This document shows, piece after piece, positions 1 to 64,000 of a stretch of DNA of 64,000 nt (positions within the stretch are counted from its first letter, which is position 1; every line of letters begins with the position of its first letter). The translations under genes and the position numbers were made by a program. The stretch is from Bacteroidota bacterium (lineage in GTDB: Bacteria > Bacteroidota > Ignavibacteria > Palsa-1295): contig JAUZNX010000001.1 in assembly GCA_030706745.1 (NCBI GenBank), positions 310,001-374,000 on the forward strand, in the 5' to 3' direction. The notes beneath the pieces are model-generated. The model saw only the letters and a program-made list of their open reading frames with translations. It did not search any database and was not told where the DNA came from.

Positions 1-1916
1 GAAATCGAAATATTGCCAGTCGAAATCAGTGTACCGCCGATATAGGTGTTACCATTCGATGCGTTGATATTAAACATATTGTTCGCCACCGAGAAGTTGC
101 CCCCAAGGTTGAAGATGCCTCCAACGCTGATCGTGTTCGTCAGATTGGTGATCGCGAACATTCCGTTGTTGATGTTGATATCACCAGCAATCGAAGTCGT
201 ATGGTTCGCAACATTCACAATAAACTGGTTATTCGCAACGGAGAAGTTGCCTCCGGAATTGAGCGTTCCGAACACGTTGGTATTGCCAGTGGCGCCAAAC
301 ACGGTGAACATGCCATTGTTGATATTCAGGTTTCCGGCGAAGGAGGTGTTGCCGGTCAACGCGTTAACGATAAACATGTTGTTCGCGACCGACAAGTTGC
401 CGACAGTGTTGAATGTGCCGAAGACGTTCGTGTTGCCCGTCGCACCAAACACCGTGAACATGCCATTGTTGATGTTCAAGTTTCCGGCAAACGAAGTATT
501 GCCGGTCAGTGCATTGACGATGAACATGTTGTTTGCGACCGACAAGTTGCCGCCCGAGTTGAACGTGCCGAACACATTCGTGTTGCCAGTCGCGCCGAGC
601 ACGGTAAACATCCCATTGTTGATCGTCAGATTGCCAAGGAACGACGTGTTGCCATTCAGTGCATTGACGATGAACATGTTGTTCGCAACCGACAGATTGC
701 CGACGGAGTTGAATGTGCCGGAGACATTCGTATTTCCGGTTGCTCCGAGCACGGTGAACATCCCGTTGTTGATCGTGAGATTGCCGTGAAAGGACGTGTT
801 GCCGTTCAAGGCATTGACGATGAACATGTTGTTTGCGACCGACAGGTTGCCGATAGAGTTGAACGTGCCGGAAACATTCGTATTTCCAGTCGCTCCAAAA
901 ACGGTGAACATGCCGTTATTGATGTTCACGTCGCCCGTCGAAGCGATGATGCTGATCATCCCGTTATTGATGTTCAAATCGCCCAGGAATGAGGTGTTTC
1001 CATTGAGCGCATTGACAATGAACATGTTGTTCGCGACCGAAAGATTGCCGCCAGAGTTGAACGTCCCGAAAATGTTCGTATTGCCCGTGCCTCCGAACAC
1101 GGTGAACATCCCGTTGTTAATATTCACATCGCCGGTCGAGCCAAGCACCGTGAACATGCCATTATTGATGTTCAAATCGCCGAAGAATGATGTGTTGCCG
1201 TTAAAGGCGTTGACGATGAACTGATTATTCGCGACGGAGAAATTACCGCCGGAGTTGAACGTACCCGAGACATTCGTATTTCCGGTTGCGCCCAATACAG
1301 TGAACATCCCATTGTTAATTGTAAGGTTGTTCGTGAGCGAAAGATTGAAGAAGCCCGGTGATGAGGTGATCGCGATGTCCTGCGGCGTGCCGAAGGTGAT
1401 CGTTCCGGCGGAGTCGGTCAGCAGCAACTGATTCGGCGTGCCGCCAATCATCAGATCGGAACCGACGCCAGATAGCGGATGGCCGTTGATCATGACGTCC
1501 GCAATGTAGTCCGTTGCCATCTTGCTCGCCGTGATCGAACTATCGACGATGGACAGAGCATACGGTGAGGAGGACAGCGCAGTTCGTGGAAACAGCTCCG
1601 CTCCACCATCGATGGAAATGCCCAGCCACAGTGGCACCGACATCTGCGGCAGTGGCTGTTGCGAACCGAGCTGGACCATGAAGAGGCCCGACTGAATGGA
1701 CGCGCTGAATGTGTCCTCCCACACCAGGTCCGAGCCTGTCGCCGAACTGTAGAGCCGGATCGTCAAGGAATACGAGCCATTGACCGGAAGTCCGGAACTC
1801 TGGATGACCCCTTGATAGGTAATCGTGCGAGGCACATTCTGTGATTGCGCGGCATGAGTCAGAAAAAGGGCGATACATGCTACGCAATACGAGGCAACTC
1901 GTGAAAGCTTGAACAT
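1..1916 (-). CDS. Secreted repeat-rich fibre-like protein (5' part; runs off the window)
   Basis: The start is the ATG at 1916-1914 and the frame stays open to base 1, so at least 638 residues are coded and the C-terminus lies outside. Residues 1-26 form a signal peptide ending near SQ. Residues 27-125 resemble the N-terminal domain of exported Bacteroidota fibre proteins (TITYQGV..GLPVNGSYSLTIRLY..G). From about residue 200 a 50-residue unit repeats (INNGMFTVLGATGNTN, then SGTFNS, NLSVANNMFIVNAL, NGNTSF). The 150-bp DNA period is exact over 372-822, with one extra 16-residue half unit near 950. Proteins of this layout often end in a peptidase S74 intramolecular chaperone, which would lie beyond the window; that part is inference. 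A role as a cell-surface fibre or adhesin is likely but not shown. The plus-strand open frames over 46-1224 are shadows of this repeat. Confidence 0.8.
   Translation of the reverse strand, partial: MFKLSRVASYCVACIALFLTHAAQSQNVPRTITYQGVIQSSGLPVNGSYSLTIRLYSSATGSDLVWEDTFSASIQSGLFMVQLGSQQPLPQMSVPLWLGISIDGGAELFPRTALSSSPYALSIVDSSITASKMATDYIADVMINGHPLSGVGSDLMIGGTPNQLLLTDSAGTITFGTPQDIAITSSPGFFNLSLTNNLTINNGMFTVLGATGNTNVSGTFNSGGNFSVANNQFIVNAFNGNTSFFGDLNINNGMFTVLGSTGDVNINNGMFTVFGGTGNTNIFGTFNSGGNLSVANNMFIVNALNGNTSFLGDLNINNGMISIIASTGDVNINNGMFTVFGATGNTNVSGTFNSIGNLSVANNMFIVNALNGNTSFHGNLTINNGMFTVLGATGNTNVSGTFNSVGNLSVANNMFIVNALNGNTSFLGNLTINNGMFTVLGATGNTNVFGTFNSGGNLSVANNMFIVNALTGNTSFAGNLNINNGMFTVFGATGNTNVFGTFNTVGNLSVANNMFIVNALTGNTSFAGNLNINNGMFTVFGATGNTNVFGTLNSGGNFSVANNQFIVNVANHTTSIAGDININNGMFAITNLTNTISVGGIFNLGGNFSVANNMFNINASNGNTYIGGTLISTGNISI
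372..1320. repeat. 150-bp in-frame tandem repeat within the fibre-like gene
   Basis: Near-identical blocks start at about 372, 522, 672 and 822 (spacing 150 bp). The next comes at about 1020, after a 48-bp extra half unit. Each unit codes 50 residues on the minus strand, so length changes by unequal recombination would keep the frame. The high nucleotide identity between units points to recent homogenisation. Confidence 0.9.
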
Positions 1917-2066
1917 TGGTTTTTTGGTAAGTGGGGAACTATGAATTGACGGAAAAAGCGAATAAGACGCTGTGAAAACTATTTGGATTAATGAAACGTG
2001 CCTGTCATTTTGCAAAAGCTTCCCGATAGAAAGCGTCCTTGTTTGACAGATCTTTCTTGTTCTGAA

Positions 2067-2089
2067 CTCCTCTATCTAATAGATAGGAG
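2067..2089. promoter_or_regulatory. Palindrome between divergent genes
   Basis: CTATCTA and TAGATAG flank a single A, with CTCC and GAG extending the arms. It lies in the 264-bp gap between the divergent fibre gene (start 1916, minus) and the sigma factor gene (start about 2200, plus). It could be an operator or an RNA hairpin. No regulator is assigned. Confidence 0.35.
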
Positions 2090-2213
2090 AAAATAGAGAC
2101 AGTGATCCTCCGGGTTATGCTGCGATTCTAAGTCTCTTCAATTTCGAGGGTCAATCGCTCGCAACTTTGCCTCGGGTCCTGTGTTCCCCATTAGAGACAT
2201 GGAGCAGGCATCA

Positions 2214-2927
2214 ATGGCAATCGGCGAGGAGCGAGAGTCACACGCGGAGGATCAGTCCCCCCGGGGTGGCTTGGCTGCTGGTTTGCCTCTGCGCACGAAG
2301 GGTCAGGATTCCAGGGCCAATCGGGACCAGGAAAATGCTGAGGACCTTGCACTGTTCCGCGAATTCCTTGCGGGAATGGGGAGCGCATTGCCTGAAGGTC
2401 GCCGGCAAGCACGAGAAGCTTATACCAAGATCTACCTGCGGTATCGCGATCGGGTCTATGCCTACTCGCTGAGGATGCTTTCGAGTCAGGAAGAGGCACA
2501 GGACTTATATCAGGAAGTATTTCTTCGGGTTCTGACTCGCGCGCAGACGTTCGAAGAAGAGAAGAGCCTCGGCGGGTGGATCTTCACGATCGCTCATAAC
2601 CTTTGCCTGAACAAGCTTCGAGATCGCAAGCCGCACGATACGATAGACGATATGAGGCCAGGCCTTGGGGCGAGCCCGCACGACCCTCTCGTCGTTCGGC
2701 CGCCCGAGGATCTGGGCGAGTCATGGCGCGACCGGATCGAGTGGGCGATGGCCCAGCTTCCGGCCGAACAGCGCGAGGCGCTTGTACTCCGGGAATACGA
2801 AGGGCTTAGCCATCAGGAAATCACAGAAGTATTGCATGCGAGTATTCCCGCAATCAAAAGCCGGATCTACCGCGCAAAAGAGAGCCTCAGAGTATTACTT
2901 GGACCATATTATAACGAAACAATATAG
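2214..2927 (+). CDS. RNA polymerase sigma factor, ECF / sigma-70 family
   Basis: The product is a 237-residue extracytoplasmic-function type sigma factor. After a polar, low-complexity N-terminus of about 50 residues comes region 2 (RDRVYAYSLRMLSSQEEAQDLYQEVF split over core helices, then GGWIFTIAHNLCLNKLRD). Region 4 follows near the C-terminus (LPAEQREALVLREYEGLSHQEI, then an SRIYRAKESL recognition helix). The ATG at 2214 is chosen because GGAG lies nine bases upstream. An in-frame ATG at 2199 and a GTG at 2181 are alternatives. The next gene, 60 bp downstream, starts with an anti-sigma-like domain, so the two likely form a sigma/anti-sigma pair. It lacks region 1 and region 3 of primary sigma factors. 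Confidence 0.92.
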   Translation: MAIGEERESHAEDQSPRGGLAAGLPLRTKGQDSRANRDQENAEDLALFREFLAGMGSALPEGRRQAREAYTKIYLRYRDRVYAYSLRMLSSQEEAQDLYQEVFLRVLTRAQTFEEEKSLGGWIFTIAHNLCLNKLRDRKPHDTIDDMRPGLGASPHDPLVVRPPEDLGESWRDRIEWAMAQLPAEQREALVLREYEGLSHQEITEVLHASIPAIKSRIYRAKESLRVLLGPYYNETI

Positions 2928-2987
2928 CTCTTTGATCGATCAACTCTGGATGATTGCTCATCCGCTGACCGATAGAAGTTTATCACG

Positions 2988-4274
2988 ATGACACTGAACG
3001 AACGCATTCTGGAATTTATGGACGGCTCGCTTCATCCGAACGATGAAGCAGAGCTGTTGCACACGCTCTCGGTCTCACCCGAGAAGCGGAACGTGCTCCG
3101 GGACTTTATGAACCAGAAGTCGCTGCTCTCACGCGACCGCGAGTCAATTGCCGTACCGTATGAAGCGGAGCAATCGCTCTGGGCGAGTGTCGATGCGATC
3201 CTCCCGGCCACATCCTCGACGGTGGCTCCGCAACCGGTCGCGTTGATGCAACCCGCTGCCGCAGGTTTCTTTTCGCGTATGATGACAGCGTCCGCCGCGG
3301 CCGTCGGCGCGCTTGGTCTATTGATTGGGATCGGCGCCGGCTATTTCGCGGCCACACAACCAGTGAACGTGAACATGGAGGCAACGAGAGCGTTGCCAAG
3401 CGCGCCGAAGATTGCGTCGGTTTCTGCGAGTTCCGTGCAGCACTCATCTCCGACGTGGATAAGCGCTGCATCCGATTCGCCAATACAGCCTATGTCTCCA
3501 CTCGGAATGGAGCACTTCGGTCTTGCGAGTCTATTCAGCTCTGCAGCGGCAAGCGAATCGCTACCACAATCTGCAGAGGCTCCAATCGCGTATGTTCAAC
3601 CTCGTGACCAGCAGCCAGAAGTATTGCACAGCATTGGCACGGATGGCGGCATTGCGCCACAGTTCCATAATACGCCGATTGCGGAACCCCGCCGATCATT
3701 GCTCGAACGGTTCGAGTTTCATGTGAGCGAGAGTTTTGGCCGGCAATTCCCGAATAGTGCCGCGACGAACGTATCGTTACCTCTGATGACGAATTCTTCA
3801 GTCGGTACCTATTTTCAAGTACTGCCGCATTCGAACGTGCTATGGGCCGGCGCAGATTATGGCACAGCGAACGTAACACGGAAGGGCCTCTTCACGCATG
3901 CAGGCAATCCGATCGATCCACTGCAAAATGTTCTGGCAGGCGATACGGTCCACGAACAAATCAGCTACATGGCAGCTCTCGCGCAGCTGCGCTTTCCATC
4001 GATTGCCGGCGCGGAATTGACGTTTACGGGCGGCTATGGATTCGGTAGCCTTGGACAGATGATGATCGGAGAACTCGGATTTCACTACGATCTCACTCAT
4101 GAAGTTGGGCTAGTCACCGGGCTTCGAGTTGTCCGATTTAGTTACGATTTAACCGCAGATAAGAATGCGGCCATCCACTCTGGCGCCGGTTCACTGGTCG
4201 TACCAAATGGCGTTGGCGATGCCGCCCCAAGCCTGAACCTCGAACTCAACACGGGACTTTATTTCCACTTCTAA
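2988..4274 (+). CDS. Anti-sigma-like transmembrane protein with C-terminal outer-membrane-type domain
   Basis: The protein has 428 residues. Residues 1-75 resemble the cytoplasmic helical domain of anti-sigma factors (ILEFMDGSLHPNDEAELLHT, then SPEKRNVLRDF); the zinc-binding HxxxCxxC motif is absent. Residues 99-121 form one membrane segment rich in Ala and Gly. About 100 residues of Ser/Ala/Pro-rich linker follow, then a C-terminal part (about 230-428) with alternating beta-strand-like stretches that ends in LYFHF. A terminal aromatic residue like this is typical of outer-membrane barrels. It lies directly after the ECF sigma gene, and its stop codon overlaps the start of the lipoprotein gene (TAATG). 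The likely role is to hold the sigma factor and sense envelope state. The barrel assignment is inference from sequence texture. Confidence 0.7.
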   Translation: MTLNERILEFMDGSLHPNDEAELLHTLSVSPEKRNVLRDFMNQKSLLSRDRESIAVPYEAEQSLWASVDAILPATSSTVAPQPVALMQPAAAGFFSRMMTASAAAVGALGLLIGIGAGYFAATQPVNVNMEATRALPSAPKIASVSASSVQHSSPTWISAASDSPIQPMSPLGMEHFGLASLFSSAAASESLPQSAEAPIAYVQPRDQQPEVLHSIGTDGGIAPQFHNTPIAEPRRSLLERFEFHVSESFGRQFPNSAATNVSLPLMTNSSVGTYFQVLPHSNVLWAGADYGTANVTRKGLFTHAGNPIDPLQNVLAGDTVHEQISYMAALAQLRFPSIAGAELTFTGGYGFGSLGQMMIGELGFHYDLTHEVGLVTGLRVVRFSYDLTADKNAAIHSGAGSLVVPNGVGDAAPSLNLELNTGLYFHF

Positions 4275-4921
4275 TGTCAGCCGCTTATGACATGGCCATC
4301 GTTCGAGCGCTTCGCCTGGTGATACTCGCCGGGCTATTTGCGCTTACTGGCTGCTCGATGGGCACGGTTCCGATAAGCTCGACTGCGACCGTACAAGACT
4401 ATTTTTTCCCGCTGCAAAATGGCCTGGTCTATAGTTATAGCCGGTTTGAGACGGGTCTCAACCAGAACATTTATGATACGGTTGCTTGCCGGTTAGTGAT
4501 CGGCCAGACGATGGCGGATAAGAACGCGCTCGTCGATACGAAGACTGGCAATGTACTTTTCTTCATCGGTTTCACGCACGATGCCAACAACAATCTTGCG
4601 GCCACCCTTTCGACGGGCGACACGACACTGCTGGCTCTCGATGGCGTCTTAGAGGATAGCGCGACTTGGGTTGCCGATCCTATCCATCATATCCGAGCAA
4701 CGGTCATCGGTCGCTATGATGACTATTATCTTCCTCCAAACCGGACCGTTCATTTTTCGGACGTCGTTGTGATCCAGTACCATCGTGATGGAGATGATGC
4801 AAGCGTGTACACGCTTCGCTTCTTCGCAAACGGTCATGGCCTGATTCGTGAAGCTACGTTCGCCGGCGGAAACACAGAAATTGGGCATTTGCAGGTATTA
4901 GGAATTCAATACCCAAGCTGA
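4274..4921 (+). CDS. Lipoprotein, unknown function, coupled to the sigma/anti-sigma genes
   Basis: The product has 215 residues. A hydrophobic segment ends in the lipobox LTGC (Cys27), so it should be a lipid-anchored envelope protein. The rest is beta-rich with no recognised catalytic motif. The start overlaps the preceding stop by one base (TAATG), which suggests translational coupling. The protein may form an envelope sensing module with the sigma factor and the membrane protein; that role is inferred from position only. Confidence 0.75.
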   Translation: MSAAYDMAIVRALRLVILAGLFALTGCSMGTVPISSTATVQDYFFPLQNGLVYSYSRFETGLNQNIYDTVACRLVIGQTMADKNALVDTKTGNVLFFIGFTHDANNNLAATLSTGDTTLLALDGVLEDSATWVADPIHHIRATVIGRYDDYYLPPNRTVHFSDVVVIQYHRDGDDASVYTLRFFANGHGLIREATFAGGNTEIGHLQVLGIQYPS

Positions 4922-5015
4922 CCCAAGCGTCGCATGTGTTCTTGGCTAAATAGGATTAAGCTCGGCGAATAGCACAACGCGGGAACTTAGCGCTCCGCAA
5001 TTTGGGCTAAGCAGT

Positions 5016-5255
5016 ATGATGTTTCGTCGATCGAAGGCCCATGCCTACCAATCACACGCCAGCGGCCCAATGGCTCTGCTGCATGCGGATTCCTTCGCAA
5101 TTCGCGCGATTCTGTTTCTTGCGATGAGTCTGGTCTTTTTTCTCTTTTTGAAGATTACCGAACGGAAAATCCCAACAGGTCTTGTCCCGGATAGCACCGA
5201 GGACACCATTCATGCCGCGCCACCACCGCACGTCGGCACACGACGCATCCCATGA
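5016..5255 (+). CDS. Small single-pass membrane protein, unknown
   Basis: The product has 79 residues, with one hydrophobic segment at about residues 28-46 (IRAILFLAMSLVFFLFL) followed by a basic and proline-rich tail. Its stop overlaps the start of anmK (ATGA), which supports a real, coupled gene. No family is recognised. Confidence 0.5.
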   Translation: MMFRRSKAHAYQSHASGPMALLHADSFAIRAILFLAMSLVFFLFLKITERKIPTGLVPDSTEDTIHAAPPPHVGTRRIP

Positions 5256-6427
5256 TGGCACCACTGGGGACCGCCTCCGAGCGGAGCGAGAGTCTATATA
5301 TCGGCATCATGACTGGTACGAGCCTCGACGCGATCGATGTTGCAGTGTGCCGATTTGAGAACAAGATCGTCGAGCTAATACATTTTCACAGTTCAGCATG
5401 GCCTAAACAGATCCGCACGAAGCTTCTTACATTAGCCTCAGCGGAAATGGTCCGAATGGATGATGTCGCCACGCTACATTTCGCACTCGCTAAAGAATAC
5501 GCGAGGTCCGTCAACGAAACGCTGCAAGAGGCAAGACTCGATGCCAGACAGATCTGCGCTATTGGCCTACATGGCCAGACTGTGCGCCATCTTCCGGCGC
5601 AGGGCGCAACACTCCAACTCGGCAATGGAAGCGCGCTTGCGGCGCTCACTGGGATCGACGTCGTCAGCGATTTTCGTGCGGCGGACGTAGCCCTCGGCGG
5701 ACAAGGTGCTCCGCTGATGCCAATGTTCGATTATGCGTTTCTCAAAAGCGACACACTCGACCGCGCCACGCTCAATATCGGCGGAATTGCGAACATCACC
5801 TGGCTTCCGAAAGGCGCGAGTATCGAAGACGTGATCGCCTTCGATACTGGCCCAGGAAACATGTTGCTTGACCTGACAAGCCGGAGATACCTTGACGAGC
5901 CGTTCGATCGTAATGGCGAACACGCTCGCGAGGGATCCATCAACGACCACATGCTGAGGGAATTACTGGATTGTGCCTATTTCGCGATGGCTCCTCCCAA
6001 GACAACTGGTCGTGAAGTGTTTGGTGAGGCGTTTATATCGCCGATCATGAAATCAATCGGCACCAGAGAGATCACTGTCGACGATGCACTTGCAACGTTG
6101 ACAGAATTGACCGCGCGCTCCGTCGCTCAAAGTTTTCGCTTCGTAGGTTCCGCTGGACCTTTTGAATTAGTTGTCAGCGGCGGCGGAATCCGGAACATAC
6201 TGCTGATGGAACGACTGAGCGTGAATCTCCCTCAGGCACACATTGTCTCATCCGATGTATTCGGAATTTCCGCAAGTGCGAAAGAAGCCATTGCGTTTGC
6301 GTTCTTCGCTAAAGCATTCCTTGAGGAACTTCCAATTCATCTTCCTCGAACGACCGGAGCGCACAGCCGCGCGACGCTCGGTACGCTGGCAAAAGCGAGG
6401 CGCGAAGAATCATTGATTTCACAATAA
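5252..6427 (+). CDS. anmK: Anhydro-N-acetylmuramic acid kinase
   Basis: This 391-residue enzyme phosphorylates and opens 1,6-anhydro-MurNAc released by peptidoglycan turnover, giving MurNAc-6-phosphate for recycling in the cytoplasm. Family motifs are clear: IGIMTGTSLDAIDVAV (phosphate loop, residues 17-32), GLHGQTVRH, DFRAADVALGGQGAPLMP, NIGGIANITWL, FDTGPGNMLLD and the C-terminal VSGGGIRN. The length fits the family. The ATG at 5252 overlaps the end of the small upstream gene, so it is probably co-translated. The MurQ etherase partner is not in this window. Confidence 0.97.
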   Translation: MMAPLGTASERSESLYIGIMTGTSLDAIDVAVCRFENKIVELIHFHSSAWPKQIRTKLLTLASAEMVRMDDVATLHFALAKEYARSVNETLQEARLDARQICAIGLHGQTVRHLPAQGATLQLGNGSALAALTGIDVVSDFRAADVALGGQGAPLMPMFDYAFLKSDTLDRATLNIGGIANITWLPKGASIEDVIAFDTGPGNMLLDLTSRRYLDEPFDRNGEHAREGSINDHMLRELLDCAYFAMAPPKTTGREVFGEAFISPIMKSIGTREITVDDALATLTELTARSVAQSFRFVGSAGPFELVVSGGGIRNILLMERLSVNLPQAHIVSSDVFGISASAKEAIAFAFFAKAFLEELPIHLPRTTGAHSRATLGTLAKARREESLISQ

Positions 6428-6446
6428 TCGTGTCCAAAAGTATTTT

Positions 6447-6557
6447 CGCAAAAAATTATTTTTAAAAATCTCTTCGTAACACTTGACATTCGGTACTCGA
6501 ATGTATTATACTGCATTACGAGAAGATCAACTCCATGTGTGTAGAGAATGTGGATAA
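6447..6557. other. AT-rich region and DnaA box upstream of dnaA (possible origin half)
   Basis: The 343-bp gap before dnaA holds an A/T-only-like stretch (about 6447-6474). At 6549-6557 it has TGTGGATAA, an exact reverse-complement match to the DnaA box TTATCCACA. Together with boxes downstream of dnaA this could be one half of a bipartite origin, or an autoregulatory site for dnaA. Function is inferred. Confidence 0.5.
6483..6512 (+). promoter_or_regulatory. Candidate sigma-70 promoter for dnaA
   Basis: TTGACA at 6483-6488 and TATACT at 6507-6512 are separated by 18 bp, about 260 bp upstream of the dnaA start. The DnaA box at 6549 would lie just downstream of the transcription start, consistent with autorepression. 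A Bacteroidota-type promoter elsewhere is not excluded. Confidence 0.45.
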
Positions 6558-6770
6558 GTGGACGAACCGTTTTGGCGTTTGTCACTTCCAGATCTTTCGT
6601 CCGAGTAAGCGTTCCGAGCCATCATTGATTTAATCAGCTGCTTCATGAGTAGCAGTGCGTGCGTTCATTTCATTACCGACATGAAAGCATTTAGCATCGA
6701 TATGCTTGGGCGCGTCGTCACAGTCTCGGTTCAGTAGCACATTTACCGTTGTCATCGCATCAATTCACGA

Positions 6771-8585
6771 ATGAGCCGAACGGAATTCGCCGATCTTGAA
6801 GTTATGGAAGCATCACCCGTGCATCCGAACATGAAGGCCGCGCCGACATCGCGGAATCTTGCATCGCAATCAAATGTAATGGCGGGTGGTACTTTTGCAT
6901 ATCCGTATTCCAACCTAACGCCCGTGTCCGAGCACGCTCTGCGCACCGAACCCGAACTCCTGACTGAATCGACACCGCACGGCGAACGGGAGGTACTCGC
7001 GCATCCAGGAATTAACGAGAGCATTGGCCTGAGTGAAGCTGCCTCCGCTGAGGAGAGCACGCGAAACCTTCGCAGCGCCGCCCTGCAAATTTGGAAACGA
7101 TGCCTGGATACTCTTCGCGCTCAGTTGAATCCGCAGACGATGCGGACGTGGTTCGACCCACTGGAAGCGATTGGGCTGGAGGGAGCAATTCTGACACTTC
7201 GCGCTCCAAGCAGTTTTTTTTGTGAATGGATCACAGAGCATTATGAAGATTCCCTTCAGAAGTCGTTGCGGGATGTGCTCGGCGCTGCGGCGGAATTCCG
7301 GTTCGAAACGACAAGCGATCTCGATGCGCTGAACACGAAGCTTGAGCCAGCATCGGCGTCCGGAATACTTGCACCACCTCCGAATGGGCCATCCGGCCAC
7401 TCTGCGGCTCCAAGTGCATTCACACAGCAGTATGCGCCACAGCCCGCACAGCCATACAGCAATGCGAGGCCCAATGGCCAAGGCACACCGTCGTTTGGGA
7501 ATGGCCAGCATAATGCAGGCAATGCGCAGAACGCAGCATCCAAGCGTCCAGCCATTGAGCCAAATCTCAATCCACGATACACATTCGAGACATTTATTCG
7601 CGGCGAATCGAACAAGCTTGCTTACGCTGCCGCAAATGCCGTCGCGAATAATCCGGGCGGAACACGGTACAATCCGCTCGTGATCTATGGAAACGTCGGA
7701 CTCGGGAAGACCCACTTGATCCAGGCGGTTGGGAACGCGGCACTTCAGAAATTTCCTTCAGCCCGCGTCCTTTATACCTCCAGCGATCGCTTCACGGTCG
7801 AATTCGTCGATTCGATCCAAAATAACCGCAGCAATGAATTTCAGAGCCTGTATCGATCGATCGATGTGCTAATCATTGATGACGTTCAGTTCTTTGCCGG
7901 CAAAGAAAAGACACAGGATATTTTTTTCCATACTTTCAACGCGTTGCGCGAACTGGGGAAGCAGATCATCTTGACCTGCGATCGCGCTCCAAAGGAGTTG
8001 AAGGACATCGATGATCGTCTCCTCAACCGGTTGCAGTGGGGACTCACGGCTGATATTGGCGCGCCGGACCTCGAAACCCGCATTGCCATTCTTCGCCACA
8101 AGGCTCTTGCCGATGGGGTTGAGCTTTCAAGCGAGATCATCGAGTTCATTGCATCGAATGTCACTACAAACATCCGTGAGCTTGAAGGTTGCCTGATCTC
8201 ATTGCTGGCGACCGCTTCGCTCGAAGGCAAAGAGCCGACGCTCGATCTTGCGCGCGAGGTTCTCCGTAAGGTCGCCAAGCGAAGCACGCCAATGCTGACG
8301 ATCGAGACGATCCAACGCGCCGTGGCCAAGAAATTTGGTGTAGAAGAAGAGCTGCTACGCGCGAAGACTCGCAAGCAGGAAGTCGTGCAGGCGAGACAGA
8401 TCGCCATGTTCCTCGCGAAGGAGTTGACCAATCATTCACTGAAGTCTATCGGCCTTCATTTCGGTGGCCGCGATCATTCAACTGTGATCCATGCCGTCCA
8501 GGCTGTGGTGGATGACATACGCCATGATACGGGACTTGCTTCCAAGCTGGAAGATCTTCGGAGGCAGTTCGAAATGATGCACTGA
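6771..8585 (+). CDS. dnaA: Chromosomal replication initiator DnaA
   Basis: The protein has 604 residues; DnaA is usually 440-480. Domain I begins only near residue 104 (LQIWKRCLDTLRAQLNPQTMRTWF), leaving an unusual polar N-terminal extension of about 100 residues. Domain II (about 195-265) is a long Gln/Asn/Pro/Ala-rich linker. The AAA+ domain starts at NPRYTFETFIRGESNKLAYA, with Walker A GNVGLGKTHLIQAVG and Walker B VLIIDDVQFFAGKEKTQDIF. Domain IV ends with the DNA-binding signature GGRDHSTVIHAV. It binds DnaA boxes and opens the origin. A hairpin terminator follows 25 bp after the stop. dnaN is not adjacent. The start is the first ATG of the frame; internal ATGs could shorten the extension by up to about 35 residues, not remove it. 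Confidence 0.97.
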   Translation: MSRTEFADLEVMEASPVHPNMKAAPTSRNLASQSNVMAGGTFAYPYSNLTPVSEHALRTEPELLTESTPHGEREVLAHPGINESIGLSEAASAEESTRNLRSAALQIWKRCLDTLRAQLNPQTMRTWFDPLEAIGLEGAILTLRAPSSFFCEWITEHYEDSLQKSLRDVLGAAAEFRFETTSDLDALNTKLEPASASGILAPPPNGPSGHSAAPSAFTQQYAPQPAQPYSNARPNGQGTPSFGNGQHNAGNAQNAASKRPAIEPNLNPRYTFETFIRGESNKLAYAAANAVANNPGGTRYNPLVIYGNVGLGKTHLIQAVGNAALQKFPSARVLYTSSDRFTVEFVDSIQNNRSNEFQSLYRSIDVLIIDDVQFFAGKEKTQDIFFHTFNALRELGKQIILTCDRAPKELKDIDDRLLNRLQWGLTADIGAPDLETRIAILRHKALADGVELSSEIIEFIASNVTTNIRELEGCLISLLATASLEGKEPTLDLAREVLRKVAKRSTPMLTIETIQRAVAKKFGVEEELLRAKTRKQEVVQARQIAMFLAKELTNHSLKSIGLHFGGRDHSTVIHAVQAVVDDIRHDTGLASKLEDLRRQFEMMH

Positions 8586-8609
8586 GGTCAATCTCAGCGG
8601 AAATAGTGT

Positions 8610-8644
8610 AGAATGGCGCGGTTTCCGCGCCATTCTAATTTTGC
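8610..8644 (+). terminator. Rho-independent terminator of dnaA
   Basis: A perfect 12-bp stem (8610-8621 with 8625-8636, loop TTT) is followed by AATTTTG. It lies 25 bp after the dnaA stop codon. Confidence 0.8.
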
Positions 8645-8694
8645 GATAATGCGATATCCAGATGCCGGGATAACAATTTGTGTGTATCGGCTCG

Positions 8695-8965
8695 AGCGTG
8701 GATAGCATAATAGAACAACTTTCACGTATGTGTGAGGAACAGCAATTGCTATCCACACCGGCAGTAGAGAACATCGTGGTATGTTAGCGGAACACTGGTT
8801 CTCCACTTATCCATCGTACCACGCATAACATGTGGAGCTCGATTGCGGCCATATCACACAACGCTTTCAGAAGACGCTCCCTCACACTGTCAACATTTCC
8901 ACACCCTTTAAATCAATTACTAATGTATTTAAATCTCTTTAAAAGAGAAAGAAGAAGAAGAGGAA
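8695..8965. other. Candidate chromosomal origin (oriC) downstream of dnaA
   Basis: The 391-bp gap between dnaA and the convergent manC-like gene holds several DnaA-box-like sites. They are CTATCCACA at 8749-8757 (one mismatch to TTATCCACA), CTATCCACG at 8697-8705 on the minus strand, TTATCCATC at 8807-8815 and ATTTCCACA at 8895-8903. Next to them is an AT-rich stretch (about 8906-8945) that could unwind, then a purine-rich GAAGAAGAAG run. Position beside dnaA, clustered boxes and AT-rich DNA are the classic marks of an origin. No GC-skew calculation was possible. Confidence 0.55.
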
Positions 8966-8976
8966 GTGGGTAACGA

Positions 8977-10095
8977 TTAAAGGTATTCATTCATCTGAGA
9001 TCGCTTCAGATAGTCAACGATCTCTCGCACACCTTGAGCCTGATCCCTTCTGGTGACGAGAATTGCATCTTCAGTTTCAACAACAACTAAATCCGATACG
9101 CCATAGAGCGCAACGAGTCGCTGTGTTCTGGATATTGCCAGTGATCCCTTTGTATTGCGTGCAATGACATGCGCGCCCATCAGGACATTGTTTTCGAGAT
9201 CTTTCTCACTGAGTCGAAATACTTCATCCCAGCTTCCGACATCACTCCAACCCAATGCGCCAGCGCGAAGAACATATACATTCGGCGCATGCTCCATCAC
9301 TCCGTAGTCGATCGAGACTCCGCGGATCGTGCTGTAGGCCTCGCGCAGCCTCGTGGTGAAGTCCGCGGAGGTCTGGGCGGGTACCATGTCAATCTGCTGC
9401 ATGATTTCCGGTGTGTACTCTCGTAAGGCCGCCTCGATGGCATCGATGCGCCAGATAAACATCCCGCTGTTCCAAAGGAAGTCACCACTCTCGACAAACC
9501 GTCGCGCAGTATCAATATCCGGCTTTTCGGCAAACCGCTTCACGCAAAAGACATCGCGAAGTTCAAACTCGCTAAAATCGGGCAATTGGCTTTTGGAGGG
9601 GAGGTTCTCGTCATCCAGTTGAATGTATCCGTAGCCGGATTCCGGTCGAGTCGGATGAATGCCGATCGTTACCAGACTCCGCGTCTCGTGAGCCAATCGT
9701 GCTCCAAGCTTCGTGAGTCGCGTGAATTCGTTCTCGTTTCGAATGATATGGTCCGCCGGCAGGACCACCATAATACCATCATCGCCAATTCGGGGCTTTA
9801 GTAAGCGAGCACCCAGCGCAATACACGGTGCGGTATTCCGCCCAAATGGCTCTGAAACGATATTCTCGGGTGGGATTTCGGGAAGTTGCTGCTGCATTTC
9901 GATGCGCTGCGCCTCGCCCGTGACAATAATTGTATCTTCAGCGGCCGCAAAGTGCTGTGTTCGGGCCAGGGTCGCCTGGACCAGCGATGTGCCTGGAGTT
10001 AGCACATCCAAAAGCTGCTTCGGCTTGCGCTCGCGTGACTCGGGCCAAAAGCGGGTGCCAACACCGCCAGCCATAATTACTACGCTAATTCTCAT
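8977..10095 (-). CDS. manC: Mannose-1-phosphate guanylyltransferase
   Basis: This 372-residue enzyme makes GDP-mannose from mannose-1-phosphate and GTP for surface polysaccharide synthesis. The N-terminal nucleotide-binding signature is GGVGTRFWPESRERKPKQ (residues 10-27). Also visible are LPADHII, the sugar-binding GDFLWNSGMFIWR, and GALGWSDVGSWDEV. It ends without the cupin-type phosphomannose isomerase domain of the bifunctional form (about 470 residues), so it should be monofunctional. It is transcribed toward the candidate origin and stands alone. Confidence 0.93.
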   Translation of the reverse strand: MRISVVIMAGGVGTRFWPESRERKPKQLLDVLTPGTSLVQATLARTQHFAAAEDTIIVTGEAQRIEMQQQLPEIPPENIVSEPFGRNTAPCIALGARLLKPRIGDDGIMVVLPADHIIRNENEFTRLTKLGARLAHETRSLVTIGIHPTRPESGYGYIQLDDENLPSKSQLPDFSEFELRDVFCVKRFAEKPDIDTARRFVESGDFLWNSGMFIWRIDAIEAALREYTPEIMQQIDMVPAQTSADFTTRLREAYSTIRGVSIDYGVMEHAPNVYVLRAGALGWSDVGSWDEVFRLSEKDLENNVLMGAHVIARNTKGSLAISRTQRLVALYGVSDLVVVETEDAILVTRRDQAQGVREIVDYLKRSQMNEYL

Positions 10096-10358
10096 TAGTA
10101 CAAAATTACGGTGGTTTATCCGAACCGTGGCCGATCTCGGTAGATTGGAGGTCGCTGCAAGAAATCGTCGGCTAAGGTCGTGATCGAAACGTCGAGGGTA
10201 TTTCCCGATCTATGCCAAAACGATAAGCTTGCCGGTTAGGTCAGAGCACAACAATCGATCCGCAAGGCACCATAGATGTCTCACTGGTTGATGCTGTGGT
10301 ATGGCAGCACCAAAGTGATCGCAACTGAGGTTAGATTACTTATCGCTCTGTTTTAGAA

Positions 10359-11579
10359 ATGCCATTAGATTCAGTCAAGGAAGTTCGGACGAACGCACCA
10401 CGTGGGCATTATCCTGCGCTCGATGGTCTGCGTGGGTTAGCAGTGCTCATGGTCCTATCCCATCATTTTGTTTTGGGGTACTCGGCCTCGGGGAGAGTTC
10501 ATGCATTGCTGGGCCATCTGACGCTTTTTATGTGGTCAGGAGTTGATCTATTTTTTGTGCTATCAGGGTTTCTGATCAGCGGCATCCTGCTCGATGCGAA
10601 GGCGCAGCCCAAGTATTTTCGAACATTCTACGCTCGGCGCGTCCTTCGAATTTTTCCGCTTTACTATGGAGCGGTGTTCGCAATATTTGTATTACTGCCG
10701 CTTTTGGGGATGGACGCTGTGAACTCCAGAAGCATTTATTACTGGACATATCTGACGAATGTCGATGTGGCACTGCATGGTTGGCCGAACCAGATTATTA
10801 GTCACTTCTGGAGCCTGGCGATCGAGGAACAGTTCTATCTCCTATGGCCGCTGGTTATCTTTTTAATCCCAATCACACTTCTCCGCCGCTTCTTGCCCGC
10901 TCTCCTTCTCCTTCCAATGGCCATGAGACTCATCGCCAGCCTGAATGGCTCCGATATACTTCCGTTACATGTCGGCACGCTCACGCATTGCGATGGGCTG
11001 ATTATGGGAAGCATAATGGCAGTCTATCTGCGCACGTCAATTGGCCGTCAGGCGGTCAATAACAGGACCGCGGTAATTGGCGTAATTCTGATTGCCATGA
11101 TATTTGTGCGTGCCTCGTTTGGCTACTTCCCAATTACGTTTTCGTTGACCAACTGGAATGTACTGCAGCGCACCATTACATTCACGCTCATTTCGGTCGC
11201 TTTTTCGTGGGTCCTGTTCTTATGTGTCGGCCCGGTGAATAGCGTTCAGCATTTCTTCAAGCAGGCGTGGTTGCAGTGGTTCGGTCGATATAGCTACGGG
11301 CTGTATGTTCTGCACAAACCGCTGATGGGGCTCGTTTCGGCGATTCAATTGCCCGCCGGCCTGACGCGACTGGCATCAGTGCATCCGTTTGTGCTCGACG
11401 CGATCTATATTCCCACATATCTCATTGTCTCGATCGTCTTCGCATACGCCAGCTATCATTTGTTCGAAAAGCACTTCCTTCGGCTCAAGAAATACTTCTC
11501 CTACCGTTCTCGCGTCGAGACCATCGAAATGCAGTCCGCACAGCAAATTCAGGCGCCAGAGGTGGCTGCGAATCTATGA
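10359..11579 (+). CDS. Acyltransferase family 3 (O-acetyltransferase) membrane protein
   Basis: The protein has 406 residues and about ten hydrophobic segments. The N-terminus carries the family signature YPALDGLRGLAVLMVLSHHF, with the conserved His pair near residue 37. FWSLAIEEQFYLLWPL, another hallmark of the OafA-like family, follows near residue 155. These inner-membrane enzymes transfer acyl groups, usually acetyl, to sugars of lipopolysaccharide, exopolysaccharide or peptidoglycan. The acceptor cannot be read from the sequence. No polysaccharide cluster surrounds it, although a GDP-mannose synthesis gene is the divergent neighbour. Confidence 0.92.
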   Translation: MPLDSVKEVRTNAPRGHYPALDGLRGLAVLMVLSHHFVLGYSASGRVHALLGHLTLFMWSGVDLFFVLSGFLISGILLDAKAQPKYFRTFYARRVLRIFPLYYGAVFAIFVLLPLLGMDAVNSRSIYYWTYLTNVDVALHGWPNQIISHFWSLAIEEQFYLLWPLVIFLIPITLLRRFLPALLLLPMAMRLIASLNGSDILPLHVGTLTHCDGLIMGSIMAVYLRTSIGRQAVNNRTAVIGVILIAMIFVRASFGYFPITFSLTNWNVLQRTITFTLISVAFSWVLFLCVGPVNSVQHFFKQAWLQWFGRYSYGLYVLHKPLMGLVSAIQLPAGLTRLASVHPFVLDAIYIPTYLIVSIVFAYASYHLFEKHFLRLKKYFSYRSRVETIEMQSAQQIQAPEVAANL

Positions 11580-12008
11580 CCACCAGTTCCGTATCTTCTT
11601 ATCGTTTACGGGTCGCTTCTCGTTGAACGCATTGACTGAGCCGCCATATGTAATATTCGGTACCGTTCCACTACTCCCCCTTGTGAACCTGTTGAGGTCG
11701 ATGTATCTGGGGTTAAGCGAGAAGGATCGGGACCGCCAGTCCAGCCGGCCGGCTCAGATTCGTGGTGTCATACTCAATGGAGGAGCCACGAGATGCACAA
11801 AGGTTACAACTTTCTGGCGCGAATATAGGCTAGAAATGAGTGACCTGAAATATCTAGAGTAGTGGAAGCAGGCCTCACGGCACCAGCGGTCAAGAAATCA
11901 AGCGTCCATTCTTGATTTCGCTGGCAAGTTTTGTTGCCTATTCGTTACTTCAAGCTTAAAGTGGACATAGGTTAAGCTATTAAATAATAATGACTTACAG
12001 GGACCAAG
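11580..12008. other. Intergenic region without recognised content
   Basis: The 429 bp between the acyltransferase gene and tRNA-Arg hold no reading frame that looks like protein. The frame over 11389-11862 overlaps the acyltransferase gene and lacks domain features. No clear terminator or RNA was seen. Confidence 0.6.
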
Positions 12009-12082
12009 TGCACCCGTAGGGAGTCGAACCCCAAACCTTCTGATCCGTAGTCAGATGCTCTATCCAATTGAGCTACGGGTGC
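12009..12082 (-). tRNA. tRNA-Arg (anticodon ACG)
   Basis: The cloverleaf is complete on the minus strand. The acceptor stem GCACCCG pairs with CGGGTGC. The anticodon stem TCTGA/TCAGA holds loop CTACGGA, giving anticodon ACG, and the T-loop is TTCGACT. The 3' CCA is not encoded. Confidence 0.95.
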
Positions 12083-12095
12083 GATAGCTAGGATG

Positions 12096-12130
12096 AACTA
12101 TGAGCGATACACGGGGAATTCCTCATAGTT
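12096..12130. terminator. Inverted repeat downstream of bshC
   Basis: AACTATGAG at 12096-12104 and CTCATAGTT at 12122-12130 form a 9-bp stem in the gap between the bshC stop and tRNA-Arg. No clear T-tract follows on the transcribed side, so a terminator function is uncertain. Confidence 0.3.
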
Positions 12131-12148
12131 TCTCCTTGCGGGGAGCCA

Positions 12149-13936
12149 TTAACCCTTCAAGAGCGGGTGAAGTTCTCTCGGGGAGCCATCGAGCGAGGTC
12201 TGGCCAACCGTGAGGTCCCGGATATGGACGATCCGATGTTCGTGGGTATCGAGTCCATCTGCGACGAGAGCCTGTTTCAAGAGTGTCACAAAGGACATCC
12301 CATATTTATTCAGGAAATAGAGTAAATTCAACTCCCGCTCCTGCAATTCGCCTTCGGGAAGTAATGCAGCCAGAAGCTTATCGAGTTGGGTCTTGGTCGT
12401 CGTGTGCCGTTTGCGCTCGGCGGCGAGTGTTTTGTTTTCGAAATCCCGAATCGCTGTCAGCACCTTGCCTTTGAGCGAAGTAAGCGCCCCGTCCAAGGTC
12501 GCCTCTGCACCTGTTACGTTTTTCCGTAAGGATTCAAGCGCACCATCAACGGCTGTGAGTGCCTGAGCAAATGCGGGTGAAAGATTGGAATCGATCATCT
12601 GGTCGAACAGCGAGGCATTCTTTCCACGGCCGTTCATCAGAATGTCCTCCGCCGAAATCTGAAATTTCGTGAAGGACCGTTCGAACCGCTCTTCCACCAG
12701 CGTAAGGCTCATGCGTGGATAGATGAGCGGCATCGGAAGTCCAGCCCATTCATAGGCCGGCTTGAACTGCGCATAGTATGAAATCTCGCCGGGACCAGCC
12801 ACGTAGGAAACCGTCGGCAGCAACGTGTCCTGATAGATAGGGCGAAGCAAAACATTTGGACTGAATCGCTCGGGCTCGTGATCGAGTGAGTGGAGAAGCT
12901 CTTTGAGCGTAAAAGTCTTTCGGCTGCCTTTCAGGAAAAACGTCCGGGCCGTTTCGAGTCCGCCTCGTTCGCGCTCGACAATCGGGAGCCGCTCGCCTTC
13001 GTCATTGATATAAAACAGATTGATGGCTCGCGGCTTAACCTGCGCGTGATAGATTTCCTCCAACTGCACCGATTGGAGGATGATGCGCTCAGAAAGTTGC
13101 GGGGACGTTTCTACTTCTTGCCGGAAGAGACCGCGGCCAAGCTCTTTCATTTTACCGGTGCCTGCATCGAAGAGCAGCAGTCCATCCTCCGCAAAGTACG
13201 CCGCCATGAGTCGCGCGAACGAATCCTGGAGCGTTCGGCCTGGCGTGTAACACCCTTGTGCCAGCGCGAGAACCTCATCTGTAAAATCGGTCGGTGGCAA
13301 CGCATTGCGCAGCTCCAGAATCATCGTTTCGATGGATGACTCTTCCAGCACGATCGGACCAACGAGCTTTTTCCAGTTCTTCTCTTCGCCTGGTGCGATT
13401 GTCGTTGGTCGATAGCGGATGGTTTCGACTTGTGTCTCCGCATTCAGGACATGCGCACTGGCAATCTCATCGAAATCATGGTCTTCACCTTCCAGCCAAA
13501 AGATGGGGACGAACGCAAAGCCCTCGTACTGGCGGGAAAGCGTTCGGGCGAGATGAATAGCGGTGAATGCCTTGTAGAATGAATAGAGCGGTCCGCCCAG
13601 TATTCCAAGTTGCTGCCCGGTGACAACGGCTAGCGTGTGGGGTGATTTGAGCAGTTCGATGTTCTCTCGGGCGCGTTTGCTATCGGCTCCAATGGAAACG
13701 GCGAGCGACTCGATTTCCGCCACAACTGCCGCGCGATGCTCGGGCGGCAGATGATGCTCTCGCGTGAGTCGCGCATCAATGAGTGTGCGCATCTGCTCGT
13801 GAGGAGCCGTCGGTGAAATTGCGAAAAAATCACGAATTGGCGTCGACTCAAAGTTGCAGAGATAGTCTTTGGCGAGCGGAGTCAGGTTCGGAAGATGTGC
13901 GGCGTCCATGTGGTGTACGTCTCTCAACAGGTTCAA
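12149..13936 (-). CDS. bshC: Bacillithiol biosynthesis cysteine-adding enzyme BshC
   Basis: The protein has 595 residues; the family is usually about 540. It adds cysteine to glucosaminyl-malate in the last step of bacillithiol synthesis. The nucleotide-binding-like core shows VVTGQQLGILGGPLYSFYK (residues 154-172), FVPIFWLEGEDHDFDEI, and GPGEISYYAQFKPAYEW. The C-terminal third includes a coiled-coil stretch (about 465-520, rich in Lys, Glu and Leu). The gene is divergent from the small CPXCG gene, with about 70 bp between starts. BshA and BshB are not in the window. Confidence 0.93.
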   Translation of the reverse strand: MNLLRDVHHMDAAHLPNLTPLAKDYLCNFESTPIRDFFAISPTAPHEQMRTLIDARLTREHHLPPEHRAAVVAEIESLAVSIGADSKRARENIELLKSPHTLAVVTGQQLGILGGPLYSFYKAFTAIHLARTLSRQYEGFAFVPIFWLEGEDHDFDEIASAHVLNAETQVETIRYRPTTIAPGEEKNWKKLVGPIVLEESSIETMILELRNALPPTDFTDEVLALAQGCYTPGRTLQDSFARLMAAYFAEDGLLLFDAGTGKMKELGRGLFRQEVETSPQLSERIILQSVQLEEIYHAQVKPRAINLFYINDEGERLPIVERERGGLETARTFFLKGSRKTFTLKELLHSLDHEPERFSPNVLLRPIYQDTLLPTVSYVAGPGEISYYAQFKPAYEWAGLPMPLIYPRMSLTLVEERFERSFTKFQISAEDILMNGRGKNASLFDQMIDSNLSPAFAQALTAVDGALESLRKNVTGAEATLDGALTSLKGKVLTAIRDFENKTLAAERKRHTTTKTQLDKLLAALLPEGELQERELNLLYFLNKYGMSFVTLLKQALVADGLDTHEHRIVHIRDLTVGQTSLDGSPRELHPLLKG

Positions 13937-14006
13937 TTCGGAAAAGGCTTCGCTACTTGTGGTCGTTCGCGCACCAATTCGACGAAGTCGCTTGTTCCGG
14001 TGTTCT

Positions 14007-14189
14007 ATGCTTGCTTCCTATACGTGCGCAGTCTGTGGCGAAGAGATCGAGACCGTTGTCGATGAGTCGCAGGGCTTGAGCCAGGCGTACATCGAGGATT
14101 GCCAGGTCTGTTGCCGGCCCAATGTGCTCCGTGTGCAGATTGACCCCGAAACAGATGAGATCACAATCGATGCAAGTTTTGAAGAATGA
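14007..14189 (+). CDS. CPXCG-type cysteine-rich small protein
   Basis: The product has 60 residues, read from the ATG at 14007. Two cysteine pairs, CAVCGEE near residue 7 and CQVCCRP near residue 37, suit a small zinc ribbon. The acidic C-terminus (IDPETDEITIDASFEE) matches the CPXCG family of short bacterial proteins of unknown function. A longer frame from 13869 exists, but its extra residues overlap the bshC start region and look non-coding. It is followed by ybaB after 48 bp. Confidence 0.8.
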   Translation: MLASYTCAVCGEEIETVVDESQGLSQAYIEDCQVCCRPNVLRVQIDPETDEITIDASFEE

Positions 14190-14237
14190 TCGGTCATGCA
14201 CCGGAGTCGGCCTTGGGCCGAAAAAAGAAGGACGTTT

Positions 14238-14546
14238 ATGAGTAACATGCTGGGGAAATTGCAGGAGCTACAGGAGCAAATGGCGCAGGCCCAGGAGGAG
14301 ATCGCGCAAATGCAGGCCAGTGGAGAGTCCGGTGGCGGCGTAGTCAAGGCTACGGTGAATGGGCGGCAACAACTGCTCAAGCTGGAGATCGCGAAAGAGG
14401 TGATCGATCCGAACGAACCAGAGATGCTCGAAGACCTGATCGTTGCCGCGGTCAATAAAGCCATCGATCGAACGAAAGAGATGGCGGAGGAGAAGATGAG
14501 CGAAGCCGCGCGATCGCTATTGCCGCCCGGTTTCCCGATGCCGTAA
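14238..14546 (+). CDS. ybaB: YbaB/EbfC family nucleoid-associated protein
   Basis: This 102-residue small DNA-binding protein usually sits next to recR, as here (6 bp gap). The N-terminal helix is MLGKLQELQEQMAQAQEEIA. The conserved core is GVVKATVNGRQQLLKLEI and the C-terminal helix VAAVNKAIDRTKEMAEEKMS. The ATG at 14238 is preferred over the upstream in-frame ATG at 14196 because AGAAGGA lies just before it. Family members form dimers that clamp DNA. Confidence 0.94.
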   Translation: MSNMLGKLQELQEQMAQAQEEIAQMQASGESGGGVVKATVNGRQQLLKLEIAKEVIDPNEPEMLEDLIVAAVNKAIDRTKEMAEEKMSEAARSLLPPGFPMP

Positions 14547-14552
14547 ATTTCT

Positions 14553-15161
14553 ATGCTCTATACGTCGCCTGCCCTTGAAACTCTGATCGAGCGCCTGTCA
14601 CGCTTGCCAACGGTCGGTCGCAAGACCGCGCAGCGGCTTGCGCTTTACTTGCTCAAGCAACCGGCAGAGGAATCGCTTTTGCTCGCTCGAGCGATCGGCG
14701 AGCTGCATGAGCGTGTCCATACCTGCACGATCTGCGCGAATATCACGGATGAAGACCCATGCCCCATTTGCCGTGACATGCGGCGCGATCGGTCGATCAT
14801 TTGTGTCGTGGAAGAGCCAAATGATGTTCTCACGATCGAGCGCACCAATGAATTTCGAGGGCTATATCACGTCCTTGGCGGTTCGCTTTCACCGCTCGAA
14901 GGCATTGGGCCCGATGAATTGAAAATCCGGGAGCTGCTTGATCGGCTCTCACCCGATGGCGCCGAGCCAGTTCGGGAGATCATTCTTGCCATGGACCCGA
15001 ACGTCGAAGGTGAGGCCACGACGCTCTATCTGGCGAAGCTACTTCATCCGATTGTCGAGCGGGTCACGCGCATCGCACGAGGCATTCCTATCGGCAGCGA
15101 TCTGGAGTTCGCGGATCAGGCAACATTGGCCAGAGCGCTTGAAGGGCGAACGGCAGTATGA
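14553..15161 (+). CDS. recR: Recombination protein RecR
   Basis: The protein has 202 residues, the normal family length. The order of parts is a helix-hairpin-helix (LSRLPTVGRKTAQRLALYLL, residues 15-34), a four-cysteine zinc finger (CTIC..CPIC, about 56-71), then a Toprim domain (ICVVEEPNDVLTIERTNEF, GLYHVLGGSLSPLEGIGPD). RecR acts with RecF or RecO to load RecA at gapped DNA. It overlaps the next gene by four bases (ATGA). Confidence 0.97.
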   Translation: MLYTSPALETLIERLSRLPTVGRKTAQRLALYLLKQPAEESLLLARAIGELHERVHTCTICANITDEDPCPICRDMRRDRSIICVVEEPNDVLTIERTNEFRGLYHVLGGSLSPLEGIGPDELKIRELLDRLSPDGAEPVREIILAMDPNVEGEATTLYLAKLLHPIVERVTRIARGIPIGSDLEFADQATLARALEGRTAV

Positions 15162-15898
15162 GTTGGTATAAAGACTGGTTTCGCGATTCGAACTATCGCG
15201 TCGTCTACGAGCACCGCGACGAAAGCGAGGCCGAGACCATGATCGACTTGATCGAGAAGACTATCGGCCACAAGACTCGCCGCCGCGTGCTCGATCTGGC
15301 CTGCGGCTCGGGACGGCACGCACTCTCGTTTGCGCGTCGAGGATATGCGAATGTGACTGGTGTTGATCTCTCGCCAACACTGCTCGCGGAAGCGCGCGAC
15401 AATGCGAAATCAGAGGGGCTTCTCGTGGAATTCCTCGAGCGTGATATGCGAGATCTGCCACAGCAGACATTCGATCTCGCAGTCAATCTGTTTACGAGCT
15501 TCGGCTATTTTGAAAGTGACGAAGAAAATGCCAGTGTGATAAAAGCAGTAGCTGAGCATCTCTCCGCCAACGGCTATTTTGTCATCGACTTTTTCAATAG
15601 TGCATGGGTCCAGACGCATCATGTTGCGCACGATGTTCGAGTGCTACCATCCGGTGTCGTGCTGGATCAATCACGATGGACCGAGCATGGGCGTGTGGAA
15701 AAACGGCTGGTTCTCCGTGAACCGAATTCCACGGAGGCCCATGAATTCATCGAGTCGGTCCGGATGTTCGAATTAGCGGACTTCGAGCGGATGTTCGCGG
15801 GGGCCGGTCTAACACTCCAGTGGACATTCGGTAGCTATTCTGGTGAGTCCTATGACCGAGACCAATCGGAGCGATTGATCATGTTTGCGCGAAGGTAA
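15158..15898 (+). CDS. Class I SAM-dependent methyltransferase
   Basis: The protein has 246 residues. Motif I for S-adenosylmethionine binding is VLDLACGSGRHALSFARRG (about residues 45-63), followed by the acidic VTGVDLSP. ERDMRDLPQQTFDLAVNLFTSFGYF fits motifs II and III of the small-molecule methyltransferase group. The substrate is unknown. The start overlaps the recR stop, so it is probably co-expressed with recR by position rather than function. Confidence 0.88.
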   Translation: MSWYKDWFRDSNYRVVYEHRDESEAETMIDLIEKTIGHKTRRRVLDLACGSGRHALSFARRGYANVTGVDLSPTLLAEARDNAKSEGLLVEFLERDMRDLPQQTFDLAVNLFTSFGYFESDEENASVIKAVAEHLSANGYFVIDFFNSAWVQTHHVAHDVRVLPSGVVLDQSRWTEHGRVEKRLVLREPNSTEAHEFIESVRMFELADFERMFAGAGLTLQWTFGSYSGESYDRDQSERLIMFARR

Positions 15899-15904
15899 GA
15901 GTTG

Positions 15905-16588
15905 ATGGGCAACCGACCAAATACGAAATACGAATTGCAGGCCACGAATGCAAAATGGATTCGTAGCCTCGCATTTGTCGTTTGCATTTTGTCATTCGTC
16001 ATTGTTCTTGCTGGTTGCGATCTTTTCTCGACACGGACACCGGAGCCGCCAAGCAGTTCTAATACGTTCATCTGGACTCCAGCGACAACGGTGGAAATCC
16101 TGATGGGCAATTTTACAGGTGCACTTCAGGCGTTCGATGCATCCAACTATACCAAGGTCTTTATCGCAGCGACAGACTCGACAGGCTCCGGTCCCAAGGC
16201 ATTTGCATTCACTCCAATAGCCGGCCTTGATCCCGCGTCGCGGACCATCTTCACGAACTGGACCGTTGAAGGACCATCGGAATCCGAGCACGCCTGGCTT
16301 GCAAAACTTGCGGCACTTCCGCACAGCGGACCACTTGCGATCACGCTGGGCGCAATCGCCCCTGTGCAAAGCTCCAATGCTGCGAGCCTGACCACGTCAT
16401 ACACGATTGCGCTGCCTACGGGCGTGATCCCGACCGATACGGTCCGAGGCTCGCTTGAAATGCAATTCCTGCTCGTGACCACCGAGCAAGGCACGAAGGA
16501 ATGGCGAATTGTTTCCTGGACGGACTTTGCTCCCACTGGCGGAACAAGTGAAACCTGGACAGACCTCAAGCTCAAATTATCATCGTGA
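15905..16588 (+). CDS. Lipoprotein, unknown function; signal peptide derived from a repeat
   Basis: The product has 227 residues. The lipobox VLAGC puts the lipidated cysteine at position 38. The body is beta-rich with no recognised motif (start ATG 15905; a TTG at 15902 is also in frame). The DNA for residues 5-33 consists of inverted short-word repeats (AAATACG words at 15919-15957 answered by GCATTTGTC words at 15971-16003). The charged and hydrophobic parts of the signal peptide are therefore coded by repeat DNA. It overlaps the next lipoprotein gene. Both look like envelope proteins with a similar fold texture (residues around FDASNYTKVF and FKYAYEFKDTTLY), perhaps distant paralogues. 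Confidence 0.75.
   Translation: MGNRPNTKYELQATNAKWIRSLAFVVCILSFVIVLAGCDLFSTRTPEPPSSSNTFIWTPATTVEILMGNFTGALQAFDASNYTKVFIAATDSTGSGPKAFAFTPIAGLDPASRTIFTNWTVEGPSESEHAWLAKLAALPHSGPLAITLGAIAPVQSSNAASLTTSYTIALPTGVIPTDTVRGSLEMQFLLVTTEQGTKEWRIVSWTDFAPTGGTSETWTDLKLKLSS
15919..16003. repeat. Short-word inverted repeat inside a lipoprotein signal peptide
   Basis: The left arm is built from AAATACG, ATACGAATTGC and CGAATGCAAAATG words. The right arm carries their complements (GCATTTGTCGTTTGCATTTT and GTCATTCGTCATT). See the findings on short-word elements. Confidence 0.7.
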
Positions 16589-17166
16589 AGGATCGGGCGA
16601 TCAGAAGTGTGAAGCGAGCAATGAAGAACGCGCTCATAGGTCGAAGGTTCTGGCGACTCCTGCTGCGAAATGCATTGCGCGTGACTGCCTATGCGCTGCT
16701 CCTTATTGTGATCGGCTGCAATCCCTTCGCGCCGAAGCTGGACGAGACAGCGCCGACCGTGCAGTTCGGCGATGCGCATACGATTGATGGATTCTTTCAG
16801 GCATTTAAGTACGCGTACGAGTTTAAGGATACAACGCTGTATGGCGCGCTGATCGCTTCGGACTTCACGTTTAGTTATCGCAATTACGACCGAGGCGTTG
16901 ATATCACGTGGGGTCGCGATGACGAAATGCGCTCGACCGGAAGTCTTTTCGAGAACGCCGAAGCAATCTCACTATTATGGGGGACCGTGCTGGATTCATC
17001 AGGCACTTCGACCGCCTTCGACATCACGAGAAGTTTTTCGCTCGACATCACCTTTAACGCCGCGGATGTCGAGCATGTGGATGGGCGTGCCGTCTTTCAC
17101 CTGGAGCGCCCCACTCCATCAGATATCTGGCAAGCCGGTCATTGGCAAGACGAATCCAATCTTTAG
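16585..17166 (+). CDS. Lipoprotein, unknown function
   Basis: The product has 193 residues from the GTG at 16585, which overlaps the upstream stop; an ATG at 16621 is an alternative start. A basic N-terminus and hydrophobic stretch end in the lipobox VIGC (Cys45). The body contains tandem Asp/Thr-rich beta segments (FKYAYEFKDTTLYGALI, FTFSYRNYDRGVDITWG) with no recognised catalytic site. It is followed after 4 bp by the DUF5686-like gene, suggesting an operon of envelope proteins. Confidence 0.75.
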   Translation: MKDRAIRSVKRAMKNALIGRRFWRLLLRNALRVTAYALLLIVIGCNPFAPKLDETAPTVQFGDAHTIDGFFQAFKYAYEFKDTTLYGALIASDFTFSYRNYDRGVDITWGRDDEMRSTGSLFENAEAISLLWGTVLDSSGTSTAFDITRSFSLDITFNAADVEHVDGRAVFHLERPTPSDIWQAGHWQDESNL

Positions 17167-17170
17167 AAGG

Positions 17171-19555
17171 ATGATGAATACTAGCGGGCGCGTTGCGCTC
17201 GTGCTCCTGATCGCTTTGCTGACATCGGCCTCGCACGCCCAGCAGGTCGAGCTTCGTGGCCGCGTGACCATTCGTGGGACGGGCGAAGAAATTCCGGGTG
17301 CATCTCTCGCGATTATGGGCACACCACGGGGTGCGAAAGCAAATCGTGAAGGTGCCTTCCTGCTGAAGCTCGATCGTAATGTTGCATATCGCATTCGCGT
17401 TACGGCGATCGGTTACAAGCCGGATACACTCTCCTTCACGCTCGCGAAAGACTCATCGTGCGAGATCGCACTTCGCGAGTCGCCGGTCACGGGCGCGACC
17501 ATCACCATCTCAGCGGATGCGAGCCGCAAGGAGGCGCGGCGAATCATTCAAAAAGTGATCGATACAAAAGATGCCTGGCAAGCCGAGATCAAGGATTACC
17601 GCTTCCACGTATATGGCCGGCTTAATGCCCGCATACTACAAGACACCTCGTCCAAGATTTTTGCCATAATCGAAACGGTTGCGGATGGATTCTGGAAGCA
17701 GGGCAAGGGATATGCCGAGCGAGTGACCGCCCGAAAACAGACCGCCAACTTGCCGGGCGGCGAAGATTATGGGCGGCTCTTCGATGTCGATAATTTTTAC
17801 AACGAGCGCATTGACTTCTTGGATTACAGTTTGACGAGTCCGGTTGCTCACGATGCATTCGATGCGTATGATTACGATCTTATTGGTGACGGTGAGTTGA
17901 ATGGAGCGCCGGTCTACAAGATCTCCGTTGAGCCACGAGGAGTATTGAATCCAGCATTTCAGGGTACACTATGGATTGACCAAACGGACTACACGATCGC
18001 CTATTTGGAATTGGCTCCGAACGATGCGGTCAAGATCGGCCCAATCAAAAACATCTCGATTTCACAAACATTTGGTTTTGTCGAGAACAAGTACTGGATG
18101 CCCTCGCAGCTTACGTTCGGATTCTCGGTCAAGTTGGACATGCCGTTTGTTCCAGCGTTCCGCCTCGATGAGAATGCGATGCTGCAAGACTATACAATCA
18201 ACGGCGACATTGCGGATTCGGTCTTTAGCAAACGGCACGCGGTAGCGCCGACAGCAGATAGTGTTGATTCGCTGCATTGGGCCTCGGAGCGGTTGATCCC
18301 GCTTGCGAGCGACGAAGACAAAGCCTATCGGAAATACGATAGTATAGCGAAGCTGCCACCGCCACCACCAGGATCCGCACTCCTGAAAGACATCGCAGAC
18401 TGGCTCCCAGGTCTTGATGTTTACAGCTTCAATCGCGTGGAAGGCTCCCGCTTCCAGTGGTCGCATTCCATTCGGTTCTCGGACGCATGGCCGCTCAGTA
18501 TGGATGGCTCGGTCGGATACGGACTTGGCGACCGCCGATGGAAGTATTCCCTCAATCTCGAGCAAGGACTGACGTGGGCCACCAGCAAGTTGGTCAATGC
18601 GAATGTCTCGCTTGGAGGTGATGTAAGCCTACACGGCATGAAGACCGTCGCCTCGAGTTCCTCTTCCTTCCGGATGCGGCTGTATGATAATTATGTGCGT
18701 CGTGGCCAGGGGTATGCAGAGGTGGTAAACACCCTGACAGCGCTTCTTCTGCATAGCGACTACCCGGATTATTTTCGTGCTCGAGGGTTCGATGTCACAT
18801 ATTCGAACCACCTTGCTGATGGGCTTACGGGCGCGGTGTCGTTCACGAATGAAAATGAATACAGCCTCTCGACCGTAACCGATTACAGCCTGCTCCTTTC
18901 CCACAATACATTTCGCGCAAACCCAGCAATCGATGATGGGCGGCTGCATGCAATTGGTGCGGCGCTCACAAAGGACTTTTATGTTTCCACTTGGAGCGGC
19001 TCCGCGACAGTACAAATAGACTATGCCGATTCAGTCATTGGAAGCCAATTCACGTTTGCGACTGCATCGGCCCATATAACGCTTGAAGGAAAGGACGGCG
19101 TGTGGGGAAAAGCGTGGTTCGATCTCGCCGCAAGCGATCTCTTGCGCGGGACGCTACCCAATCAATCGCTTTTCTATTTCGAGTCTCGGAATTCCGTCAT
19201 TACATCGCGTTCTGTCTTTCGAACGATGTCGCCGCTCGAATTTCAGGGTGATCGGACCTGGTCCGCGATGTTCGAACAAAACTTCTACGATCTGCCAACG
19301 CGGTTCTTCGGTCTGCATTCGCTCACCGATCTTCAATGGATTGGCTTTGCCAGTCTTGCCGGGGCAACGCTCACGGATGCATCGGCCAATCATATTGCGA
19401 CAGCCGTCATGCCGATCCTCAACCAGCCGTTCGTCGAAGCAGGGTTCGGCATTGGCAACATTCTGAACATCTTCCGCTTCGATGCCGCCTGGCGGCTGAC
19501 CCACAAAACCAACCGCAATTTCTTCGTGACGGGTACGCTGGCGATTAGCTTCTGA
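17171..19555 (+). CDS. Outer-membrane protein with carboxypeptidase-regulatory-like domain (DUF5686 type)
   Basis: The protein has 794 residues from the ATG at 17171, preceded by AGAAGG. A signal peptide (residues 1-24, ending ASHAQQ) leads into a carboxypeptidase-regulatory-like domain (about 27-105: GRVTIRGTGEEIPGASL, IRVTAIGYKPDTL). The DUF5686-style region follows (EARRIIQKVIDTKDAWQAEIKDYRFHVYG). The last half alternates beta strands and ends in TGTLAISF, as expected of an outer-membrane barrel. Such proteins are typical of Bacteroidota; the function is unknown and may be surface assembly or transport. The longer frame from 16898 overlaps the lipoprotein gene and is not used. Confidence 0.82.
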   Translation: MMNTSGRVALVLLIALLTSASHAQQVELRGRVTIRGTGEEIPGASLAIMGTPRGAKANREGAFLLKLDRNVAYRIRVTAIGYKPDTLSFTLAKDSSCEIALRESPVTGATITISADASRKEARRIIQKVIDTKDAWQAEIKDYRFHVYGRLNARILQDTSSKIFAIIETVADGFWKQGKGYAERVTARKQTANLPGGEDYGRLFDVDNFYNERIDFLDYSLTSPVAHDAFDAYDYDLIGDGELNGAPVYKISVEPRGVLNPAFQGTLWIDQTDYTIAYLELAPNDAVKIGPIKNISISQTFGFVENKYWMPSQLTFGFSVKLDMPFVPAFRLDENAMLQDYTINGDIADSVFSKRHAVAPTADSVDSLHWASERLIPLASDEDKAYRKYDSIAKLPPPPPGSALLKDIADWLPGLDVYSFNRVEGSRFQWSHSIRFSDAWPLSMDGSVGYGLGDRRWKYSLNLEQGLTWATSKLVNANVSLGGDVSLHGMKTVASSSSSFRMRLYDNYVRRGQGYAEVVNTLTALLLHSDYPDYFRARGFDVTYSNHLADGLTGAVSFTNENEYSLSTVTDYSLLLSHNTFRANPAIDDGRLHAIGAALTKDFYVSTWSGSATVQIDYADSVIGSQFTFATASAHITLEGKDGVWGKAWFDLAASDLLRGTLPNQSLFYFESRNSVITSRSVFRTMSPLEFQGDRTWSAMFEQNFYDLPTRFFGLHSLTDLQWIGFASLAGATLTDASANHIATAVMPILNQPFVEAGFGIGNILNIFRFDAAWRLTHKTNRNFFVTGTLAISF

Positions 19556-19557
19556 TG

Positions 19558-20997
19558 TTACGCCAAATGTCGCAGCGCGTGTCGAATGCGGAGCAGGCAT
19601 TCCTCGCGACCTAAGACCGAAAGCAGCTCGAAGAGCCCCGGCCCCATGCCGCGACCTGTGGTGGCAAGGCGGAGCGGATGGATGAGCTTGCCGGCGCCTA
19701 CTGTGTTTGCTTCCGCGTATTCGCGGATGATGGCTTCGAGCGAATCATGATCCCAGGTTGCGGAGGCTTCGAGTTTGGGGAGTAGCTCACCGAGGCGCAT
19801 TTTTGCCTCGTCGGTCCAATGCTTCGATTTGTATTTCTCGTCAACATCCGTAAACGTTGGCGCAACATAGAAGTAGCTCGCGAAATCGACAAAGTCCCAA
19901 AGCGTGTGAACGCGCTCCTGCATCACAGCAATGACCCGGGTTGCATATTCATCACTGACGATATAGTTGCGCTTATCGAGCAGTGGCCGCACCAGCGGCA
20001 GCAAATCACTTGGCGACATCTTGCGGATGTACTCCGAGTTCATCCAGTCGAGCTTCTCGCGATTGAAGACCGCGCCGCCTTTATTGACACGCTCCAAGTC
20101 GAAATCGCGAATCAAATCGTGAATCGTGAAGATTTCCTCGGTCGCGCTCGGATTCCAGCCGAGCAACGCGACGAAATTGATGAGCGCCTGCGGCAGGTAT
20201 CCCTTCTCGCGATAATCTTCCACCGCAACATCACCCTGCCGCTTCGAAAGTTTCGAGCGGTCGGCGTTCAGCAGCAGTGGCAAATGCGCAAACTTCGGCG
20301 GCTCCCAGCCAAATGCACGATACAGCAGGACATGCTTCGGAGTCGAGGAGAGCCACTCCTCGCCGCGGATAACGTGGGTGACTTCCATAAAGTGATCGTC
20401 CACGACATTCGCGAGATGATACAATGGAAAACCATCGGACTTGAGGAGAACCTGGTCGTCGATGGTCTTCGAGTCGAACTCGATATCGCCGCGAATCAAG
20501 TCGTTGAATCGGATGGACTCGCCAATTGGGATGCGCATCCGGATGACGTGCGCTTCGCCGGCGGCGATGCGTCTGTCTGATTCTTCTTTCGGGAGATTGC
20601 GGCAGTGCCGGTCATACATTGGTGGAAGCCCGGCGGCCTGCATCGCTTTGCGGACGGTATCCAACCGCTCGGCAGTGCAGAAGCAGGGATACGCATGGCC
20701 CTCCGCGACTAATTGTGCGGCATGCTTCGAGTAAAGCTCTTTCCGCTCAGACTGCGTATACGGACCGAACGGCCCGCCATTGATCGGCCCTTCGTCGAAC
20801 GTGATCCCAGCCCATTCCATTGTGCGGATGATATTCTCGACAGCGCCCTCGACGTAGCGGGTGCGATCGGTATCTTCAATGCGAAGGATATTGACACCAC
20901 TGTGATGGCGCGCGAAGAGATAGCAGTATAGCGCGGTCCGGAGCGAGCCAACGTGAACGTAACCGGTCGGTGAGGGAGCGAATCTTACTCGTACCAC
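19558..20997 (-). CDS. gltX: Glutamyl-tRNA synthetase
   Basis: This 479-residue enzyme charges tRNA-Glu. The class I HIGH site is FAPSPTGYVHVGSLRTALY and the KMSKS-type site is RSKLSKRQGDVAVEDY. Between them are RIEDTDRTR and HVIRGEEWLSSTPKHVLLY. The GTG at 20997 is chosen because homology starts two residues later (VVRVRFAPSPTG). The frame extends upstream to 21075, but the added residues come from a GGATAGTGG-word repeat. The gene reads away from two tRNA genes. The convergent DUF5686 gene ends 2 bp from its stop. Confidence 0.96.
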   Translation of the reverse strand: MVRVRFAPSPTGYVHVGSLRTALYCYLFARHHSGVNILRIEDTDRTRYVEGAVENIIRTMEWAGITFDEGPINGGPFGPYTQSERKELYSKHAAQLVAEGHAYPCFCTAERLDTVRKAMQAAGLPPMYDRHCRNLPKEESDRRIAAGEAHVIRMRIPIGESIRFNDLIRGDIEFDSKTIDDQVLLKSDGFPLYHLANVVDDHFMEVTHVIRGEEWLSSTPKHVLLYRAFGWEPPKFAHLPLLLNADRSKLSKRQGDVAVEDYREKGYLPQALINFVALLGWNPSATEEIFTIHDLIRDFDLERVNKGGAVFNREKLDWMNSEYIRKMSPSDLLPLVRPLLDKRNYIVSDEYATRVIAVMQERVHTLWDFVDFASYFYVAPTFTDVDEKYKSKHWTDEAKMRLGELLPKLEASATWDHDSLEAIIREYAEANTVGAGKLIHPLRLATTGRGMGPGLFELLSVLGREECLLRIRHALRHLA

Positions 20998-21001
20998 AGA
21001 G

Positions 21002-21105
21002 GGGATAGCGGATAGTGGATAGTGGATAGCGATGAGAGACTTAGCGCTATTAGAACAGCGGAATGCTTCGGGCACTATCCACTATCCGTTCTCCACTATC
21101 CACTG
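21002..21105. repeat. Short-word inverted repeat between gltX and tRNA-His
   Basis: The left arm (21002-21029) is GGATAGCGG, GGATAGTGG and GGATAG words. The right arm (21073-21105) carries CACTATCCACTATCCG and CTCCACTATCCACTG. The arms are complementary over most words, with about 45 bp between them. Confidence 0.85.
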
Positions 21106-21109
21106 TTTG

Positions 21110-21184
21110 GGTGAGTGATGGGGTTCGAACCCACGACCTCCTGGGCCACAACCAGGCGCTCTAACCAGCTGAGCTACACCCACC
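21110..21184 (-). tRNA. tRNA-His (anticodon GTG)
   Basis: On the minus strand the acceptor GTGGGTG pairs with CACTCAC, and an extra encoded G at position -1 faces C73, as expected for tRNA-His. Anticodon loop TTGTGGC sits in stem CCTGG/CCAGG. T-loop TTCGAAC is present. The 3' CCA is not encoded. Confidence 0.95.
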
Positions 21185-21202
21185 GTATCAATTGTTCTGC
21201 GG

Positions 21203-21235
21203 ATGACCAATCATCCACGATGACCGATCATCCGT
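21203..21235. repeat. Short-word repeat in the tRNA-His/tRNA-Arg spacer
   Basis: GGATGACCAATCATCC and CGATGACCGATCATCC are two near copies, each able to fold on itself. It looks like a small member of the short-word element group, or a processing hairpin between the two tRNAs. Confidence 0.5.
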
Positions 21236-21238
21236 TCG

Positions 21239-21312
21239 CGCGCCCGGCTGGACTCGAACCAGCGACCCACAGCTTAGAAGGCTGTTGCTCTATCCAACTG
21301 AGCTACGGGCGC
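21239..21312 (-). tRNA. tRNA-Arg (anticodon TCT)
   Basis: Acceptor GCGCCCG pairs with CGGGCGC. The anticodon stem ACAGC/GCTGT holds loop CTTCTAA, anticodon TCT, reading AGA/AGG. T-loop TTCGAGT is present and no CCA is encoded. It is transcribed from the same strand as tRNA-His, 55 bp away. Confidence 0.95.
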
Positions 21313-21422
21313 TTGTTTCGTGTGGCGCAGACCCATCCTTTTGCGGATGGCCTTACTGCGCACGCCCGGCGCGGGAGCCGAGTAACAGGATGCTCCTTCG
21401 ACAAGTTCGCGCAGACGAATAC

Positions 21423-23612
21423 CTACCTTTGGGCGGGCATATAAAGCTTTTCGGCATATTCCCGGACCATCCGGTCCGTCGAAAATCGTGGCAGTACGCT
21501 GGCAACCGATTCCTTTGCGACTTCGACCCATCGATGCGGAATGCTATCGGATTGCTTGTCATAATAGAGCGGAATCACCTGTTTCTCAAGAGCCTCATAC
21601 ATTCGTTCTGAATCCACCCGGTCTTGATCGTCCGAAGATCCTTCAATTGAGCCTTCGAGCCCCCATCCGTTCTTGCCATTCCATCCCTCGATCCACCAGC
21701 CATCCAGAATAGAAAAATTGGGCACGCCATTGATCGCGGCTTTCATACCACTCGTTCCGGAGGCTTCCAAGGGAGCTTTGGGGTTGTTCATCCACACGTC
21801 CACTCCGCGAACCAGATATTTCGCAACGTGCATGCTATAGTTTTCAATGAACGCGATTCTGCCTCCGAAGGCGGGATCGAGTGCATATTGCCAAATATCG
21901 CGGATGAGCTGCTTGCCCCCTTCATCGGCGGGATGCGCCTTTCCGCTGAATACGAATTGCACGGGCCGGCGCGAATCGCTAAGCATGGCCTTGAGGCGGT
22001 CCAGGTCCTTGAAGATAAGCGTCGCGCGCTTATACGTCGCAAAGCGGCGTGCAAACCCGATTGTCAGAATACTCGGGTCGAGCATCATCCCGTGTGGTAC
22101 GAACAACTTTGGATCGAGCGATCCTGCAATCCATTTTCTCCGAACACGATCGGTAATGAAGCTGAACAAACTGGTCTTGAGTGTCTGCCGCGTCCGCCAG
22201 AATGTCTCATCATCGACTTGGCGGAATGCAGCCCAATATGTTTCATTGTCGAGATGCTCGGTCCAGTCGCGGCCCAACTTGCGGGCGAAAAGCTCCTCCA
22301 TTTCGGGCGCGAGCCATGTTCGAATGTGAACTCCGTTTGTAACGCTGGTTAGAGTCGATGGTTGAGAAGGGATAGTGGATGGTTGAGGGGGCACGGCTCC
22401 TTCGGGAGGTTGATTCGCCTTCACCTCTCCGTTATCCCCTGTCAACTTTCCACGATCAACAACCGAACTGAATTCCGGCCACATGGCAGCCGTGACCTCG
22501 AGATGCTTTTTGCTCACAGCGTTGCGGTGGAAACTCAACGTCATTGCGAGCGCGGTCATGTTGAATGCATCGCCACCTCCGGGCTGAGCGTGCCGCCCCA
22601 GGTCGAGGAAAGTCTCTTTGTCGACACCCAGTTCTGGCCAGAAATGCCAGAAGTACCGCGAGATAAGATCGAACGGGAATGCATCCGTACCGGCCGGAAC
22701 AGGGGTATGAGTGGTGAAAATGGAGTGACTGCCGACGAATGTTTTGGCTTCATCGAGGCTCATACCCGATTTCACAGCTTCACGTAATCGCTCAACTAGT
22801 GTGAATGCGACATGTCCTTCGTTGGCATGCCAGACGCCGGGCGTCAAGCCAAGCGCCCGAATGACACGGACGCCACCGATACCGAGTGCGATCTCCTGCC
22901 GCAACCGATATTCCTGGTCGCCACCATAGAGCCGCGTCGTGATGTCGCGATTGTGTGGAGCGTTGGCTTCGAGGTTCGAATCCATCAAATAGATTCTTAC
23001 GCGACCGCACCGAACGAGCCACACTTGAAGGTGGAGTAAATCATCCGGCCCTTCGAGCGCCAGTGACACCACAAGTGGCTCTCCGGATGGCAAGTACGCT
23101 CGTTCGATCGCCACGTCCGGAATATCGATCTGGGCATAGTTGGCGATTTGCAGGCCATCCGGATCGATGCCCTGCTCGAAATAGCCGCGTGGATACATGA
23201 AGCCAACCGCAGTGAAGTCAAGCCCCAAATCGCTAGCCGACTTAGCGTGATCCCCAGAGAGAATGCCGAGGCCACCGGAGTAAATCGGTAAGCTTCCGTG
23301 CAAGCCATACTCTGCAGAAAAATATGCGATCTTCGCGTCGGTCGGTGGAATGCCAGCACCTGTGCGAGCGAGGTATCGATCGAACGTCCGCAGCAGTGCG
23401 CGATAGCGTTTCAGAAAGTCTGGATCGACCGCAAGCCGATCGAGCCGGTCTTGCGTGACGCGGTGAAGCATCAAGACCGGGTTGTGGTCCGTTTCCCGCC
23501 AAAGTCGAACAGAGATGGCGCGAAAGACTCCGCGCGCCTCCGGCGACCAGCTCCACCAGAGGTTACGAGCGACTTCTTCGAGGCGTGAAATTGGGGAAGG
23601 TAGTGTAGGCAA
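21423..23612 (-). CDS. glgP: Alpha-glucan (glycogen/maltodextrin) phosphorylase
   Basis: This 729-residue enzyme releases glucose-1-phosphate from alpha-1,4-glucans using pyridoxal phosphate. The N-terminus (LEEVARNLWWSWSPEARGVF) and AYFSAEYGLHGSLPIYSGGLG mark the short bacterial/archaeal phosphorylase group. The cofactor-region motif EASGTSGMKAAINGVPNFS lies near residue 625, followed by LDGWWIEG. Residues about 384-420 (rich in Pro, Gln and Ser, just before SVTNGVHIRTW) are extra relative to the family and are coded by a short-word repeat. The start is a TTG at 23612; no ATG or GTG lies nearby and upstream codons look non-coding, so it is uncertain by a few residues. Confidence 0.94.
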   Translation of the reverse strand: MPTLPSPISRLEEVARNLWWSWSPEARGVFRAISVRLWRETDHNPVLMLHRVTQDRLDRLAVDPDFLKRYRALLRTFDRYLARTGAGIPPTDAKIAYFSAEYGLHGSLPIYSGGLGILSGDHAKSASDLGLDFTAVGFMYPRGYFEQGIDPDGLQIANYAQIDIPDVAIERAYLPSGEPLVVSLALEGPDDLLHLQVWLVRCGRVRIYLMDSNLEANAPHNRDITTRLYGGDQEYRLRQEIALGIGGVRVIRALGLTPGVWHANEGHVAFTLVERLREAVKSGMSLDEAKTFVGSHSIFTTHTPVPAGTDAFPFDLISRYFWHFWPELGVDKETFLDLGRHAQPGGGDAFNMTALAMTLSFHRNAVSKKHLEVTAAMWPEFSSVVDRGKLTGDNGEVKANQPPEGAVPPQPSTIPSQPSTLTSVTNGVHIRTWLAPEMEELFARKLGRDWTEHLDNETYWAAFRQVDDETFWRTRQTLKTSLFSFITDRVRRKWIAGSLDPKLFVPHGMMLDPSILTIGFARRFATYKRATLIFKDLDRLKAMLSDSRRPVQFVFSGKAHPADEGGKQLIRDIWQYALDPAFGGRIAFIENYSMHVAKYLVRGVDVWMNNPKAPLEASGTSGMKAAINGVPNFSILDGWWIEGWNGKNGWGLEGSIEGSSDDQDRVDSERMYEALEKQVIPLYYDKQSDSIPHRWVEVAKESVASVLPRFSTDRMVREYAEKLYMPAQR
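22352..22464. repeat. Short-word inverted repeat inserted in frame in glgP
   Basis: One side has GGTTGAGAAGGGATAGTGG and GGTTGAGG. The other has complements of the same kinds of words (TTATCCCC, GTCAACTTTCCAC, GATCAACAACC). The reading frame is kept and codes a Pro/Gln/Ser-rich loop. Confidence 0.65.
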
Positions 23613-23669
23613 TGGGTCGAGGTAAAGGTTAGAGTATACTGCAAACTTACGAGCCTGCGGGAGCGGGAA

Positions 23670-24296
23670 ATGAATCTCCGCGGTTTTTCAAACACGCAAA
23701 TGACGACTCGATATTCCCTGCTGGTTGTTTTTCTGAGCATCATTCTATATGCGTGCCAATCCCAGCGGACGTGTTCGCTTACCATTCCCTACCAGCCTCA
23801 GACGAAGTCAAATTATTGCGTGCCAGCGTGTGCCTCGATGGTACTAGAATATTATGGCGATCATTACTCGCAGGACACAGTGAAAGCCCTGGCGAAATCC
23901 AAATCGGATTTTACAGGGACCTACTACGCCGATTTGGTCCAAGGCTTGAAATCGATCGGCTATCGCTGGGAGATCAAGACCTTCAGTCTCGATCATCTTG
24001 GTTTTGAACAAGGACTGAACGCGATACGCGTCGCGCTTCAACAGCATCGGCCCGTCTTGATCAGCACCTCGAGTCCTCCCATCGGACATACCAAGATCGT
24101 GTGTGGCTACAACGATCGCCTCCAAATGGTGGAATTAGTCGATCCACTCTGGCCACCACCGGGTGAGGGGTCAATGAGCTATCGCCAACTCGAAGATATT
24201 TGGCATGACGATTTTCAGCACACATGCCGCTCAATTCTCGTGACGGCTCCGAGAAGTGATGATCATTCTGTCTCCCGATCGAACGGGGCAGAATAA
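23670..24296 (+). CDS. C39-like cysteine peptidase lipoprotein
   Basis: The protein has 208 residues. A hydrophobic stretch ends in the lipobox-like ILYAC (Cys29). The papain-like C39 fold is indicated by the catalytic Cys in SNYCVPACASMVLEYYG (Cys50), a His in GHTKIVCGYN and an Asp in LVDPLW. The cleft-type Gln is in PYQPQTKSN. It would sit in the periplasm or outer envelope, where it could trim peptides or bacteriocin-like leaders, or act as a non-proteolytic binding domain. The gene is divergent from glgP and convergent with the efflux operon. No ABC exporter is fused or adjacent. Confidence 0.8.
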   Translation: MNLRGFSNTQMTTRYSLLVVFLSIILYACQSQRTCSLTIPYQPQTKSNYCVPACASMVLEYYGDHYSQDTVKALAKSKSDFTGTYYADLVQGLKSIGYRWEIKTFSLDHLGFEQGLNAIRVALQQHRPVLISTSSPPIGHTKIVCGYNDRLQMVELVDPLWPPPGEGSMSYRQLEDIWHDDFQHTCRSILVTAPRSDDHSVSRSNGAE

Positions 24297-24316
24297 CCCG
24301 GCAGCTATTTCCAGAA

Positions 24317-25348
24317 TCATCCTCCGAGTGATGGCTCCGCACCGATGTGAAGACCATGATCGAAGGAGATGCTGATCGGAAATGTGAGAAAGAAATGCGG
24401 GTCGGGTGAGATTCGGAAGGCTGGTGCGGGAAAATGCCAATATCCCAGGGCACGCCGAACAAAGTTCAGAATGCCGATCGAAGACTCAGGGATAAGCTTG
24501 TCCATATCGTAATCGAGCGAGATGTACCATGCCTTTTGCCGCTCGTTGAAGTCCGGCGCATTAATATGATATCCGCTGATCGCTCCGGCAAGATTGAGCC
24601 AGCTCGGCCAGTATGGCTTCAAGCTTTCGGGCAGCATGTGATGGACATCGGCGCGCAGGTAATAGGTCTGGCCGCCATAGTCCTCGATAAAGGTTACCGA
24701 TTGTCCCGGAATATCCGGATGATTCTCGGTGAGCTTGGTAGTCGGAGAATAGAACCACTTCACGCGAAAATCCTTGAGAAAGGGTACGCGCTCATTAAGC
24801 AAAAAGAATGAAGCTCCAAGCATATCGGACTTGGCGTCACCCCGAGAAAACCCCCATGAACGAGCAAAGCCATCCTCGATCTCGACGTAGAGCTCCCACA
24901 GTGCGCCGGAAAATGCACCCATGATCGCGGATTGAGCACTGTCCATCCCTGCCCATCGATATGCTTCGCTGAAGAAGTACGAGCTATAATACGCTCCAAA
25001 GATATGGCCGGCTTTGTCGAAATTGGCTTGATAGGAAGGATCTTCAATCACGTGAAACGGCGCGCGATCGGCATTCCACCACGCGTTGAGTTGGTAGATA
25101 TGCAGTGCCGTGATCGTAGCGGCCAGGCCGCCGCCGGCGATGCCAACTCTGGTCCAATTCACGCCCGGTGTTGCAGGACGAAGCATTGGGACTGGTTGAT
25201 CGAAATCGGCTTTCGTTGTGTGATGATGGGCGAGCAGTGTGTCGCTGAATGTTGAGGCACGAGATGAATCGCGGGCTGTCTGCGCAGCCGCGATTGATGG
25301 CAATAGCAGGAGTGCCACGAGTACATATTGGATGAAGGTTCTGTCCAT
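24317..25348 (-). CDS. DUF2279 family envelope protein
   Basis: The protein has 343 residues from the ATG at 25348. A signal peptide (RTFIQYVLVALLLLPSIAAAQ) precedes the DUF2279-like core, with NFDKAGHIFGAYYSSYFFSEAYRW, a GALWELYVEIEDGFA stretch and GFSRGDAKSDMLG. Members are annotated as periplasmic or outer-membrane proteins of unknown role in Bacteroidota. The start overlaps the upstream gene stop (TAATG), so it is the last gene of the metal efflux operon. A longer frame to 25423 exists but would precede the signal peptide. Confidence 0.82.
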   Translation of the reverse strand: MDRTFIQYVLVALLLLPSIAAAQTARDSSRASTFSDTLLAHHHTTKADFDQPVPMLRPATPGVNWTRVGIAGGGLAATITALHIYQLNAWWNADRAPFHVIEDPSYQANFDKAGHIFGAYYSSYFFSEAYRWAGMDSAQSAIMGAFSGALWELYVEIEDGFARSWGFSRGDAKSDMLGASFFLLNERVPFLKDFRVKWFYSPTTKLTENHPDIPGQSVTFIEDYGGQTYYLRADVHHMLPESLKPYWPSWLNLAGAISGYHINAPDFNERQKAWYISLDYDMDKLIPESSIGILNFVRRALGYWHFPAPAFRISPDPHFFLTFPISISFDHGLHIGAEPSLGG

Positions 25349-25998
25349 TATTCGGAAAAGGTTAAGAACCGTCCACCGACACTCAAGGCATAGGCAAAAC
25401 TCCATCCCTGACGAAAGTACCATTGTGGTCGTGCTATCAACGCAACTTCGAGTTGAGCCGTATGTGACAGGTCATACAGTGCCCCGAACGTTATTGGGAA
25501 ACTTGCTGAAACATGGCCGATCGTATCAGGCCAAATCGGATCCGGATATACATCGAGGCCAAGTCCGGCCGTGCCAAACGGTGTCACCGTGCCCAGGCTC
25601 GTAAAAGTGTATCGCACTCCACCGTGAAACCCATAGTCAAGCAACTGATCGTTTGCGTTGTAATTCGGAAATTCGATTTTCGCAAAAGTCGTGAATGCGA
25701 GCGTAAGATCCACGATTGCTGTCAGTCCGCCAAGATCCGAGGTTCTGGATTCATAGAATGGCTGAAGGAGTGGATGCGCACCGGGATATTCCGGAACGGC
25801 CAGCACCCCAAGGCGGACACCCCAGGCATCTTGTAAATGTGCGCCTGTTTGCGCCGGACTTCTTCCAGGGACGCCAAGCATCTCGACCAGAATAAGAACC
25901 ATGGCCGCCACCAGGCGTTTTCGCGCGCGGGACCGTCCAGGAGTCGATCGATCGAGAAATGAAAGCATCGTGACAGGAGTAAGCGATTGAATGCGCAT
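25348..25998 (-). CDS. Predicted outer-membrane protein, unknown
   Basis: The product has 216 residues. An N-terminal signal (RKRLVAAMVLILVEMLGVPG, ending SPAQ) is followed by beta-strand-like stretches with alternating hydrophobic residues (DYGFHGGVRYTFTSLG, LEVALIARPQWYF) ending in GGRFLTFSE. It resembles small eight-stranded barrel proteins. The start ATG overlaps the stop of the RND pump gene (TGATG) and its own stop overlaps the DUF2279 gene, so the three are translationally linked. A role beside the efflux pump is inferred from this coupling. Confidence 0.7.
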   Translation of the reverse strand: MRIQSLTPVTMLSFLDRSTPGRSRARKRLVAAMVLILVEMLGVPGRSPAQTGAHLQDAWGVRLGVLAVPEYPGAHPLLQPFYESRTSDLGGLTAIVDLTLAFTTFAKIEFPNYNANDQLLDYGFHGGVRYTFTSLGTVTPFGTAGLGLDVYPDPIWPDTIGHVSASFPITFGALYDLSHTAQLEVALIARPQWYFRQGWSFAYALSVGGRFLTFSE

Positions 25999-28900
25999 CA
26001 ACTTGCGGAAGCCATACCCTGTTCCACCGGGCTCTGGTCATTAATTTCGTACCGGTCGACACGGAACAATTTGAACATGATTGGCAGGAGAATCAAATTA
26101 ATCGCTGCCGTGAGTAACAATCCGCTGACAATCACCACGGCGAGCGGTTTTTGGGTCTCTGACCCGATACCGGAAGAAAGCGCGGCCGGCATGAGGCCGA
26201 TCATCGCGAGCACTGCAACCATCACGATTGGCCGAACGCGGCTGGTGCACGTATGCCGCAGAAGATCGTCGATATTATGAAATTCCGGCCGGTGATGCTT
26301 CACATAGGTAAGCAGCACCACCCCATTCATAATGCTCACGCCAAACAGGGCGATAAAGCCAATGCCAGCGGAGACCGAAAAGTGCAGCCCCGCAATGAGC
26401 AATCCGAGAATGCCGCCGATCGTTACGAATGGGACATTTGCAAGGCTTAGCAGTGCATAGCCCCAGGAGTCGAACGTGGTATAGAGCAAGACAAGGATTA
26501 ACAGCAGGCTTAGCGGCACGACGATGGCGAGGCGTTTCATCGCTCGCTGCTGACTTTCGAACTCACCGCCCCACACGGCGAATGTCCCGGCGGGAAATTT
26601 CACCTGCTTCTCGACTTTCTCACGTGCTTCATCGACAGCGCCGCCCATGTCGCGACCGCGGACACCAAACTTGATTGCGATATATCGTTCGTTCGATTCG
26701 CGATAGATAAAGGCTGCACCCGGAAACACGCCGATGTGTGCCACAGCAGACAGTGGAATCTTTGCACCGTTGGAAGTGGAAACCAGCATCGCACCAATCT
26801 TCTCCGGCGCATCGCGAAATTGTGGCGCCAACCGGACCACGACGTCGAAGTGCTTCTCGCCTTCATAGAATTGGGTTGCGACGTGTCCGCCGATCGCAGA
26901 CTCGATCAAATCCTGCACGTCGCTGACGTTGACTCCATATTGTCCTGCTTTGATGCGATCCACCGCGACCTGAAGAGTTGGCTGGCCAAGTTCCGTAAAC
27001 ACTCCGACATCAGCAATGCCATTCGTGTGCGTGAGCACATCTCGCACCTCCTCCGCCTTCTTTTCAAGTATGGCAAGATCGGGTCCAAAGATCTTTACGG
27101 CTAATTCTCCCTTCACACCGGTTACGGCCTCTTCCACGTTGTCCGAGATCGGTTGCGAGAAATTGAAGTCGATGCCCGGAAACGCCGCGAATTGCTGGTT
27201 CATGTCGGCGATCAGCGCATCCTTGGAGGAATGCTTTTTCCACTGATCTTCCGGCTTCAAATCGACGAAGAACTCGGAATTAAAAAAGCCGGTCGCGTCC
27301 GTGCCATCATCGGGCCTGCCGACCTGCAACACGACATTTTTTACCTCATCGTACTTCAGGAGTACTTTCTGAATACGTCTGGCGGTAGAATCGGCAGTCG
27401 ATGGGCTCACGCTGATCGGCATTGTTGCCCGGACCCACAGCGCGCCTTCATTCAAATGTGGTAGGAACTCAGTACCGAGAAATTGACTGAGATAAAGACT
27501 CACCGCAAGCACAGCGATGGAAATACCAAAGATTGTTTTGCCCTTCCGGAGTGATGCATCAAGTAACCTGACATAGATGCGATTCAAGTAGTCAAAGATG
27601 GGACTCTTCTCATGCAGGTCGCCCTTGAGGAGGTCGTGCGCGAGAACCGGCACCAATGTTAGGCTGAGTAGCATCGCACCAATGAGTGCGAAGCCAAGCG
27701 TATATGCAAGCGGTGAGAACATGCGGCCCTCGATCTGCTGAAACGAGAAGATCGGGAGCATGGCGGCGATGATAATCACAATGGAGAAGAAGATTGGCTT
27801 GCTCATCTCGACCGCTGTGGACTGGATCAAATCTTCACGGCTTGATTCACCCGTGACATGCTTGAGCGCCAGCCGTGCAAAGATGGCCTCGACCATAATC
27901 ACCGCGCCATCAATGATAACACCAAAGTCAATCGCGCCCAGCGAAAGCAAATTTGCGGACATCCCGCGCCAGTACATCAGCACGAATGCGAATAAGAGCG
28001 AGAGCGGAACGATGAGAGCGGCAATGAACGCGCTCCGCACGTTACCAAGAAACACGAACAGCACAACGATCACGAGCAACATGCCGACAACGAGATTGTG
28101 CAGAACGGTATGGGTGGTCACGCCGACCAGATCCGCACGATCATAGTAGGGGACGATTTTCACGTCCTTTGGAAGGATCGTAGAGTTCAATTGTCGGACT
28201 TTTTCCTCGACCCGCTCGATTACCAGCGACGCATTCTCCCCACGCCGCATCAACACGATTCCTTCCACGGCATCGTCATCGTTCGGTGTCTCGATCTTCC
28301 CAAGGCGAACCGCGTGACCGATTCGGACGTCGCCCAGTTGTGCGATTTTAAGCGGGGTGCCATTCAGCGTAGTGACAACCGCATTCGCAATATCATTGAC
28401 GCCAGCGAGCAGTCCAACACCGCGAAATACATAGCCCTGATTGCCCTGCTCGATCAGCGAGCCGCCGGCGTTAGAATTGTTGGACTGGAGCGCCTCTGAT
28501 ACCTGCTTCAGGCTGACGCCATAGTATGCCAGCTTTTGCGGATCGATAGCGATTTCATACTGCTTCGTCGGCCCTCCGAAGCTCGATACATCCGTCACGC
28601 CTTCGACAGTCTTAAACTGCCGCTCGAGCACCCAGTCTTCAATGGTTTTTAGCTCCATCGCGGAGCGCGTTTTGCTTTGAAGCGTGTAGCGATAGATCTC
28701 ACCAGTCGGGCCACTCTGGGGCGATAGTTGTGGCGTGACGCCATCCGGCAGTTGCACGTCCTGCAACTTCTCGGTGACGTTTGTTCGAGCAAAGAATTCA
28801 TCCGCTACATCATCGAACGTGAGCGTCACGACCGACAGCCCGAAGAGCGAGATCGACCGAAGATTTTGCAAGTGGGGAATGCCGTTCATCTCGGTCTCGG

Positions 28901-29105
28901 TGGGGACTGTGACAAACTTTTCCATTTCTTCCGCGCTTCGACCGGGCCATTGCGTGATGACCTGTACACGCGTGTTCGTAAGATCGGGATACGCCTCGAT
29001 CGGTAGCTGCGTAAACGAATAGATCCCGGCGACGATGAGGAGGACTGTCGTGAAATACACGACGAGCCGTTCGCGAAGGGCAAGTTCTACGAGTTTCTTA
29101 AGCAT
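25998..29105 (-). CDS. czcA: Heavy-metal efflux RND pump, CzcA/CusA family
   Basis: The protein has 1035 residues, the normal length, with the RND layout of 12 membrane segments and two large periplasmic loops. Segment 4 carries DFGVIIDGAVIMVEAIF (near residue 392). The Asp-Asp-Glu pattern is typical of divalent cation (Co/Zn/Cd/Ni) pumps rather than the Cu/Ag CusA group. The N-terminus VVYFTTVLLIVAGIYSF and PIEAYPDLTNTRVQVITQWPG match the family. It uses proton flow to move metal from periplasm or cytoplasm through the TolC-like partner. It sits between the adaptor gene (2 bp away) and two coupled envelope genes. No metal-sensing regulator is seen. Confidence 0.95.
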   Translation of the reverse strand: MLKKLVELALRERLVVYFTTVLLIVAGIYSFTQLPIEAYPDLTNTRVQVITQWPGRSAEEMEKFVTVPTETEMNGIPHLQNLRSISLFGLSVVTLTFDDVADEFFARTNVTEKLQDVQLPDGVTPQLSPQSGPTGEIYRYTLQSKTRSAMELKTIEDWVLERQFKTVEGVTDVSSFGGPTKQYEIAIDPQKLAYYGVSLKQVSEALQSNNSNAGGSLIEQGNQGYVFRGVGLLAGVNDIANAVVTTLNGTPLKIAQLGDVRIGHAVRLGKIETPNDDDAVEGIVLMRRGENASLVIERVEEKVRQLNSTILPKDVKIVPYYDRADLVGVTTHTVLHNLVVGMLLVIVVLFVFLGNVRSAFIAALIVPLSLLFAFVLMYWRGMSANLLSLGAIDFGVIIDGAVIMVEAIFARLALKHVTGESSREDLIQSTAVEMSKPIFFSIVIIIAAMLPIFSFQQIEGRMFSPLAYTLGFALIGAMLLSLTLVPVLAHDLLKGDLHEKSPIFDYLNRIYVRLLDASLRKGKTIFGISIAVLAVSLYLSQFLGTEFLPHLNEGALWVRATMPISVSPSTADSTARRIQKVLLKYDEVKNVVLQVGRPDDGTDATGFFNSEFFVDLKPEDQWKKHSSKDALIADMNQQFAAFPGIDFNFSQPISDNVEEAVTGVKGELAVKIFGPDLAILEKKAEEVRDVLTHTNGIADVGVFTELGQPTLQVAVDRIKAGQYGVNVSDVQDLIESAIGGHVATQFYEGEKHFDVVVRLAPQFRDAPEKIGAMLVSTSNGAKIPLSAVAHIGVFPGAAFIYRESNERYIAIKFGVRGRDMGGAVDEAREKVEKQVKFPAGTFAVWGGEFESQQRAMKRLAIVVPLSLLLILVLLYTTFDSWGYALLSLANVPFVTIGGILGLLIAGLHFSVSAGIGFIALFGVSIMNGVVLLTYVKHHRPEFHNIDDLLRHTCTSRVRPIVMVAVLAMIGLMPAALSSGIGSETQKPLAVVIVSGLLLTAAINLILLPIMFKLFRVDRYEINDQSPVEQGMASAS

Positions 29106-29107
29106 AT

Positions 29108-30223
29108 CTATTTCTGGTCCGCCTGAAGTTCATCGTTGAGAAACAGCGCGTTATCTGCGACCACTGTATCTCCCGCATTGAGACCGTCCACTACCTGAAT
29201 GCGGTCCGGTTGAACCTGACCAGCATGAATCTGCCGCTTTCGAAAGGCGCGCATGCCCGCCTTGACAAAAACATAAACCTTGCCGTCACTATCGTAGAAT
29301 GCTGCGGCCGCGGGAATAAATAGTCCGGGACCATCCGGATGATAAGCGGTTGCACCGACAAACATCGCCGGTTTCAGCAATCCGCCAGAGTTCGGCAGCG
29401 TGCAGCGGACCTTCGTGGTGAATGTCGTTGGATCGACAGTCGGCGAGATGTATTCGATATGCGAGATGAACGGATGGTCTTCCAGCCCCGCCGCTTTCAG
29501 CACAACGGAATCACCAACGTGCAACATGCGCAAGTTCTCCGGATAAGCATCGAGCGTGATCCAAATACTTTGGGTGCTTCCGATGGTGAAGGCAAGCGAG
29601 GAGCCATCGCTTCGCATTTGTGAGCCCGGCTGGACCGTGCGCTCGACGACTGTGCCGGCGATAGGAGCCGTGATCTGGAACGTCATGTTCGTCGAGCGTT
29701 CATTTCCACCGAGGAGCTTTAATGCCTCGAGGCTTCGGTCGAAATCGGCCTTTGCCTGCGCCTCCTCGTTCTCCGCTTGCTGAACGTCATGTTGTGATGC
29801 GACCTTCGAAGCCAGAAGTTCTTGCTCGCGAGCATGTCCCTTCTTGGCGAGAGTCAGTGCGGCGCGCGCCTTTTGGAAATCGGAGACTGCACTTGCGAAC
29901 TCGCTGCTATAGACATCCGCCAGAACCTGGCCCTTTGCGACCCGATCCCCCTGCATCACATAGATGTGGCTGACGACCCCGCTTACCAATGGGTATACAT
30001 GTGTAACAGCATTCGGATCGAAGTCTACTCGACCTGAGAGCAATGTGCTGATCGTAGTCGGCTCTGTCTCGGCCACAACCAGAGGAAGTTGGCTCGACAT
30101 CTTCATGCTTGTAGAGATGACGTCTGTTGTCGCCTTTGATTCTTCCGTCGGTGCCGGCGCTTTGGCTGAGCATGCAGCCAGGATTCCGGCAAGCAAAACA
30201 ATAGGATAAGTGGTTGTACGCAT
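29108..30223 (-). CDS. czcB: RND efflux periplasmic adaptor (CzcB/CusB family) lipoprotein
   Basis: The protein has 371 residues. The lipobox LAAC (Cys18) gives a lipid anchor. The order of parts is a lipoyl/barrel-sandwich half (VYPLVSGVVSHIYVMQGDRVAKGQVLADVYS), a helical hairpin coiled coil (about 105-165, rich in Ala, Glu and Lys), the second half (ITAPIAGTVVERTVQPGSQM), a beta-barrel and a membrane-proximal domain. It joins the inner-membrane pump to the outer-membrane channel. It lies in the same operon, 5 bp after the TolC-like gene. A His-rich metal-binding N-terminus is absent; only MKM residues near position 42 could bind metal. Confidence 0.93.
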   Translation of the reverse strand: MRTTTYPIVLLAGILAACSAKAPAPTEESKATTDVISTSMKMSSQLPLVVAETEPTTISTLLSGRVDFDPNAVTHVYPLVSGVVSHIYVMQGDRVAKGQVLADVYSSEFASAVSDFQKARAALTLAKKGHAREQELLASKVASQHDVQQAENEEAQAKADFDRSLEALKLLGGNERSTNMTFQITAPIAGTVVERTVQPGSQMRSDGSSLAFTIGSTQSIWITLDAYPENLRMLHVGDSVVLKAAGLEDHPFISHIEYISPTVDPTTFTTKVRCTLPNSGGLLKPAMFVGATAYHPDGPGLFIPAAAAFYDSDGKVYVFVKAGMRAFRKRQIHAGQVQPDRIQVVDGLNAGDTVVADNALFLNDELQADQK

Positions 30224-30228
30224 TCTAA

Positions 30229-31548
30229 TTACCTCTTAAATATTTGTGTGTCTTCGGAATCCACGCCGACTGCCCGTTCCAGCAGCGACAGATTCCTGGC
30301 TAGTGTATAGAGCGCGCCATAATAGCTCGCCATGGCATCATGATAGACCTGTTCCGACGAGAGGAGATCGAGCAGTCCGATACGGCCCGAGGTGTAATTC
30401 TGCATTGCGTGGTCCCGCACATCCGTTGCCATTTTCAGGATGTCGGGAGAGAGTCCGCGAAACAGATCAAGTGAATTGTTATACTTCTCGTATGCGGTTG
30501 CCAGATCGGTCCGCACACCGAGTCGCGCAGTTTCGTAGTCATATTCCGCTGCGCGTTCGTTCGATTCGGCTCGGTAGATCTCATCCTGATTGCGGCTGAA
30601 GAGCGGAATAGCAATGCCGATCCCACCGCCAAACAGGTTGGGGAAGTCTGGCCCCGAGCGATCGAGTTCAAGCCCGATGTCAGGAGTTGGCCATGCGTTA
30701 GAACGGGCAAGTGCGATCTGATGCTGGGCGGCCTGTACAGTGTATTCTGTAGCACTGAGATCCGCACGACGTGCAAGCGCGACGCGCTCGAGCGAGTCTC
30801 TGGAAATAGACGTCTCGGAGGCGTCGCGAGCGATACTCTGAAAGTCGTACTTCACCGCGATCGGCGCATTGGTATCCAGCCCAATGGCTTGCTTGAGGGA
30901 ATTGATCGCATCGAGCAAGTTTTGCCGGGCATCGTTCAGCGTCTGGCGATACGTCAGCTCGGTTAACTCCAGCTTCGTCACGTCTTCCTCGGCAATGTCG
31001 CCGGCGTGGAGCCGCGCGTTCGCCGCTGCGATCAACTTCGCAAACAAATCGTAATTCTGCCGGGCGAGATCGATATTGATTTGCGCGTATGCGGCATCGA
31101 TGTAGCTATCCCGTATTGTTGCATTCGTTTGAAAGACCTGATAGTCGAAGCTTTCGCGCGCGGCCTCGGTCGATGCGCGAGCTGTCAGAACGCGGTTGCC
31201 TCGTTGGCCAGCAATCGGGAATGTTTGGTCCAGACGGTACGACGTCGATGCACCTGTGAAATTCGGCGGCCCGTGAAGCACGTCGACACTGGTGGCATTG
31301 ACGGAAAGAAGCGGATTGGGCAACAGATGCGCGCCGATGGTGTCCGCTTCTGCGGCATGCAGTCGGTACCGCGCTGCCGCGAGAGCCGTGCTCCGCTCAA
31401 GCGCGATCTGGCGCGCATCGGATAGACTTAGGACAAGTGTGTCACCGAGTGAAGTCTGGCCGCGTGCTACGCAGGATAGGAGCGACGCGAGCAGCGCGCA
31501 CGCCGCCAGGGCCTCCCGTGGAGTTCGAGAACGAATAGGATATGGCAT
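30229..31548 (-). CDS. czcC: TolC-family outer-membrane efflux channel (CzcC/CusC type)
   Basis: The product is about 439 residues from the ATG at 31548, which gives a standard signal peptide (PREALAACALLASLLSC, ending ARGQ). An in-frame ATG at 31584 would add 12 residues. Two outer-membrane-efflux repeats are visible: LSLSDARQIALERSTALAAA with LLPNPLLSV, and LARSNAWPTPDIGLELDRSG. Both are predicted to form long helices with strands between. It is the outer channel of the tripartite metal pump and the first of the three core genes. Confidence 0.92.
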   Translation of the reverse strand: MPYPIRSRTPREALAACALLASLLSCVARGQTSLGDTLVLSLSDARQIALERSTALAAARYRLHAAEADTIGAHLLPNPLLSVNATSVDVLHGPPNFTGASTSYRLDQTFPIAGQRGNRVLTARASTEAARESFDYQVFQTNATIRDSYIDAAYAQINIDLARQNYDLFAKLIAAANARLHAGDIAEEDVTKLELTELTYRQTLNDARQNLLDAINSLKQAIGLDTNAPIAVKYDFQSIARDASETSISRDSLERVALARRADLSATEYTVQAAQHQIALARSNAWPTPDIGLELDRSGPDFPNLFGGGIGIAIPLFSRNQDEIYRAESNERAAEYDYETARLGVRTDLATAYEKYNNSLDLFRGLSPDILKMATDVRDHAMQNYTSGRIGLLDLLSSEQVYHDAMASYYGALYTLARNLSLLERAVGVDSEDTQIFKR

Positions 31549-31665
31549 TGCCGATTTAGCATAGTATAGATTAAATTGCCGCATCGAATGAAATCCGATG
31601 CGTTGTTTAAGTTGCGCATTCTGTGCAGAGCCGATAAGGCGGCCACTGCCAATGATGATGCGCTG

Positions 31666-32157
31666 CTAAATCAGCAGTCGGCTATAGGTGATCGTCCGAT
31701 CGAGCATTGGTGTGGCGCTCGCCTGATCGATCTTGAGAGTTGGATCGTACTGAAAACACGAGAACGTCAGCGTTGCCGTTGTCGCGCCATCGAGGACCGA
31801 TGGGCTATCGGCATCTTCGATGATCGTCGTGCCGTGGAATCGCGGGATGATATGTCGCGAGATTTGCTTCGCGCCACCATCATACTTCGCGAGCGCGAAG
31901 TAGTTGGTATGGGGCACAAGCGAGGCGGGGATCACGCCTGTCCCATCTGTTGCTGAGTCGAGGATTAGAGGGTTATCATCGAATCGGACATCACCCTTGA
32001 TCGCAGCGTACAGAATGTCCGCATTGATGGTGTCGGCAAAGAAGACGAGGACGGTAATGATTGAGACAACGCGTGCCAGTTGTGCAGCCACGCGCTGAAA
32101 GCCGGTAAGCTTTCGCGTGCTGCCACCTAATGCAATGTGTCGAAAGGCGCCAATCAT
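31666..32157 (-). CDS. Secreted hypothetical protein upstream of the efflux genes
   Basis: The product has 163 residues if started at the ATG at 32157. A hydrophobic stretch with a signal-peptide look (LARVVSIITVLVFFADTINAD) is followed by a short beta-rich domain (ILYAAIKGDVRFDDNPLILD, NYFALAKYDGG). No family is recognised. The frame extends to 32334, but the added residues look non-coding. It reads in the same direction as the RND genes, about 118 bp ahead of the TolC-like gene, so it may be the first gene of that operon. Confidence 0.5.
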   Translation of the reverse strand: MIGAFRHIALGGSTRKLTGFQRVAAQLARVVSIITVLVFFADTINADILYAAIKGDVRFDDNPLILDSATDGTGVIPASLVPHTNYFALAKYDGGAKQISRHIIPRFHGTTIIEDADSPSVLDGATTATLTFSCFQYDPTLKIDQASATPMLDRTITYSRLLI

Positions 32158-32469
32158 AACCAACGGATGAACCCTGGCCTCTCGGAATGAAGTTCCGTTG
32201 GCCCGATCGCGGGGCTGTACATGGTTCGACCTGAGCTTGATCGAAAATTGAACGAAAGGGGCGCCCGAAGCACGAATCAGAAGTGAACGGCCCGCTTTGT
32301 CGAACGAATTGAGAAGTCCGCTCAGAGGAAACAACTTCGGAAATATGAATTTGTTACAGGTCAGTCGCGAAACAGTCGTAATTTTGCCAGTATAAGAGCG
32401 TCCGAGAATTAGGAATGGCCCAGGCTGTGGGATAATTCGTAATTCGTCATTCGTAATTAATTCAGCTCC
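32158..32469. other. Divergent intergenic region upstream of the phosphate genes
   Basis: The 312 bp separate the minus-strand hypothetical gene from the DUF47 gene. The only structure seen is a run of ATTCGTAATTCGTCATTCGTAATTAA-like words at 32434-32463, just before the DUF47 start. Promoters for both directions should lie here; none is clear. Confidence 0.5.
32434..32463. repeat. Short-word repeat upstream of the DUF47 gene
   Basis: ATTCGTA, ATTCGTC and ATTCGTA words occur in a row ending 7 bp before the DUF47 start. Only one arm is clear. It belongs to the same style of short-word DNA as the other listed repeats. Confidence 0.6.
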
Positions 32470-33117
32470 ATGGGTTTTTCATCCTTCGTCCGCAAGCTCC
32501 TCCCCCAGGAGAACCAGTATTTTAGGCTGTTTACGAGCAATATCGCCAATATTCAAGAAGCCGCCTCTGACCTGCGGAAATTGCTGGACGCGAAATCGAC
32601 GGCGGACCGCAAAATTTTGGTGGCTCGGATCGAAGATGCCGAGCATCGGGGCGATCAAATCACACACGATATCTTCGCCGATCTTTCGCGCACGTTTGTG
32701 ACTCCGATCGATCGTGAGGACATCCATAGCCTGGCTGCGGAGATTGACGACATTCTCGATCTCATGGAAGACGTGGCGATCCGCGTCATCCTATATGAGG
32801 TGACCGAATTCCCGCCGGAATTTCGCGACCTGACCGACACGCTGTTGCACGCTGTGGAGGACCTTGCAATTGCCGTTCCGCTGCTGGGCGACATGAAGAA
32901 TGTCGAAGTGATTTTGCGGGCTTGCGAGCACGTGAACACTTGCGAGAACGCCGGTGATGATATCTACCACAACGCAATCGCACGCCTCTTCAAGAGTATC
33001 ACCGACCCGATTCAGCTTATCAAGCTGAAGGAGATCCTTTCGGATATCGAAGAAGCGATCGATAAGTGCGAGCACGTCGCGAATCTGATCGAGGGTGTGG
33101 TAGTAAAGTACGCATAG
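32470..33117 (+). CDS. DUF47 family PhoU-like phosphate transport accessory protein
   Basis: The protein has 215 residues and is almost wholly helical, matching the PhoU-like DUF47 family (about 205-225 residues). Typical pieces are HRGDQITHDIFADLSRTFVTPIDREDIHSLA and IDDILDLMEDVA, the second a metal-binding ExxxD-type site. The gene partner of this family is almost always a Pit transporter, and here pit follows after 4 bp. The protein likely binds and regulates that transporter. Confidence 0.93.
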   Translation: MGFSSFVRKLLPQENQYFRLFTSNIANIQEAASDLRKLLDAKSTADRKILVARIEDAEHRGDQITHDIFADLSRTFVTPIDREDIHSLAAEIDDILDLMEDVAIRVILYEVTEFPPEFRDLTDTLLHAVEDLAIAVPLLGDMKNVEVILRACEHVNTCENAGDDIYHNAIARLFKSITDPIQLIKLKEILSDIEEAIDKCEHVANLIEGVVVKYA

Positions 33118-33121
33118 CGAC

Positions 33122-34120
33122 ATGACTCTTATTATCATCGTTGTCGCGATCGCGTTCATCTTCGACTTCTTCAACGGCTTTCATGACGCGGCGAATTCGA
33201 TCGCGACCGTTGTCTCGACACGAGTGCTCACGCCACTGCAAGCGGTGCTTTGGGCCGCGTTCTTCAATTTTGTCGCCGTCTTTGGGTTCGGAACGGCTGT
33301 TGCGAAGACGGTCGGTTCGGGCATGGTCGATATCAGCGTTGTTACGACATACGTCGTGCTCGCCGCGCTGCTCGGGGCGATTTTCTGGGATCTGATCACA
33401 TGGTGGCTCGGCCTGCCAACCAGCTCATCACATGCACTCGTTGGAGCATATGCGGGCGCGGCCATCGCAAAAGCCGGAACATTTGGTGTCATCATTCTAT
33501 CAGGATGGACCAAGACGATTTTATGGATCGTGCTCGCTCCGATGGTCGGTATGATTCTCGGGTTCTTTATCTTTCTGCTTGTGACCTGGCTCTCACGCGC
33601 GAAATCCCCGATGGGGGTCGATCGCTGGTTTCGACACGGTCAGCTTGTATCCGCCGCCGCCTATTCGCTGGGTCATGGCACGAACGATTCCCAAAAGACG
33701 ATGGGGATCGTGGCCGGTCTGCTCTTTGCGAACCATCTCATTCCGAAGTTTGAAATCCCGACGTATGTCATCATCGGAGCGTATCTTGCGATGGCACTAG
33801 GCACGCTCTCAGGGGGCTGGCGTATCGTCCGCACCATGGGCATGCGGATCACACAACTGAAACCCATTGGTGGGTTTGCCGCGGAGCTTGCCAGCGCGGT
33901 AACGCTGTTCAGCGCGTCTTCTCTTGGAGTGCCGGTGTCCACTACGCACACGATTACCGGCGCGATTGTCGGGGTTGGATCGCTTCGTCGTCTATCGGCG
34001 GTCCGCTGGGGTGTCGCCACACGCATCATCTGGGCGTGGGTTCTTACTATTCCGGCCAGCGCCGGTATTGCCGCCTTAACCTATTACGCTCTGGCTGCGC
34101 TCGGCTGGACGACTCCATGA
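33122..34120 (+). CDS. pit: Low-affinity inorganic phosphate transporter (Pit family)
   Basis: The protein has 332 residues with about ten membrane segments. Both Pit signature repeats are present: DFFNGFHDAANSIATVVSTRV near residue 15 and SLGHGTNDSQKTMGIVAGLL near residue 180. A third conserved stretch is LGVPVSTTHTITGAIVGVG. It imports metal-phosphate by proton symport. It overlaps the NUDIX gene (ATGA) and follows DUF47. Confidence 0.95.
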   Translation: MTLIIIVVAIAFIFDFFNGFHDAANSIATVVSTRVLTPLQAVLWAAFFNFVAVFGFGTAVAKTVGSGMVDISVVTTYVVLAALLGAIFWDLITWWLGLPTSSSHALVGAYAGAAIAKAGTFGVIILSGWTKTILWIVLAPMVGMILGFFIFLLVTWLSRAKSPMGVDRWFRHGQLVSAAAYSLGHGTNDSQKTMGIVAGLLFANHLIPKFEIPTYVIIGAYLAMALGTLSGGWRIVRTMGMRITQLKPIGGFAAELASAVTLFSASSLGVPVSTTHTITGAIVGVGSLRRLSAVRWGVATRIIWAWVLTIPASAGIAALTYYALAALGWTTP

Positions 34121-34680
34121 CCAAGAAGAAATCAATCCCGCATTGGAGGACCACCACTAAAACGGTCGTCGCTGAAAACCCATTTCTCACACTCGAAGAA
34201 CATCGTCGCGAAGAAGAAGGCACCGGAAAGCACGGTTACTTCTTTATCGTCCATGCGCCGAATTGGGCAAATGTTGTTGCAATCACAGAGAACGACGAAC
34301 TCGTCTTGATCGAGCAATTCCGGCAAGGGAGCGAGCGGGTCGAACTGGAAATTCCCGGCGGAATTATCGGCGAGAACGAGCAGCCGGACGACTCCATTCT
34401 TCGCGAACTGGTGGAAGAAACCGGATACCAGATTTCCGAGAAAAGCGAATTCCGGCGCATTGGCGAAGTCATTCCTAATCCCGCATTTATTCGCAACAAG
34501 TGCTTCACCTATCTTGTAACGAACGTCCGGCCTACCGGCGAAACGCACTTCGATGAGCATGAGCACATTCGCGTCCGGCTTGTCCCTCGCTCCGAGATCG
34601 AGAAGCTGATTACATCAGGCGAAATCCAGCACTCGCTCGTCATCGCCGCTCTCTACTGGATGAAGCTTGCCGGATTGTGA
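34117..34680 (+). CDS. NUDIX hydrolase (ADP-ribose pyrophosphatase-like)
   Basis: The protein has 187 residues. The complete NUDIX box Gx5Ex7REUxEExGU is present in GGIIGENEQPDDSILRELVEETGY. The upstream part (NPFLTLEEHRREEEGTGK) and the later PNPAFIRNKCFTYLV fit the ADP-ribose/sugar-nucleotide group. It would cleave a nucleoside diphosphate linked to a small group in the cytoplasm. The ATG at 34117 overlaps the pit stop; the frame begins earlier (34036), but that part lies inside pit. Confidence 0.93.
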   Translation: MTKKKSIPHWRTTTKTVVAENPFLTLEEHRREEEGTGKHGYFFIVHAPNWANVVAITENDELVLIEQFRQGSERVELEIPGGIIGENEQPDDSILRELVEETGYQISEKSEFRRIGEVIPNPAFIRNKCFTYLVTNVRPTGETHFDEHEHIRVRLVPRSEIEKLITSGEIQHSLVIAALYWMKLAGL

Positions 34681-34689
34681 TCGACAGAA

Positions 34690-34754
34690 GTAACGAGGAA
34701 TGAGAATCGAGTGTTTAGTGGCAGGCACTCATTACTCATCCACTCGTTACTCGC
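34690..34754. repeat. Short-word inverted repeat upstream of parA
   Basis: The left arm is TAACGAGGAATGAG and ATCGAGTG. The right arm is CACTCATTACTCATCC and ACTCGTTACTCG, complementary to it. It ends just before the parA start, so it would lie in the leader RNA as a long hairpin. Confidence 0.85.
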
Positions 34755-34759
34755 GAAGC

Positions 34760-35572
34760 GTGGGCAAGATCATAACTATCGCAAATCAGAAGGGCGGCGT
34801 CGGAAAAACAACGACGGCGGTCAATCTCGCTTCTTCACTCGCGGTGGGCGAGTATCGGACGCTGCTTATCGATATCGATGCACAGGCGAATGCCACAAGC
34901 GGGCTCGGCGTTGAATCGAAATCACTTTCGAAGACGATTTACGAAGTCCTCGTGAATCATCTGGACCCGAAAGACGCGATCATATCGACCATCGTCCCGA
35001 ATCTTGATCTTCTGCCGTCGCATATCAATCTCGTTGGCGCCGAAGTCGAACTCATCGAGGCGGCGGACCGCGAGCACATCATGGAGAAGGCGCTCGCGGA
35101 CATTCGAGATCAATACGAAGTCATAATTATTGACTGTCCACCCTCGCTGAGTCTGCTGACGCTGAATGCGCTTGTAGCCTCCGATAGTGTTCTTATTCCG
35201 GTCCAATGCGAATATTATGCGCTGGAAGGTCTGGGGCAGCTCCTGAATACGATCAATATCGTGAAGCGGCACCTGAACCCCAAGATGGATATCGAAGGCG
35301 TGCTGCTGACGATGTATGACAGCCGGCTGCGACTTTCGAATCAGGTGGTCGCAGAAGTTCAAAAGTATTTTGGCGAAAAGGTATTTACTACACTGGTCCA
35401 TCGGAACGTCCGTCTTTCGGAAGCGCCGAGCTTTGGACAGCCTGTGGTGCTTTACGACGCGGCATCGACGGGAAGTAAACAGTACCTCGATTTGGCAGGA
35501 GAGATCGTGAAGCGGAACCCAAAATTCGCGAAACGAAAGCCGCCGGTCAATTCGGCCCCCTCGGCGGTCTGA
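34760..35572 (+). CDS. parA: ParA/Soj chromosome partitioning ATPase
   Basis: The protein has 270 residues from the GTG at 34760, where homology begins. The deviant Walker A motif [18 protein letters not shown] lies at residues 10-27. Also visible are [16 protein letters not shown] and Walker B-like [17 protein letters not shown]. It is a cytoplasmic ATPase that moves origin regions, normally together with ParB bound at parS. No parB follows; the next gene is rpmH. The frame can be extended to 34700, but those residues come from a repeat. Confidence 0.94.
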
Positions 35573-35608
35573 ACCATTCTTGCCGCCGTTCCTGTTACCC
35601 GCGCCGAT

Positions 35609-35761
35609 ATGAAACGCACCTACCAACCCAGTCGCCGCAAGCGCGCCAACAAGCACGGTTTCCGTTCACGCATGGCGACCAAGAATGGACGCCGCGTCCT
35701 CGCTTCCCGTCGCGCCAAAGGCCGGCATAAATTGACCGTCTCTGACGAGCGGAAGGGTTAA
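35609..35761 (+). CDS. rpmH: Large ribosomal subunit protein bL34
   Basis: The 50 residues start [18 protein letters not shown] and continue [20 protein letters not shown], the near-invariant L34 sequence. The protein is strongly basic and has the normal length, with a short acidic tail. It lies between parA and rnpA as in many origin regions. The intergenic terminator after it separates it from rnpA. Confidence 0.97.
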
Positions 35762-35821
35762 TCCTGGCGGATATTCATCCGCTCCGGATTGCCCATTGTG
35801 GCCTCGATCCTGATTTTCGAA

Positions 35822-35849
35822 GCACCCGAATGTCCTTCGGGTGCTTTTT
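35822..35849 (+). terminator. Rho-independent terminator between rpmH and rnpA
   Basis: A perfect 9-bp stem, GCACCCGAA with TTCGGGTGC, has loop TGTCC and is followed by TTTTT. It ends 12 bp before the rnpA start, so it may reduce rnpA expression relative to rpmH. Confidence 0.92.
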
Positions 35850-35861
35850 GTTGCTGGCCGC

Positions 35862-36296
35862 ATGAATCCGCCAATGAGACCGCGACTTTCGCTCGATCGC
35901 GATCACACGGTGCGGGGTACGAAATTACTCGACTGGTTTTTTGCAAACCGAAAGTGGATCCGGTCCGCGAAACTGCAAGTCGTCGAGTGTTCCTGGGCGG
36001 AGCGGCCGCTTCCCGAAGGCGAAGCCTCGATCCGATTTCTCGTCCTTGCCACCAAGCGATCGTATCGGCGCGCGCACGACCGCAACCACGTTAAGCGATG
36101 GCTCCGAGCCGCCGTGACCGAAATCCCGGAATTTGTAACGTTGGAATTGAGCGCGAAAGAGCGCGAAAAGCAAATTCTCATCATGATGCGAATATCGAAA
36201 CCGCTTCCGGAAGTAAGTTGGCGGATGGTGGTCAGCGATGTCGAGCGAATAGCCGAATATCTTTCTTATCGTTCGATGAAGGGGCCGACCGCATGA
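35862..36296 (+). CDS. rnpA: Ribonuclease P protein component
   Basis: The protein is basic, with 144 residues. The family signature is the RNA-binding stretch RRAHDRNHVKRWLRAAV (RNR-type motif, about residues 68-84), preceded by FLVLATKRS. It assists the RNase P RNA in cutting tRNA 5' leaders. The ATG at 35862 is favoured; a TTG 21 bp earlier lies in the terminator stem. The stop overlaps the ispE start (ATGA). Confidence 0.88.
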   Translation: MNPPMRPRLSLDRDHTVRGTKLLDWFFANRKWIRSAKLQVVECSWAERPLPEGEASIRFLVLATKRSYRRAHDRNHVKRWLRAAVTEIPEFVTLELSAKEREKQILIMMRISKPLPEVSWRMVVSDVERIAEYLSYRSMKGPTA

Positions 36297-37129
36297 CAGG
36301 CCTCCGCGAATACATTGTGCCGTCGAAGATCAATCTCGGTTTGGAGATTCTTTCGAGGCGGCCGGATGGATACCATGAGATCAACACCGTCTTCTATCGC
36401 ACATTAGAGCCGCATGATGTTATCACGGTGAGCGATGCAGAGTTCTTCCGCATCACTTGTTCCGACCCTTCTCTCGTTGGTGAAGGCAACCTGATGTATC
36501 GCGCGGCGCACAGATTTGCGGACCAGTTTGGTTTGGAATTGCCATCGATAGAAGTCCATCTCGAAAAACGAATCCCGATGGGCGCAGGGCTTGGAGGCGG
36601 TTCCAGCGACGCGGCGACGATGTTGAGTATCTTATCCGAGTTCTCGAATGGTATTTCAGTACCGGCGGAGCTTACGGCCTCGATTGGTGCCGATGTCCCG
36701 TTCTTCTTCACCGGCGCAAAAGCGGCTGTCGCGACTGGCATCGGAGAGCAACTCACTCCGATCGATTTCGATCTCCATGCTGCGGTCCTCATCGTCCTCG
36801 ACCCAGCGATCCATGTCTCGACTCGCGAGGCATACGCCGGTCTGCGCTTGCCATTGACTCCTATCGCCACGAACTTTGCCGATTTGTTTGATGGCGCCGT
36901 GGATTTGAGTGATCTTCAAGACCATCTGCGAAACGACTTCGAAGCAACTGTCTTTCAACAGTATCCCAAGCTCTCATCAATAAAACAATCGCTGCTCGAC
37001 CGAGGCGCAGATCTCGCGCTTATGAGCGGGTCCGGCTCGGCTATCTTTGGGCTCTTCGAAGATGTCTCCGTTGCTGAAGACGCGAAGCGATGGTTTGAAG
37101 CGGATGACTTACTTGTGTTCCTCTCATAG
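36293..37129 (+). CDS. ispE: 4-diphosphocytidyl-2-C-methyl-D-erythritol kinase
   Basis: This 278-residue GHMP kinase carries out the fourth step of the MEP isoprenoid pathway. Motifs are PSKINLGLEILSRRPDGYHE (N-terminal), the ATP loop PMGAGLGGGSSDAATML (about residues 93-109) and the C-terminal LMSGSGSAIFGLF. The length is normal. The ATG at 36293 overlaps the rnpA stop. A frame extending to 36098 overlaps rnpA and is rejected. A REP-like element starts 1 bp after its stop. Confidence 0.95.
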   Translation: MTGLREYIVPSKINLGLEILSRRPDGYHEINTVFYRTLEPHDVITVSDAEFFRITCSDPSLVGEGNLMYRAAHRFADQFGLELPSIEVHLEKRIPMGAGLGGGSSDAATMLSILSEFSNGISVPAELTASIGADVPFFFTGAKAAVATGIGEQLTPIDFDLHAAVLIVLDPAIHVSTREAYAGLRLPLTPIATNFADLFDGAVDLSDLQDHLRNDFEATVFQQYPKLSSIKQSLLDRGADLALMSGSGSAIFGLFEDVSVAEDAKRWFEADDLLVFLS

Positions 37130-37130
37130 G

Positions 37131-37216
37131 GTCATTGCGAGCGAAGCGAAGCAATCCCTATCTGTCAAACCTGCGCGAGATTGCTTCGTCGCTCCGTTGT
37201 TGCGACTCGCAATGAC
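37131..37216. repeat. REP-like inverted repeat (HCERSEA type)
   Basis: GTCATTGCGAGCGAAGCGAAGC at the left (shown split as GTCATTGCGAGC and GAAGCGAAGCAATC) is answered by GATTGCTTCGTCGC and GCGACTCGCAATGAC at the right. This sequence type is widely seen in many bacterial phyla, where its translation gives HCERSEA. The element overlaps the 3' end of the aminotransferase gene. Confidence 0.88.
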
Positions 37217-38352
37217 ATGATCTGGTTTACTGACTCAATCGTCTGCTCGATGACGTAATCGATCTCTTCTTCTTTCAGCTTGGTATAGAGTGGCAGAGTG
37301 ATCGTCGAGTCGCCAATCCGTTCTGCGACAGGGAATGATCCTTCGGGTAATGCCAACTGGGTCCTGTAATAGGTCAGTCGATTGATCGAGCGGAAATTCA
37401 CTGCCACACCAATCCCACGGTCTTGCAGATCATTCAGAACTTCATCGCGAATTAATGGATCGACCCAAATCGTGAAGAGATGCCGGCCATGCACCGAACC
37501 GGGTAGGACACTTGGGAATGAAATGCCTTCGGCATTGCGAAAGCCTTCGGCATATCTCGTGCAGATCGCTTCGCGCCGTTCGAGCCGTTCAGCAAGTCGC
37601 GGGAGCTGAGGCAACAGCATGGCCGCCTGAATATCGAACATGTTGCACTTATAGCCAAGCGTCTCCATGTCGTAGTGCTTAAACCGCGCTGAGTAGCGGT
37701 CCGCAGCAGATTTGTTCATGCCGTGCTGGCGAAGCACCATGAGTTTTTCATATAGGTCCTGGTTATTAGTCGTGATCGCACCGCCTTCGCCTGATGCGAG
37801 GTTTTTTGTCGCGTAAAAGCTGAAGACCGCCATGTCGGAGAGCTCGCCCGGTCGAACGCCGTCGCGTTCGCTTTCGACGGAATGCGCGCAGTCCTCAATG
37901 ATTGCGAGTTTGTGCTTCCGCGCGATCTCGGACATTCGCCGCATGTCGCACATTTGCCCGTAGAGGTGCACCGGCAAGATTGCCCGAGTTCGGGGTGTGA
38001 TTGCCTTTTCGATTTCATCGCACGAAATATTCCCGGTTTCCGGCTCGACATCGACGAAGACGGGCTTGGCTCCGCACTCGATGATAATATTCGCGGTGGC
38101 CATGAAGGTCATCGGCGTAGTGATGACCTCATCGCCAGGGCCGATCCCGAGGGTTTTGAGTGCGATAAAACCGCCCATGGTCCAACTTGTTACGCCGACA
38201 GCATGCTCAGCGCGCAAGTACCTGGCGAATTGCGCTTCGAACTCCCGGGTTCTCGGACCCGTGGTCAAAAACGTCGAATGGATGACATCGGTCAGACTGT
38301 CAATTTCATCATCCCCAAGTGGGTGCTTGTAGAATTCAACTTTCATGGCCAA
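37165..38352 (-). CDS. DegT/DnrJ/EryC1/StrS family aminotransferase
   Basis: This 395-residue PLP enzyme of the sugar aminotransferase family acts on keto sugars of nucleotide sugars. The cofactor Lys lies in FYATKNLASGEGGAI (near residue 185). ITTPMTFMATANIIIECGAKPVFVDV and IIEDCAHSVES are typical. The product may be an amino sugar for lipopolysaccharide or glycan. The last 16 residues (SLRVATTERRSNLAQV) and the stop codon are coded by the REP-like repeat, so the original end probably lay slightly earlier. It stands alone, without other sugar genes nearby. Confidence 0.9.
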   Translation of the reverse strand: MAMKVEFYKHPLGDDEIDSLTDVIHSTFLTTGPRTREFEAQFARYLRAEHAVGVTSWTMGGFIALKTLGIGPGDEVITTPMTFMATANIIIECGAKPVFVDVEPETGNISCDEIEKAITPRTRAILPVHLYGQMCDMRRMSEIARKHKLAIIEDCAHSVESERDGVRPGELSDMAVFSFYATKNLASGEGGAITTNNQDLYEKLMVLRQHGMNKSAADRYSARFKHYDMETLGYKCNMFDIQAAMLLPQLPRLAERLERREAICTRYAEGFRNAEGISFPSVLPGSVHGRHLFTIWVDPLIRDEVLNDLQDRGIGVAVNFRSINRLTYYRTQLALPEGSFPVAERIGDSTITLPLYTKLKEEEIDYVIEQTIESVNQIMSLRVATTERRSNLAQV

Positions 38353-38766
38353 TACAACGCCCTGGCGCGCATTTGTGCTTCATGATTATTGAGCGATTCT
38401 GATTCCATCGCTAATTCCACTGCCTGTGCTCTTATCGTGGGATGTTTCAAAAGTAACCTATTATTCACTGTTACCTTTGGCTGATTGAAGTGTCCTATTA
38501 CCAGAGGCAGCGAATACACATGAATTGGCGGATGAGCGCGACGGAGTGGCAGAGCCTGACTGAACTGCCGCGATGCCGACAACTCAAAAACGGCCAAAAC
38601 GGGGTGCAAGCCGCATGTTTTAGTCTTGGCACTGTTTTCGTAGTAAATGATACCCGTACCTAAAGTTATGGCGAGAATAGAACAGATTCTTATCACCGAA
38701 TCGATCGCGGAAGCGAAGACGAAACATTGAGGCCTGATTATCGAAACAGTAGTAAGGAGTATTATT
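38353..38766. other. Intergenic region upstream of the TPR gene
   Basis: The 414 bp between divergent genes show no convincing reading frame. The minus-strand frame 38343-38801 overlaps the TPR start and has no domain. AAGGAG lies close before the TPR gene. Promoters for both directions must be here but none is obvious. Confidence 0.5.
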
Positions 38767-39300
38767 ATGAGACAGCCAAATACAGCCGGTTCTGCCGGCA
38801 CCGGCCCGGATGACCACGACGACGCGGTGCTGAAGGAGCGTGCTCAGGAATTCCTGCAGCGAGCCTACCGGCTTCAAATGTCGGGACATCTGAATGAGGC
38901 CATCGAAAGCTATAAGAAATCCATCGAGGTCATGCCGACGGCCGAAGCGCACACGTTCTTAGGCTGGGCGTTCAGCTTTTTAGGCGATTACGAGTCAGCG
39001 ATTGGCGAGTGCCGAAAGGCGATCGAAATCGATCCGGATTTCGGCAACCCCTATAATGATATCGGGGCTTACATGATCCAGCAAGGTGAGCTCGACGCGG
39101 CAATTCCGTATCTCGAGCTTGCCATGAAGGCGACTCGCTACGCCACTCCCCACTTTCCGCATTATAATTACGGACGGATTTTGGAACGTCGTGGCCTGTG
39201 GTTCGAAGCACTGCACGAGTACAAAAGCTCGCTCGATCTCGAACCGAATTACACGTTAGCCAAGGACGCATTTTACAGGTTGCAAGCACTATTGAACTAA
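38767..39300 (+). CDS. Tetratricopeptide-repeat protein
   Basis: The product has 177 residues with about four TPR motifs. A clear one is QRAYRLQMSGHLNEAIESYKKSIEVMP, followed by AHTFLGWAFSFLGDYESAIGECRKAIEIDPDFGNP and EYKSSLDLEPNYTLAKDAFY. No signal peptide is seen, so it is probably cytoplasmic and acts as a protein-protein scaffold. AAGGAG precedes the start and a strong terminator follows, so it is a single-gene unit. Confidence 0.88.
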   Translation: MRQPNTAGSAGTGPDDHDDAVLKERAQEFLQRAYRLQMSGHLNEAIESYKKSIEVMPTAEAHTFLGWAFSFLGDYESAIGECRKAIEIDPDFGNPYNDIGAYMIQQGELDAAIPYLELAMKATRYATPHFPHYNYGRILERRGLWFEALHEYKSSLDLEPNYTLAKDAFYRLQALLN

Positions 39301-39334
39301 TCGCTTCAGCAGGGTCTCTGGAGAGAGTTTGCAT

Positions 39335-39369
39335 GAGGCCGGGCACAGGGTGCCCGGCCTCTTATTTAT
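39335..39369 (+). terminator. Rho-independent terminator after the TPR gene
   Basis: An 11-bp GC-rich stem (39335-39345 with 39351-39361, loop CAGGG) is followed by TTATTTATT. Confidence 0.9.
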
Positions 39370-39422
39370 TCTCCAAAACCGAAACGATTCCAACCGGTGA
39401 TGTTCTTCTTCATCCGCGGAAA

Positions 39423-40238
39423 ATGCGTATCGAACAATTCAATCCCGAGCCAATCTGCTTGATCCCGTATCGGAAATTGGACAACGATAATGTCGTCCGC
39501 GATCATGAGTACCCGGTGTTCGAATGCCGTGCAAGCGGGTTGCCTGAGGGAATTGAAGCGATCGTCTGTACCTCTGACTTACAGGGAGTACATTCCTCGC
39601 CTGCATCGAAGCAAAATATCCTGTCGGGGGTTCACGTCGCTTCGAGCCTGCGGCAGTATTTTGAACTCCATGAGTATGCAAATCCGCAGAAGACTTTGGC
39701 GGTTCTCGCAGGGGATTTTTACACTGAACTAAATCTCGGCGGGCGCGGTGGCTTTGGATACGCGGATGAGGTGTGGCAAGCATTCGCATCGGCATTCGGA
39801 CATGTGGTGGGCGTTGCTGGCAATCACGACGATTTCAGACTGACGTTACGAGACGGTTACCCGAACCTGCATCTTTTGCATGATGAGGATCGCCGGAGTT
39901 GTGGCCTGAAGATCGACGGAATCGGGGGAATAATCGGTCACTCGACCAAACTTCCGATGCGCCACTCCGAAGCGGCATTTACGGCGATGTTCCATCGGCA
40001 GTTTGGCGCGCAACTGGACATCCTTGTCATGCACGATAATCCTGAACGCTTCGATCCGTTCTTTTCGGGACTTTCGCAACTTGCTGTGGGCACCAGCTCG
40101 CCCCCGGTCATTATCTTCGGTCACCGAAAGCTACGCGAGCCTCTCCGAGAACTGGAAAACGGCGTGCAATTACTAAGCGTGAATGAACGGGTTGTGATTC
40201 TAACCCGCGTATCAAGCTCATCGAAGGACCTCGATTAA
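39423..40238 (+). CDS. Calcineurin-like metallophosphoesterase
   Basis: The protein has 271 residues. The metal-binding motifs of the family occur in order: TSDLQG (about residue 45), LAGDFY, VAGNHDD, LVMHDNP and IFGHRK, as expected for a two-metal phosphoesterase. The substrate is unknown. The ATG at 39423 is chosen because upstream residues look non-coding and overlap the terminator. The 3' part of this gene has a second copy at 43793-43915, on the far side of the large T9SS gene, including 41 identical bases. The gene is convergent with that T9SS gene and overlaps it by 21 bp. Confidence 0.85.
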   Translation: MRIEQFNPEPICLIPYRKLDNDNVVRDHEYPVFECRASGLPEGIEAIVCTSDLQGVHSSPASKQNILSGVHVASSLRQYFELHEYANPQKTLAVLAGDFYTELNLGGRGGFGYADEVWQAFASAFGHVVGVAGNHDDFRLTLRDGYPNLHLLHDEDRRSCGLKIDGIGGIIGHSTKLPMRHSEAAFTAMFHRQFGAQLDILVMHDNPERFDPFFSGLSQLAVGTSSPPVIIFGHRKLREPLRELENGVQLLSVNERVVILTRVSSSSKDLD

Positions 40239-43200
40239 CTTCGAAATTCTTTGACGACCTTGCGACAGGCGAAGACAATAGAACCCGATAGGCAAGGTGG
40301 ATACATCGATTGTCAATTCGCCATTCAATATTCGCGCAATCTGCTCGCCCTGAACTCTTCTTCCCAGGGCATCGAACAATTCCAATTGAAATCCAGACTG
40401 TTGCGCGTAGCCCGCAATCAAGATCTTCATCGTTCCTCTCGCCGGATTTGGACTGATACTCTGAAGCTCGAAGGACCGCTTCGAAATAAAATGTGTCAAG
40501 AGCGAATCACCGCAGCCTGGGTCAAGCGTGAAGCTGACAGATGCTGGCTCAGACGAGAACGCGATACAGGAGTTCCGTGAGGATAGCGAGGAGTCCGTGA
40601 GATAGATACTCGTGCCCATCGTATCTGTTACGAATACCTTACATGTCACTCGGGCAAGCTCCGACTCCGCTACCGGATCGTAATTCGTTGGTATCGGAAC
40701 CGAGAGGTCAATGCCCGTGAAATCGAATTGCGAGATCGGTTGATTCGCGCCACCGAGATAGCTTACCAAAACGGGCGTAAGAAGATCGGTGCGTAGATTC
40801 AGCCGAAAGTTGACAGCGCGCACTCCAACTGGCAGCAGATTACCTGTGGCCAAAGCATATACGGGAACCTCGACAGTGCCAGTCGGTCCCGCCGTCAACG
40901 CCTGAGCTTTGAGATAAACCTCCAAGGAAGGAGGGTTCAGTGCAGTTGCGTACAGCGCAATGGATGTGTCGTGCTCCACGCCATTCTGACCATGGAAATA
41001 CAATCGACCATGACTAAAAGCATTGCCTGCTAATTCCGGCCGATAACGCACTCGAAGAGAATCAGTCCCTTGCGAAGGAATTGTATCACCACCAAATGGC
41101 ACCCGTTCAAACGGCGCTACTATGCCGACTAACGAGTCAAGTATGATTGCTCTGCAGCTTCCATTGGTCAGTCCGATCAGCAGACTATCAACGCCACATG
41201 CAGCGATTACGGGAGAAAATGTAAACGCTGTATCTGTAAGGCCGAGGGCAACACTTCCGCTCACAGTGAACGCTGAAAGTGGTATCGTTTTCGTACCAGC
41301 ATTTGTCGTAATGAAGAGAGTATCTCTGCTCAGGCCGTTCGGAATGTCCGAGTGGAATGATAGTGAGATACTATCATCAAAACCCGTCGGGATTGGGGTC
41401 GATGGCGATTGCGTAATCGAAAACTTGTCCCCACTCCCTAATCGGCATACAATATTCGATAGCGTGTCACAACCGACACTCGCAAGAGCAACAGAACGCG
41501 TTCGCGTTTCACATGTGGTCACTGTATCAAAGTCGAGCACCACCGGACTGATCGCAGACAATGGATTCCCGCGTCCGATGTGAATCTGTAACGCCATGAT
41601 TGTATCAAAGCCATTCGGCCCATACCTCGCATGTAACGTTACGAGCAGCGTTGTGTCACCGAGGTGCAACGCCGCTAAAGGGCTTCCTTCTGTACCTGGT
41701 AGAACACGAACTTGGAGTGAGCTGCTGTCACCAGGGTTTAGTACGATGGGCAGACGGCTCAGGAGTTCAATACCGGCTGGCAGCGAAACGGAGTCCACCT
41801 CCAGGGCACCGCACGCTGGATTCCGGATTGTGACGATGCACTGAGTGGAGTCGCACATCGCACTTGAAATCGAATTCGAGAGAAGCACAAAGGTGCGAGA
41901 ATCTGCAACTCCGGCACCTCGGACGATGATTGTATCAGTCTGATGCCGCTCGCCATCGAAATAATAGATCACGATCAGGCCGCTATCGGTCTGAGCGGTG
42001 GACGGTTTGTAGGTGATTGGAAAAACGGCCGCGCCACTATCCGGCGGGATAATATTCCTGACCGCCTTGAAAGAGAAATCCTGAACCGCTCCTGTAATTG
42101 GATGAAGAACGATGGAATCCACCACCACCTGCTGGCAGCCATGCGCAGAAAGTGAGAATGAGTCTCTTACCGATACCGGATGGCATAAGCTCTGCGTACC
42201 GAAGTCATGCAGCCGGTTACTGACGATATTGAGGATGCCGGGATTGGGAAGCACATTAAGAATCAAGTGGATGGACGTGTCTTCATCCTTCCAATCTTCG
42301 CGTCGAAGGCGCCCGTGAACCGTGATCGGATACGTGCCTGCTTTCTCCGCAATCACGTATAGCCGTGCCGTATCGGGTGATGACCCATTCGTCAACGCGC
42401 GATTCGTGAGTACTGTATAATAGCGGTTAGGCGCGATACTATCGATCGACGCAGAGTCGATCCAGACGCGGTCGCAGCCAGCAAACGAAGCAATAAACTC
42501 GAGTGAAAGGCTGTCACAAAGCGTGGTCGTGATGGTATCACTATTTGACTTCGAGAAGTTCGTCGTGATCAAAGGCAGGACGGAGGAGTTGAGCAGCCCA
42601 TCCCCTCCGTCGGTTGTTTTCCAAAGCATGCCGTCCGCCGCAAGAGCATATACGATGGCGCCGCGACCAATGACCGAATAGCTATGAACCCAGTAATTGG
42701 TCGTTGGGGACATGATGTTCTGCCAAGTCGCGCCAGCATCCGTCGTCCTCACAAAACCAGTTACACCTTCGTCGTTCTCAATGTAAACGGGAGCGCAGTC
42801 ATTGCCGGCGACGCCCTCGATTTCAGCTCCAAGACCATGCCCCCCAATCGAATCGACCTGCTGAAACGTAAGACCGTAATCCGTAGACCGCCAGATAATT
42901 GCGCCCGTTACGGTGAAGTTCTTGAAGAGATTCTGAGCCAGGAATATCGTGGACGAATTCGGCTTCATCCAGCACAAAAACCGGCTGTCCATGTTAACTG
43001 GATTTGTTGCCGATCCTCGCCGCCAGGAACTACCTGCATTCGTGGACACTGCCGTCATACCCGTGCCGACACTAGCGCCTGTCTGCAAATCAACAATCGA
43101 AAGGACTCCGGACCGGCTGCCAAGAATACCGTTCCTCGGTTGACCGCCAACACCGGGATACGTGTCAGTCCATGTTACGCCATCATTCGTACTTCGACGA

Positions 43201-43727
43201 TACACGGTCGTACTGCCGTCACTGCCACCATGCCCGTCGTTGTATGCCCAAATTGAAGCAAGCACCGTGTCACCACTGCCGTAGGCCCATTCGCATCCGA
43301 CTGAATCCGGTGTAATCCGTCTCCAAGTAGACCCGCTGTCGAGACTTTCATATATTCCCTCGCCGATCGACGCATGCCCTACACTTGCTGGGACCGGTAG
43401 CAGTAGGTGAGATGGCGATAGGAAGAACAGCTCTGCATTCGGTCCATTTTCGGAACTGTTAGGGCACGGCACCAAAACACTATCCCAGGTGCGGCAGCCG
43501 TTCCTGGTCCGATAGAACATTTGTCGAGGATTCCCGTGACCCCAACCTTGAAAAACAAAGCCATAGTCCTCGTTTAGGAAAAATACCCCTCCAGGACCAC
43601 TCCACATCGTAGGAAGAGACAGATGTTGCCAGTGTTGAGCATACACGGGTGCACCGCTGCAACTCAATAGGAGGAGCACAATCGAGAAAATGAGACCCGT
43701 CCACCGAGTTTGTATTTGAGTACTCAT
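40218..43727 (-). CDS. Large secreted T9SS-sorted protein with propeller and Ig-like domains
   Basis: The protein has 1169 residues. A signal peptide (residues 1-31, ending PVYAQ) precedes an N-terminal YCF48/BNR-type propeller region with repeated Asp-box-like turns (SLDSGSTWRR, STNDGVTWTD, TTDAGATWQN, KTTDGGDG at about 40-385). Several Ig-like domains with paired cysteines follow (about 395-960), in the manner of ASPM-SPD2-Hydin/choice-of-anchor-D repeats. A cohesin-like stretch comes before the C-terminal type IX sorting domain (LQSISPNPARGTMKI, ending RISKLIEVLR). It should be exported and attached to the cell surface or released. The gene at 60230 is a paralogue of the same length and layout. 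It lies between a metallophosphoesterase and a copy of that gene's 3' end. Confidence 0.85.
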   Translation of the reverse strand: MSTQIQTRWTGLIFSIVLLLLSCSGAPVYAQHWQHLSLPTMWSGPGGVFFLNEDYGFVFQGWGHGNPRQMFYRTRNGCRTWDSVLVPCPNSSENGPNAELFFLSPSHLLLPVPASVGHASIGEGIYESLDSGSTWRRITPDSVGCEWAYGSGDTVLASIWAYNDGHGGSDGSTTVYRRSTNDGVTWTDTYPGVGGQPRNGILGSRSGVLSIVDLQTGASVGTGMTAVSTNAGSSWRRGSATNPVNMDSRFLCWMKPNSSTIFLAQNLFKNFTVTGAIIWRSTDYGLTFQQVDSIGGHGLGAEIEGVAGNDCAPVYIENDEGVTGFVRTTDAGATWQNIMSPTTNYWVHSYSVIGRGAIVYALAADGMLWKTTDGGDGLLNSSVLPLITTNFSKSNSDTITTTLCDSLSLEFIASFAGCDRVWIDSASIDSIAPNRYYTVLTNRALTNGSSPDTARLYVIAEKAGTYPITVHGRLRREDWKDEDTSIHLILNVLPNPGILNIVSNRLHDFGTQSLCHPVSVRDSFSLSAHGCQQVVVDSIVLHPITGAVQDFSFKAVRNIIPPDSGAAVFPITYKPSTAQTDSGLIVIYYFDGERHQTDTIIVRGAGVADSRTFVLLSNSISSAMCDSTQCIVTIRNPACGALEVDSVSLPAGIELLSRLPIVLNPGDSSSLQVRVLPGTEGSPLAALHLGDTTLLVTLHARYGPNGFDTIMALQIHIGRGNPLSAISPVVLDFDTVTTCETRTRSVALASVGCDTLSNIVCRLGSGDKFSITQSPSTPIPTGFDDSISLSFHSDIPNGLSRDTLFITTNAGTKTIPLSAFTVSGSVALGLTDTAFTFSPVIAACGVDSLLIGLTNGSCRAIILDSLVGIVAPFERVPFGGDTIPSQGTDSLRVRYRPELAGNAFSHGRLYFHGQNGVEHDTSIALYATALNPPSLEVYLKAQALTAGPTGTVEVPVYALATGNLLPVGVRAVNFRLNLRTDLLTPVLVSYLGGANQPISQFDFTGIDLSVPIPTNYDPVAESELARVTCKVFVTDTMGTSIYLTDSSLSSRNSCIAFSSEPASVSFTLDPGCGDSLLTHFISKRSFELQSISPNPARGTMKILIAGYAQQSGFQLELFDALGRRVQGEQIARILNGELTIDVSTLPIGFYCLRLSQGRQRISKLIEVLR

Positions 43728-43753
43728 GTTACTGCCCTCTAATCGCGAAGCCC

Positions 43754-43783
43754 AGCGCCCCCCGAATGATTCCGGGGAGCGCT
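43754..43783. terminator. GC-rich hairpin upstream of the large T9SS gene
   Basis: AGCGC and CCCCCGAA face TTCCGGGG and GCGCT in a near-perfect stem. No T-run follows on either side. It lies between the T9SS gene start and the phosphoesterase fragment, and could be an old terminator or part of a repeat. Confidence 0.4.
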
Positions 43784-43792
43784 GAAGTGCCC

Positions 43793-43915
43793 CTCGCCGT
43801 CTTCGGTCACCGCAAACAGCCCGAGCCGCTCATCGGGCTTACGAACGGCGTGCAATTACTAAGCGTGAATGAACGGGTTGTGATCGTCCGGCGTAAAAAA
43901 GACGGCGCGATGTGA
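43793..43915 (+). pseudogene. 3' fragment of a metallophosphoesterase gene (duplicate)
   Basis: Read in frame this gives VFGHRKQPEPLIGLTNGVQLLSVNERVVIVRRKKDGAM and a stop, matching the end of the phosphoesterase at 39423-40238 (IFGHRKLREPL, then NGVQLLSVNERVVI). Bases 43844-43884 are identical to 40158-40198. The catalytic 5' parts are missing, so it is a remnant of a second copy. Confidence 0.85.
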
Positions 43916-43936
43916 CGTTGCGCCCTCGAGTCTTCT

Positions 43937-44947
43937 CTATGGTACCGCAATCGGTACGACCTGAATATCAAACGGATACCCGCCGGAATTGCGCAAGTAG
44001 GCGGCACGATCTCCATTCGGAGAAAGCACAACTGCCAGGGCACTGCTTGCGACTGCATTCCGATTGCCGGTCTGCGGATTCAATGCATAGAGCGTATATG
44101 GGTTCTGGGTACCACCGGAGATGTATGCGATGAGATTCGCCGAAGTGGTGACATCCATTGCCTGCACGGTATCGTGAACGACTGCAGCGGTCCTCATGCC
44201 AGTGGCAAGATCGACACGATCGATGCTTCCAGAATCATCGTACACGAACAATGCATTCGCTTGTGGGGCGTAGCCGCTTTGGTGATACGCAACCAGCGCC
44301 TCCGGGATCGTACTCTTGACGGTGCCCAGCGTATCATAGATTCTCACTTCATAATGCCGGAGTGAATCCCGAGCAGAGAATGCAAACGATGCATCATCGA
44401 GCCATAATGCGCGCGAATCGAACACGCCATTGAGGGTTGGCTGGCACACTTCCCGGATGGGGCTCGAGGAAATATCATAGACAAACGCAAACCTGGTCCC
44501 GGACTCACCAATCGGCGGTGTTTCGGTACAGATCAGATACTTCATGCCGGGCGAGACACCGAGCAGATTTTGATTCGAGATGATGTTCGTCGCGGTATTC
44601 GACTGAAGATCGACTCGATAAATGTTAATGCCGACTTGTGTGATTGCATATCGGCCATTCTTCGAAATGAAGATGACATTCGGATAACTGCTCTGAAGCA
44701 TTTGCTGGTCGGGCATACTGATTTGACTGCCGATCGTGCCATCGGCACCGACACGAAAGAGTCCGCCGGTCGTCGAAGTCGTGCCGGTGGTTGCGTCCTG
44801 GGTCTGTCGCTGAATGATGGCGAGCATTCCCGATTGATCCGGAAGCCATGCGACTTCGTTGACGACCTGAAGGGTTGTCAGAGTAGAGGTGGAATCGCAG
44901 CCGGCCACGCCGAATGCAAAAAGGAGAATGGTTAATGACCGCTTCAT
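43937..44947 (-). CDS. TolB-like propeller lipoprotein, unknown
   Basis: The protein has 336 residues. The lipobox VAGC (Cys17) follows a short signal peptide. Repeating WD/PD40-like stretches are visible: VNEVAWLPDQSGMLAII, VIFISKNGRYAITQVG, ALWLDDASFAFSARD, VVLSPNGDRAAYLRN. These fit a six- or seven-bladed TolB-type propeller. It is probably an envelope protein with a binding role; the partner is unknown. Confidence 0.78.
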   Translation of the reverse strand: MKRSLTILLFAFGVAGCDSTSTLTTLQVVNEVAWLPDQSGMLAIIQRQTQDATTGTTSTTGGLFRVGADGTIGSQISMPDQQMLQSSYPNVIFISKNGRYAITQVGINIYRVDLQSNTATNIISNQNLLGVSPGMKYLICTETPPIGESGTRFAFVYDISSSPIREVCQPTLNGVFDSRALWLDDASFAFSARDSLRHYEVRIYDTLGTVKSTIPEALVAYHQSGYAPQANALFVYDDSGSIDRVDLATGMRTAAVVHDTVQAMDVTTSANLIAYISGGTQNPYTLYALNPQTGNRNAVASSALAVVLSPNGDRAAYLRNSGGYPFDIQVVPIAVP

Positions 44948-45100
44948 AGTACCATTGCAACACCGTTGCTTGTCAAAAAAATTGTCGGAGCCTTGGTTTT
45001 ATTCCGATTTCGCAGACTTGCATAGTTCGATTCTGCAGCAATATTATACCAATCTCACGAATCTCGTTAAATTATGGCTCGAACAGTGTATTTTTGTATC

Positions 45101-46087
45101 ATGCACGCGATTATTCCCGTTGCCGGATTCGGCACGCGGCTCCGGCCGCACACCTATAGTCAGCCGAAAGTCCTGCTCAATGTGGCCGGACGGCCCATCC
45201 TTGCCCACATCCTGGACCGGCTTGTGGCCAGCGGCATTACAAGCGTTACCATCATCGTCGGTTACATGGGCGATGCGATCGAAGCGTATGTCCGCAAGAC
45301 GTATCCCAATTTGAAATCGGATTTTGTCGAGCAAACCGAGTTGAAGGGCCTTGGCCACGCGATTTGGATGGCGCGCGAACGGATTCCTTCGGATGGTTCG
45401 CCGCTTTTTATTGTGCTTGGCGATACGATCTTCGAAGCCGATCTCGATGCGGTATTCAAGTCACCGACAAGTTCGCTGGGGGTCTTTTGGGTCGAGGACC
45501 CGCGGCGCTTTGGCATTGTCGAACTCAAAGATGGATTCGCCACCAAACTCATCGAGAAACCTGAGAATCCTACGACGAACCTGATGGTGGCGGGCCTCTA
45601 TTTCTTTCGTAATCCCGCGCTTCTGCGGCAATGCCTCGATGAGTTGATCGAGAAGAATATTCGGACTCGCAACGAGTATCAACTCACCGATGCGCTGCAA
45701 TTGATGGTCGAGCGCGGTGAGAAGTTCTCGACCTTCGAACTCAAAGGCTGGTACGATTGCGGGAAGCCGGAAACACTGCTGAGTACAAACCGGCATCTGC
45801 TGAAATCCGGCACGCAGGTTCGGCCCGAAACCCGGAACACCGTAATTGTCGAGCCGGTCTTTATCGCACAGAGTGCGCAGATTGACGACTCGATTATCGG
45901 GCCGTTCGCAACGATTGGCGGTGGGGCACGAATCAAGAATTCTATCGTGCGTGACTCGATCGTCGGGGAGGGTGTACGCATGAACGGTGTTGTCATCGAA
46001 CAGAGCCTCGTCGGTAACAACTCATCTATTACTCGGGCCGCATCACGTATCAATATCGGGGATTGCTCCGAGATCGAACTTCCGTAA
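45101..46087 (+). CDS. Sugar-1-phosphate nucleotidylyltransferase with hexapeptide C-terminus
   Basis: The protein has 328 residues from the ATG at 45101 (the frame begins at 45074). The N-terminal signature is PVAGFGTRLRPHTYSQPKVLL. FIVLGDTIFEADL and AGLYFFRNPALL fit the glucose-1-phosphate thymidylyl/uridylyltransferase group. From about residue 255 a left-handed beta-helix of hexapeptide repeats (IDDSIIGPFATIGGGARIKNSIV) ends the protein. The nucleotide and sugar are not certain. It makes an NDP-sugar for envelope glycans and is followed 31 bp later by the DUF885 gene. Confidence 0.88.
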   Translation: MHAIIPVAGFGTRLRPHTYSQPKVLLNVAGRPILAHILDRLVASGITSVTIIVGYMGDAIEAYVRKTYPNLKSDFVEQTELKGLGHAIWMARERIPSDGSPLFIVLGDTIFEADLDAVFKSPTSSLGVFWVEDPRRFGIVELKDGFATKLIEKPENPTTNLMVAGLYFFRNPALLRQCLDELIEKNIRTRNEYQLTDALQLMVERGEKFSTFELKGWYDCGKPETLLSTNRHLLKSGTQVRPETRNTVIVEPVFIAQSAQIDDSIIGPFATIGGGARIKNSIVRDSIVGEGVRMNGVVIEQSLVGNNSSITRAASRINIGDCSEIELP

Positions 46088-46118
46088 TGCTTGCGTAACG
46101 CTGGCCGATTATTATTCC

Positions 46119-47759
46119 ATGCTTAAGGCGCGACACTTTCACGATTTTGCCGATTTCCGCGATCACGTCCTCGCGACGTATCTCGCATATTATCCAACGC
46201 TTGCCTCCTGGCTCGGGCTGCATCAATACGATTCGGTTGTCGAAGATTTTAGTCCTGCCCGAAGGGAAGAATACCTTGCGACGCTGCACGAAGCGAAAGA
46301 AGTGCTGCTCAGCAAGCATTTCGCCGACAAGCCGGATAAGACGACGCATTTCGAGTGCCGCGCGCTCGAGTGGAAGATCAACGACGAGATCTTCCGGATG
46401 ACCGAACTCAAAGACTACGAGTGGAATCCGATGGTCTACAACGAGCAGTTGGAGATCATGCACCTGATCGACCGCGATTTTGCACCGGCGGCCGAGCGCA
46501 TGCGGGCCGTGCTTGCGCGCTTGCGTTCCTATCCACGCGTGCTTGCCATTGCGAGGCAAAACCTCCGCCGGAACATGGACCGCACGATCGTTGAGACGGG
46601 ACTCATGGCGCTCGAAGGACGGCTCTCCTATCTCGATCAGGTCCCGGAGTTAATCTTCGGGGAGATCAATAATCCCGAGCTCATCGAAGATCTGACGCAT
46701 GCGATCCAGACCGCGAAGCTTGCCATCACGAGTTTTGCTGAAGCCGTCCGCACCGTCGTGCTGCCGCATGCGATGTACGACTCCTTCCGGTTAGGCCCTG
46801 ACTTGATGGCGCGGTTTGTCAAGTCGAGTGAACTGGTAACCGAATCGCTCGACTCACTGCTCGATAAAGGCCGCCGCGAGATGGACCGGCTCACCGTCGA
46901 ACTCTACAAAGCCAGCGCGGAGTTGGATGCAACGGCGAACCCGCGTGAAGTCTTTCACACATTTGTGGAGACCGAGCACTTCAATGAGCAGACGCTGCTG
47001 AAGGAAGTCGAGCAGATGCTCGAACGCATTCGCACGTTCGTCATCGCGCACAATATCGTCGCGATGCCCTCGGAAGTGCGATGCAAGGTTGAGGAAACAC
47101 CGGCGCACATGCGCTGGGCGTTCGCAGCGATGAACTCGCCTGGCGCGTTCGAGCGCGTTTCAACAGAAGCGTTCTACTACGTCACGCTGCCGGAAGCAGA
47201 GTGGGACGCAGAGAAGCGCAAAGAGTTTTTGCACACACTCAATCGCTCGGTGCTCGAAGTGATTTCGATACACGAAGCGTATCCGGGACACTACACGCAC
47301 TTCCTGCATTTGCAGAACATCCAGAGCAAGGTCGGCAAGGTGTTTCAGTCGTATGGCTTCATCGAAGGCTGGGCGCACTATACTGAAGAGATGATGCTGA
47401 ATGCCGGCTGGGGCCAGGGCGATCCGCGCATTCGCATGGCGTACCTGCACGAGGCACTCGTGCGGATCTCGCGCTTTGTCATGGCGATCGAACTCCACCG
47501 CGGCACGATGACGCTCTCCGAAGGACAGCAACTCTTCGAGGAAAAAGCACTCATGCGTCCCATGGCCGCGCGCCGCGAAGCCGAACGCGCCGTCTTCGAT
47601 CCCGGCTATTTATTCTACACGCTCGGCAAATTCCAGATCCGCGAACTCCGCGAGCGCATGGAGAAGCTACCCGGATTCTCCCTCTTCGATTTCCACAACG
47701 AACTCCTGAGCTACGGCTCCGTGCCCATCAAGATCATTGCGGAGATGATGGGGGGATAA
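46119..47759 (+). CDS. DUF885 family putative metallopeptidase
   Basis: The protein has 546 residues from the ATG at 46119. The family motif SIHEAYPGHYTHFLHLQ (HExxPGH type, near residue 388) gives the predicted metal site. Later AHYTEEMMLNAGWG and PGYLFYTLGKFQI are also conserved in the family. No signal peptide is seen, unlike many relatives, so it may be cytoplasmic. The substrate is unknown; a peptidase role is inferred. The frame extends upstream to 45987 over the previous gene and is not used. Confidence 0.88.
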   Translation: MLKARHFHDFADFRDHVLATYLAYYPTLASWLGLHQYDSVVEDFSPARREEYLATLHEAKEVLLSKHFADKPDKTTHFECRALEWKINDEIFRMTELKDYEWNPMVYNEQLEIMHLIDRDFAPAAERMRAVLARLRSYPRVLAIARQNLRRNMDRTIVETGLMALEGRLSYLDQVPELIFGEINNPELIEDLTHAIQTAKLAITSFAEAVRTVVLPHAMYDSFRLGPDLMARFVKSSELVTESLDSLLDKGRREMDRLTVELYKASAELDATANPREVFHTFVETEHFNEQTLLKEVEQMLERIRTFVIAHNIVAMPSEVRCKVEETPAHMRWAFAAMNSPGAFERVSTEAFYYVTLPEAEWDAEKRKEFLHTLNRSVLEVISIHEAYPGHYTHFLHLQNIQSKVGKVFQSYGFIEGWAHYTEEMMLNAGWGQGDPRIRMAYLHEALVRISRFVMAIELHRGTMTLSEGQQLFEEKALMRPMAARREAERAVFDPGYLFYTLGKFQIRELRERMEKLPGFSLFDFHNELLSYGSVPIKIIAEMMGG

Positions 47760-47876
47760 GCTACCATTCGGAATCGATGCCATCCTCGATTTCGAGCACC
47801 TTTAGCGGTTTCGTGCCCGGCGAGGCTCCTTTTATGCTTCTCTTACAACCATTCCGAGTAAGGTGCATTACTCGCG

Positions 47877-49118
47877 TCATTCCTTGACCAATTTCTTCGT
47901 CACGACTCCTTGAATTGAGGCGATTCGTATGTAATAGGTTCCGGCGGGGAGCATCGAGAGATCGACCGTCGCATCGGGCGCCTTCAGCGTGCGGATCGTC
48001 TCGCCCAGGATATTCATGACGCTCATATTCGCGTTCGCCGGGACGCCCTGCAATGCCACGAAACCCTTCGTTGGGTTCGGGGTGACTTGGATCGGCACAA
48101 GCGGCAGGACGGAGACGGCGGCATCGTTGATGTGCATGATCGAGTTGGGCGGAGCATTCGAATAATCGAAGGTCAGGCTCGGGCAGGCAAGCTTCGTCGC
48201 ATCCGTTGAGACACTCGCACCATCCGCATAAATGACGTAACTCCCGGAGCTGGCGTACATGGCTCCTGGCTTCAGATAGACGACGTTGCACGATCCACCG
48301 GTGACCGTCGCTCCGGCTTCCGCGAAAATCGTATCGAATATGCCGCCGCTGACCGAGACACCGGGGTTCACCCATACGGATCGATTAGCCCACTTGTTCA
48401 AATCCTGGTCCGCACTCGCAATGTTCGCATAGTAAGGAATGATGGGGTCGGTGCAATCAAAGACATTAATATGGAAGATATCAGAAACCGAACATCCACC
48501 GGGAGCGACCGCCCGAACCGTCACGGTCTTCTGTCCTGCGGCCGAATACATGGTGGTTGGGCCGAAAAGATCCCAGTGCGTTATTGTAGAGGAGGGGTTC
48601 GAGTTCGCACCAAAGTCCCAATAGATCACAGCGTCTTGTTTCAAACCATTACTCATGTCAAACTGGATTTGGGAATTCACCAAACCGGCATTTCCGCAAG
48701 GTGAATGGATGTAAAGCTGACCCGGCGATTCCGCGATGTTCACATCTGTACCATTATCCGCGCTGACGGTGTAGGGATTTGCCGCCATCACACGGAATCG
48801 GTAATTGCCCGAAGCAAGCGCATCCGGAGGAATGGCTGAAACAATCGTGAATGTACCAGGAAGGGTATCAATGAGCGATCCGATATTCCTGAAATTCGGG
48901 GTGAGAAAGCTGCCTCCTGCGTCTGAAAGCTGGAAGGTGAATGCGTTTTTGTGTAACCACGTCCCAGTTGCCGTGAACGTGATTGAGACTGGATCGCCCG
49001 CGCAGAATTGCGTTCCGGAGACCGAATTGATGGTGAGCGTTTGCGCGCGAAGAGCGCTCGGCACCGAAAGCCACGAAATTGCGAAGAGAAGCGAAAAGAC
49101 GATACTAATCTGTTTCAT
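47877..49118 (-). CDS. Secreted protein with T9SS C-terminal sorting domain and PKD-like region
   Basis: The protein has 413 residues from the ATG at 49118. A signal peptide (MKQISIVFSLLFAISW, ending ALRAQ) is followed by beta-sandwich repeats with the PKD-like feature YWDFGANSNPSSTITHWDL and AAGQKTVTVRAVAPGG. The C-terminus (IQVTPNPTKGFVALQGV, ending VTKKLVKE) is the type IX sorting domain. It should be a secreted or surface protein of unknown ligand. The frame extends upstream to 49301, but these residues precede the signal peptide. Confidence 0.85.
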   Translation of the reverse strand: MKQISIVFSLLFAISWLSVPSALRAQTLTINSVSGTQFCAGDPVSITFTATGTWLHKNAFTFQLSDAGGSFLTPNFRNIGSLIDTLPGTFTIVSAIPPDALASGNYRFRVMAANPYTVSADNGTDVNIAESPGQLYIHSPCGNAGLVNSQIQFDMSNGLKQDAVIYWDFGANSNPSSTITHWDLFGPTTMYSAAGQKTVTVRAVAPGGCSVSDIFHINVFDCTDPIIPYYANIASADQDLNKWANRSVWVNPGVSVSGGIFDTIFAEAGATVTGGSCNVVYLKPGAMYASSGSYVIYADGASVSTDATKLACPSLTFDYSNAPPNSIMHINDAAVSVLPLVPIQVTPNPTKGFVALQGVPANANMSVMNILGETIRTLKAPDATVDLSMLPAGTYYIRIASIQGVVTKKLVKE

Positions 49119-49392
49119 GGATGACAAAACAAAAGTGTGAACGACATGGACTCGTCTTTGAGACACCGCACGCAATGCCGGCGCGCCATAGAACAATAAC
49201 ATGCCGCGAACCACGCGAAAAGTTTCATGACTCTCAGGGCAATGCGATCTGAACCAATGGACTCTCAAACGCTCAGAAACCAACGAATGGCTTATTGTCA
49301 AACGTTTGGCCGTAAAGCTCCCCGATCACAGCTGGGTCGGATGAAATCATAATAATCGGCCGAAGGTTTTCAACTTGGAGGGTCCAATCTTT

Positions 49393-51861
49393 ATGTTGAG
49401 GTCATTGCACTGCATCGGGGCTATTGCTCTCGTAGTGATAATTCTTGTCTCGTCCCTAAAAGCTGAAGGCCAGACTAGCTATTGGACCGAGACCTTAGAC
49501 GGAGGTCCTAGCGAAGTTATCACCATGGCTCAGGCGCCAGATGGCACTCTTTACGCAGGCAATCTTGATGGTGATTTCTATACTAGTGCGGACGATGGTC
49601 TATCGTGGACGCAGATGTGCAATTTCGCTGGTGGAATTAGTGCCGTTCGCGTGCTGCCATCTGGCAAGTTGATCTGCGTGACAGGTTACTTCTCTATCAA
49701 GGGCCATTTTTATGAGTCAATTGATGGCGGTGCAAATTGGAAAGCGAACGGGGACACCTCCTTCTATACGAACATCCCAGGTTCGGTTGTTGATCTGCTC
49801 GTCGCACAGGATGGCTCCTTGCTTCTCCTTACTACTAATTGTGTGTGCCGTTCAACGGATGAAGGCACGCATTGGCTCACAATGTTCAAGGATACCACTG
49901 ATCATATTTCATGTGGCTGTCTCGATTCGTGTGGGCATATCCTCGTAGGATTCTACAATCGCATCAGATGCTGTGCAGTCGGTGATACAATATGGACAGA
50001 TCTTGGCTATTCCTTTGGTTCGCGCTTATTTGGCTTGTCTATTTCTCCGAATGGGGATATCATTGCGGCCAACAGTCAGTTTGGCGCGGGAGTCATATCT
50101 ATCTTCAGAGATGGAGTCTGGACTCATCAGAGAAGAATTCCTAGCAACGTATGGAGTTATGAACCGATCGCGGTTGATAGTAGCGGAATCATGTATCTCA
50201 TGTTTGACGGGACCTATACCTCGGCCGATTATGGGAAGACCGCGCATCAGACCTATGAGGGAGGTCGCTGTGACCAAATATACTACTTCATCAGCAAGAG
50301 TGGCCATTTGTTTGCACTCAATGCCTGTGGAGTTTTACGTTCGATAAATCGTGTTGGTGATACTATTCTCCACTTCCCCATCACAAGTACTCCAGGTTGT
50401 TCATCTAAGGCAATCATAACTAACCTTAACCACATCGGCTCGTTCGCAGTCACTCCGAATTGGATATATGTCAGCAATGGCGGAGTTGCAGAGATACCCT
50501 GGTCTGGTGGCGCGATTGGATACTTAACCTCTATGCCCGAACCGCACGGCGGACCGTTCGTAATTCATGGTGATGATTGTTACTTTGTCAATTATGACAT
50601 TGACCATCCCGAATTGAATTGGAGCAAGATCAGTAAGATTTCAATAACACAGGGTGGACTTGCGCAGCAGAATATTATCGTTCGAGCGAAGCGCATCGTA
50701 GACCTAAAGTATTCCGATTCATCTTTGTATTGGATGTGCTCTGCTTCGACTGACAGCCTTCTTCGGCATGATGGAATGCTTCAGCGACTTGTCCTTAGCA
50801 CGCAATCGATTCAAACAATTGCGGATAGTATCTCAGCACTGGATGGATTCAGCATTGTGAGTGACTCGATTGTATTTGGAGAACGAACAACATCCGACCG
50901 AACCGGTGGCCTAAAGATAATTTCGAAGGTTGGCGGGGCAGCTAGAGTAATCACATCGGAATCCATCGGTGGAATCGATGCTGACAGCGCAAACATTCTC
51001 TATTACTCCTATGATGCTGGCGCGGTTTATCTTCGAAGCCGCCGCACTGATTCTGTTGAGAATCTCCTTATGATTCGCGACTCGAACATTCAAGTATGGG
51101 GCGATCAGAATTATGTTTACTGCCTTGCAAGTGGACTCTGTGGAAGCAATGGCTCGCTGACGAGAATCTCCCGATCCAGCCGGACCTCCCTCATACTTGA
51201 TGATAGTGTTGGCTGCAATCCGTTCATCGTTGTTGAATCCCCCTTGCTCTATCTCTCTGACGACGTAAACGGAGGCCGTATTCGAACGATCTGTAATTCA
51301 TCAAATCAAGGGTATGCGGAGCCAACGGTCCCAGGCTTGCTTGACTTCGGGGTTGTTGCTATTGGCAAGACGAAGGTCGCTCAGCTACCCATTAAGAATC
51401 CCTCTTCGACAAACCTAACGGTCTATGGAACAATCCGAGACGGTAATTTCAGCCTGTATCCCCCATCTCTTTCAATCCCAGCTCGTTCGGAGATGTCATT
51501 CAAAGTCTATCATACTTCTACATCCGGTTCGCCAGTCGATGACCTCGCACTGTTCTCGGTTAATGGGTCTGTTCCATACGCATCGACTATCCTACATTCA
51601 GAGGGAGACCTTGGCGTCACCCCTCAGGGTACTGAAAATTCCAAACCACAACTTCGGTTCTTGAATGGTGACCTCATGGTCGAATTCGCTTCAGGTCCTT
51701 ATTCATTGACCGTTTGCGATCTTCTCGGAAGAGTGGTTGAACGCTGGGATGGCATTTCCAATCGAGGCGACAATATCTTTCATATTCCAGCTTCGAATCA
51801 GTTCTTATTCGTTAGTTTGTTGCAGAGCGGTGAACGGCAGGTGCTGAAATTGGTACGATAG
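49393..51861 (+). CDS. Secreted propeller protein with C-terminal sorting-like domain
   Basis: The product has 822 residues from the ATG at 49393. A signal peptide (ALVVIILVSSLKAEGQ) precedes an N-terminal BNR-like propeller (TSADDGLSWTQM, SIDGGANWKA, STDEGTHWLT) and further repeated blades to about residue 620. An Ig-like domain follows (LLDFGVVAIGKTKVAQLPIKN). The last 75 residues (NGDLMVEFASGPYSLTVCDLLGRVVERW, ending VLKLVR) resemble a type IX sorting domain without the PNP motif. Base composition is lower in GC (43-50 % in three 60-bp lines counted) than in metK (68 % in one line), so it may be acquired. Confidence 0.8.
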   Translation: MLRSLHCIGAIALVVIILVSSLKAEGQTSYWTETLDGGPSEVITMAQAPDGTLYAGNLDGDFYTSADDGLSWTQMCNFAGGISAVRVLPSGKLICVTGYFSIKGHFYESIDGGANWKANGDTSFYTNIPGSVVDLLVAQDGSLLLLTTNCVCRSTDEGTHWLTMFKDTTDHISCGCLDSCGHILVGFYNRIRCCAVGDTIWTDLGYSFGSRLFGLSISPNGDIIAANSQFGAGVISIFRDGVWTHQRRIPSNVWSYEPIAVDSSGIMYLMFDGTYTSADYGKTAHQTYEGGRCDQIYYFISKSGHLFALNACGVLRSINRVGDTILHFPITSTPGCSSKAIITNLNHIGSFAVTPNWIYVSNGGVAEIPWSGGAIGYLTSMPEPHGGPFVIHGDDCYFVNYDIDHPELNWSKISKISITQGGLAQQNIIVRAKRIVDLKYSDSSLYWMCSASTDSLLRHDGMLQRLVLSTQSIQTIADSISALDGFSIVSDSIVFGERTTSDRTGGLKIISKVGGAARVITSESIGGIDADSANILYYSYDAGAVYLRSRRTDSVENLLMIRDSNIQVWGDQNYVYCLASGLCGSNGSLTRISRSSRTSLILDDSVGCNPFIVVESPLLYLSDDVNGGRIRTICNSSNQGYAEPTVPGLLDFGVVAIGKTKVAQLPIKNPSSTNLTVYGTIRDGNFSLYPPSLSIPARSEMSFKVYHTSTSGSPVDDLALFSVNGSVPYASTILHSEGDLGVTPQGTENSKPQLRFLNGDLMVEFASGPYSLTVCDLLGRVVERWDGISNRGDNIFHIPASNQFLFVSLLQSGERQVLKLVR

Positions 51862-51960
51862 CGACGTGGGGTCTAAAGCCACTGGTTATCTCCTCTTGTC
51901 CCTTCGGGCCTTAGAAAATACTTCGTGATTTTTTTGATGGGCACCTTGCGCGAGGGGTGA

Positions 51961-52156
51961 GGAATGTAGTATGTTGTTTGTCAGGTGATGGGCACCGTTT
52001 TCGGGGAAAATATGAAATATGAAGTATGAAATATGAAGCGTGGTGCCCGGTCATTAGCTCATTGACAACTTGGGCGATTTTGCGCAAATGGAGAGGGCGT
52101 TCATTAAATGACAATTCAAAAAAGAGAATTAAAGTAATACTTTAACTTTGGGCACC
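51961..52156. repeat. Modular intergenic element, copy A
   Basis: The order is GGAATGTAGTATGTT, AGGTGATGGGCACC, a core of GAAATATGAAGTATG-type words (52008-52038), GGTGCCC, and ATTAGCTCATTGACAACT. GGAGAGGGCGTTCATTAAAT, ACAATTCAAAA, AGAGAATTAAAGTAATACTT and a final GGGCACC complete it. An inverted copy with a different core is at 59646-59848. Confidence 0.9.
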
Positions 52157-52250
52157 TATTTCAGAAGGCAAATGGCGAAGCAAGGGAGCGGTTCCGAGGA
52201 ATCGGGGGGAAGCATTCCCCTGCTGCGAAGCCGCGACTTTTCCTGTACCC

Positions 52251-52333
52251 GGGATTGCTTCGCTTCGCTGCGTTCGCAATGATGCCTCTGAGAGGTGATT
52301 GCTTCATCGGGCTTCGCCCGACTCGCAATGGCG
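52251..52333. repeat. Tandem REP-like element (HCERSEA type) before metK
   Basis: GGATTGCTTCGCTTCGCTGC with GTTCGCAATGA is followed 20 bp later by GATTGCTTCATCGGGCTTCG and CGACTCGCAATGG. Each is a half of the same REP-like sequence seen at 37131. On the minus strand the first reads HCERSEAKQSR. Confidence 0.85.
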
Positions 52334-52425
52334 GTCAAGTCCGGTACACGTTTTTTGAACCGATGCTCTATCTCAGCGGTTTTGTGCCGACACGTTCGTT
52401 TTTTCAACTATATAGTTAGCGCCCA

Positions 52426-53589
52426 ATGCCGTACCTATTTACTTCAGAGAGTGTTTCGGAGGGTCATCCGGACAAAGTCGCCGATCAGATTTCCGATGCT
52501 GTGCTCGATGCGCTGCTGGCGCAGGACCCGAACTCCCGCGTGGCTTGCGAGACGTTTGTGACGACAGGACTTGTCGTTGTCGGCGGTGAAGTGACGACGA
52601 AGGCGTATGTCAATATCGAAGAAGTAGCCCGCGAGACGATCGCGCGCATCGGCTACACGAAGGCCGAGTACCGATTCGATTATGCAAGCTGCGGTGTGCT
52701 GACTTCGATCCACTCGCAATCTCCCGACATTGCGATGGGTGTTGACACCGGCGGCGCTGGCGATCAGGGCATGATGTTCGGTTATGCCTCAGATGAAACG
52801 CCGGAGTACATGCCGGCCGCAATCGTCTATGCCCACCGGCTCATGGAGCGTCTTGCCGATATTCGCAAGAACCACAATAAGTTGATGCCGTACCTGCGTC
52901 CCGATGCGAAGAGTCAGGTGACGGTTGAATACGATGACCGAGTTGTGACCCGCGTGCATACGGTCGTGATCTCGACGCAGCACGATCCCAACGTGACGCA
53001 AGCCCGCATCCGCGAGGATGTGATCCACCACGTGATCGAGCCGGTGATTCCGGAATCGATGCGCGCCGGAGGTATCATCATCCACGTAAACCCAACGGGT
53101 AATTTCGAGATCGGCGGACCGCATGGCGATACCGGCCTGACGGGTCGCAAGATCATCGTCGATACCTATGGCGGCCGTGCACCGCATGGCGGCGGAGCGT
53201 TCTCCGGCAAGGATCCCTCGAAGGTGGATCGCTCGGCAGCTTATGCCGCGCGTCACGTTGCGAAGAATATCGTTGCCGCCGGTTTGGCGCATGAATGCAC
53301 AGTGCAACTTGCGTATGCCATCGGTGTCGCCGAGCCGGTATCGATCAATGTCGACACGCACGGTTCTGGGACCATGCCGGATGAGATGTTGGAGCAGTTG
53401 ATTAGGAAGACGGTCGATCTGACTCCGAAGGGTATCATCTCACGGCTTAACTTGAAGCGCCCGATCTATCAGGCCACCGCAGCATACGGCCACTTTGGTC
53501 GCGATGAGTTTAGCTGGGAAAAGCTCGATCTCGTCGAAGGCTTCCTGGCCGCCGTCGAGGGAGTGTCGGCACGCGCCGTGCTGGCATAG
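52426..53589 (+). CDS. metK: S-adenosylmethionine synthase
   Basis: This 387-residue enzyme makes S-adenosylmethionine from methionine and ATP. Signatures are [20 protein letters not shown] (N-terminus), [20 protein letters not shown] (about residues 112-131) and [20 protein letters not shown] (about 251-270). The length matches the family. The gene stands alone, with repeat-rich DNA upstream and a hairpin downstream. Confidence 0.98.
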
Positions 53590-53667
53590 CCGGATTCAGC
53601 GCGGATAGCGCGGGTTCCGGTTACTTCGGTTTCATCCTGTAACTTTTGGCTTCGGCCGGGGTTGTTA

Positions 53668-53693
53668 ATAAGGCCAGCAGATGCTGGTCTTAT
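53668..53693 (+). terminator. Hairpin downstream of metK
   Basis: ATAAGGCCAGCA and TGCTGGTCTTAT form a 12-bp stem with a two-base loop, about 80 bp after the metK stop and 20 bp before the lipoprotein gene. The run of T after it is short, so termination is uncertain. Confidence 0.45.
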
Positions 53694-53713
53694 CACTTTG
53701 CACTGTCAGGATT

Positions 53714-54469
53714 ATGAAGCATATTAGCAAAATCGCCTTTCTGTTCTCTAGTTTCGGTTTGATCTACGCCGGTTGCAGTTCAAGCACCTCGAACCCTCCG
53801 CCCGTCACTCCATCGCAGGTACACTACGCTGCAGGGAGTGATTATCGGTACACACAAAATCGCCGCGACACGTCTGGGGGAGCGTTTGGTAATGACGGAG
53901 TCGATCCGACCAAGGCCGACACCATCACGTCGGTTGTGCTGGCCACGAATCAGACCTTCCAGTTTGACACGAGTGATGTTACGATCATCCAAAACACGCA
54001 TACGTCCAGTGTGACTGGCGCGCAAAAAGACACGACCGACATCGCCCAGGAGAATGGAAACTACTGGCACTACAACTATGGTCTGGAAGGACTTTCGAGC
54101 GTTCTGGCGGAGCCCGTCGGCTGGGTTCTACAGGCGAAATTTGGTGCGAAGCCGGGCGATACCTGGGTTGCGGTCCACAATAATGCCGTTAAGACTAAAT
54201 ACCAAGTCAACGCGGATGTTTTGATTAACGCGCTCGAGATGAACGACACAACGATCTCCGGCATTGCGGTCAAGCATGTGCAGCATAGCGTAACGATATC
54301 TGCTGTTGGTCAAACGATTGCAGGGACGATCGATACGTATGTGTCTCCAGAATTCGGGATGGTGCGAAACACGGTGCATAGCTCGAGGGTGGCAATTAAT
54401 TTGCCCTCGATCATATCCGTGAATCAGCAAGTTTCTGGTAGCGAGACTGTGATGGTCAGCCACCCGTAA
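53714..54469 (+). CDS. Lipoprotein, unknown function
   Basis: The product has 251 residues from the ATG at 53714 (the frame begins at 53681). Signal peptide and lipobox IYAGC place the lipid at Cys21. A Ser/Thr/Pro-rich linker is followed by a beta-rich domain (YAAGSDYRYTQNRRDTSG, TISGIAVKHVQHSVTISAVG, TIDTYVSPEFGMVRNTVHSS). No catalytic motif is recognised. It is convergent with mutL. Confidence 0.72.
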   Translation: MKHISKIAFLFSSFGLIYAGCSSSTSNPPPVTPSQVHYAAGSDYRYTQNRRDTSGGAFGNDGVDPTKADTITSVVLATNQTFQFDTSDVTIIQNTHTSSVTGAQKDTTDIAQENGNYWHYNYGLEGLSSVLAEPVGWVLQAKFGAKPGDTWVAVHNNAVKTKYQVNADVLINALEMNDTTISGIAVKHVQHSVTISAVGQTIAGTIDTYVSPEFGMVRNTVHSSRVAINLPSIISVNQQVSGSETVMVSHP

Positions 54470-54493
54470 GGAGATTGCATAGGCCGCTGTGCC

Positions 54494-56407
54494 TCAGGAC
54501 GCTGCTTCGGTCTTCGCCAAATTCTCGACTGGCGAGCGACCGAAGCGGCGATCGAGCTCATCGATCGCAAGCTTGATGACGATGGGTCGGCCATGCGGGC
54601 AAACATACGGCATTTGGGTCTCAAATAGCTGCTCGATCAGGACATGCATCTCGTCCTGGGATAACTTATCGCCAGCCTTGATAGCGGCTTTGCAGGCGAA
54701 AGTAGCGGCAAGCTTATCGCGTGTTGGTTGCGAGCGAGTATCACCATTTTCATCATAGCCATCGAGCGTTTCCCGCAAGATGCTCTCCTCGCGGCCCGCG
54801 TGGACGTCGGCCGGAATGCCATCGATGATGATGCTGGTCCCGCCAAAAAATCGAATTTGAAAGCCGATCTTTTCGAGTTCGGGCTGAAGATCTCGAACAA
54901 TTGCAAGTTCACGCGGCAGTAGATCCAAATGCTGCGGAAACAATAGCTGCTGCGAATTCGGATGATTGTCTTCGAGGGACCGCAAGGCACGTTCGTACAA
55001 AATTCGCTCGTGGGCCACGTGCTGATCGACGATCATCAGACCCGATTTGATCTGCGAAAAGATATACTTGTTGTGAAGTTGCCAGAGCACCGGCTTGTCA
55101 CGCAGCACTTCAGAGGCGAGGCTGATTCGCTCGATCGGAACGCGTGTCGTGGCGACCGGTGGTGCCCCAAAGGTCGGCATCGTTGGGACTGATTTTCCAC
55201 GAAAGAGATCGTCGGGTTTCGAACCAAACAGGCGCTCGAGAGTGCCAAGACCATTCGAAGATTCGGGAATAGAAATTGGCCCAGATTCAGCAGACCCATT
55301 CTTAGCGGGATTCGAAGCATACTCCGGAAACCGCATGCGGGCATTCGATTCGCCAGAGTTGAGCGTCTCCGGCATTGTCATTTCCGGAGCCATCGCACCT
55401 TCCGAGGCAGAATGGGTATTGGCACGTGTTAAGGCTTCCTGCAAGGCGCGGCGAACTTCATCAGTTACCGAGCGTTCGTCCTCGAACTTGACCTCCAGTT
55501 TTTGCGGGTGCACATTGACATCAATGCGAGAAGGGTCGATCTCGATCGAAAGGAACGTCGATGGGAATGCGCCCTTATCGATCAGATGCTCGTAGGAGCT
55601 TGCCACAGCATACGAGAGGCTTCGCGAGGTGACGGGCCGATTATTGATGAAGAAGAACTGTTCGCTTCGCACCCGCTTGACGAAACTCGGCGCGCTGGTA
55701 AATCCAACCACATGCAGCGCCGGCGAAACGCTTTCGACTGGCAGCAATGCGCCCCGGAGTCGTGGGCCAAAGATTTGCTCGATCCGCTCTGGCAGCGGAC
55801 GAAAGCCAGGTAAATCGAAAATCAGATCGCCATCGCTAACGAAGATGAAATGGACGTGCGTTGCCGAAAGCGCCGCTTTGGTTACCGTATCGACGACGTG
55901 TTTGAACTCGGTCGCCTCCGACTTCATAAACTTCCGACGCGCGGGAATATTAAAAAAAATATTTCGCACAGAGACCGAAGTCCCTTCATCGCAGGCAATC
56001 GATTCGCACTTTCGAAGAATGCTTCCTTCAACTTCGACGAGCGTACCGAGTTCTTCCGACCGAGTCCGAGTCCGCATTTCGAACTGCGAGACAGAAGCGA
56101 TCGCGGCAAGCGCTTCACCACGGAATCCGTAGGTCGAGAGCGACTCCAAATCTTCCATCGCCCAGAGCTTGCTCGTCGCATGGCGTTCGATCGACGTGCG
56201 TGCATCTTCGCGCGTCATGCCGCTCCCATCATCAATGACTTGAATGAGTGTTCGGCCAGCATCCTTCAGGACGATGGTAATATTTTGCGCTTTGGCATCC
56301 AGCGCATTTTCCAGCAATTCTTTGACAACGGATTCCGGCCGGGTCACGACCTCGCCGGCCGCGATCTTCTGGGCAATGGACTCTGGTAACCGTTTGACGA
56401 TGGGCAT
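54494..56407 (-). CDS. mutL: DNA mismatch repair protein MutL
   Basis: The protein has 637 residues. The N-terminal GHKL ATPase shows LPESIAQKIAAGEVVTRPES, ENALDAKAQNI, VIDDGSGM and STYGFRGEALAAIASVS. The C-terminal part keeps the metal-dependent endonuclease site as DQHVAHERILYE (DQHA(X)2E(X)4E with Val for Ala), plus AFACKAAIKAGDKL and the CPHGRP motif. It should therefore nick DNA, as in bacteria without MutH. It follows ftsY after 21 bp, in which a short-word repeat lies. Confidence 0.96.
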   Translation of the reverse strand: MPIVKRLPESIAQKIAAGEVVTRPESVVKELLENALDAKAQNITIVLKDAGRTLIQVIDDGSGMTREDARTSIERHATSKLWAMEDLESLSTYGFRGEALAAIASVSQFEMRTRTRSEELGTLVEVEGSILRKCESIACDEGTSVSVRNIFFNIPARRKFMKSEATEFKHVVDTVTKAALSATHVHFIFVSDGDLIFDLPGFRPLPERIEQIFGPRLRGALLPVESVSPALHVVGFTSAPSFVKRVRSEQFFFINNRPVTSRSLSYAVASSYEHLIDKGAFPSTFLSIEIDPSRIDVNVHPQKLEVKFEDERSVTDEVRRALQEALTRANTHSASEGAMAPEMTMPETLNSGESNARMRFPEYASNPAKNGSAESGPISIPESSNGLGTLERLFGSKPDDLFRGKSVPTMPTFGAPPVATTRVPIERISLASEVLRDKPVLWQLHNKYIFSQIKSGLMIVDQHVAHERILYERALRSLEDNHPNSQQLLFPQHLDLLPRELAIVRDLQPELEKIGFQIRFFGGTSIIIDGIPADVHAGREESILRETLDGYDENGDTRSQPTRDKLAATFACKAAIKAGDKLSQDEMHVLIEQLFETQMPYVCPHGRPIVIKLAIDELDRRFGRSPVENLAKTEAAS

Positions 56408-56412
56408 ACTTC

Positions 56413-56448
56413 AGTAACGCGAAATGCGTTACTCATTACTCGTTACGA
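56413..56448. repeat. Short-word repeat between ftsY and mutL
   Basis: GTAACGCGAAATGCGTTAC is followed by TCATTACTCGTTACG. It shares its words (TAACGAG, TAATGAG) with the repeat at 34690. It encodes the last residues (VVTSNE) and the stop of ftsY. Confidence 0.8.
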
Positions 56449-57412
56449 CTTCTTGGAACGTGCTATCGCCGAACATTGCTTTCGCAAATTCTGCGGGATC
56501 GAAGGGCTGCAAATCTTCGATCGTTTCGCCGACTCCGATGTAACGTACAGGTACCCGAAGCTCGTTCGTGAGTGCGATAACAATTCCGCCTTTCGCGGTG
56601 CCATCAAGTTTTGTGAGTACCAGCCCAGTGATTGGAGCAACCTTGGTGAATTCGCGTGCCTGCTGCAGGGCGTTCTGCCCGGTGGTCGCATCGAGGACAA
56701 GCAAGACTTCGTGAGGAGCCTCTGGCAATAGCTTTCGCATGACGCGAGTCATCTTCTCCAACTCCTGCATCAAGTGTTGCTTGTTGTGCAACCGACCGGC
56801 AGTATCGATAAGCACAACATCGGCATCTTTGCTGATGGCCGACTGGAGCGTATCGAACGCCACTGCCGAGGGATCAGCACCTGCGTGCTGTTGAATGATG
56901 TCGACGCCAGCACGCTGCGCCCAGACTTCAAGCTGCTGGTTCGCTGCCGCGCGGAAGGTGTCGGCTGCACCAATGATAACTTTCTTGCCAGCACTACGGT
57001 AATTATACGCGAGCTTCCCGATCGTCGTCGTCTTTCCGACGCCATTGACACCCACGATAAGCTGCACGTACGGCCGCTTGTCCGAAGGAATTGCAAAGGG
57101 ATCGTCGGGCAACCGAAGCTCGCCATTCCGGGTCAACGCATCCGAAATTTGCGAGCGGAGTTCATCACGAAGTTGTGATGCTTCCGACCATTTCTTAAAC
57201 TGGATCTGGTGGACCAAATGGGCGATAATACGATCGGTTGTTGCCACACCGGCATCCGAGCCGAGCAGCGTTTCCTCAATCTGGGCCATCAACTCATCGT
57301 CGATCTTCCGCGATTGATAAAAGACGCGGTTGATCTTACGCACGAATTCATCGTGCGTTTTCTGCAGGCCCTCGCGGAGCTTGGTGAGCTTAAGTTTATC
57401 GAAAAATCCCAT
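56429..57412 (-). CDS. ftsY: Signal recognition particle receptor FtsY
   Basis: The protein has 327 residues and lacks the long acidic A domain, so it starts with the N domain helices (KLKLTKLREGLQKTHDEFVR). The G domain shows NGVGKTTTIGKLAYNYRSAG (near residue 123), ADTFRAAANQQLEVWA, LIDTAGRLHNKQHLM and TKLDGTAKGGIVIAL. It docks ribosome-SRP complexes at the membrane. Its C-terminus VVTSNE and stop come from a short-word repeat. Confidence 0.96.
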   Translation of the reverse strand: MGFFDKLKLTKLREGLQKTHDEFVRKINRVFYQSRKIDDELMAQIEETLLGSDAGVATTDRIIAHLVHQIQFKKWSEASQLRDELRSQISDALTRNGELRLPDDPFAIPSDKRPYVQLIVGVNGVGKTTTIGKLAYNYRSAGKKVIIGAADTFRAAANQQLEVWAQRAGVDIIQQHAGADPSAVAFDTLQSAISKDADVVLIDTAGRLHNKQHLMQELEKMTRVMRKLLPEAPHEVLLVLDATTGQNALQQAREFTKVAPITGLVLTKLDGTAKGGIVIALTNELRVPVRYIGVGETIEDLQPFDPAEFAKAMFGDSTFQEVVTSNE

Positions 57413-57487
57413 GGGAGCGGGTCAACACCAGAAGACGAGGGAAAGCTTCAGCCTGTAATGCTTTCCCATGCCGCGTGTTAGACCGGC

Positions 57488-57820
57488 ATGAAGCAAGCAG
57501 AATTTCCTAATAATATGATCGGAAGAGGGCATTTGCTACCGAACCGGGTCGCGCTCAAGGTCATCGCAAGTGTATTCGTCCTGTATGTCACAATGAGCGC
57601 AGTTCTAAAAAATCTGGCTCCCTATCTATACCCGACCTCCGCGCTTCCTTCAGCTATATTCAGAGTTGAAGCAATCGCACTGATGCCAGCCATGATGATA
57701 GGAATCGGTTTGAGCGCTCTGCAGGCTGATAAGTTGTCCTTCCCGAAAATACTGATCCGGAGCTTTGTGGCATCTCTTCTGGCATCCACCATGGTCGCTT
57801 TCGGCTTCCCAATTTTTTAG
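57488..57820 (+). CDS. Small integral membrane protein, unknown
   Basis: The product has 110 residues with three hydrophobic segments (about 24-46, 58-80 and 88-108: VIASVFVLYVTMSAVL, AIALMPAMMIGIGLSAL, SFVASLLASTMVAFGFPIF). No family is recognised. It is convergent with the phosphatidyltransferase gene, 24 bp apart. Confidence 0.6.
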   Translation: MKQAEFPNNMIGRGHLLPNRVALKVIASVFVLYVTMSAVLKNLAPYLYPTSALPSAIFRVEAIALMPAMMIGIGLSALQADKLSFPKILIRSFVASLLASTMVAFGFPIF

Positions 57821-57844
57821 ATCCGGATTCGTCTGCAAGCAATC

Positions 57845-58465
57845 CTATTTGGCCGCAGCCACCAATCCCGCTAATCGCTGTCCATACACCACAAACGAAA
57901 CCACCATCAACACCACGCTGAGGTAGGTCAAACCAACAATCGTCATTCCCGTTACTCCAGCAAGGACCAAAAACAGCGTCGCTGCGGTCGTCAGCGCTGC
58001 CGCCTTGCCGGGATAATTCGATGGCAACACGACCCCAAGCTTCCGTTTTGCCCAGATTCCGCCGGCGAGAATAAGCATATCGCGTCCCAATATCGTCGCC
58101 AGAAACCATAATGGGATCAGACCATACACTGCCATCGTGATGACCACGAGGCCAATAAAAATCTTATCCGCTAACGGATCGATCACCTTTCCCAACTCGC
58201 TGACCGTATCGAACTTCCGCGCCAACCAGCCATCGAGGATATCCGATAGGAATGCCACAAAACAAATTGCGGCCGCCAGGATATTCAATTGCGCCATGAT
58301 CGCGAAGATGGCGGGGAATACCATGAACGCCCGCATCGTGCTGACCAGATTCGAAGGCGTAAAGACAAGGTCCTTAGCCCTGAATTTCTTGATCGGATCC
58401 GGCTCGGAACCCGGTCCGGCTGCGGTCATGATCGGAGTCGGTTGCTGCTTCGAGGCCGTCATCAT
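57845..58465 (-). CDS. pgsA: CDP-alcohol phosphatidyltransferase (PgsA-like)
   Basis: The protein has 206 residues and about five membrane segments. The family motif D(x2)DG(x2)AR(x8)G(x3)D(x3)D is complete in [20 protein letters not shown] and IDPLADK (about residues 94-120). It joins a CDP-diacylglycerol to an alcohol; glycerol-3-phosphate (PgsA role) is the most likely substrate. Its start overlaps the ABC ATPase stop by four bases, so the two are translationally coupled. Confidence 0.88.
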
Positions 58466-59508
58466 GCGACTGCCATCACCTCACGCTGCTTGCCACTCGT
58501 GATCCGCGCCGGAATCTCGCTCTTCGCCGGCCAGGAGACTGGATAGATCAGGCAGCGGACCGTATGCTGCGAGGAGTCCTCGGCAAGTTCCGGATGGACC
58601 GAAGGACACTCCGGCATCACCTTCGGGCATCGCGGATGGAAGTAGCAGCCACTCGGCACATTCGCTGGCGATGGTACATCGCCCGTCAAAACAATCCGGC
58701 CTTTCTTCGCCCTCGGGTTCGCGATCGGCACCGCGGAAAGCAGCGCCTGCGTGTATGGCGCTTTCGGATTCGAATAGAGTTCGCTGTAGGGTGACGTCTC
58801 GACAATCTCGCCAAGATACATCACTGCCACGCGATCCGAAATATGCTTTACGACCGATAGATCGTGTGCAATAAACAGATACGTCAGTCCAAGCTTTTGC
58901 TGCAAATCGCCAAGCAGGTTCAGCACTTGCGATTGAATCGAAACATCGAGCGCCGAAACCGGCTCATCGCACACAATAAACTTTGGCTCGACCGACAGCG
59001 CTCGTGCGATTCCGATGCGCTGACGCTGGCCACCAGAGAACTCATGCGGATACCGGCGCGCATGCAGCGGACTCAACCCCACGATTTCCAGCAACTCGTT
59101 GACGCGGTCCTTGATCTCGGCGTCCGTCTTGCGCAGGCCATGCACCTTCAGGATTTCCGATAGCATTCCGCCGACTGTGATGCGCGGATTCAGCGAGCTA
59201 TACGGGTCCTGAAAAATGATCTGCATCTGGCGGCGCATCTCCCGCAAACGCGCCGCGGACATCGTCGTCACTTCTTCGCCTTCGAACTTCACGGAGCCGG
59301 CTGTGGGCTCGATAAGTCGCAGGATCGCGCGGCCCGTCGTCGTCTTGCCGCAGCCAGACTCGCCGACCAAACCCAGTGTCTCGCCACGCTTGATCGAAAA
59401 CGACACGTCATCGACTGCCTTCACGTGGCCGACTGTCTTCGAAAAAAGACCCCGCTTGATCGGGAAGTACTTTCTGAGGCCTTTGACTTCTAAAAGATAT
59501 TCGCTCAT
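58462..59508 (-). CDS. Oligopeptide/dipeptide ABC transporter ATP-binding protein (OppF/DppF-like)
   Basis: The protein has 348 residues. Walker A is [15 protein letters not shown], the signature [16 protein letters not shown], and Walker [21 protein letters not shown]. The C-terminal extension [20 protein letters not shown] is the OppF/DppF-type cysteine-rich tail. It powers peptide uptake with permeases and a binding protein, none of which are in the window. The gene is followed directly by the pgsA-like gene. Confidence 0.93.
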
Positions 59509-60229
59509 GCTTTACATTATTCCCCGCCTTTTCAAGGCGGGGGCAGGGGGTGGTTGACCCCTTCACTAAGGGGCCATGCCTAACGCCGCCCCGAGCGAAG
59601 AGAGTTCAGTGGCGACTCAATTTCAAATGATGTCGTCCTGAAACAGGTGCCCCCGCCGCGGCGGGTTAAAGTAATACTTTAATTCTCTCTTTTGAATTGT
59701 CATTTAATGAACGCCCTCTCCTTTTGCGCGAAATCGCTGAGTTGTCAATGAGCTAATTCCCCTGCTCCGCCCTCATCCTTCAGCCTTCATCCCTCATCCT
59801 TTTCCACCAGCTTGGTGCCCATCACCTTGCAAGGAACATAATACATTCGAAGCGCGAATGCAAGTCTCGGGCAAAAATGTCCTCCACTTTTTTTTCGCAA
59901 CGTCGATCCTGGAATCGCAAGTACCCGCTCGAGTTGACATCCTAAGATAATCCCTGCCAGCCACCGCGTTTCGGAAGTTGTGTGTAAGCCGTTGGATAGG
60001 ATTGAGGAAGGGGAAGGCCTTCTCGAATAGTTTTCAAGATCCGAATTTGGCGATTTTTTTTGCGGCTAAGAGAATCTTAAGCTCTGACAGTGCGGTTCGA
60101 AAAGAGTAGTTATCCCTGCCGATGCGCGACCGGGTCTCCGGTTCTCCAGCGCACGGTAACGCCCGGCCACCGGGGATGTCGTTGGAATGCCAACATAATC
60201 AGTTAGGAATCTGAAAGCTTTTTCGGATC
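59509..60229. other. Long intergenic region with modular element copy B
   Basis: The 721 bp hold the element copy B (59646-59848). Further on is a GC-rich stretch (about 60120-60185) with short stems such as ACCGG/CCGGT and CCCGG/CCGGG, 45-110 bp before the large T9SS gene. No known RNA family is recognised. No coding frame is convincing. Confidence 0.6.
59646..59848. repeat. Modular intergenic element, copy B (inverted relative to copy A)
   Basis: Read on the minus strand it matches copy A in order: GAATGTATTATGTTCC, AGGTGATGGGCACC, a variable core, then ATTAGCTCATTGACAACT and GGAGAGGGCGTTCATTAAAT. ACAATTCAAAA, GAGAATTAAAGTAATACTTT and GGGGCACC complete it. The core is different: GGATGAGGGATGAAGGC and GAAGGATGAGGG words instead of GAAATATG words. 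Confidence 0.9.
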
Positions 60230-63200
60230 ATGCTAATTCGCATTCACGACCGACCGTTCTCGACTCTCGCACCGCGATCCATTACGGCGCGTTATTGTCT
60301 TGCTCTCCACGTGCTGCTTATCGCGTCGACCCTCTGGGCGTTCGATATTGCAGCGCAATCGCATTGGCAGAAGGTCAATGCACCATTTGCTGGGAGCCCT
60401 TACTTCCTCAATCCTGATACAGGGTTCCTGTATGCATCCCCCGGAGTCGCATCGACCACGGACGGCGGAAAAGCATGGACAAGTATTCCATTCTTCGCCC
60501 AAATCGCGGTCAGTCAACTGTATTTTCAAAGCCGTACCCGAGGATTCGCCTCCGCGGTCGGCATAGGACCCAATGGTTATGGCGCCGGACTCTATGAAAC
60601 GAGGGATGGAGGCATCACCTGGGTATCGTTGAAGCCTCCGAAAGCAGACTACACTGGGGTCCATGCAGTTGGAGACATGATATTTGCGTCTGCTGCAATA
60701 CGATTAGGTGGTCGGCCATTGTACTTCTCGAGCGATGATGGTGCATCATGGAACTCCCTCGCCTTTGTGAAGGGCCTCAACCTACCTGCAAACTCTCAAT
60801 TCCAACAGGTGTACGGTAATCGAGATAGTCTCGTCGCAACTGTCTGCTATTCTCAGAATGGTCCTATCAATCAGGTTCAAATCATTTATTCCACTGACTT
60901 AGGCACACACTGGTCGAGCCAGAATCTCGGTACATCAACGTGGTGGATGATGGCGCTCCACATCCAACCCCATGCATGTAGTATCACTCGTCAGTACGTG
61001 CCTTTGGTTGATTCCAGGGGCGATGTTTATAGCTTTCTTAAATCGGAAGGAAGTGACTACTCGGTTTGGGACTCAACGTTGATGCATCAGGAGACGGGAG
61101 CATGGATTGCCGGTGATGCTTGTGCCTTCTATCTGTGCGGCGCCAGAGCTTCACCATCCTTCTTTCGGAGTACGGATGCCGGCACATCCTGGCAACCCCT
61201 GACCGGCGGAACGTCTCCACAGGTTCCGACTTTCGTGGAACTCGATGACATGGACTTCCAAAATCTTTCTGTCGTGGGATATGGCGCGGTAGTCTATGCG
61301 TGCGATCTAGAAGGGAGTCTCTGGAAGACAACCGACGGAGGGGACGGCGCTCTTAGTTCGAAAGCATTGGCGCCGAAGGTGCAGTTTAACTTTTTACCGG
61401 GAATAGGGGGAAGCCCGAACCTCACCGATAGCACATGCCAACTAGATTCGGTGGTCATCAGCTACCAGAGTCTCACCTGCGCCTATGCACAAATCGATTC
61501 GATTTGGCAGACTGGTTTGGACGCCAATGAGTACGTGCTCACTTCCGCCCACTACCGATCCTGTGAGCCAATGCCAGATTTGTCGCGGATTCTCATTACT
61601 CCCAAGGTCATTGGCACAAGGACGATCACGGTTTATGCACGATTTATCGACGATGAGTTCGAGACGTTCAACGATAGTCTACAATTTGCGATCACAGTCA
61701 GCCCAAGTCATCCGGGCCTTACGGCCAAAGACAAATCGTTTGCATTCGGGACGATCCGCACATGCGGCGGCGTGCGGGATACTACCGTGACCCTCACCAA
61801 TACCGGCTGCCTGCCCGATACGATAACGAACGTCACGCTCGGAAATAATGGCTTCGCATGGCTTGAAGACTCTCTACCGATCATAGTGCCGGAAGGTAAA
61901 TCGGCTCATTTCCGATTCCGCTTTTTGCCGACGGACTCGGGTGTGTATGTCGATACCGCGGCCATCTCGGTTACGAGCATGCTTGCCACCACCGAGCAAG
62001 TCGCGCTTCGAGGCAACTGTGTGCAGCCTCGGTTATCCTGCTCTTCGAGCATGCTCGATATTCTGCTCGATACCACGAAGGCCTGCTCGCTTCGGGATTC
62101 CATTCTGGTGTTTCGCAATACAGGCTGCGATACGATTACGATCGATTCGAATGCGTCGCAGTGGTCGCCGGGATGGAGCGCGGTCGATCCACCATTCCCG
62201 CTTGTACTCGCGCCGGATAGCAGCTTTACCGTGCGGGTACACTTCGCTCCGAAGACACCGGGCAATAGCACCCAATATATTACCTATTTCTTCGATGCGG
62301 TCGGGAAGAAGGATGTGGCGAGCCAGCGAATGCGGCTCACCACGATGGCCGTGCCCGGCACCGGCATTCTGGATGTGCCTAGTATGTCCCTAAAGGCGGG
62401 AAGCTTCTCCTTCTGCGTGGGAGATACAACGGTCTACGACACCATTAAGAATACTGGTTGCGATACACTTTTGCTCTCGAAGGGGCAACTTCAAGGTGAT
62501 GCGACGTTTACACTGCTCACACCATTGCCTTCGCAGCTTGCGCCAGACTCCGTGGCCATCATCTCCATTCACTTCTCGCCGCGCACCAAAGGCGCGCACG
62601 CGGCACAGCTTCTATTTGATTCGCATAGCCTCCACGGCGGAGATACCGTGCGCAAAACTGCCATCGCCATGAGCGGCACGGGGTTGCGTGGCACGATGAT
62701 GCTCGCGTGCGACAAATCCACTCTCGATCTCGGCACCACCCCCATCTGTCAGGAGCGCGACACGTTCGTCGTGATTCAGAACACCGGCTGCGACACGGTG
62801 TGCGATTCATCGGTCACTCTCCAACAGGGCACATTCCAACTTGCAAAGCCGTGGAGCGCGCGGTGCCTCGCGCCGGGCGAGCGGGATACCGTGTGGCTTG
62901 TTTCGAGATTGGACACGAATGGACATGCTGGACAGAATCTGGCGACGCTAACGATTGCCTCGAACGCAGACACCGCACTGCCGCCTATCACATTGACGCG
63001 CGAGATTCAGTATCCGGCACCGTGGCATCTCACCATCAGCGCGCCGGACAGTGCATACGCCGGCAAGCCAATCACATACCGGCTTATTCAGTCCGCCGCG
63101 GCGGATGCGCTGCCGACAGATGTCACCGCCATCGACTTCGTGCTGCATTACGATGATAACCTGCTGGAGTTCGAGCATGTGGATGAGCCATTCGTTTTGG

Positions 63201-63736
63201 CGGGCGCACGCGGCCAGGATGGCCGCGCCACGCGTATGCCGATTCACATCGCGCCGGTACCAACGGACTCCGTTCTTGCGACACTACACTTCTCAGCATT
63301 CCTTGCGCCGAATCAGCACACGAAGCTATCGGTCGATGGCATCACCTTCTCCTCGCAACCCGCGCGCCCATCGGATTGCATTGCGCTCGCGCAGGTGGAT
63401 ACGAGCGCGTTCACTCTTCGCACAACGTGTGGTTCCGATGAGATCACGCGCGAGCTGACTGGCCTACCGCTCACGGTGGATGCGGTCGTGCCAAATCCCT
63501 CGCACAACGAGGTGACGCTGTATTACTCACTGACTGGCTCGGAGACTATTCCAGCAACCATCATGCTTGAGGACGCGCTGGGTCGGACGTGGCTCTCGCA
63601 AATTGTGCAACTCGATGCTGGTGTGCGACAAAGGATCACGCTCGAATTTTCTGGCGTTGCGAGTGGCGTTTATAACGTACGGCTGGCATCGCCTACGATT
63701 GGTGCAAGCGTCGCGAAGAGAATCGTGCGGGAGTAG
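60230..63736 (+). CDS. Large secreted T9SS-sorted protein with propeller and Ig-like domains (paralogue)
   Basis: The protein has 1168 residues and the same layout as the gene at 40218. A signal peptide (about 1-43, ending DIAAQ) leads into a BNR/YCF48-type propeller (ASTTDGGKAWTS, ETRDGGITWVS, SSDDGASWNS, STDAGTSWQP, LWKTTDGGDG at about 45-380). Ig-like repeats with cysteines follow (TLTNTGCLPDTITNVTLG, FRNTGCDTITID, IKNTGCDTLLL, IQNTGCDTVC at about 490-880). A cohesin-like stretch (LTISAPDSAYAGKPITYRL) comes next, then the type IX sorting domain (VDAVVPNPSHNEVTL, ending AKRIVRE). It is likely surface attached. The modular element copy B lies upstream. Confidence 0.87.
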   Translation: MLIRIHDRPFSTLAPRSITARYCLALHVLLIASTLWAFDIAAQSHWQKVNAPFAGSPYFLNPDTGFLYASPGVASTTDGGKAWTSIPFFAQIAVSQLYFQSRTRGFASAVGIGPNGYGAGLYETRDGGITWVSLKPPKADYTGVHAVGDMIFASAAIRLGGRPLYFSSDDGASWNSLAFVKGLNLPANSQFQQVYGNRDSLVATVCYSQNGPINQVQIIYSTDLGTHWSSQNLGTSTWWMMALHIQPHACSITRQYVPLVDSRGDVYSFLKSEGSDYSVWDSTLMHQETGAWIAGDACAFYLCGARASPSFFRSTDAGTSWQPLTGGTSPQVPTFVELDDMDFQNLSVVGYGAVVYACDLEGSLWKTTDGGDGALSSKALAPKVQFNFLPGIGGSPNLTDSTCQLDSVVISYQSLTCAYAQIDSIWQTGLDANEYVLTSAHYRSCEPMPDLSRILITPKVIGTRTITVYARFIDDEFETFNDSLQFAITVSPSHPGLTAKDKSFAFGTIRTCGGVRDTTVTLTNTGCLPDTITNVTLGNNGFAWLEDSLPIIVPEGKSAHFRFRFLPTDSGVYVDTAAISVTSMLATTEQVALRGNCVQPRLSCSSSMLDILLDTTKACSLRDSILVFRNTGCDTITIDSNASQWSPGWSAVDPPFPLVLAPDSSFTVRVHFAPKTPGNSTQYITYFFDAVGKKDVASQRMRLTTMAVPGTGILDVPSMSLKAGSFSFCVGDTTVYDTIKNTGCDTLLLSKGQLQGDATFTLLTPLPSQLAPDSVAIISIHFSPRTKGAHAAQLLFDSHSLHGGDTVRKTAIAMSGTGLRGTMMLACDKSTLDLGTTPICQERDTFVVIQNTGCDTVCDSSVTLQQGTFQLAKPWSARCLAPGERDTVWLVSRLDTNGHAGQNLATLTIASNADTALPPITLTREIQYPAPWHLTISAPDSAYAGKPITYRLIQSAAADALPTDVTAIDFVLHYDDNLLEFEHVDEPFVLAGARGQDGRATRMPIHIAPVPTDSVLATLHFSAFLAPNQHTKLSVDGITFSSQPARPSDCIALAQVDTSAFTLRTTCGSDEITRELTGLPLTVDAVVPNPSHNEVTLYYSLTGSETIPATIMLEDALGRTWLSQIVQLDAGVRQRITLEFSGVASGVYNVRLASPTIGASVAKRIVRE

Positions 63737-63739
63737 CGC

Positions 63740-64000
63740 TTACCAGTTCGAAATCACCGCGATCATGATTTGCTCGGCCACCTGATCTTCGGCCTGGTGG
63801 ATTGCCTTCTTTTGGCCGGTCAGGCTTTCAATGATCTGGTAGTTCGCGGTCTGCGAAAAATCGCGCTCCCAAAAGACCTTCTGCTTTTTCTGATCGGTGT
63901 ACTTCGCATGGACGCGAAGCGTGATGCGCTTATCCTTGACCACCTCGCCAACGCTCACGCTGACCGCTTCATCGATGATCCCGTTCGGCGCAATCGAGGC
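63740..64000 (-). CDS. lptE: LptE family protein (C-terminal part; continues off the window)
   Basis: Eighty-six residues are visible and the frame is open at base 64000, so the N-terminus lies outside. The visible part (DKRITLRVHAKYTDQKKQKVFWERDF, IHQAEDQVAEQIMIAVISNW) matches the C-terminal half of the LptE family in Bacteroidota/Chlorobiota. LptE plugs the LptD barrel and helps insert lipopolysaccharide into the outer membrane. It is convergent with the T9SS gene, 3 bp apart. Confidence 0.72.
   Translation of the reverse strand, partial: ASIAPNGIIDEAVSVSVGEVVKDKRITLRVHAKYTDQKKQKVFWERDFSQTANYQIIESLTGQKKAIHQAEDQVAEQIMIAVISNW

Follow-up and report, generated by a model that had tools for sequence, protein, structure and literature searches.

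A predicted barrel-bearing anti-sigma factor in a putative three-gene envelope-signalling module of a Kapaibacterium-like member of the Bacteroidota

Described systems and organization of the locus

In anti-sigma factors such as RsiW, MucA and RseA, a helical anti-sigma domain in the cytoplasm is connected through one membrane helix to a soluble extracytoplasmic end. In signalling systems composed of FecR and a TonB-dependent receptor, an event at the outer membrane is conveyed to an ECF sigma factor. A third arrangement is found in the Dma proteins of the gut bacterium Bacteroides thetaiotaomicron, in which an anti-sigma domain at the N-terminus is connected by one helix and a disordered tether to a barrel at the C-terminus; these proteins adjoin ECF21 sigma factors, regulate vesicle formation and are described as occurring solely among the Bacteroidota (PMC13088901). 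In the PorXY-SigP system of Porphyromonas gingivalis, an ECF sigma factor is tied to type IX secretion: SigP acts with a two-component system and controls genes of T9SS components, and the CTD protein PorA affects signalling (PMC4800418, PMC7712824).

The window, i.e., the whole stretch of 64,000 nucleotides that was analysed, belongs to a Kapaibacterium-like genome of the Bacteroidota, the nearest named relative of which is a Candidatus Kapaibacterium MAG with 66–68% identity. Near one end of the window an ECF sigma factor gene is followed by an anti-sigma gene, a lipoprotein gene and, further downstream, anmK (5252–6427). The features of this locus are collected in Table 1. The anti-sigma ORF (2988–4274), the existence and description of which were verified, starts with ATG and encodes a protein of 428 residues. 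Its stop codon (4272–4274) overlaps the ATG of the lipoprotein gene (4274–4276) in the sequence TAATG, as had been pointed out in the preliminary description of this DNA. The start of the sigma factor gene is placed at ATG 2199 rather than at GTG 2181 of the ORF list, because nucleotides 2181–2185 form the -10 element of the predicted promoter. On the minus strand, window positions 1–1920 are occupied by a divergent gene for a secreted protein, with a signal-peptide-like start near 1917, which contains units of ~50 residues (NMFIVNALNGNTSFxGNLNINNGMFTVFGATGNTNV). The gene shows DNA tandem repeats of 150 and 198 bp and continues past the edge of the window.

Table 1. Features of the sigma/anti-sigma/lipoprotein locus (positions in the window).
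Feature	Position	Strand	Basis
-35 element GCAACTT of predicted autoregulatory ECF promoter	2161..2167	+	Invariant in 12/12 genus/family orthologues; region otherwise unalignable
-10 element GTGTT, 13 nt after -35	2181..2185	+	Invariant in 12/12; spacing 13 throughout
ECF sigma factor gene	2199..2927	+	Pfam Sigma70_r2 (E 4.5e-18) and Sigma70_r4_2 (E 4.3e-15); start from orthologue alignment and promoter
Anti-sigma gene	2988..4274	+	ORF, NCBIfam match, homologues
Cytoplasmic anti-sigma domain, residues 1–75, four helices, cysteine-free	2988..3212	+	Model with pLDDT 75–80 over most of 1–72; PDB matches
Inner-membrane helix, residues ~97–123	3276..3356	+	Kyte-Doolittle scan; GxGxGYF glycines conserved in orthologues
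Ser/Ala/Pro-rich periplasmic linker, poorly conserved, residues ~124–235	3357..3692	+	Hardly any conserved alignment columns
Predicted outer-membrane beta-barrel, residues 236–428, ~8 strands by eye, final F	3693..4271	+	Profile chain to PF13505-type barrels, beta alternation, weak Pfam matches in paralogues
Lipoprotein gene, 215 residues, lipobox LTGC, Cys 27	4274..4921	+	Overlaps anti-sigma stop by TAATG

From its sequence, the locus probably constitutes an autoregulated envelope-signalling module of three genes, comprising the ECF sigma factor, an anti-sigma factor that would span both membranes, and the lipoprotein. The anti-sigma protein shares with RsiW, MucA and RseA the order of a cytoplasmic helical domain and one membrane helix, but its chain goes on to a predicted outer-membrane barrel. 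As in FecR-dependent signalling, an outer-membrane event would be conveyed to an ECF sigma factor. In contrast to that system, however, the operon encodes neither a FecR domain nor a receptor, and both functions would share one chain. With PorXY-SigP the module has in common an ECF sigma factor with a predicted link to type IX secretion; the differences are that the promoter sites of the window family precede cargo-like genes and that the anti-sigma factor is fused to the putative barrel.

Full-length homologues of the anti-sigma protein, with 32–68% identity, are present in the genus and the family, with orthologues in all six other searched genomes of the genus and in all but one of the six family genomes. 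The genome itself contains six copies. The five further paralogues (L022–L026, on contigs C2, C16, C17 and C18) include four of 409–495 residues which possess the C-terminal part, and a short one (L026, 219 residues) which is barrel-less. Sampling across the phylum yields matches in 35 genomes of the same class, the majority of which contain several copies. The proteins matched by the profile beyond this class are mostly ~185–250 residues long and contain the N-terminal domain without the barrel. The homologues in genus and family, together with the paralogues across much of the class, indicate that the architecture of this ORF is more than a product of chance.

Domain architecture of the anti-sigma protein

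Model and sequence comparisons support the presence of an RsiW/RseA-type (RsiW/MucA-like) anti-sigma domain at residues 1–75, in agreement with the cytoplasmic anti-sigma-like domain of the preliminary description. An NCBIfam anti-sigma model matches the protein with an E-value of 3.6e-5, which falls short of the cut-off of the model, and a Pfam search with E-values up to 1 gives zero matches for the protein itself. Among 24 family members, matches are obtained to the anti-sigma models NF010501 and NF052375 (12 and 10 members, respectively) and to the Pfam families zf-HC2 and RseA_N, the latter in five members with a best E-value of 6.6e-4. The AlphaFold model of residues 1–72, calculated with a two-row alignment, consists of four helices with pLDDT values of mostly ~75–80. 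In Foldseek's own list of PDB matches to this model RsiW ranks first (Z 5.6, rmsd 3.0 for 52 residues), and the other anti-sigma factors include MucA (Z 4.8 and 4.5), RslA (Z 3.6) and ChrR (Z 2.3). These Z values are modest given that the domains are helical, yet four distinct anti-sigma factors are listed. None of the Foldseek E-values is below 0.001, and a whole-profile search against PDB sequences returned nothing relevant. The evidence from the model, NCBIfam and Pfam is concordant. A zinc anti-sigma factor with an HxxxCxxC motif is not the type present here, since the protein has no cysteine. A FecR-type regulator was considered as well and rejected: neither the protein nor any of the 24 family members contains a FecR domain according to Pfam at E-values up to 1.

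A single membrane helix follows, the borders of which in the Kyte-Doolittle scan differ slightly from those given previously (99–121). The Ser/Ala/Pro linker that had been noted behind the helix is likewise observed; it comprises ~110 residues of low-complexity sequence, with pLDDT values below 30 in the shallow model from two sequences. In 45 family members the distance between helix and barrel ranges from 107 to 255 residues, with a median of 141. An extended linker of at least 107 residues would be long enough to cross the periplasm.

The beta-rich C-terminal part, described earlier as ending in LYFHF, is present at residues 236–428, and most homologues share an aromatic last residue with its terminal sequence NTGLYFHF. 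The strand pattern can be read by eye as eight strands, connected by short turns and long loops. Several lines of sequence evidence agree with the earlier suggestion that this part is an outer-membrane barrel, which we now predict to be a small one. Weak Pfam matches occur among the 24 family members, to OMP_b-brl in two and to OMP_b-brl_2 in one. In hhalign comparisons the C-terminal parts of the orthologues match those of the paralogues at 98.4% (E 6.4e-15), and the paralogue C-terminal parts match PF13505 barrel proteins of the same genomes at 93.8% (E 1.7e-7). Reversed controls gave 5.9% against the paralogues and less than 1% against the barrels. Compared directly with known barrels, the orthologue C-terminal parts score a weak 1–18%, and the connection to barrels thus passes through the paralogues. 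The in-out alternation of hydrophobicity expected of beta strands is strong in the C-terminal part (z 3.9, with none of 1000 column shuffles as high) and close to the values of true barrels (z 4.4 and 5.0), whereas the anti-sigma domain, the linker, the lipoprotein and the sigma factor are without signal. AlphaFold runs on the full protein and on residues 230–428, calculated from an alignment of only two sequences, yielded no usable barrel model (pLDDT below 30).

Lipoprotein partner and predicted regulon

The conservation of the lipoprotein, previously put forward as a possible sensor partner, as a neighbour of the anti-sigma gene is strongly supported. A lipoprotein-type gene is located within 150 nt downstream of the anti-sigma gene in 42 of the 49 family operons, versus 12 of 175 background genes (Fisher p 3e-27). 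The seven exceptions include some with apparently non-standard lipoboxes, as judged by eye. In E. coli, an Asp residue at position +2 of a lipoprotein governs its membrane placement. The window lipoprotein lacks Asp at this position (CSM), and therefore, by analogy, the outer membrane is its likely location, beside the predicted barrel.

Upstream of the sigma factor gene, the occurrence of GCAACTT-N13-GTGTT in all 12 orthologues indicates autoregulation. The AAC in the -35 box is typical of ECF promoters. As the -10 element is found ~13 nt before the ATG, the transcript is expected to have a very short leader. Scans for sigma-70-type promoters and for terminators gave results at chance level. 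The exact motif occurs at 25 sites in nine genomes of the genus and family, compared to two for the reversed pattern. Nine of these sites are located ahead of sigma factor genes. Among the 16 others, eight precede genes that score above the cut-off of TIGR04183 (T9SS sorting domain), one precedes a gene just below it, and two precede lipoprotein genes. The enrichment of sorting-domain genes at the 16 sites corresponds to a binomial p of 8e-5 with a background of 10%, which is an upper estimate of their share per genome, assuming ~3000 genes. For genomes of 3.5–4 Mb, G000–G008 encode very many type IX sorting-domain proteins: those of the TIGR04183 type number at least 150 per genome, with at most 308 candidates.

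In the genome that contains the window, the operon itself has the sole exact match to the full motif, and the regulon there may therefore be tiny. With one mismatch allowed, 22 sites are found versus 17 for the reversed pattern, which is near background, so that single sites in this genome serve as leads only. Two of them (G000:C4:109200 and G000:C2:321139) precede genes for proteins with C-termini that by eye resemble T9SS sorting domains, and one of these genes resembles a gene of a relative that has an exact site. A variant motif, GTAACTT-N13-GTGTT, occurs at seven sites in the genome (e.g. L204, L212, L213 and L216), one of which is located ahead of the paralogous sigma factor gene on contig C2 (G000:C2) and several ahead of genes for lipoproteins or secreted proteins. 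These sites are likely to represent the regulon of the C2 paralogue, and the paralogues thus seem to use separate promoters. The GCAACTT-N13-GTGTT motif was not found ahead of many paralogous sigma factor genes elsewhere in the class, and is therefore specific to the subfamily of the window protein. Judged from the predicted promoter sites, the window family appears to control secreted surface proteins.

Relation to Dma proteins and proposed mechanism

The preliminary description contrasted a direct connection between a sigma factor and the outer membrane on a single chain with the usual separate receptor. That such a connection would be unprecedented is not supported, since the Dma proteins of B. 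thetaiotaomicron are built in this way as well (PMC13088901) and the layout of the window protein is therefore already known. The anti-sigma N-terminus, the one helix, the long disordered tether and the adjacent ECF sigma factor in one operon are all shared with Dma1 and Dma2, as is the C-terminal barrel, which in the window protein is predicted from sequence profiles and periodicity. The window family, which comes from another class of the phylum than Bacteroides, nevertheless differs in several respects. The window protein has a 75-residue RsiW/RseA-like fold, whereas an N-terminus of ~40 residues is seen in the Dma-like proteins of other Bacteroidota, with sigma factors of a different clade. 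A lipoprotein gene is the regular third gene in the window family, and the module has a predicted link to T9SS cargo, whereas Dma proteins are linked to vesicles and polysaccharide loci.

The common domain order with an upstream sigma factor gene (PMC13088901) and the placement of both barrels within the OMP_b-brl families would agree with common descent, in which case the window protein would be a diverged member of the Dma family rather than an independently built one. We regard this as unlikely in view of the profile comparisons and the sigma factor tree. The profiles were compared with those of nine Dma-like proteins of other Bacteroidota, which were chosen by architecture (a sigma factor, a short N-terminus, a helix, a linker and a PF13568 barrel) rather than by their identity to Dma1 of B. 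thetaiotaomicron. Against this set, the N-terminal domains of the window family could not be aligned by hhalign (0.4%, about equal to the reversed controls, although the fold may still match), and the C-terminal parts score 1–5%. In the tree, the sigma factors of these Dma-like operons, which represent the Dma side of the comparison, form a clade of their own (support 100/99). The window sigma factor and its kin are apart from these and group with other Bacteroidota sigma factors (support 100/94), the deep branches being weakly supported. The sigma factors that group with the window sigma factor are adjacent to barrel-less anti-sigma factors of 185–193 residues that are related to the window N-terminal domain. 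This pattern suggests that the fusion of the barrel to an RsiW/RseA-type anti-sigma domain took place independently of the Dma-like proteins.

Even less probable is that residues 236–428 form a soluble periplasmic beta domain, which would sense the periplasm or the lipoprotein in a protein that spans the inner membrane alone. The lack of a confident structure from two-sequence AlphaFold and the weak matches of the orthologues alone would be compatible with such a domain, but the beta alternation is as strong as in true barrels, the paralogue C-terminal parts match PF13505 barrels at 94%, the aromatic C-terminal residue is conserved and the linker always contains at least 107 residues. A proposal of a different kind addresses how the sigma factor is released, and can be combined with the three-gene module: the barrel could act as an anchor dependent on the signal or as a reporter of folding, and a cut in the linker or the helix would free the sigma factor by regulated proteolysis as for RseA and RsiW. 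RsiW and MucA, which the N-terminal domain resembles, release their sigma factors by proteolysis. Against this, the operon encodes no protease, and the sequence of the tether is unconserved, unlike a specific cleavage site. We consider regulated proteolysis a serious possibility, with somewhat less than an even chance of being correct.

For the three-gene module as a whole, the following mechanism can be envisaged. The N-terminal domain, which from gene order and fold we infer to bind the adjacent sigma factor, would retain its cognate sigma factor at the inner membrane, and the barrel would reside in the outer membrane. The lipoprotein may bind the barrel or the linker and in this way gate the anti-sigma factor. 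A change in the outer membrane, or in the load of T9SS cargo or surface proteins, would travel along the tether by pull, displacement or cleavage and free the sigma factor, which would then activate the operon that encodes it, along with a limited number of surface and secreted proteins.

Compared to the Dma system, the distinct inhibitor domain, the regular lipoprotein partner and the readable regulon appear to be new. If the proposed module is correct, an outer-membrane barrel has been fused to a cytoplasmic sigma factor inhibitor at least twice in bacteria, and a direct tether between the outer membrane and transcription would be a general solution and no peculiarity of Bacteroides. The regular lipoprotein partner provides a concrete candidate for a sensor or gate. 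The conserved promoter, which renders the regulon readable, also suggests that the state of the cell surface is linked to type IX cargo.

Follow-up and report, generated by a model that had tools for sequence, protein, structure and literature searches.

This locus holds a calcineurin-like phosphoesterase gene (PE), a large T9SS-cargo gene convergent with it and, beyond that, a short stub that matches the end of PE. The explanation that we favour, and to which we would give about an even chance, is that a unit made of PE and the T9SS-cargo gene displaced most of a resident PE, of which the 3' stub is what was left, and that a short gene-conversion tract now joins the histories of the two 3' ends. 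Three observations underlie this explanation: the stub has the homology and reading frame of a PE end, the match between the two passes sharply from diverged to identical sequence, and in a congener the site is empty.

Layout of the locus

The window (the whole 64-kb stretch of DNA that was analysed) lies on contig C1 of a genome of 3.81 Mb in 30 contigs. Its features around PE are as follows.

38767-39300, + strand: TPR-repeat gene of the left flank, with TPR Pfam matches
39335-39361, + strand: terminator-like hairpin 3' of the TPR gene (consensus scan, inverted repeat), with a counterpart hairpin at the empty site of the congener G001
39423-40238, + strand: PE, intact, 271 aa, from ATG at 39423 to TAA at 40238 (PF00149, phrog_1649, homologue in G003)
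40114-40198, + strand: left copy of an 85-bp repeat, in which the final 41 bp (40158-40198) do not differ from the right copy
40218-43727, - strand: large T9SS cargo gene, 1169 aa, Por_Secre_tail (TIGR04183, PF18962)
43753-43784, no strand assigned: G+C-rich hairpin between the T9SS gene start and the stub (inverted repeat; fold z -4.67)
43793-43915, + strand: the stub, a 5'-truncated PE remnant (homology to PE and to the G003 PE)
43844-43884, + strand: right copy of the 41-bp identical tract (sequence comparison)
43937-44947, - strand: right-flank gene, 336 aa, 71% identical in G001, where it adjoins the TPR gene

As a preliminary description of this DNA had it, the T9SS gene stands between PE and the stub on the opposite strand, its ORF running from 43727 to 40218. 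It is convergent with PE, and the 3' ends of the two genes overlap by 21 bp. The stub agrees with the end of PE in strand and reading register and closes with a TGA stop codon at 43913-43915; its ORF may begin at ATG 43766, which would make it 49 aa long. The hairpin at 39335-39361 is the left limit of the extra DNA, and the 336-aa gene to the right has no Pfam or NCBIfam match at E <= 0.001. The hairpin at 43753-43784 is strong, lies just upstream of the T9SS gene start without a T run, and is present as a single copy in the window (allowing up to 3 mismatches).

The shared repeat and the ancestry of the stub

PE and the stub share an exact 41-base direct repeat (40158-40198 and 43844-43884), which is set in an in-frame match of 85 bases (40114-40198 and 43800-43884; 82% identical). 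This is the longest exact direct repeat within the window, and in 30 order-2 Markov simulations of the window the longest chance repeat was 17 bases; the agreement in sequence, frame and strand, with 41 identical bases, that had been reported for the stub and the end of PE is thus confirmed. The two copies are spaced 3686 bp apart, an interval that holds the T9SS gene and little else. PE DNA finds only two places in its own genome at E <= 0.001, PE and the stub, and a DNA query covering 43728-43936 returned the two repeat copies and otherwise only short matches (E 0.05 or worse) from 12 relatives and the own genome. Elsewhere in the window there are exact inverted repeats of 32 bp (between 52090 and 59690) and 19 bp (between 37140 and 52251), all four perhaps copies of a dispersed repeat; an ORF at 37047-37220, overlapping the repeat at 37140, reads VIASEAKQS-like. 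The stretch 304-1290 contains many internal exact direct repeats, several of them spaced 150 bp.

Identity between PE and the stub is distributed unevenly, at 29 of 44 positions and then 41 of 41 (Fisher p = 1.6e-5), and directly past the 41-bp tract it falls to 11 of 40. Had the T9SS gene recently inserted into a single PE, with a target duplication of about 85 bp and later divergence of the stub or of the PE end, a direct repeat would be expected at both edges of the insert, as is seen; a distance of 19 bp separates the left repeat from the T9SS stop codon. However, such an event does not sit well with 15 changes in 44 bp against none in 41 bp, with a stub whose frame is open and carries G003-like residues that PE lacks, or with the lack of a recombinase domain in PE, the T9SS protein and five other block ORFs of at least 90 aa. 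A recent copy or target-site duplication is disfavoured by the uneven divergence, and we regard this origin as improbable.

The only close PE found outside this genome, that of G003, provides a third sequence for comparison. In the 44 bp beside the tract, PE and the stub differ at 15 sites, PE and G003 at 14, and the stub and G003 at 12, a short comparison in which 12 and 14 differences do not separate stub-G003 from PE-G003. Twenty-five of these sites are common to all three sequences, while 7 are shared by the stub and G003 only, 5 by PE and G003 only and 4 by PE and the stub only, with 3 different in all. The 41-bp tract has 30 sites common to all three and 11 shared by PE and the stub only, with no other class. 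Two-way sharing in the 24 bp that precede the 44 is again mixed (7 sites stub and G003, 6 PE and G003, 3 PE and stub), and in the 15 bp past the tract the corresponding counts are 2, 4 and 1. At third codon positions PE and the stub differ at 8 of 15 outside the tract and at 0 of 13 inside it, where G003 differs from each of them at 7 of 13. Because G003 varies at these positions, constraint alone does not explain the identity of the tract; recombination or conversion does.

PE, the stub and G003 are therefore about equally distant in the 44 bp, and PE and the stub are nonetheless identical in the tract, a combination that makes the stub look like the end of a PE lineage that separated long ago, with a tract homogenised later. 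On these site patterns, the stub probably represents the 3' tail of another PE lineage, an old one, rather than a fresh copy of the adjacent PE, and the tract at the two 3' ends was probably homogenised after the lineages had split; the age suggested for the stub lineage is an estimate from a short sample. The preliminary description had called the stub a copy of the PE 3' end. That it is a PE 3' end, and not a random match, stands; a copy made by recent duplication does not agree with 15 differences in 44 bp outside the tract, a divergence like that between PE and G003.

Protein comparisons point in both directions. The translated stub ORF (43766-43915) shares 72% identity with the G003 PE across 39 aa and 65% with the adjacent PE across 40 aa, and so is closer to G003 in spite of the homogenised tract, which is included in all stub-neighbour protein identities; this favours displacement. 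Against it, the shorter query (43793-43915) finds the neighbour (75% over 32 aa) and G003 (74% over 35 aa) equally close, and in the 15 bp past the tract PE shares more sites with G003 than the stub does (4 vs 2). The frame of the stub is still open, and its translation carries G003-like residues that are absent from PE. Two weak stub-like protein matches in one stretch of G003 were dropped as chance. The first falls within the ORF of a T9SS protein, where the PE end matches at 44% (E 0.044) and the stub at 41% (E 0.17); the second lies elsewhere (31%, E 0.80).

The same divergence pattern and homogenised tract would be expected if two old tandem PE paralogues had stood here, the T9SS gene had inserted between them, the second had lost its 5' part and the 3' ends had undergone gene conversion. 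Concerted evolution of paralogues is common, and the option raised earlier, that one copy was mostly deleted, amounts to this history. This history, with an old tandem paralogue that decayed, explains the data almost as well as displacement does and is its close rival. However, genomes with two full PEs, which the preliminary description suggested seeking, number none among 391 class genomes, and the history needs gain, duplication, insertion and truncation. We consider it rather unlikely.

That the stub is instead a functional small gene of 49 codons' worth of protein is very improbable. Its frame has been retained, but it consists only of the last ~40 residues of PE, has no Pfam match, and drew no stub-only match from the 61 or the 391 genomes searched. 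Nor do relatives contain a conserved separate short gene in its place: the PE protein matches only two of the 391 at E <= 0.001, namely the own genome and G003, whose PE is full-length, and in G001 the flanking genes have nothing between them.

The site in relatives and the genes of the block

The TPR gene is present in 7/7 genomes of the genus searched (85-90% identical in 6 congeners, 88% in G001). In G001 it is convergent with and adjacent to the 336-aa gene (71%), and the gap lacks PE, the T9SS gene and the stub alike; the stop codons of the two are 58 bp apart there (L039, 1440-1497) and 4636 bp apart here. When the window flanks are joined together they align to G001 across the site, counterpart hairpin included, and neither PE nor the stub has a match at E <= 0.001 in that genome, which is 97% complete. 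As the flanks are adjacent there without an insert, the whole block of ~4.6 kb is either a lineage-specific gain or a loss in G001. In G002 to G006 the two flanking genes sit on separate contigs, and in the stretches beside the TPR gene no other window ORF was matched (ORFs of at least 110 aa, window 25000-62000, E <= 1e-8). With G001 empty and the flanks of G002-G006 split, no relative was found in which this site is occupied by an intact resident PE. Likewise, no PE-T9SS unit was found elsewhere in the genomes searched, so that donor and ancestral states are both missing.

In the comparison of synteny that had been proposed, G001 does lack the T9SS gene, but it lacks PE and the stub as well, so its empty site was not made by the 41-bp repeat. 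Loss of the T9SS gene through this repeat, as suggested earlier, is possible in principle and is predicted to remove 3686 bp and shorten the open PE frame to 268 aa; none of the genomes compared shows such an event. It is a long shot that the tract is an active recombination joint, at which a 3.7-kb T9SS-cargo cassette is lost, and perhaps gained, while the PE frame stays open with its tail switched. If it were, this environmental bacterium would have a reversible secreted-protein cassette, and sequencing reads by themselves would be enough to reveal loss of the secreted protein.

PE scores 24.4 bits against PF00149, above the gathering cut-off of 21.5, and matches the phrog_1649 metallo-phosphoesterase. 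The metal-ligand motifs of calcineurin-like phosphoesterases are usually DxH, GD, GNHD, H and GHxH. GD, GNHD and the late H are present in PE, and in both PE and its 59% identical homologue in G003 SDLQ takes the place of DxH and GHRK that of GHxH; a distant relative in G429 likewise has SDLQ. A match to PADLOC PDC-S10 (E 5.9e-5) may, at a guess, reflect a shared fold. By sequence PE has no match in the PDB at E 0.1, and its structure model (mean pLDDT 36) was left unused.

At E <= 0.001 the PE protein occurs in 2/61 genomes and in 2/391 class genomes, the same two in each case (the own genome and G003), and a search of genome contigs gave one locus, that of G003. A phylum sample of 395 yielded, besides the own genome, one distant match in another class (G429; E 1.5e-15), too distant for DNA comparison, and G003 was not among the matches. 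There was no match on phages or plasmids at the limits used, and none in IMG/VR viral contigs at limits that reach close relatives only. As it is this rare, and in G003 stands in full next to other genes than here, PE is an accessory gene.

The T9SS protein has a C-terminal sorting domain (TIGR04183, 29 bits, cut-off 23; PF18962, 34 bits, cut-off 27) and is one of a large and diverse family, for which 37/61 genomes, own included, gave matches. Among the candidates scored (at most 11 per genome, for the own genome out of 135 first-look candidates), the nearest were 46% identical in the congener G001 and 42% on contig C3 of the own genome, and a recent duplicate was rejected as its origin on these values. 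BLAST gave 39% for an own paralogue and 44% for a congener.

No tRNA and no Rfam match was found in 36000-48000, and no recombinase domain in PE, the T9SS protein, the stub or the five other block ORFs of at least 90 aa; a Pfam scan of the last six proteins gave no matches. With the repeat in two places only, a site-specific integrative element was rejected. The spacing of 3686 bp, which takes in the T9SS gene and little else, and the open 268-aa PE frame that recombination between the repeats would leave by arithmetic are what would be expected had a DNA circle that carried the 3' end of a PE along with the T9SS gene integrated here, through a single crossover or site-specific recombination, with the 41-bp tract acting as an attachment-like site. 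We think this quite improbable, given that no tRNA or recombinase domain was detected, that homology reaches beyond the tract and that the genome has only the two places. The composition of PE is unremarkable (125/127 composition windows at least as distant), and that of the block (7/60) and of the T9SS gene (10/121) is mildly distant; the block is not clearly foreign, which also counts against displacement.

Proposed displacement of a resident gene and its parallels

For displacement speak the contrasting site patterns of the 44 and 41 bp, the third codon positions, the empty site in G001 and the accessory distribution of PE. Under this explanation, a second PE lineage would once have occupied the gap from the TPR gene to the 336-aa gene. 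Another PE allele and its convergent T9SS-cargo gene would then have been acquired at the site as a unit, displacing the resident except for its last ~120 bp, probably via recombination in which PE homology served as the anchor on one side, with a non-homologous join on the T9SS side. Short gene conversion would have homogenised the 41-bp tract at the two 3' ends, later or in the same event; this order, the copy that acted as donor and the mechanism of recombination are all proposed from sequence comparison.

The stub is probably ordinary debris of a past gene swap in an environmental bacterium. The locus illustrates how, in a little-studied group, accessory genes are swapped in where conserved genes leave a gap, and it carries a caution: when a truncated tail lies next to a full gene, the tail is not necessarily copied from it.

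Remnants of displaced genes are described in the T6SS effector/immunity arrays of Vibrio cholerae, for which homology-facilitated illegitimate recombination has been proposed, a mechanism that the paper itself calls putative (PMC5361080). There, as may have happened here, an incoming unit with a homologous anchor on one side displaces the resident, and the downstream part of the old unit remains. Unlike those arrays, the present locus has a single enzyme-gene stub, no toxin-immunity locus and a homogenised 41-bp tract, and its mechanism is our own proposal. Rhs loci, whose orphan 3' regions are mentioned in the same paper, similarly have leftover 3' ends downstream of an active gene (PMC5361080), although here there is neither a conserved 5' part with an exchanged tip nor a toxin-immunity pair. 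Finally, a short homogenised tract between diverged copies resembles gene conversion between duplicated genes (PMC3924818), with the difference that one partner here is a truncated remnant.
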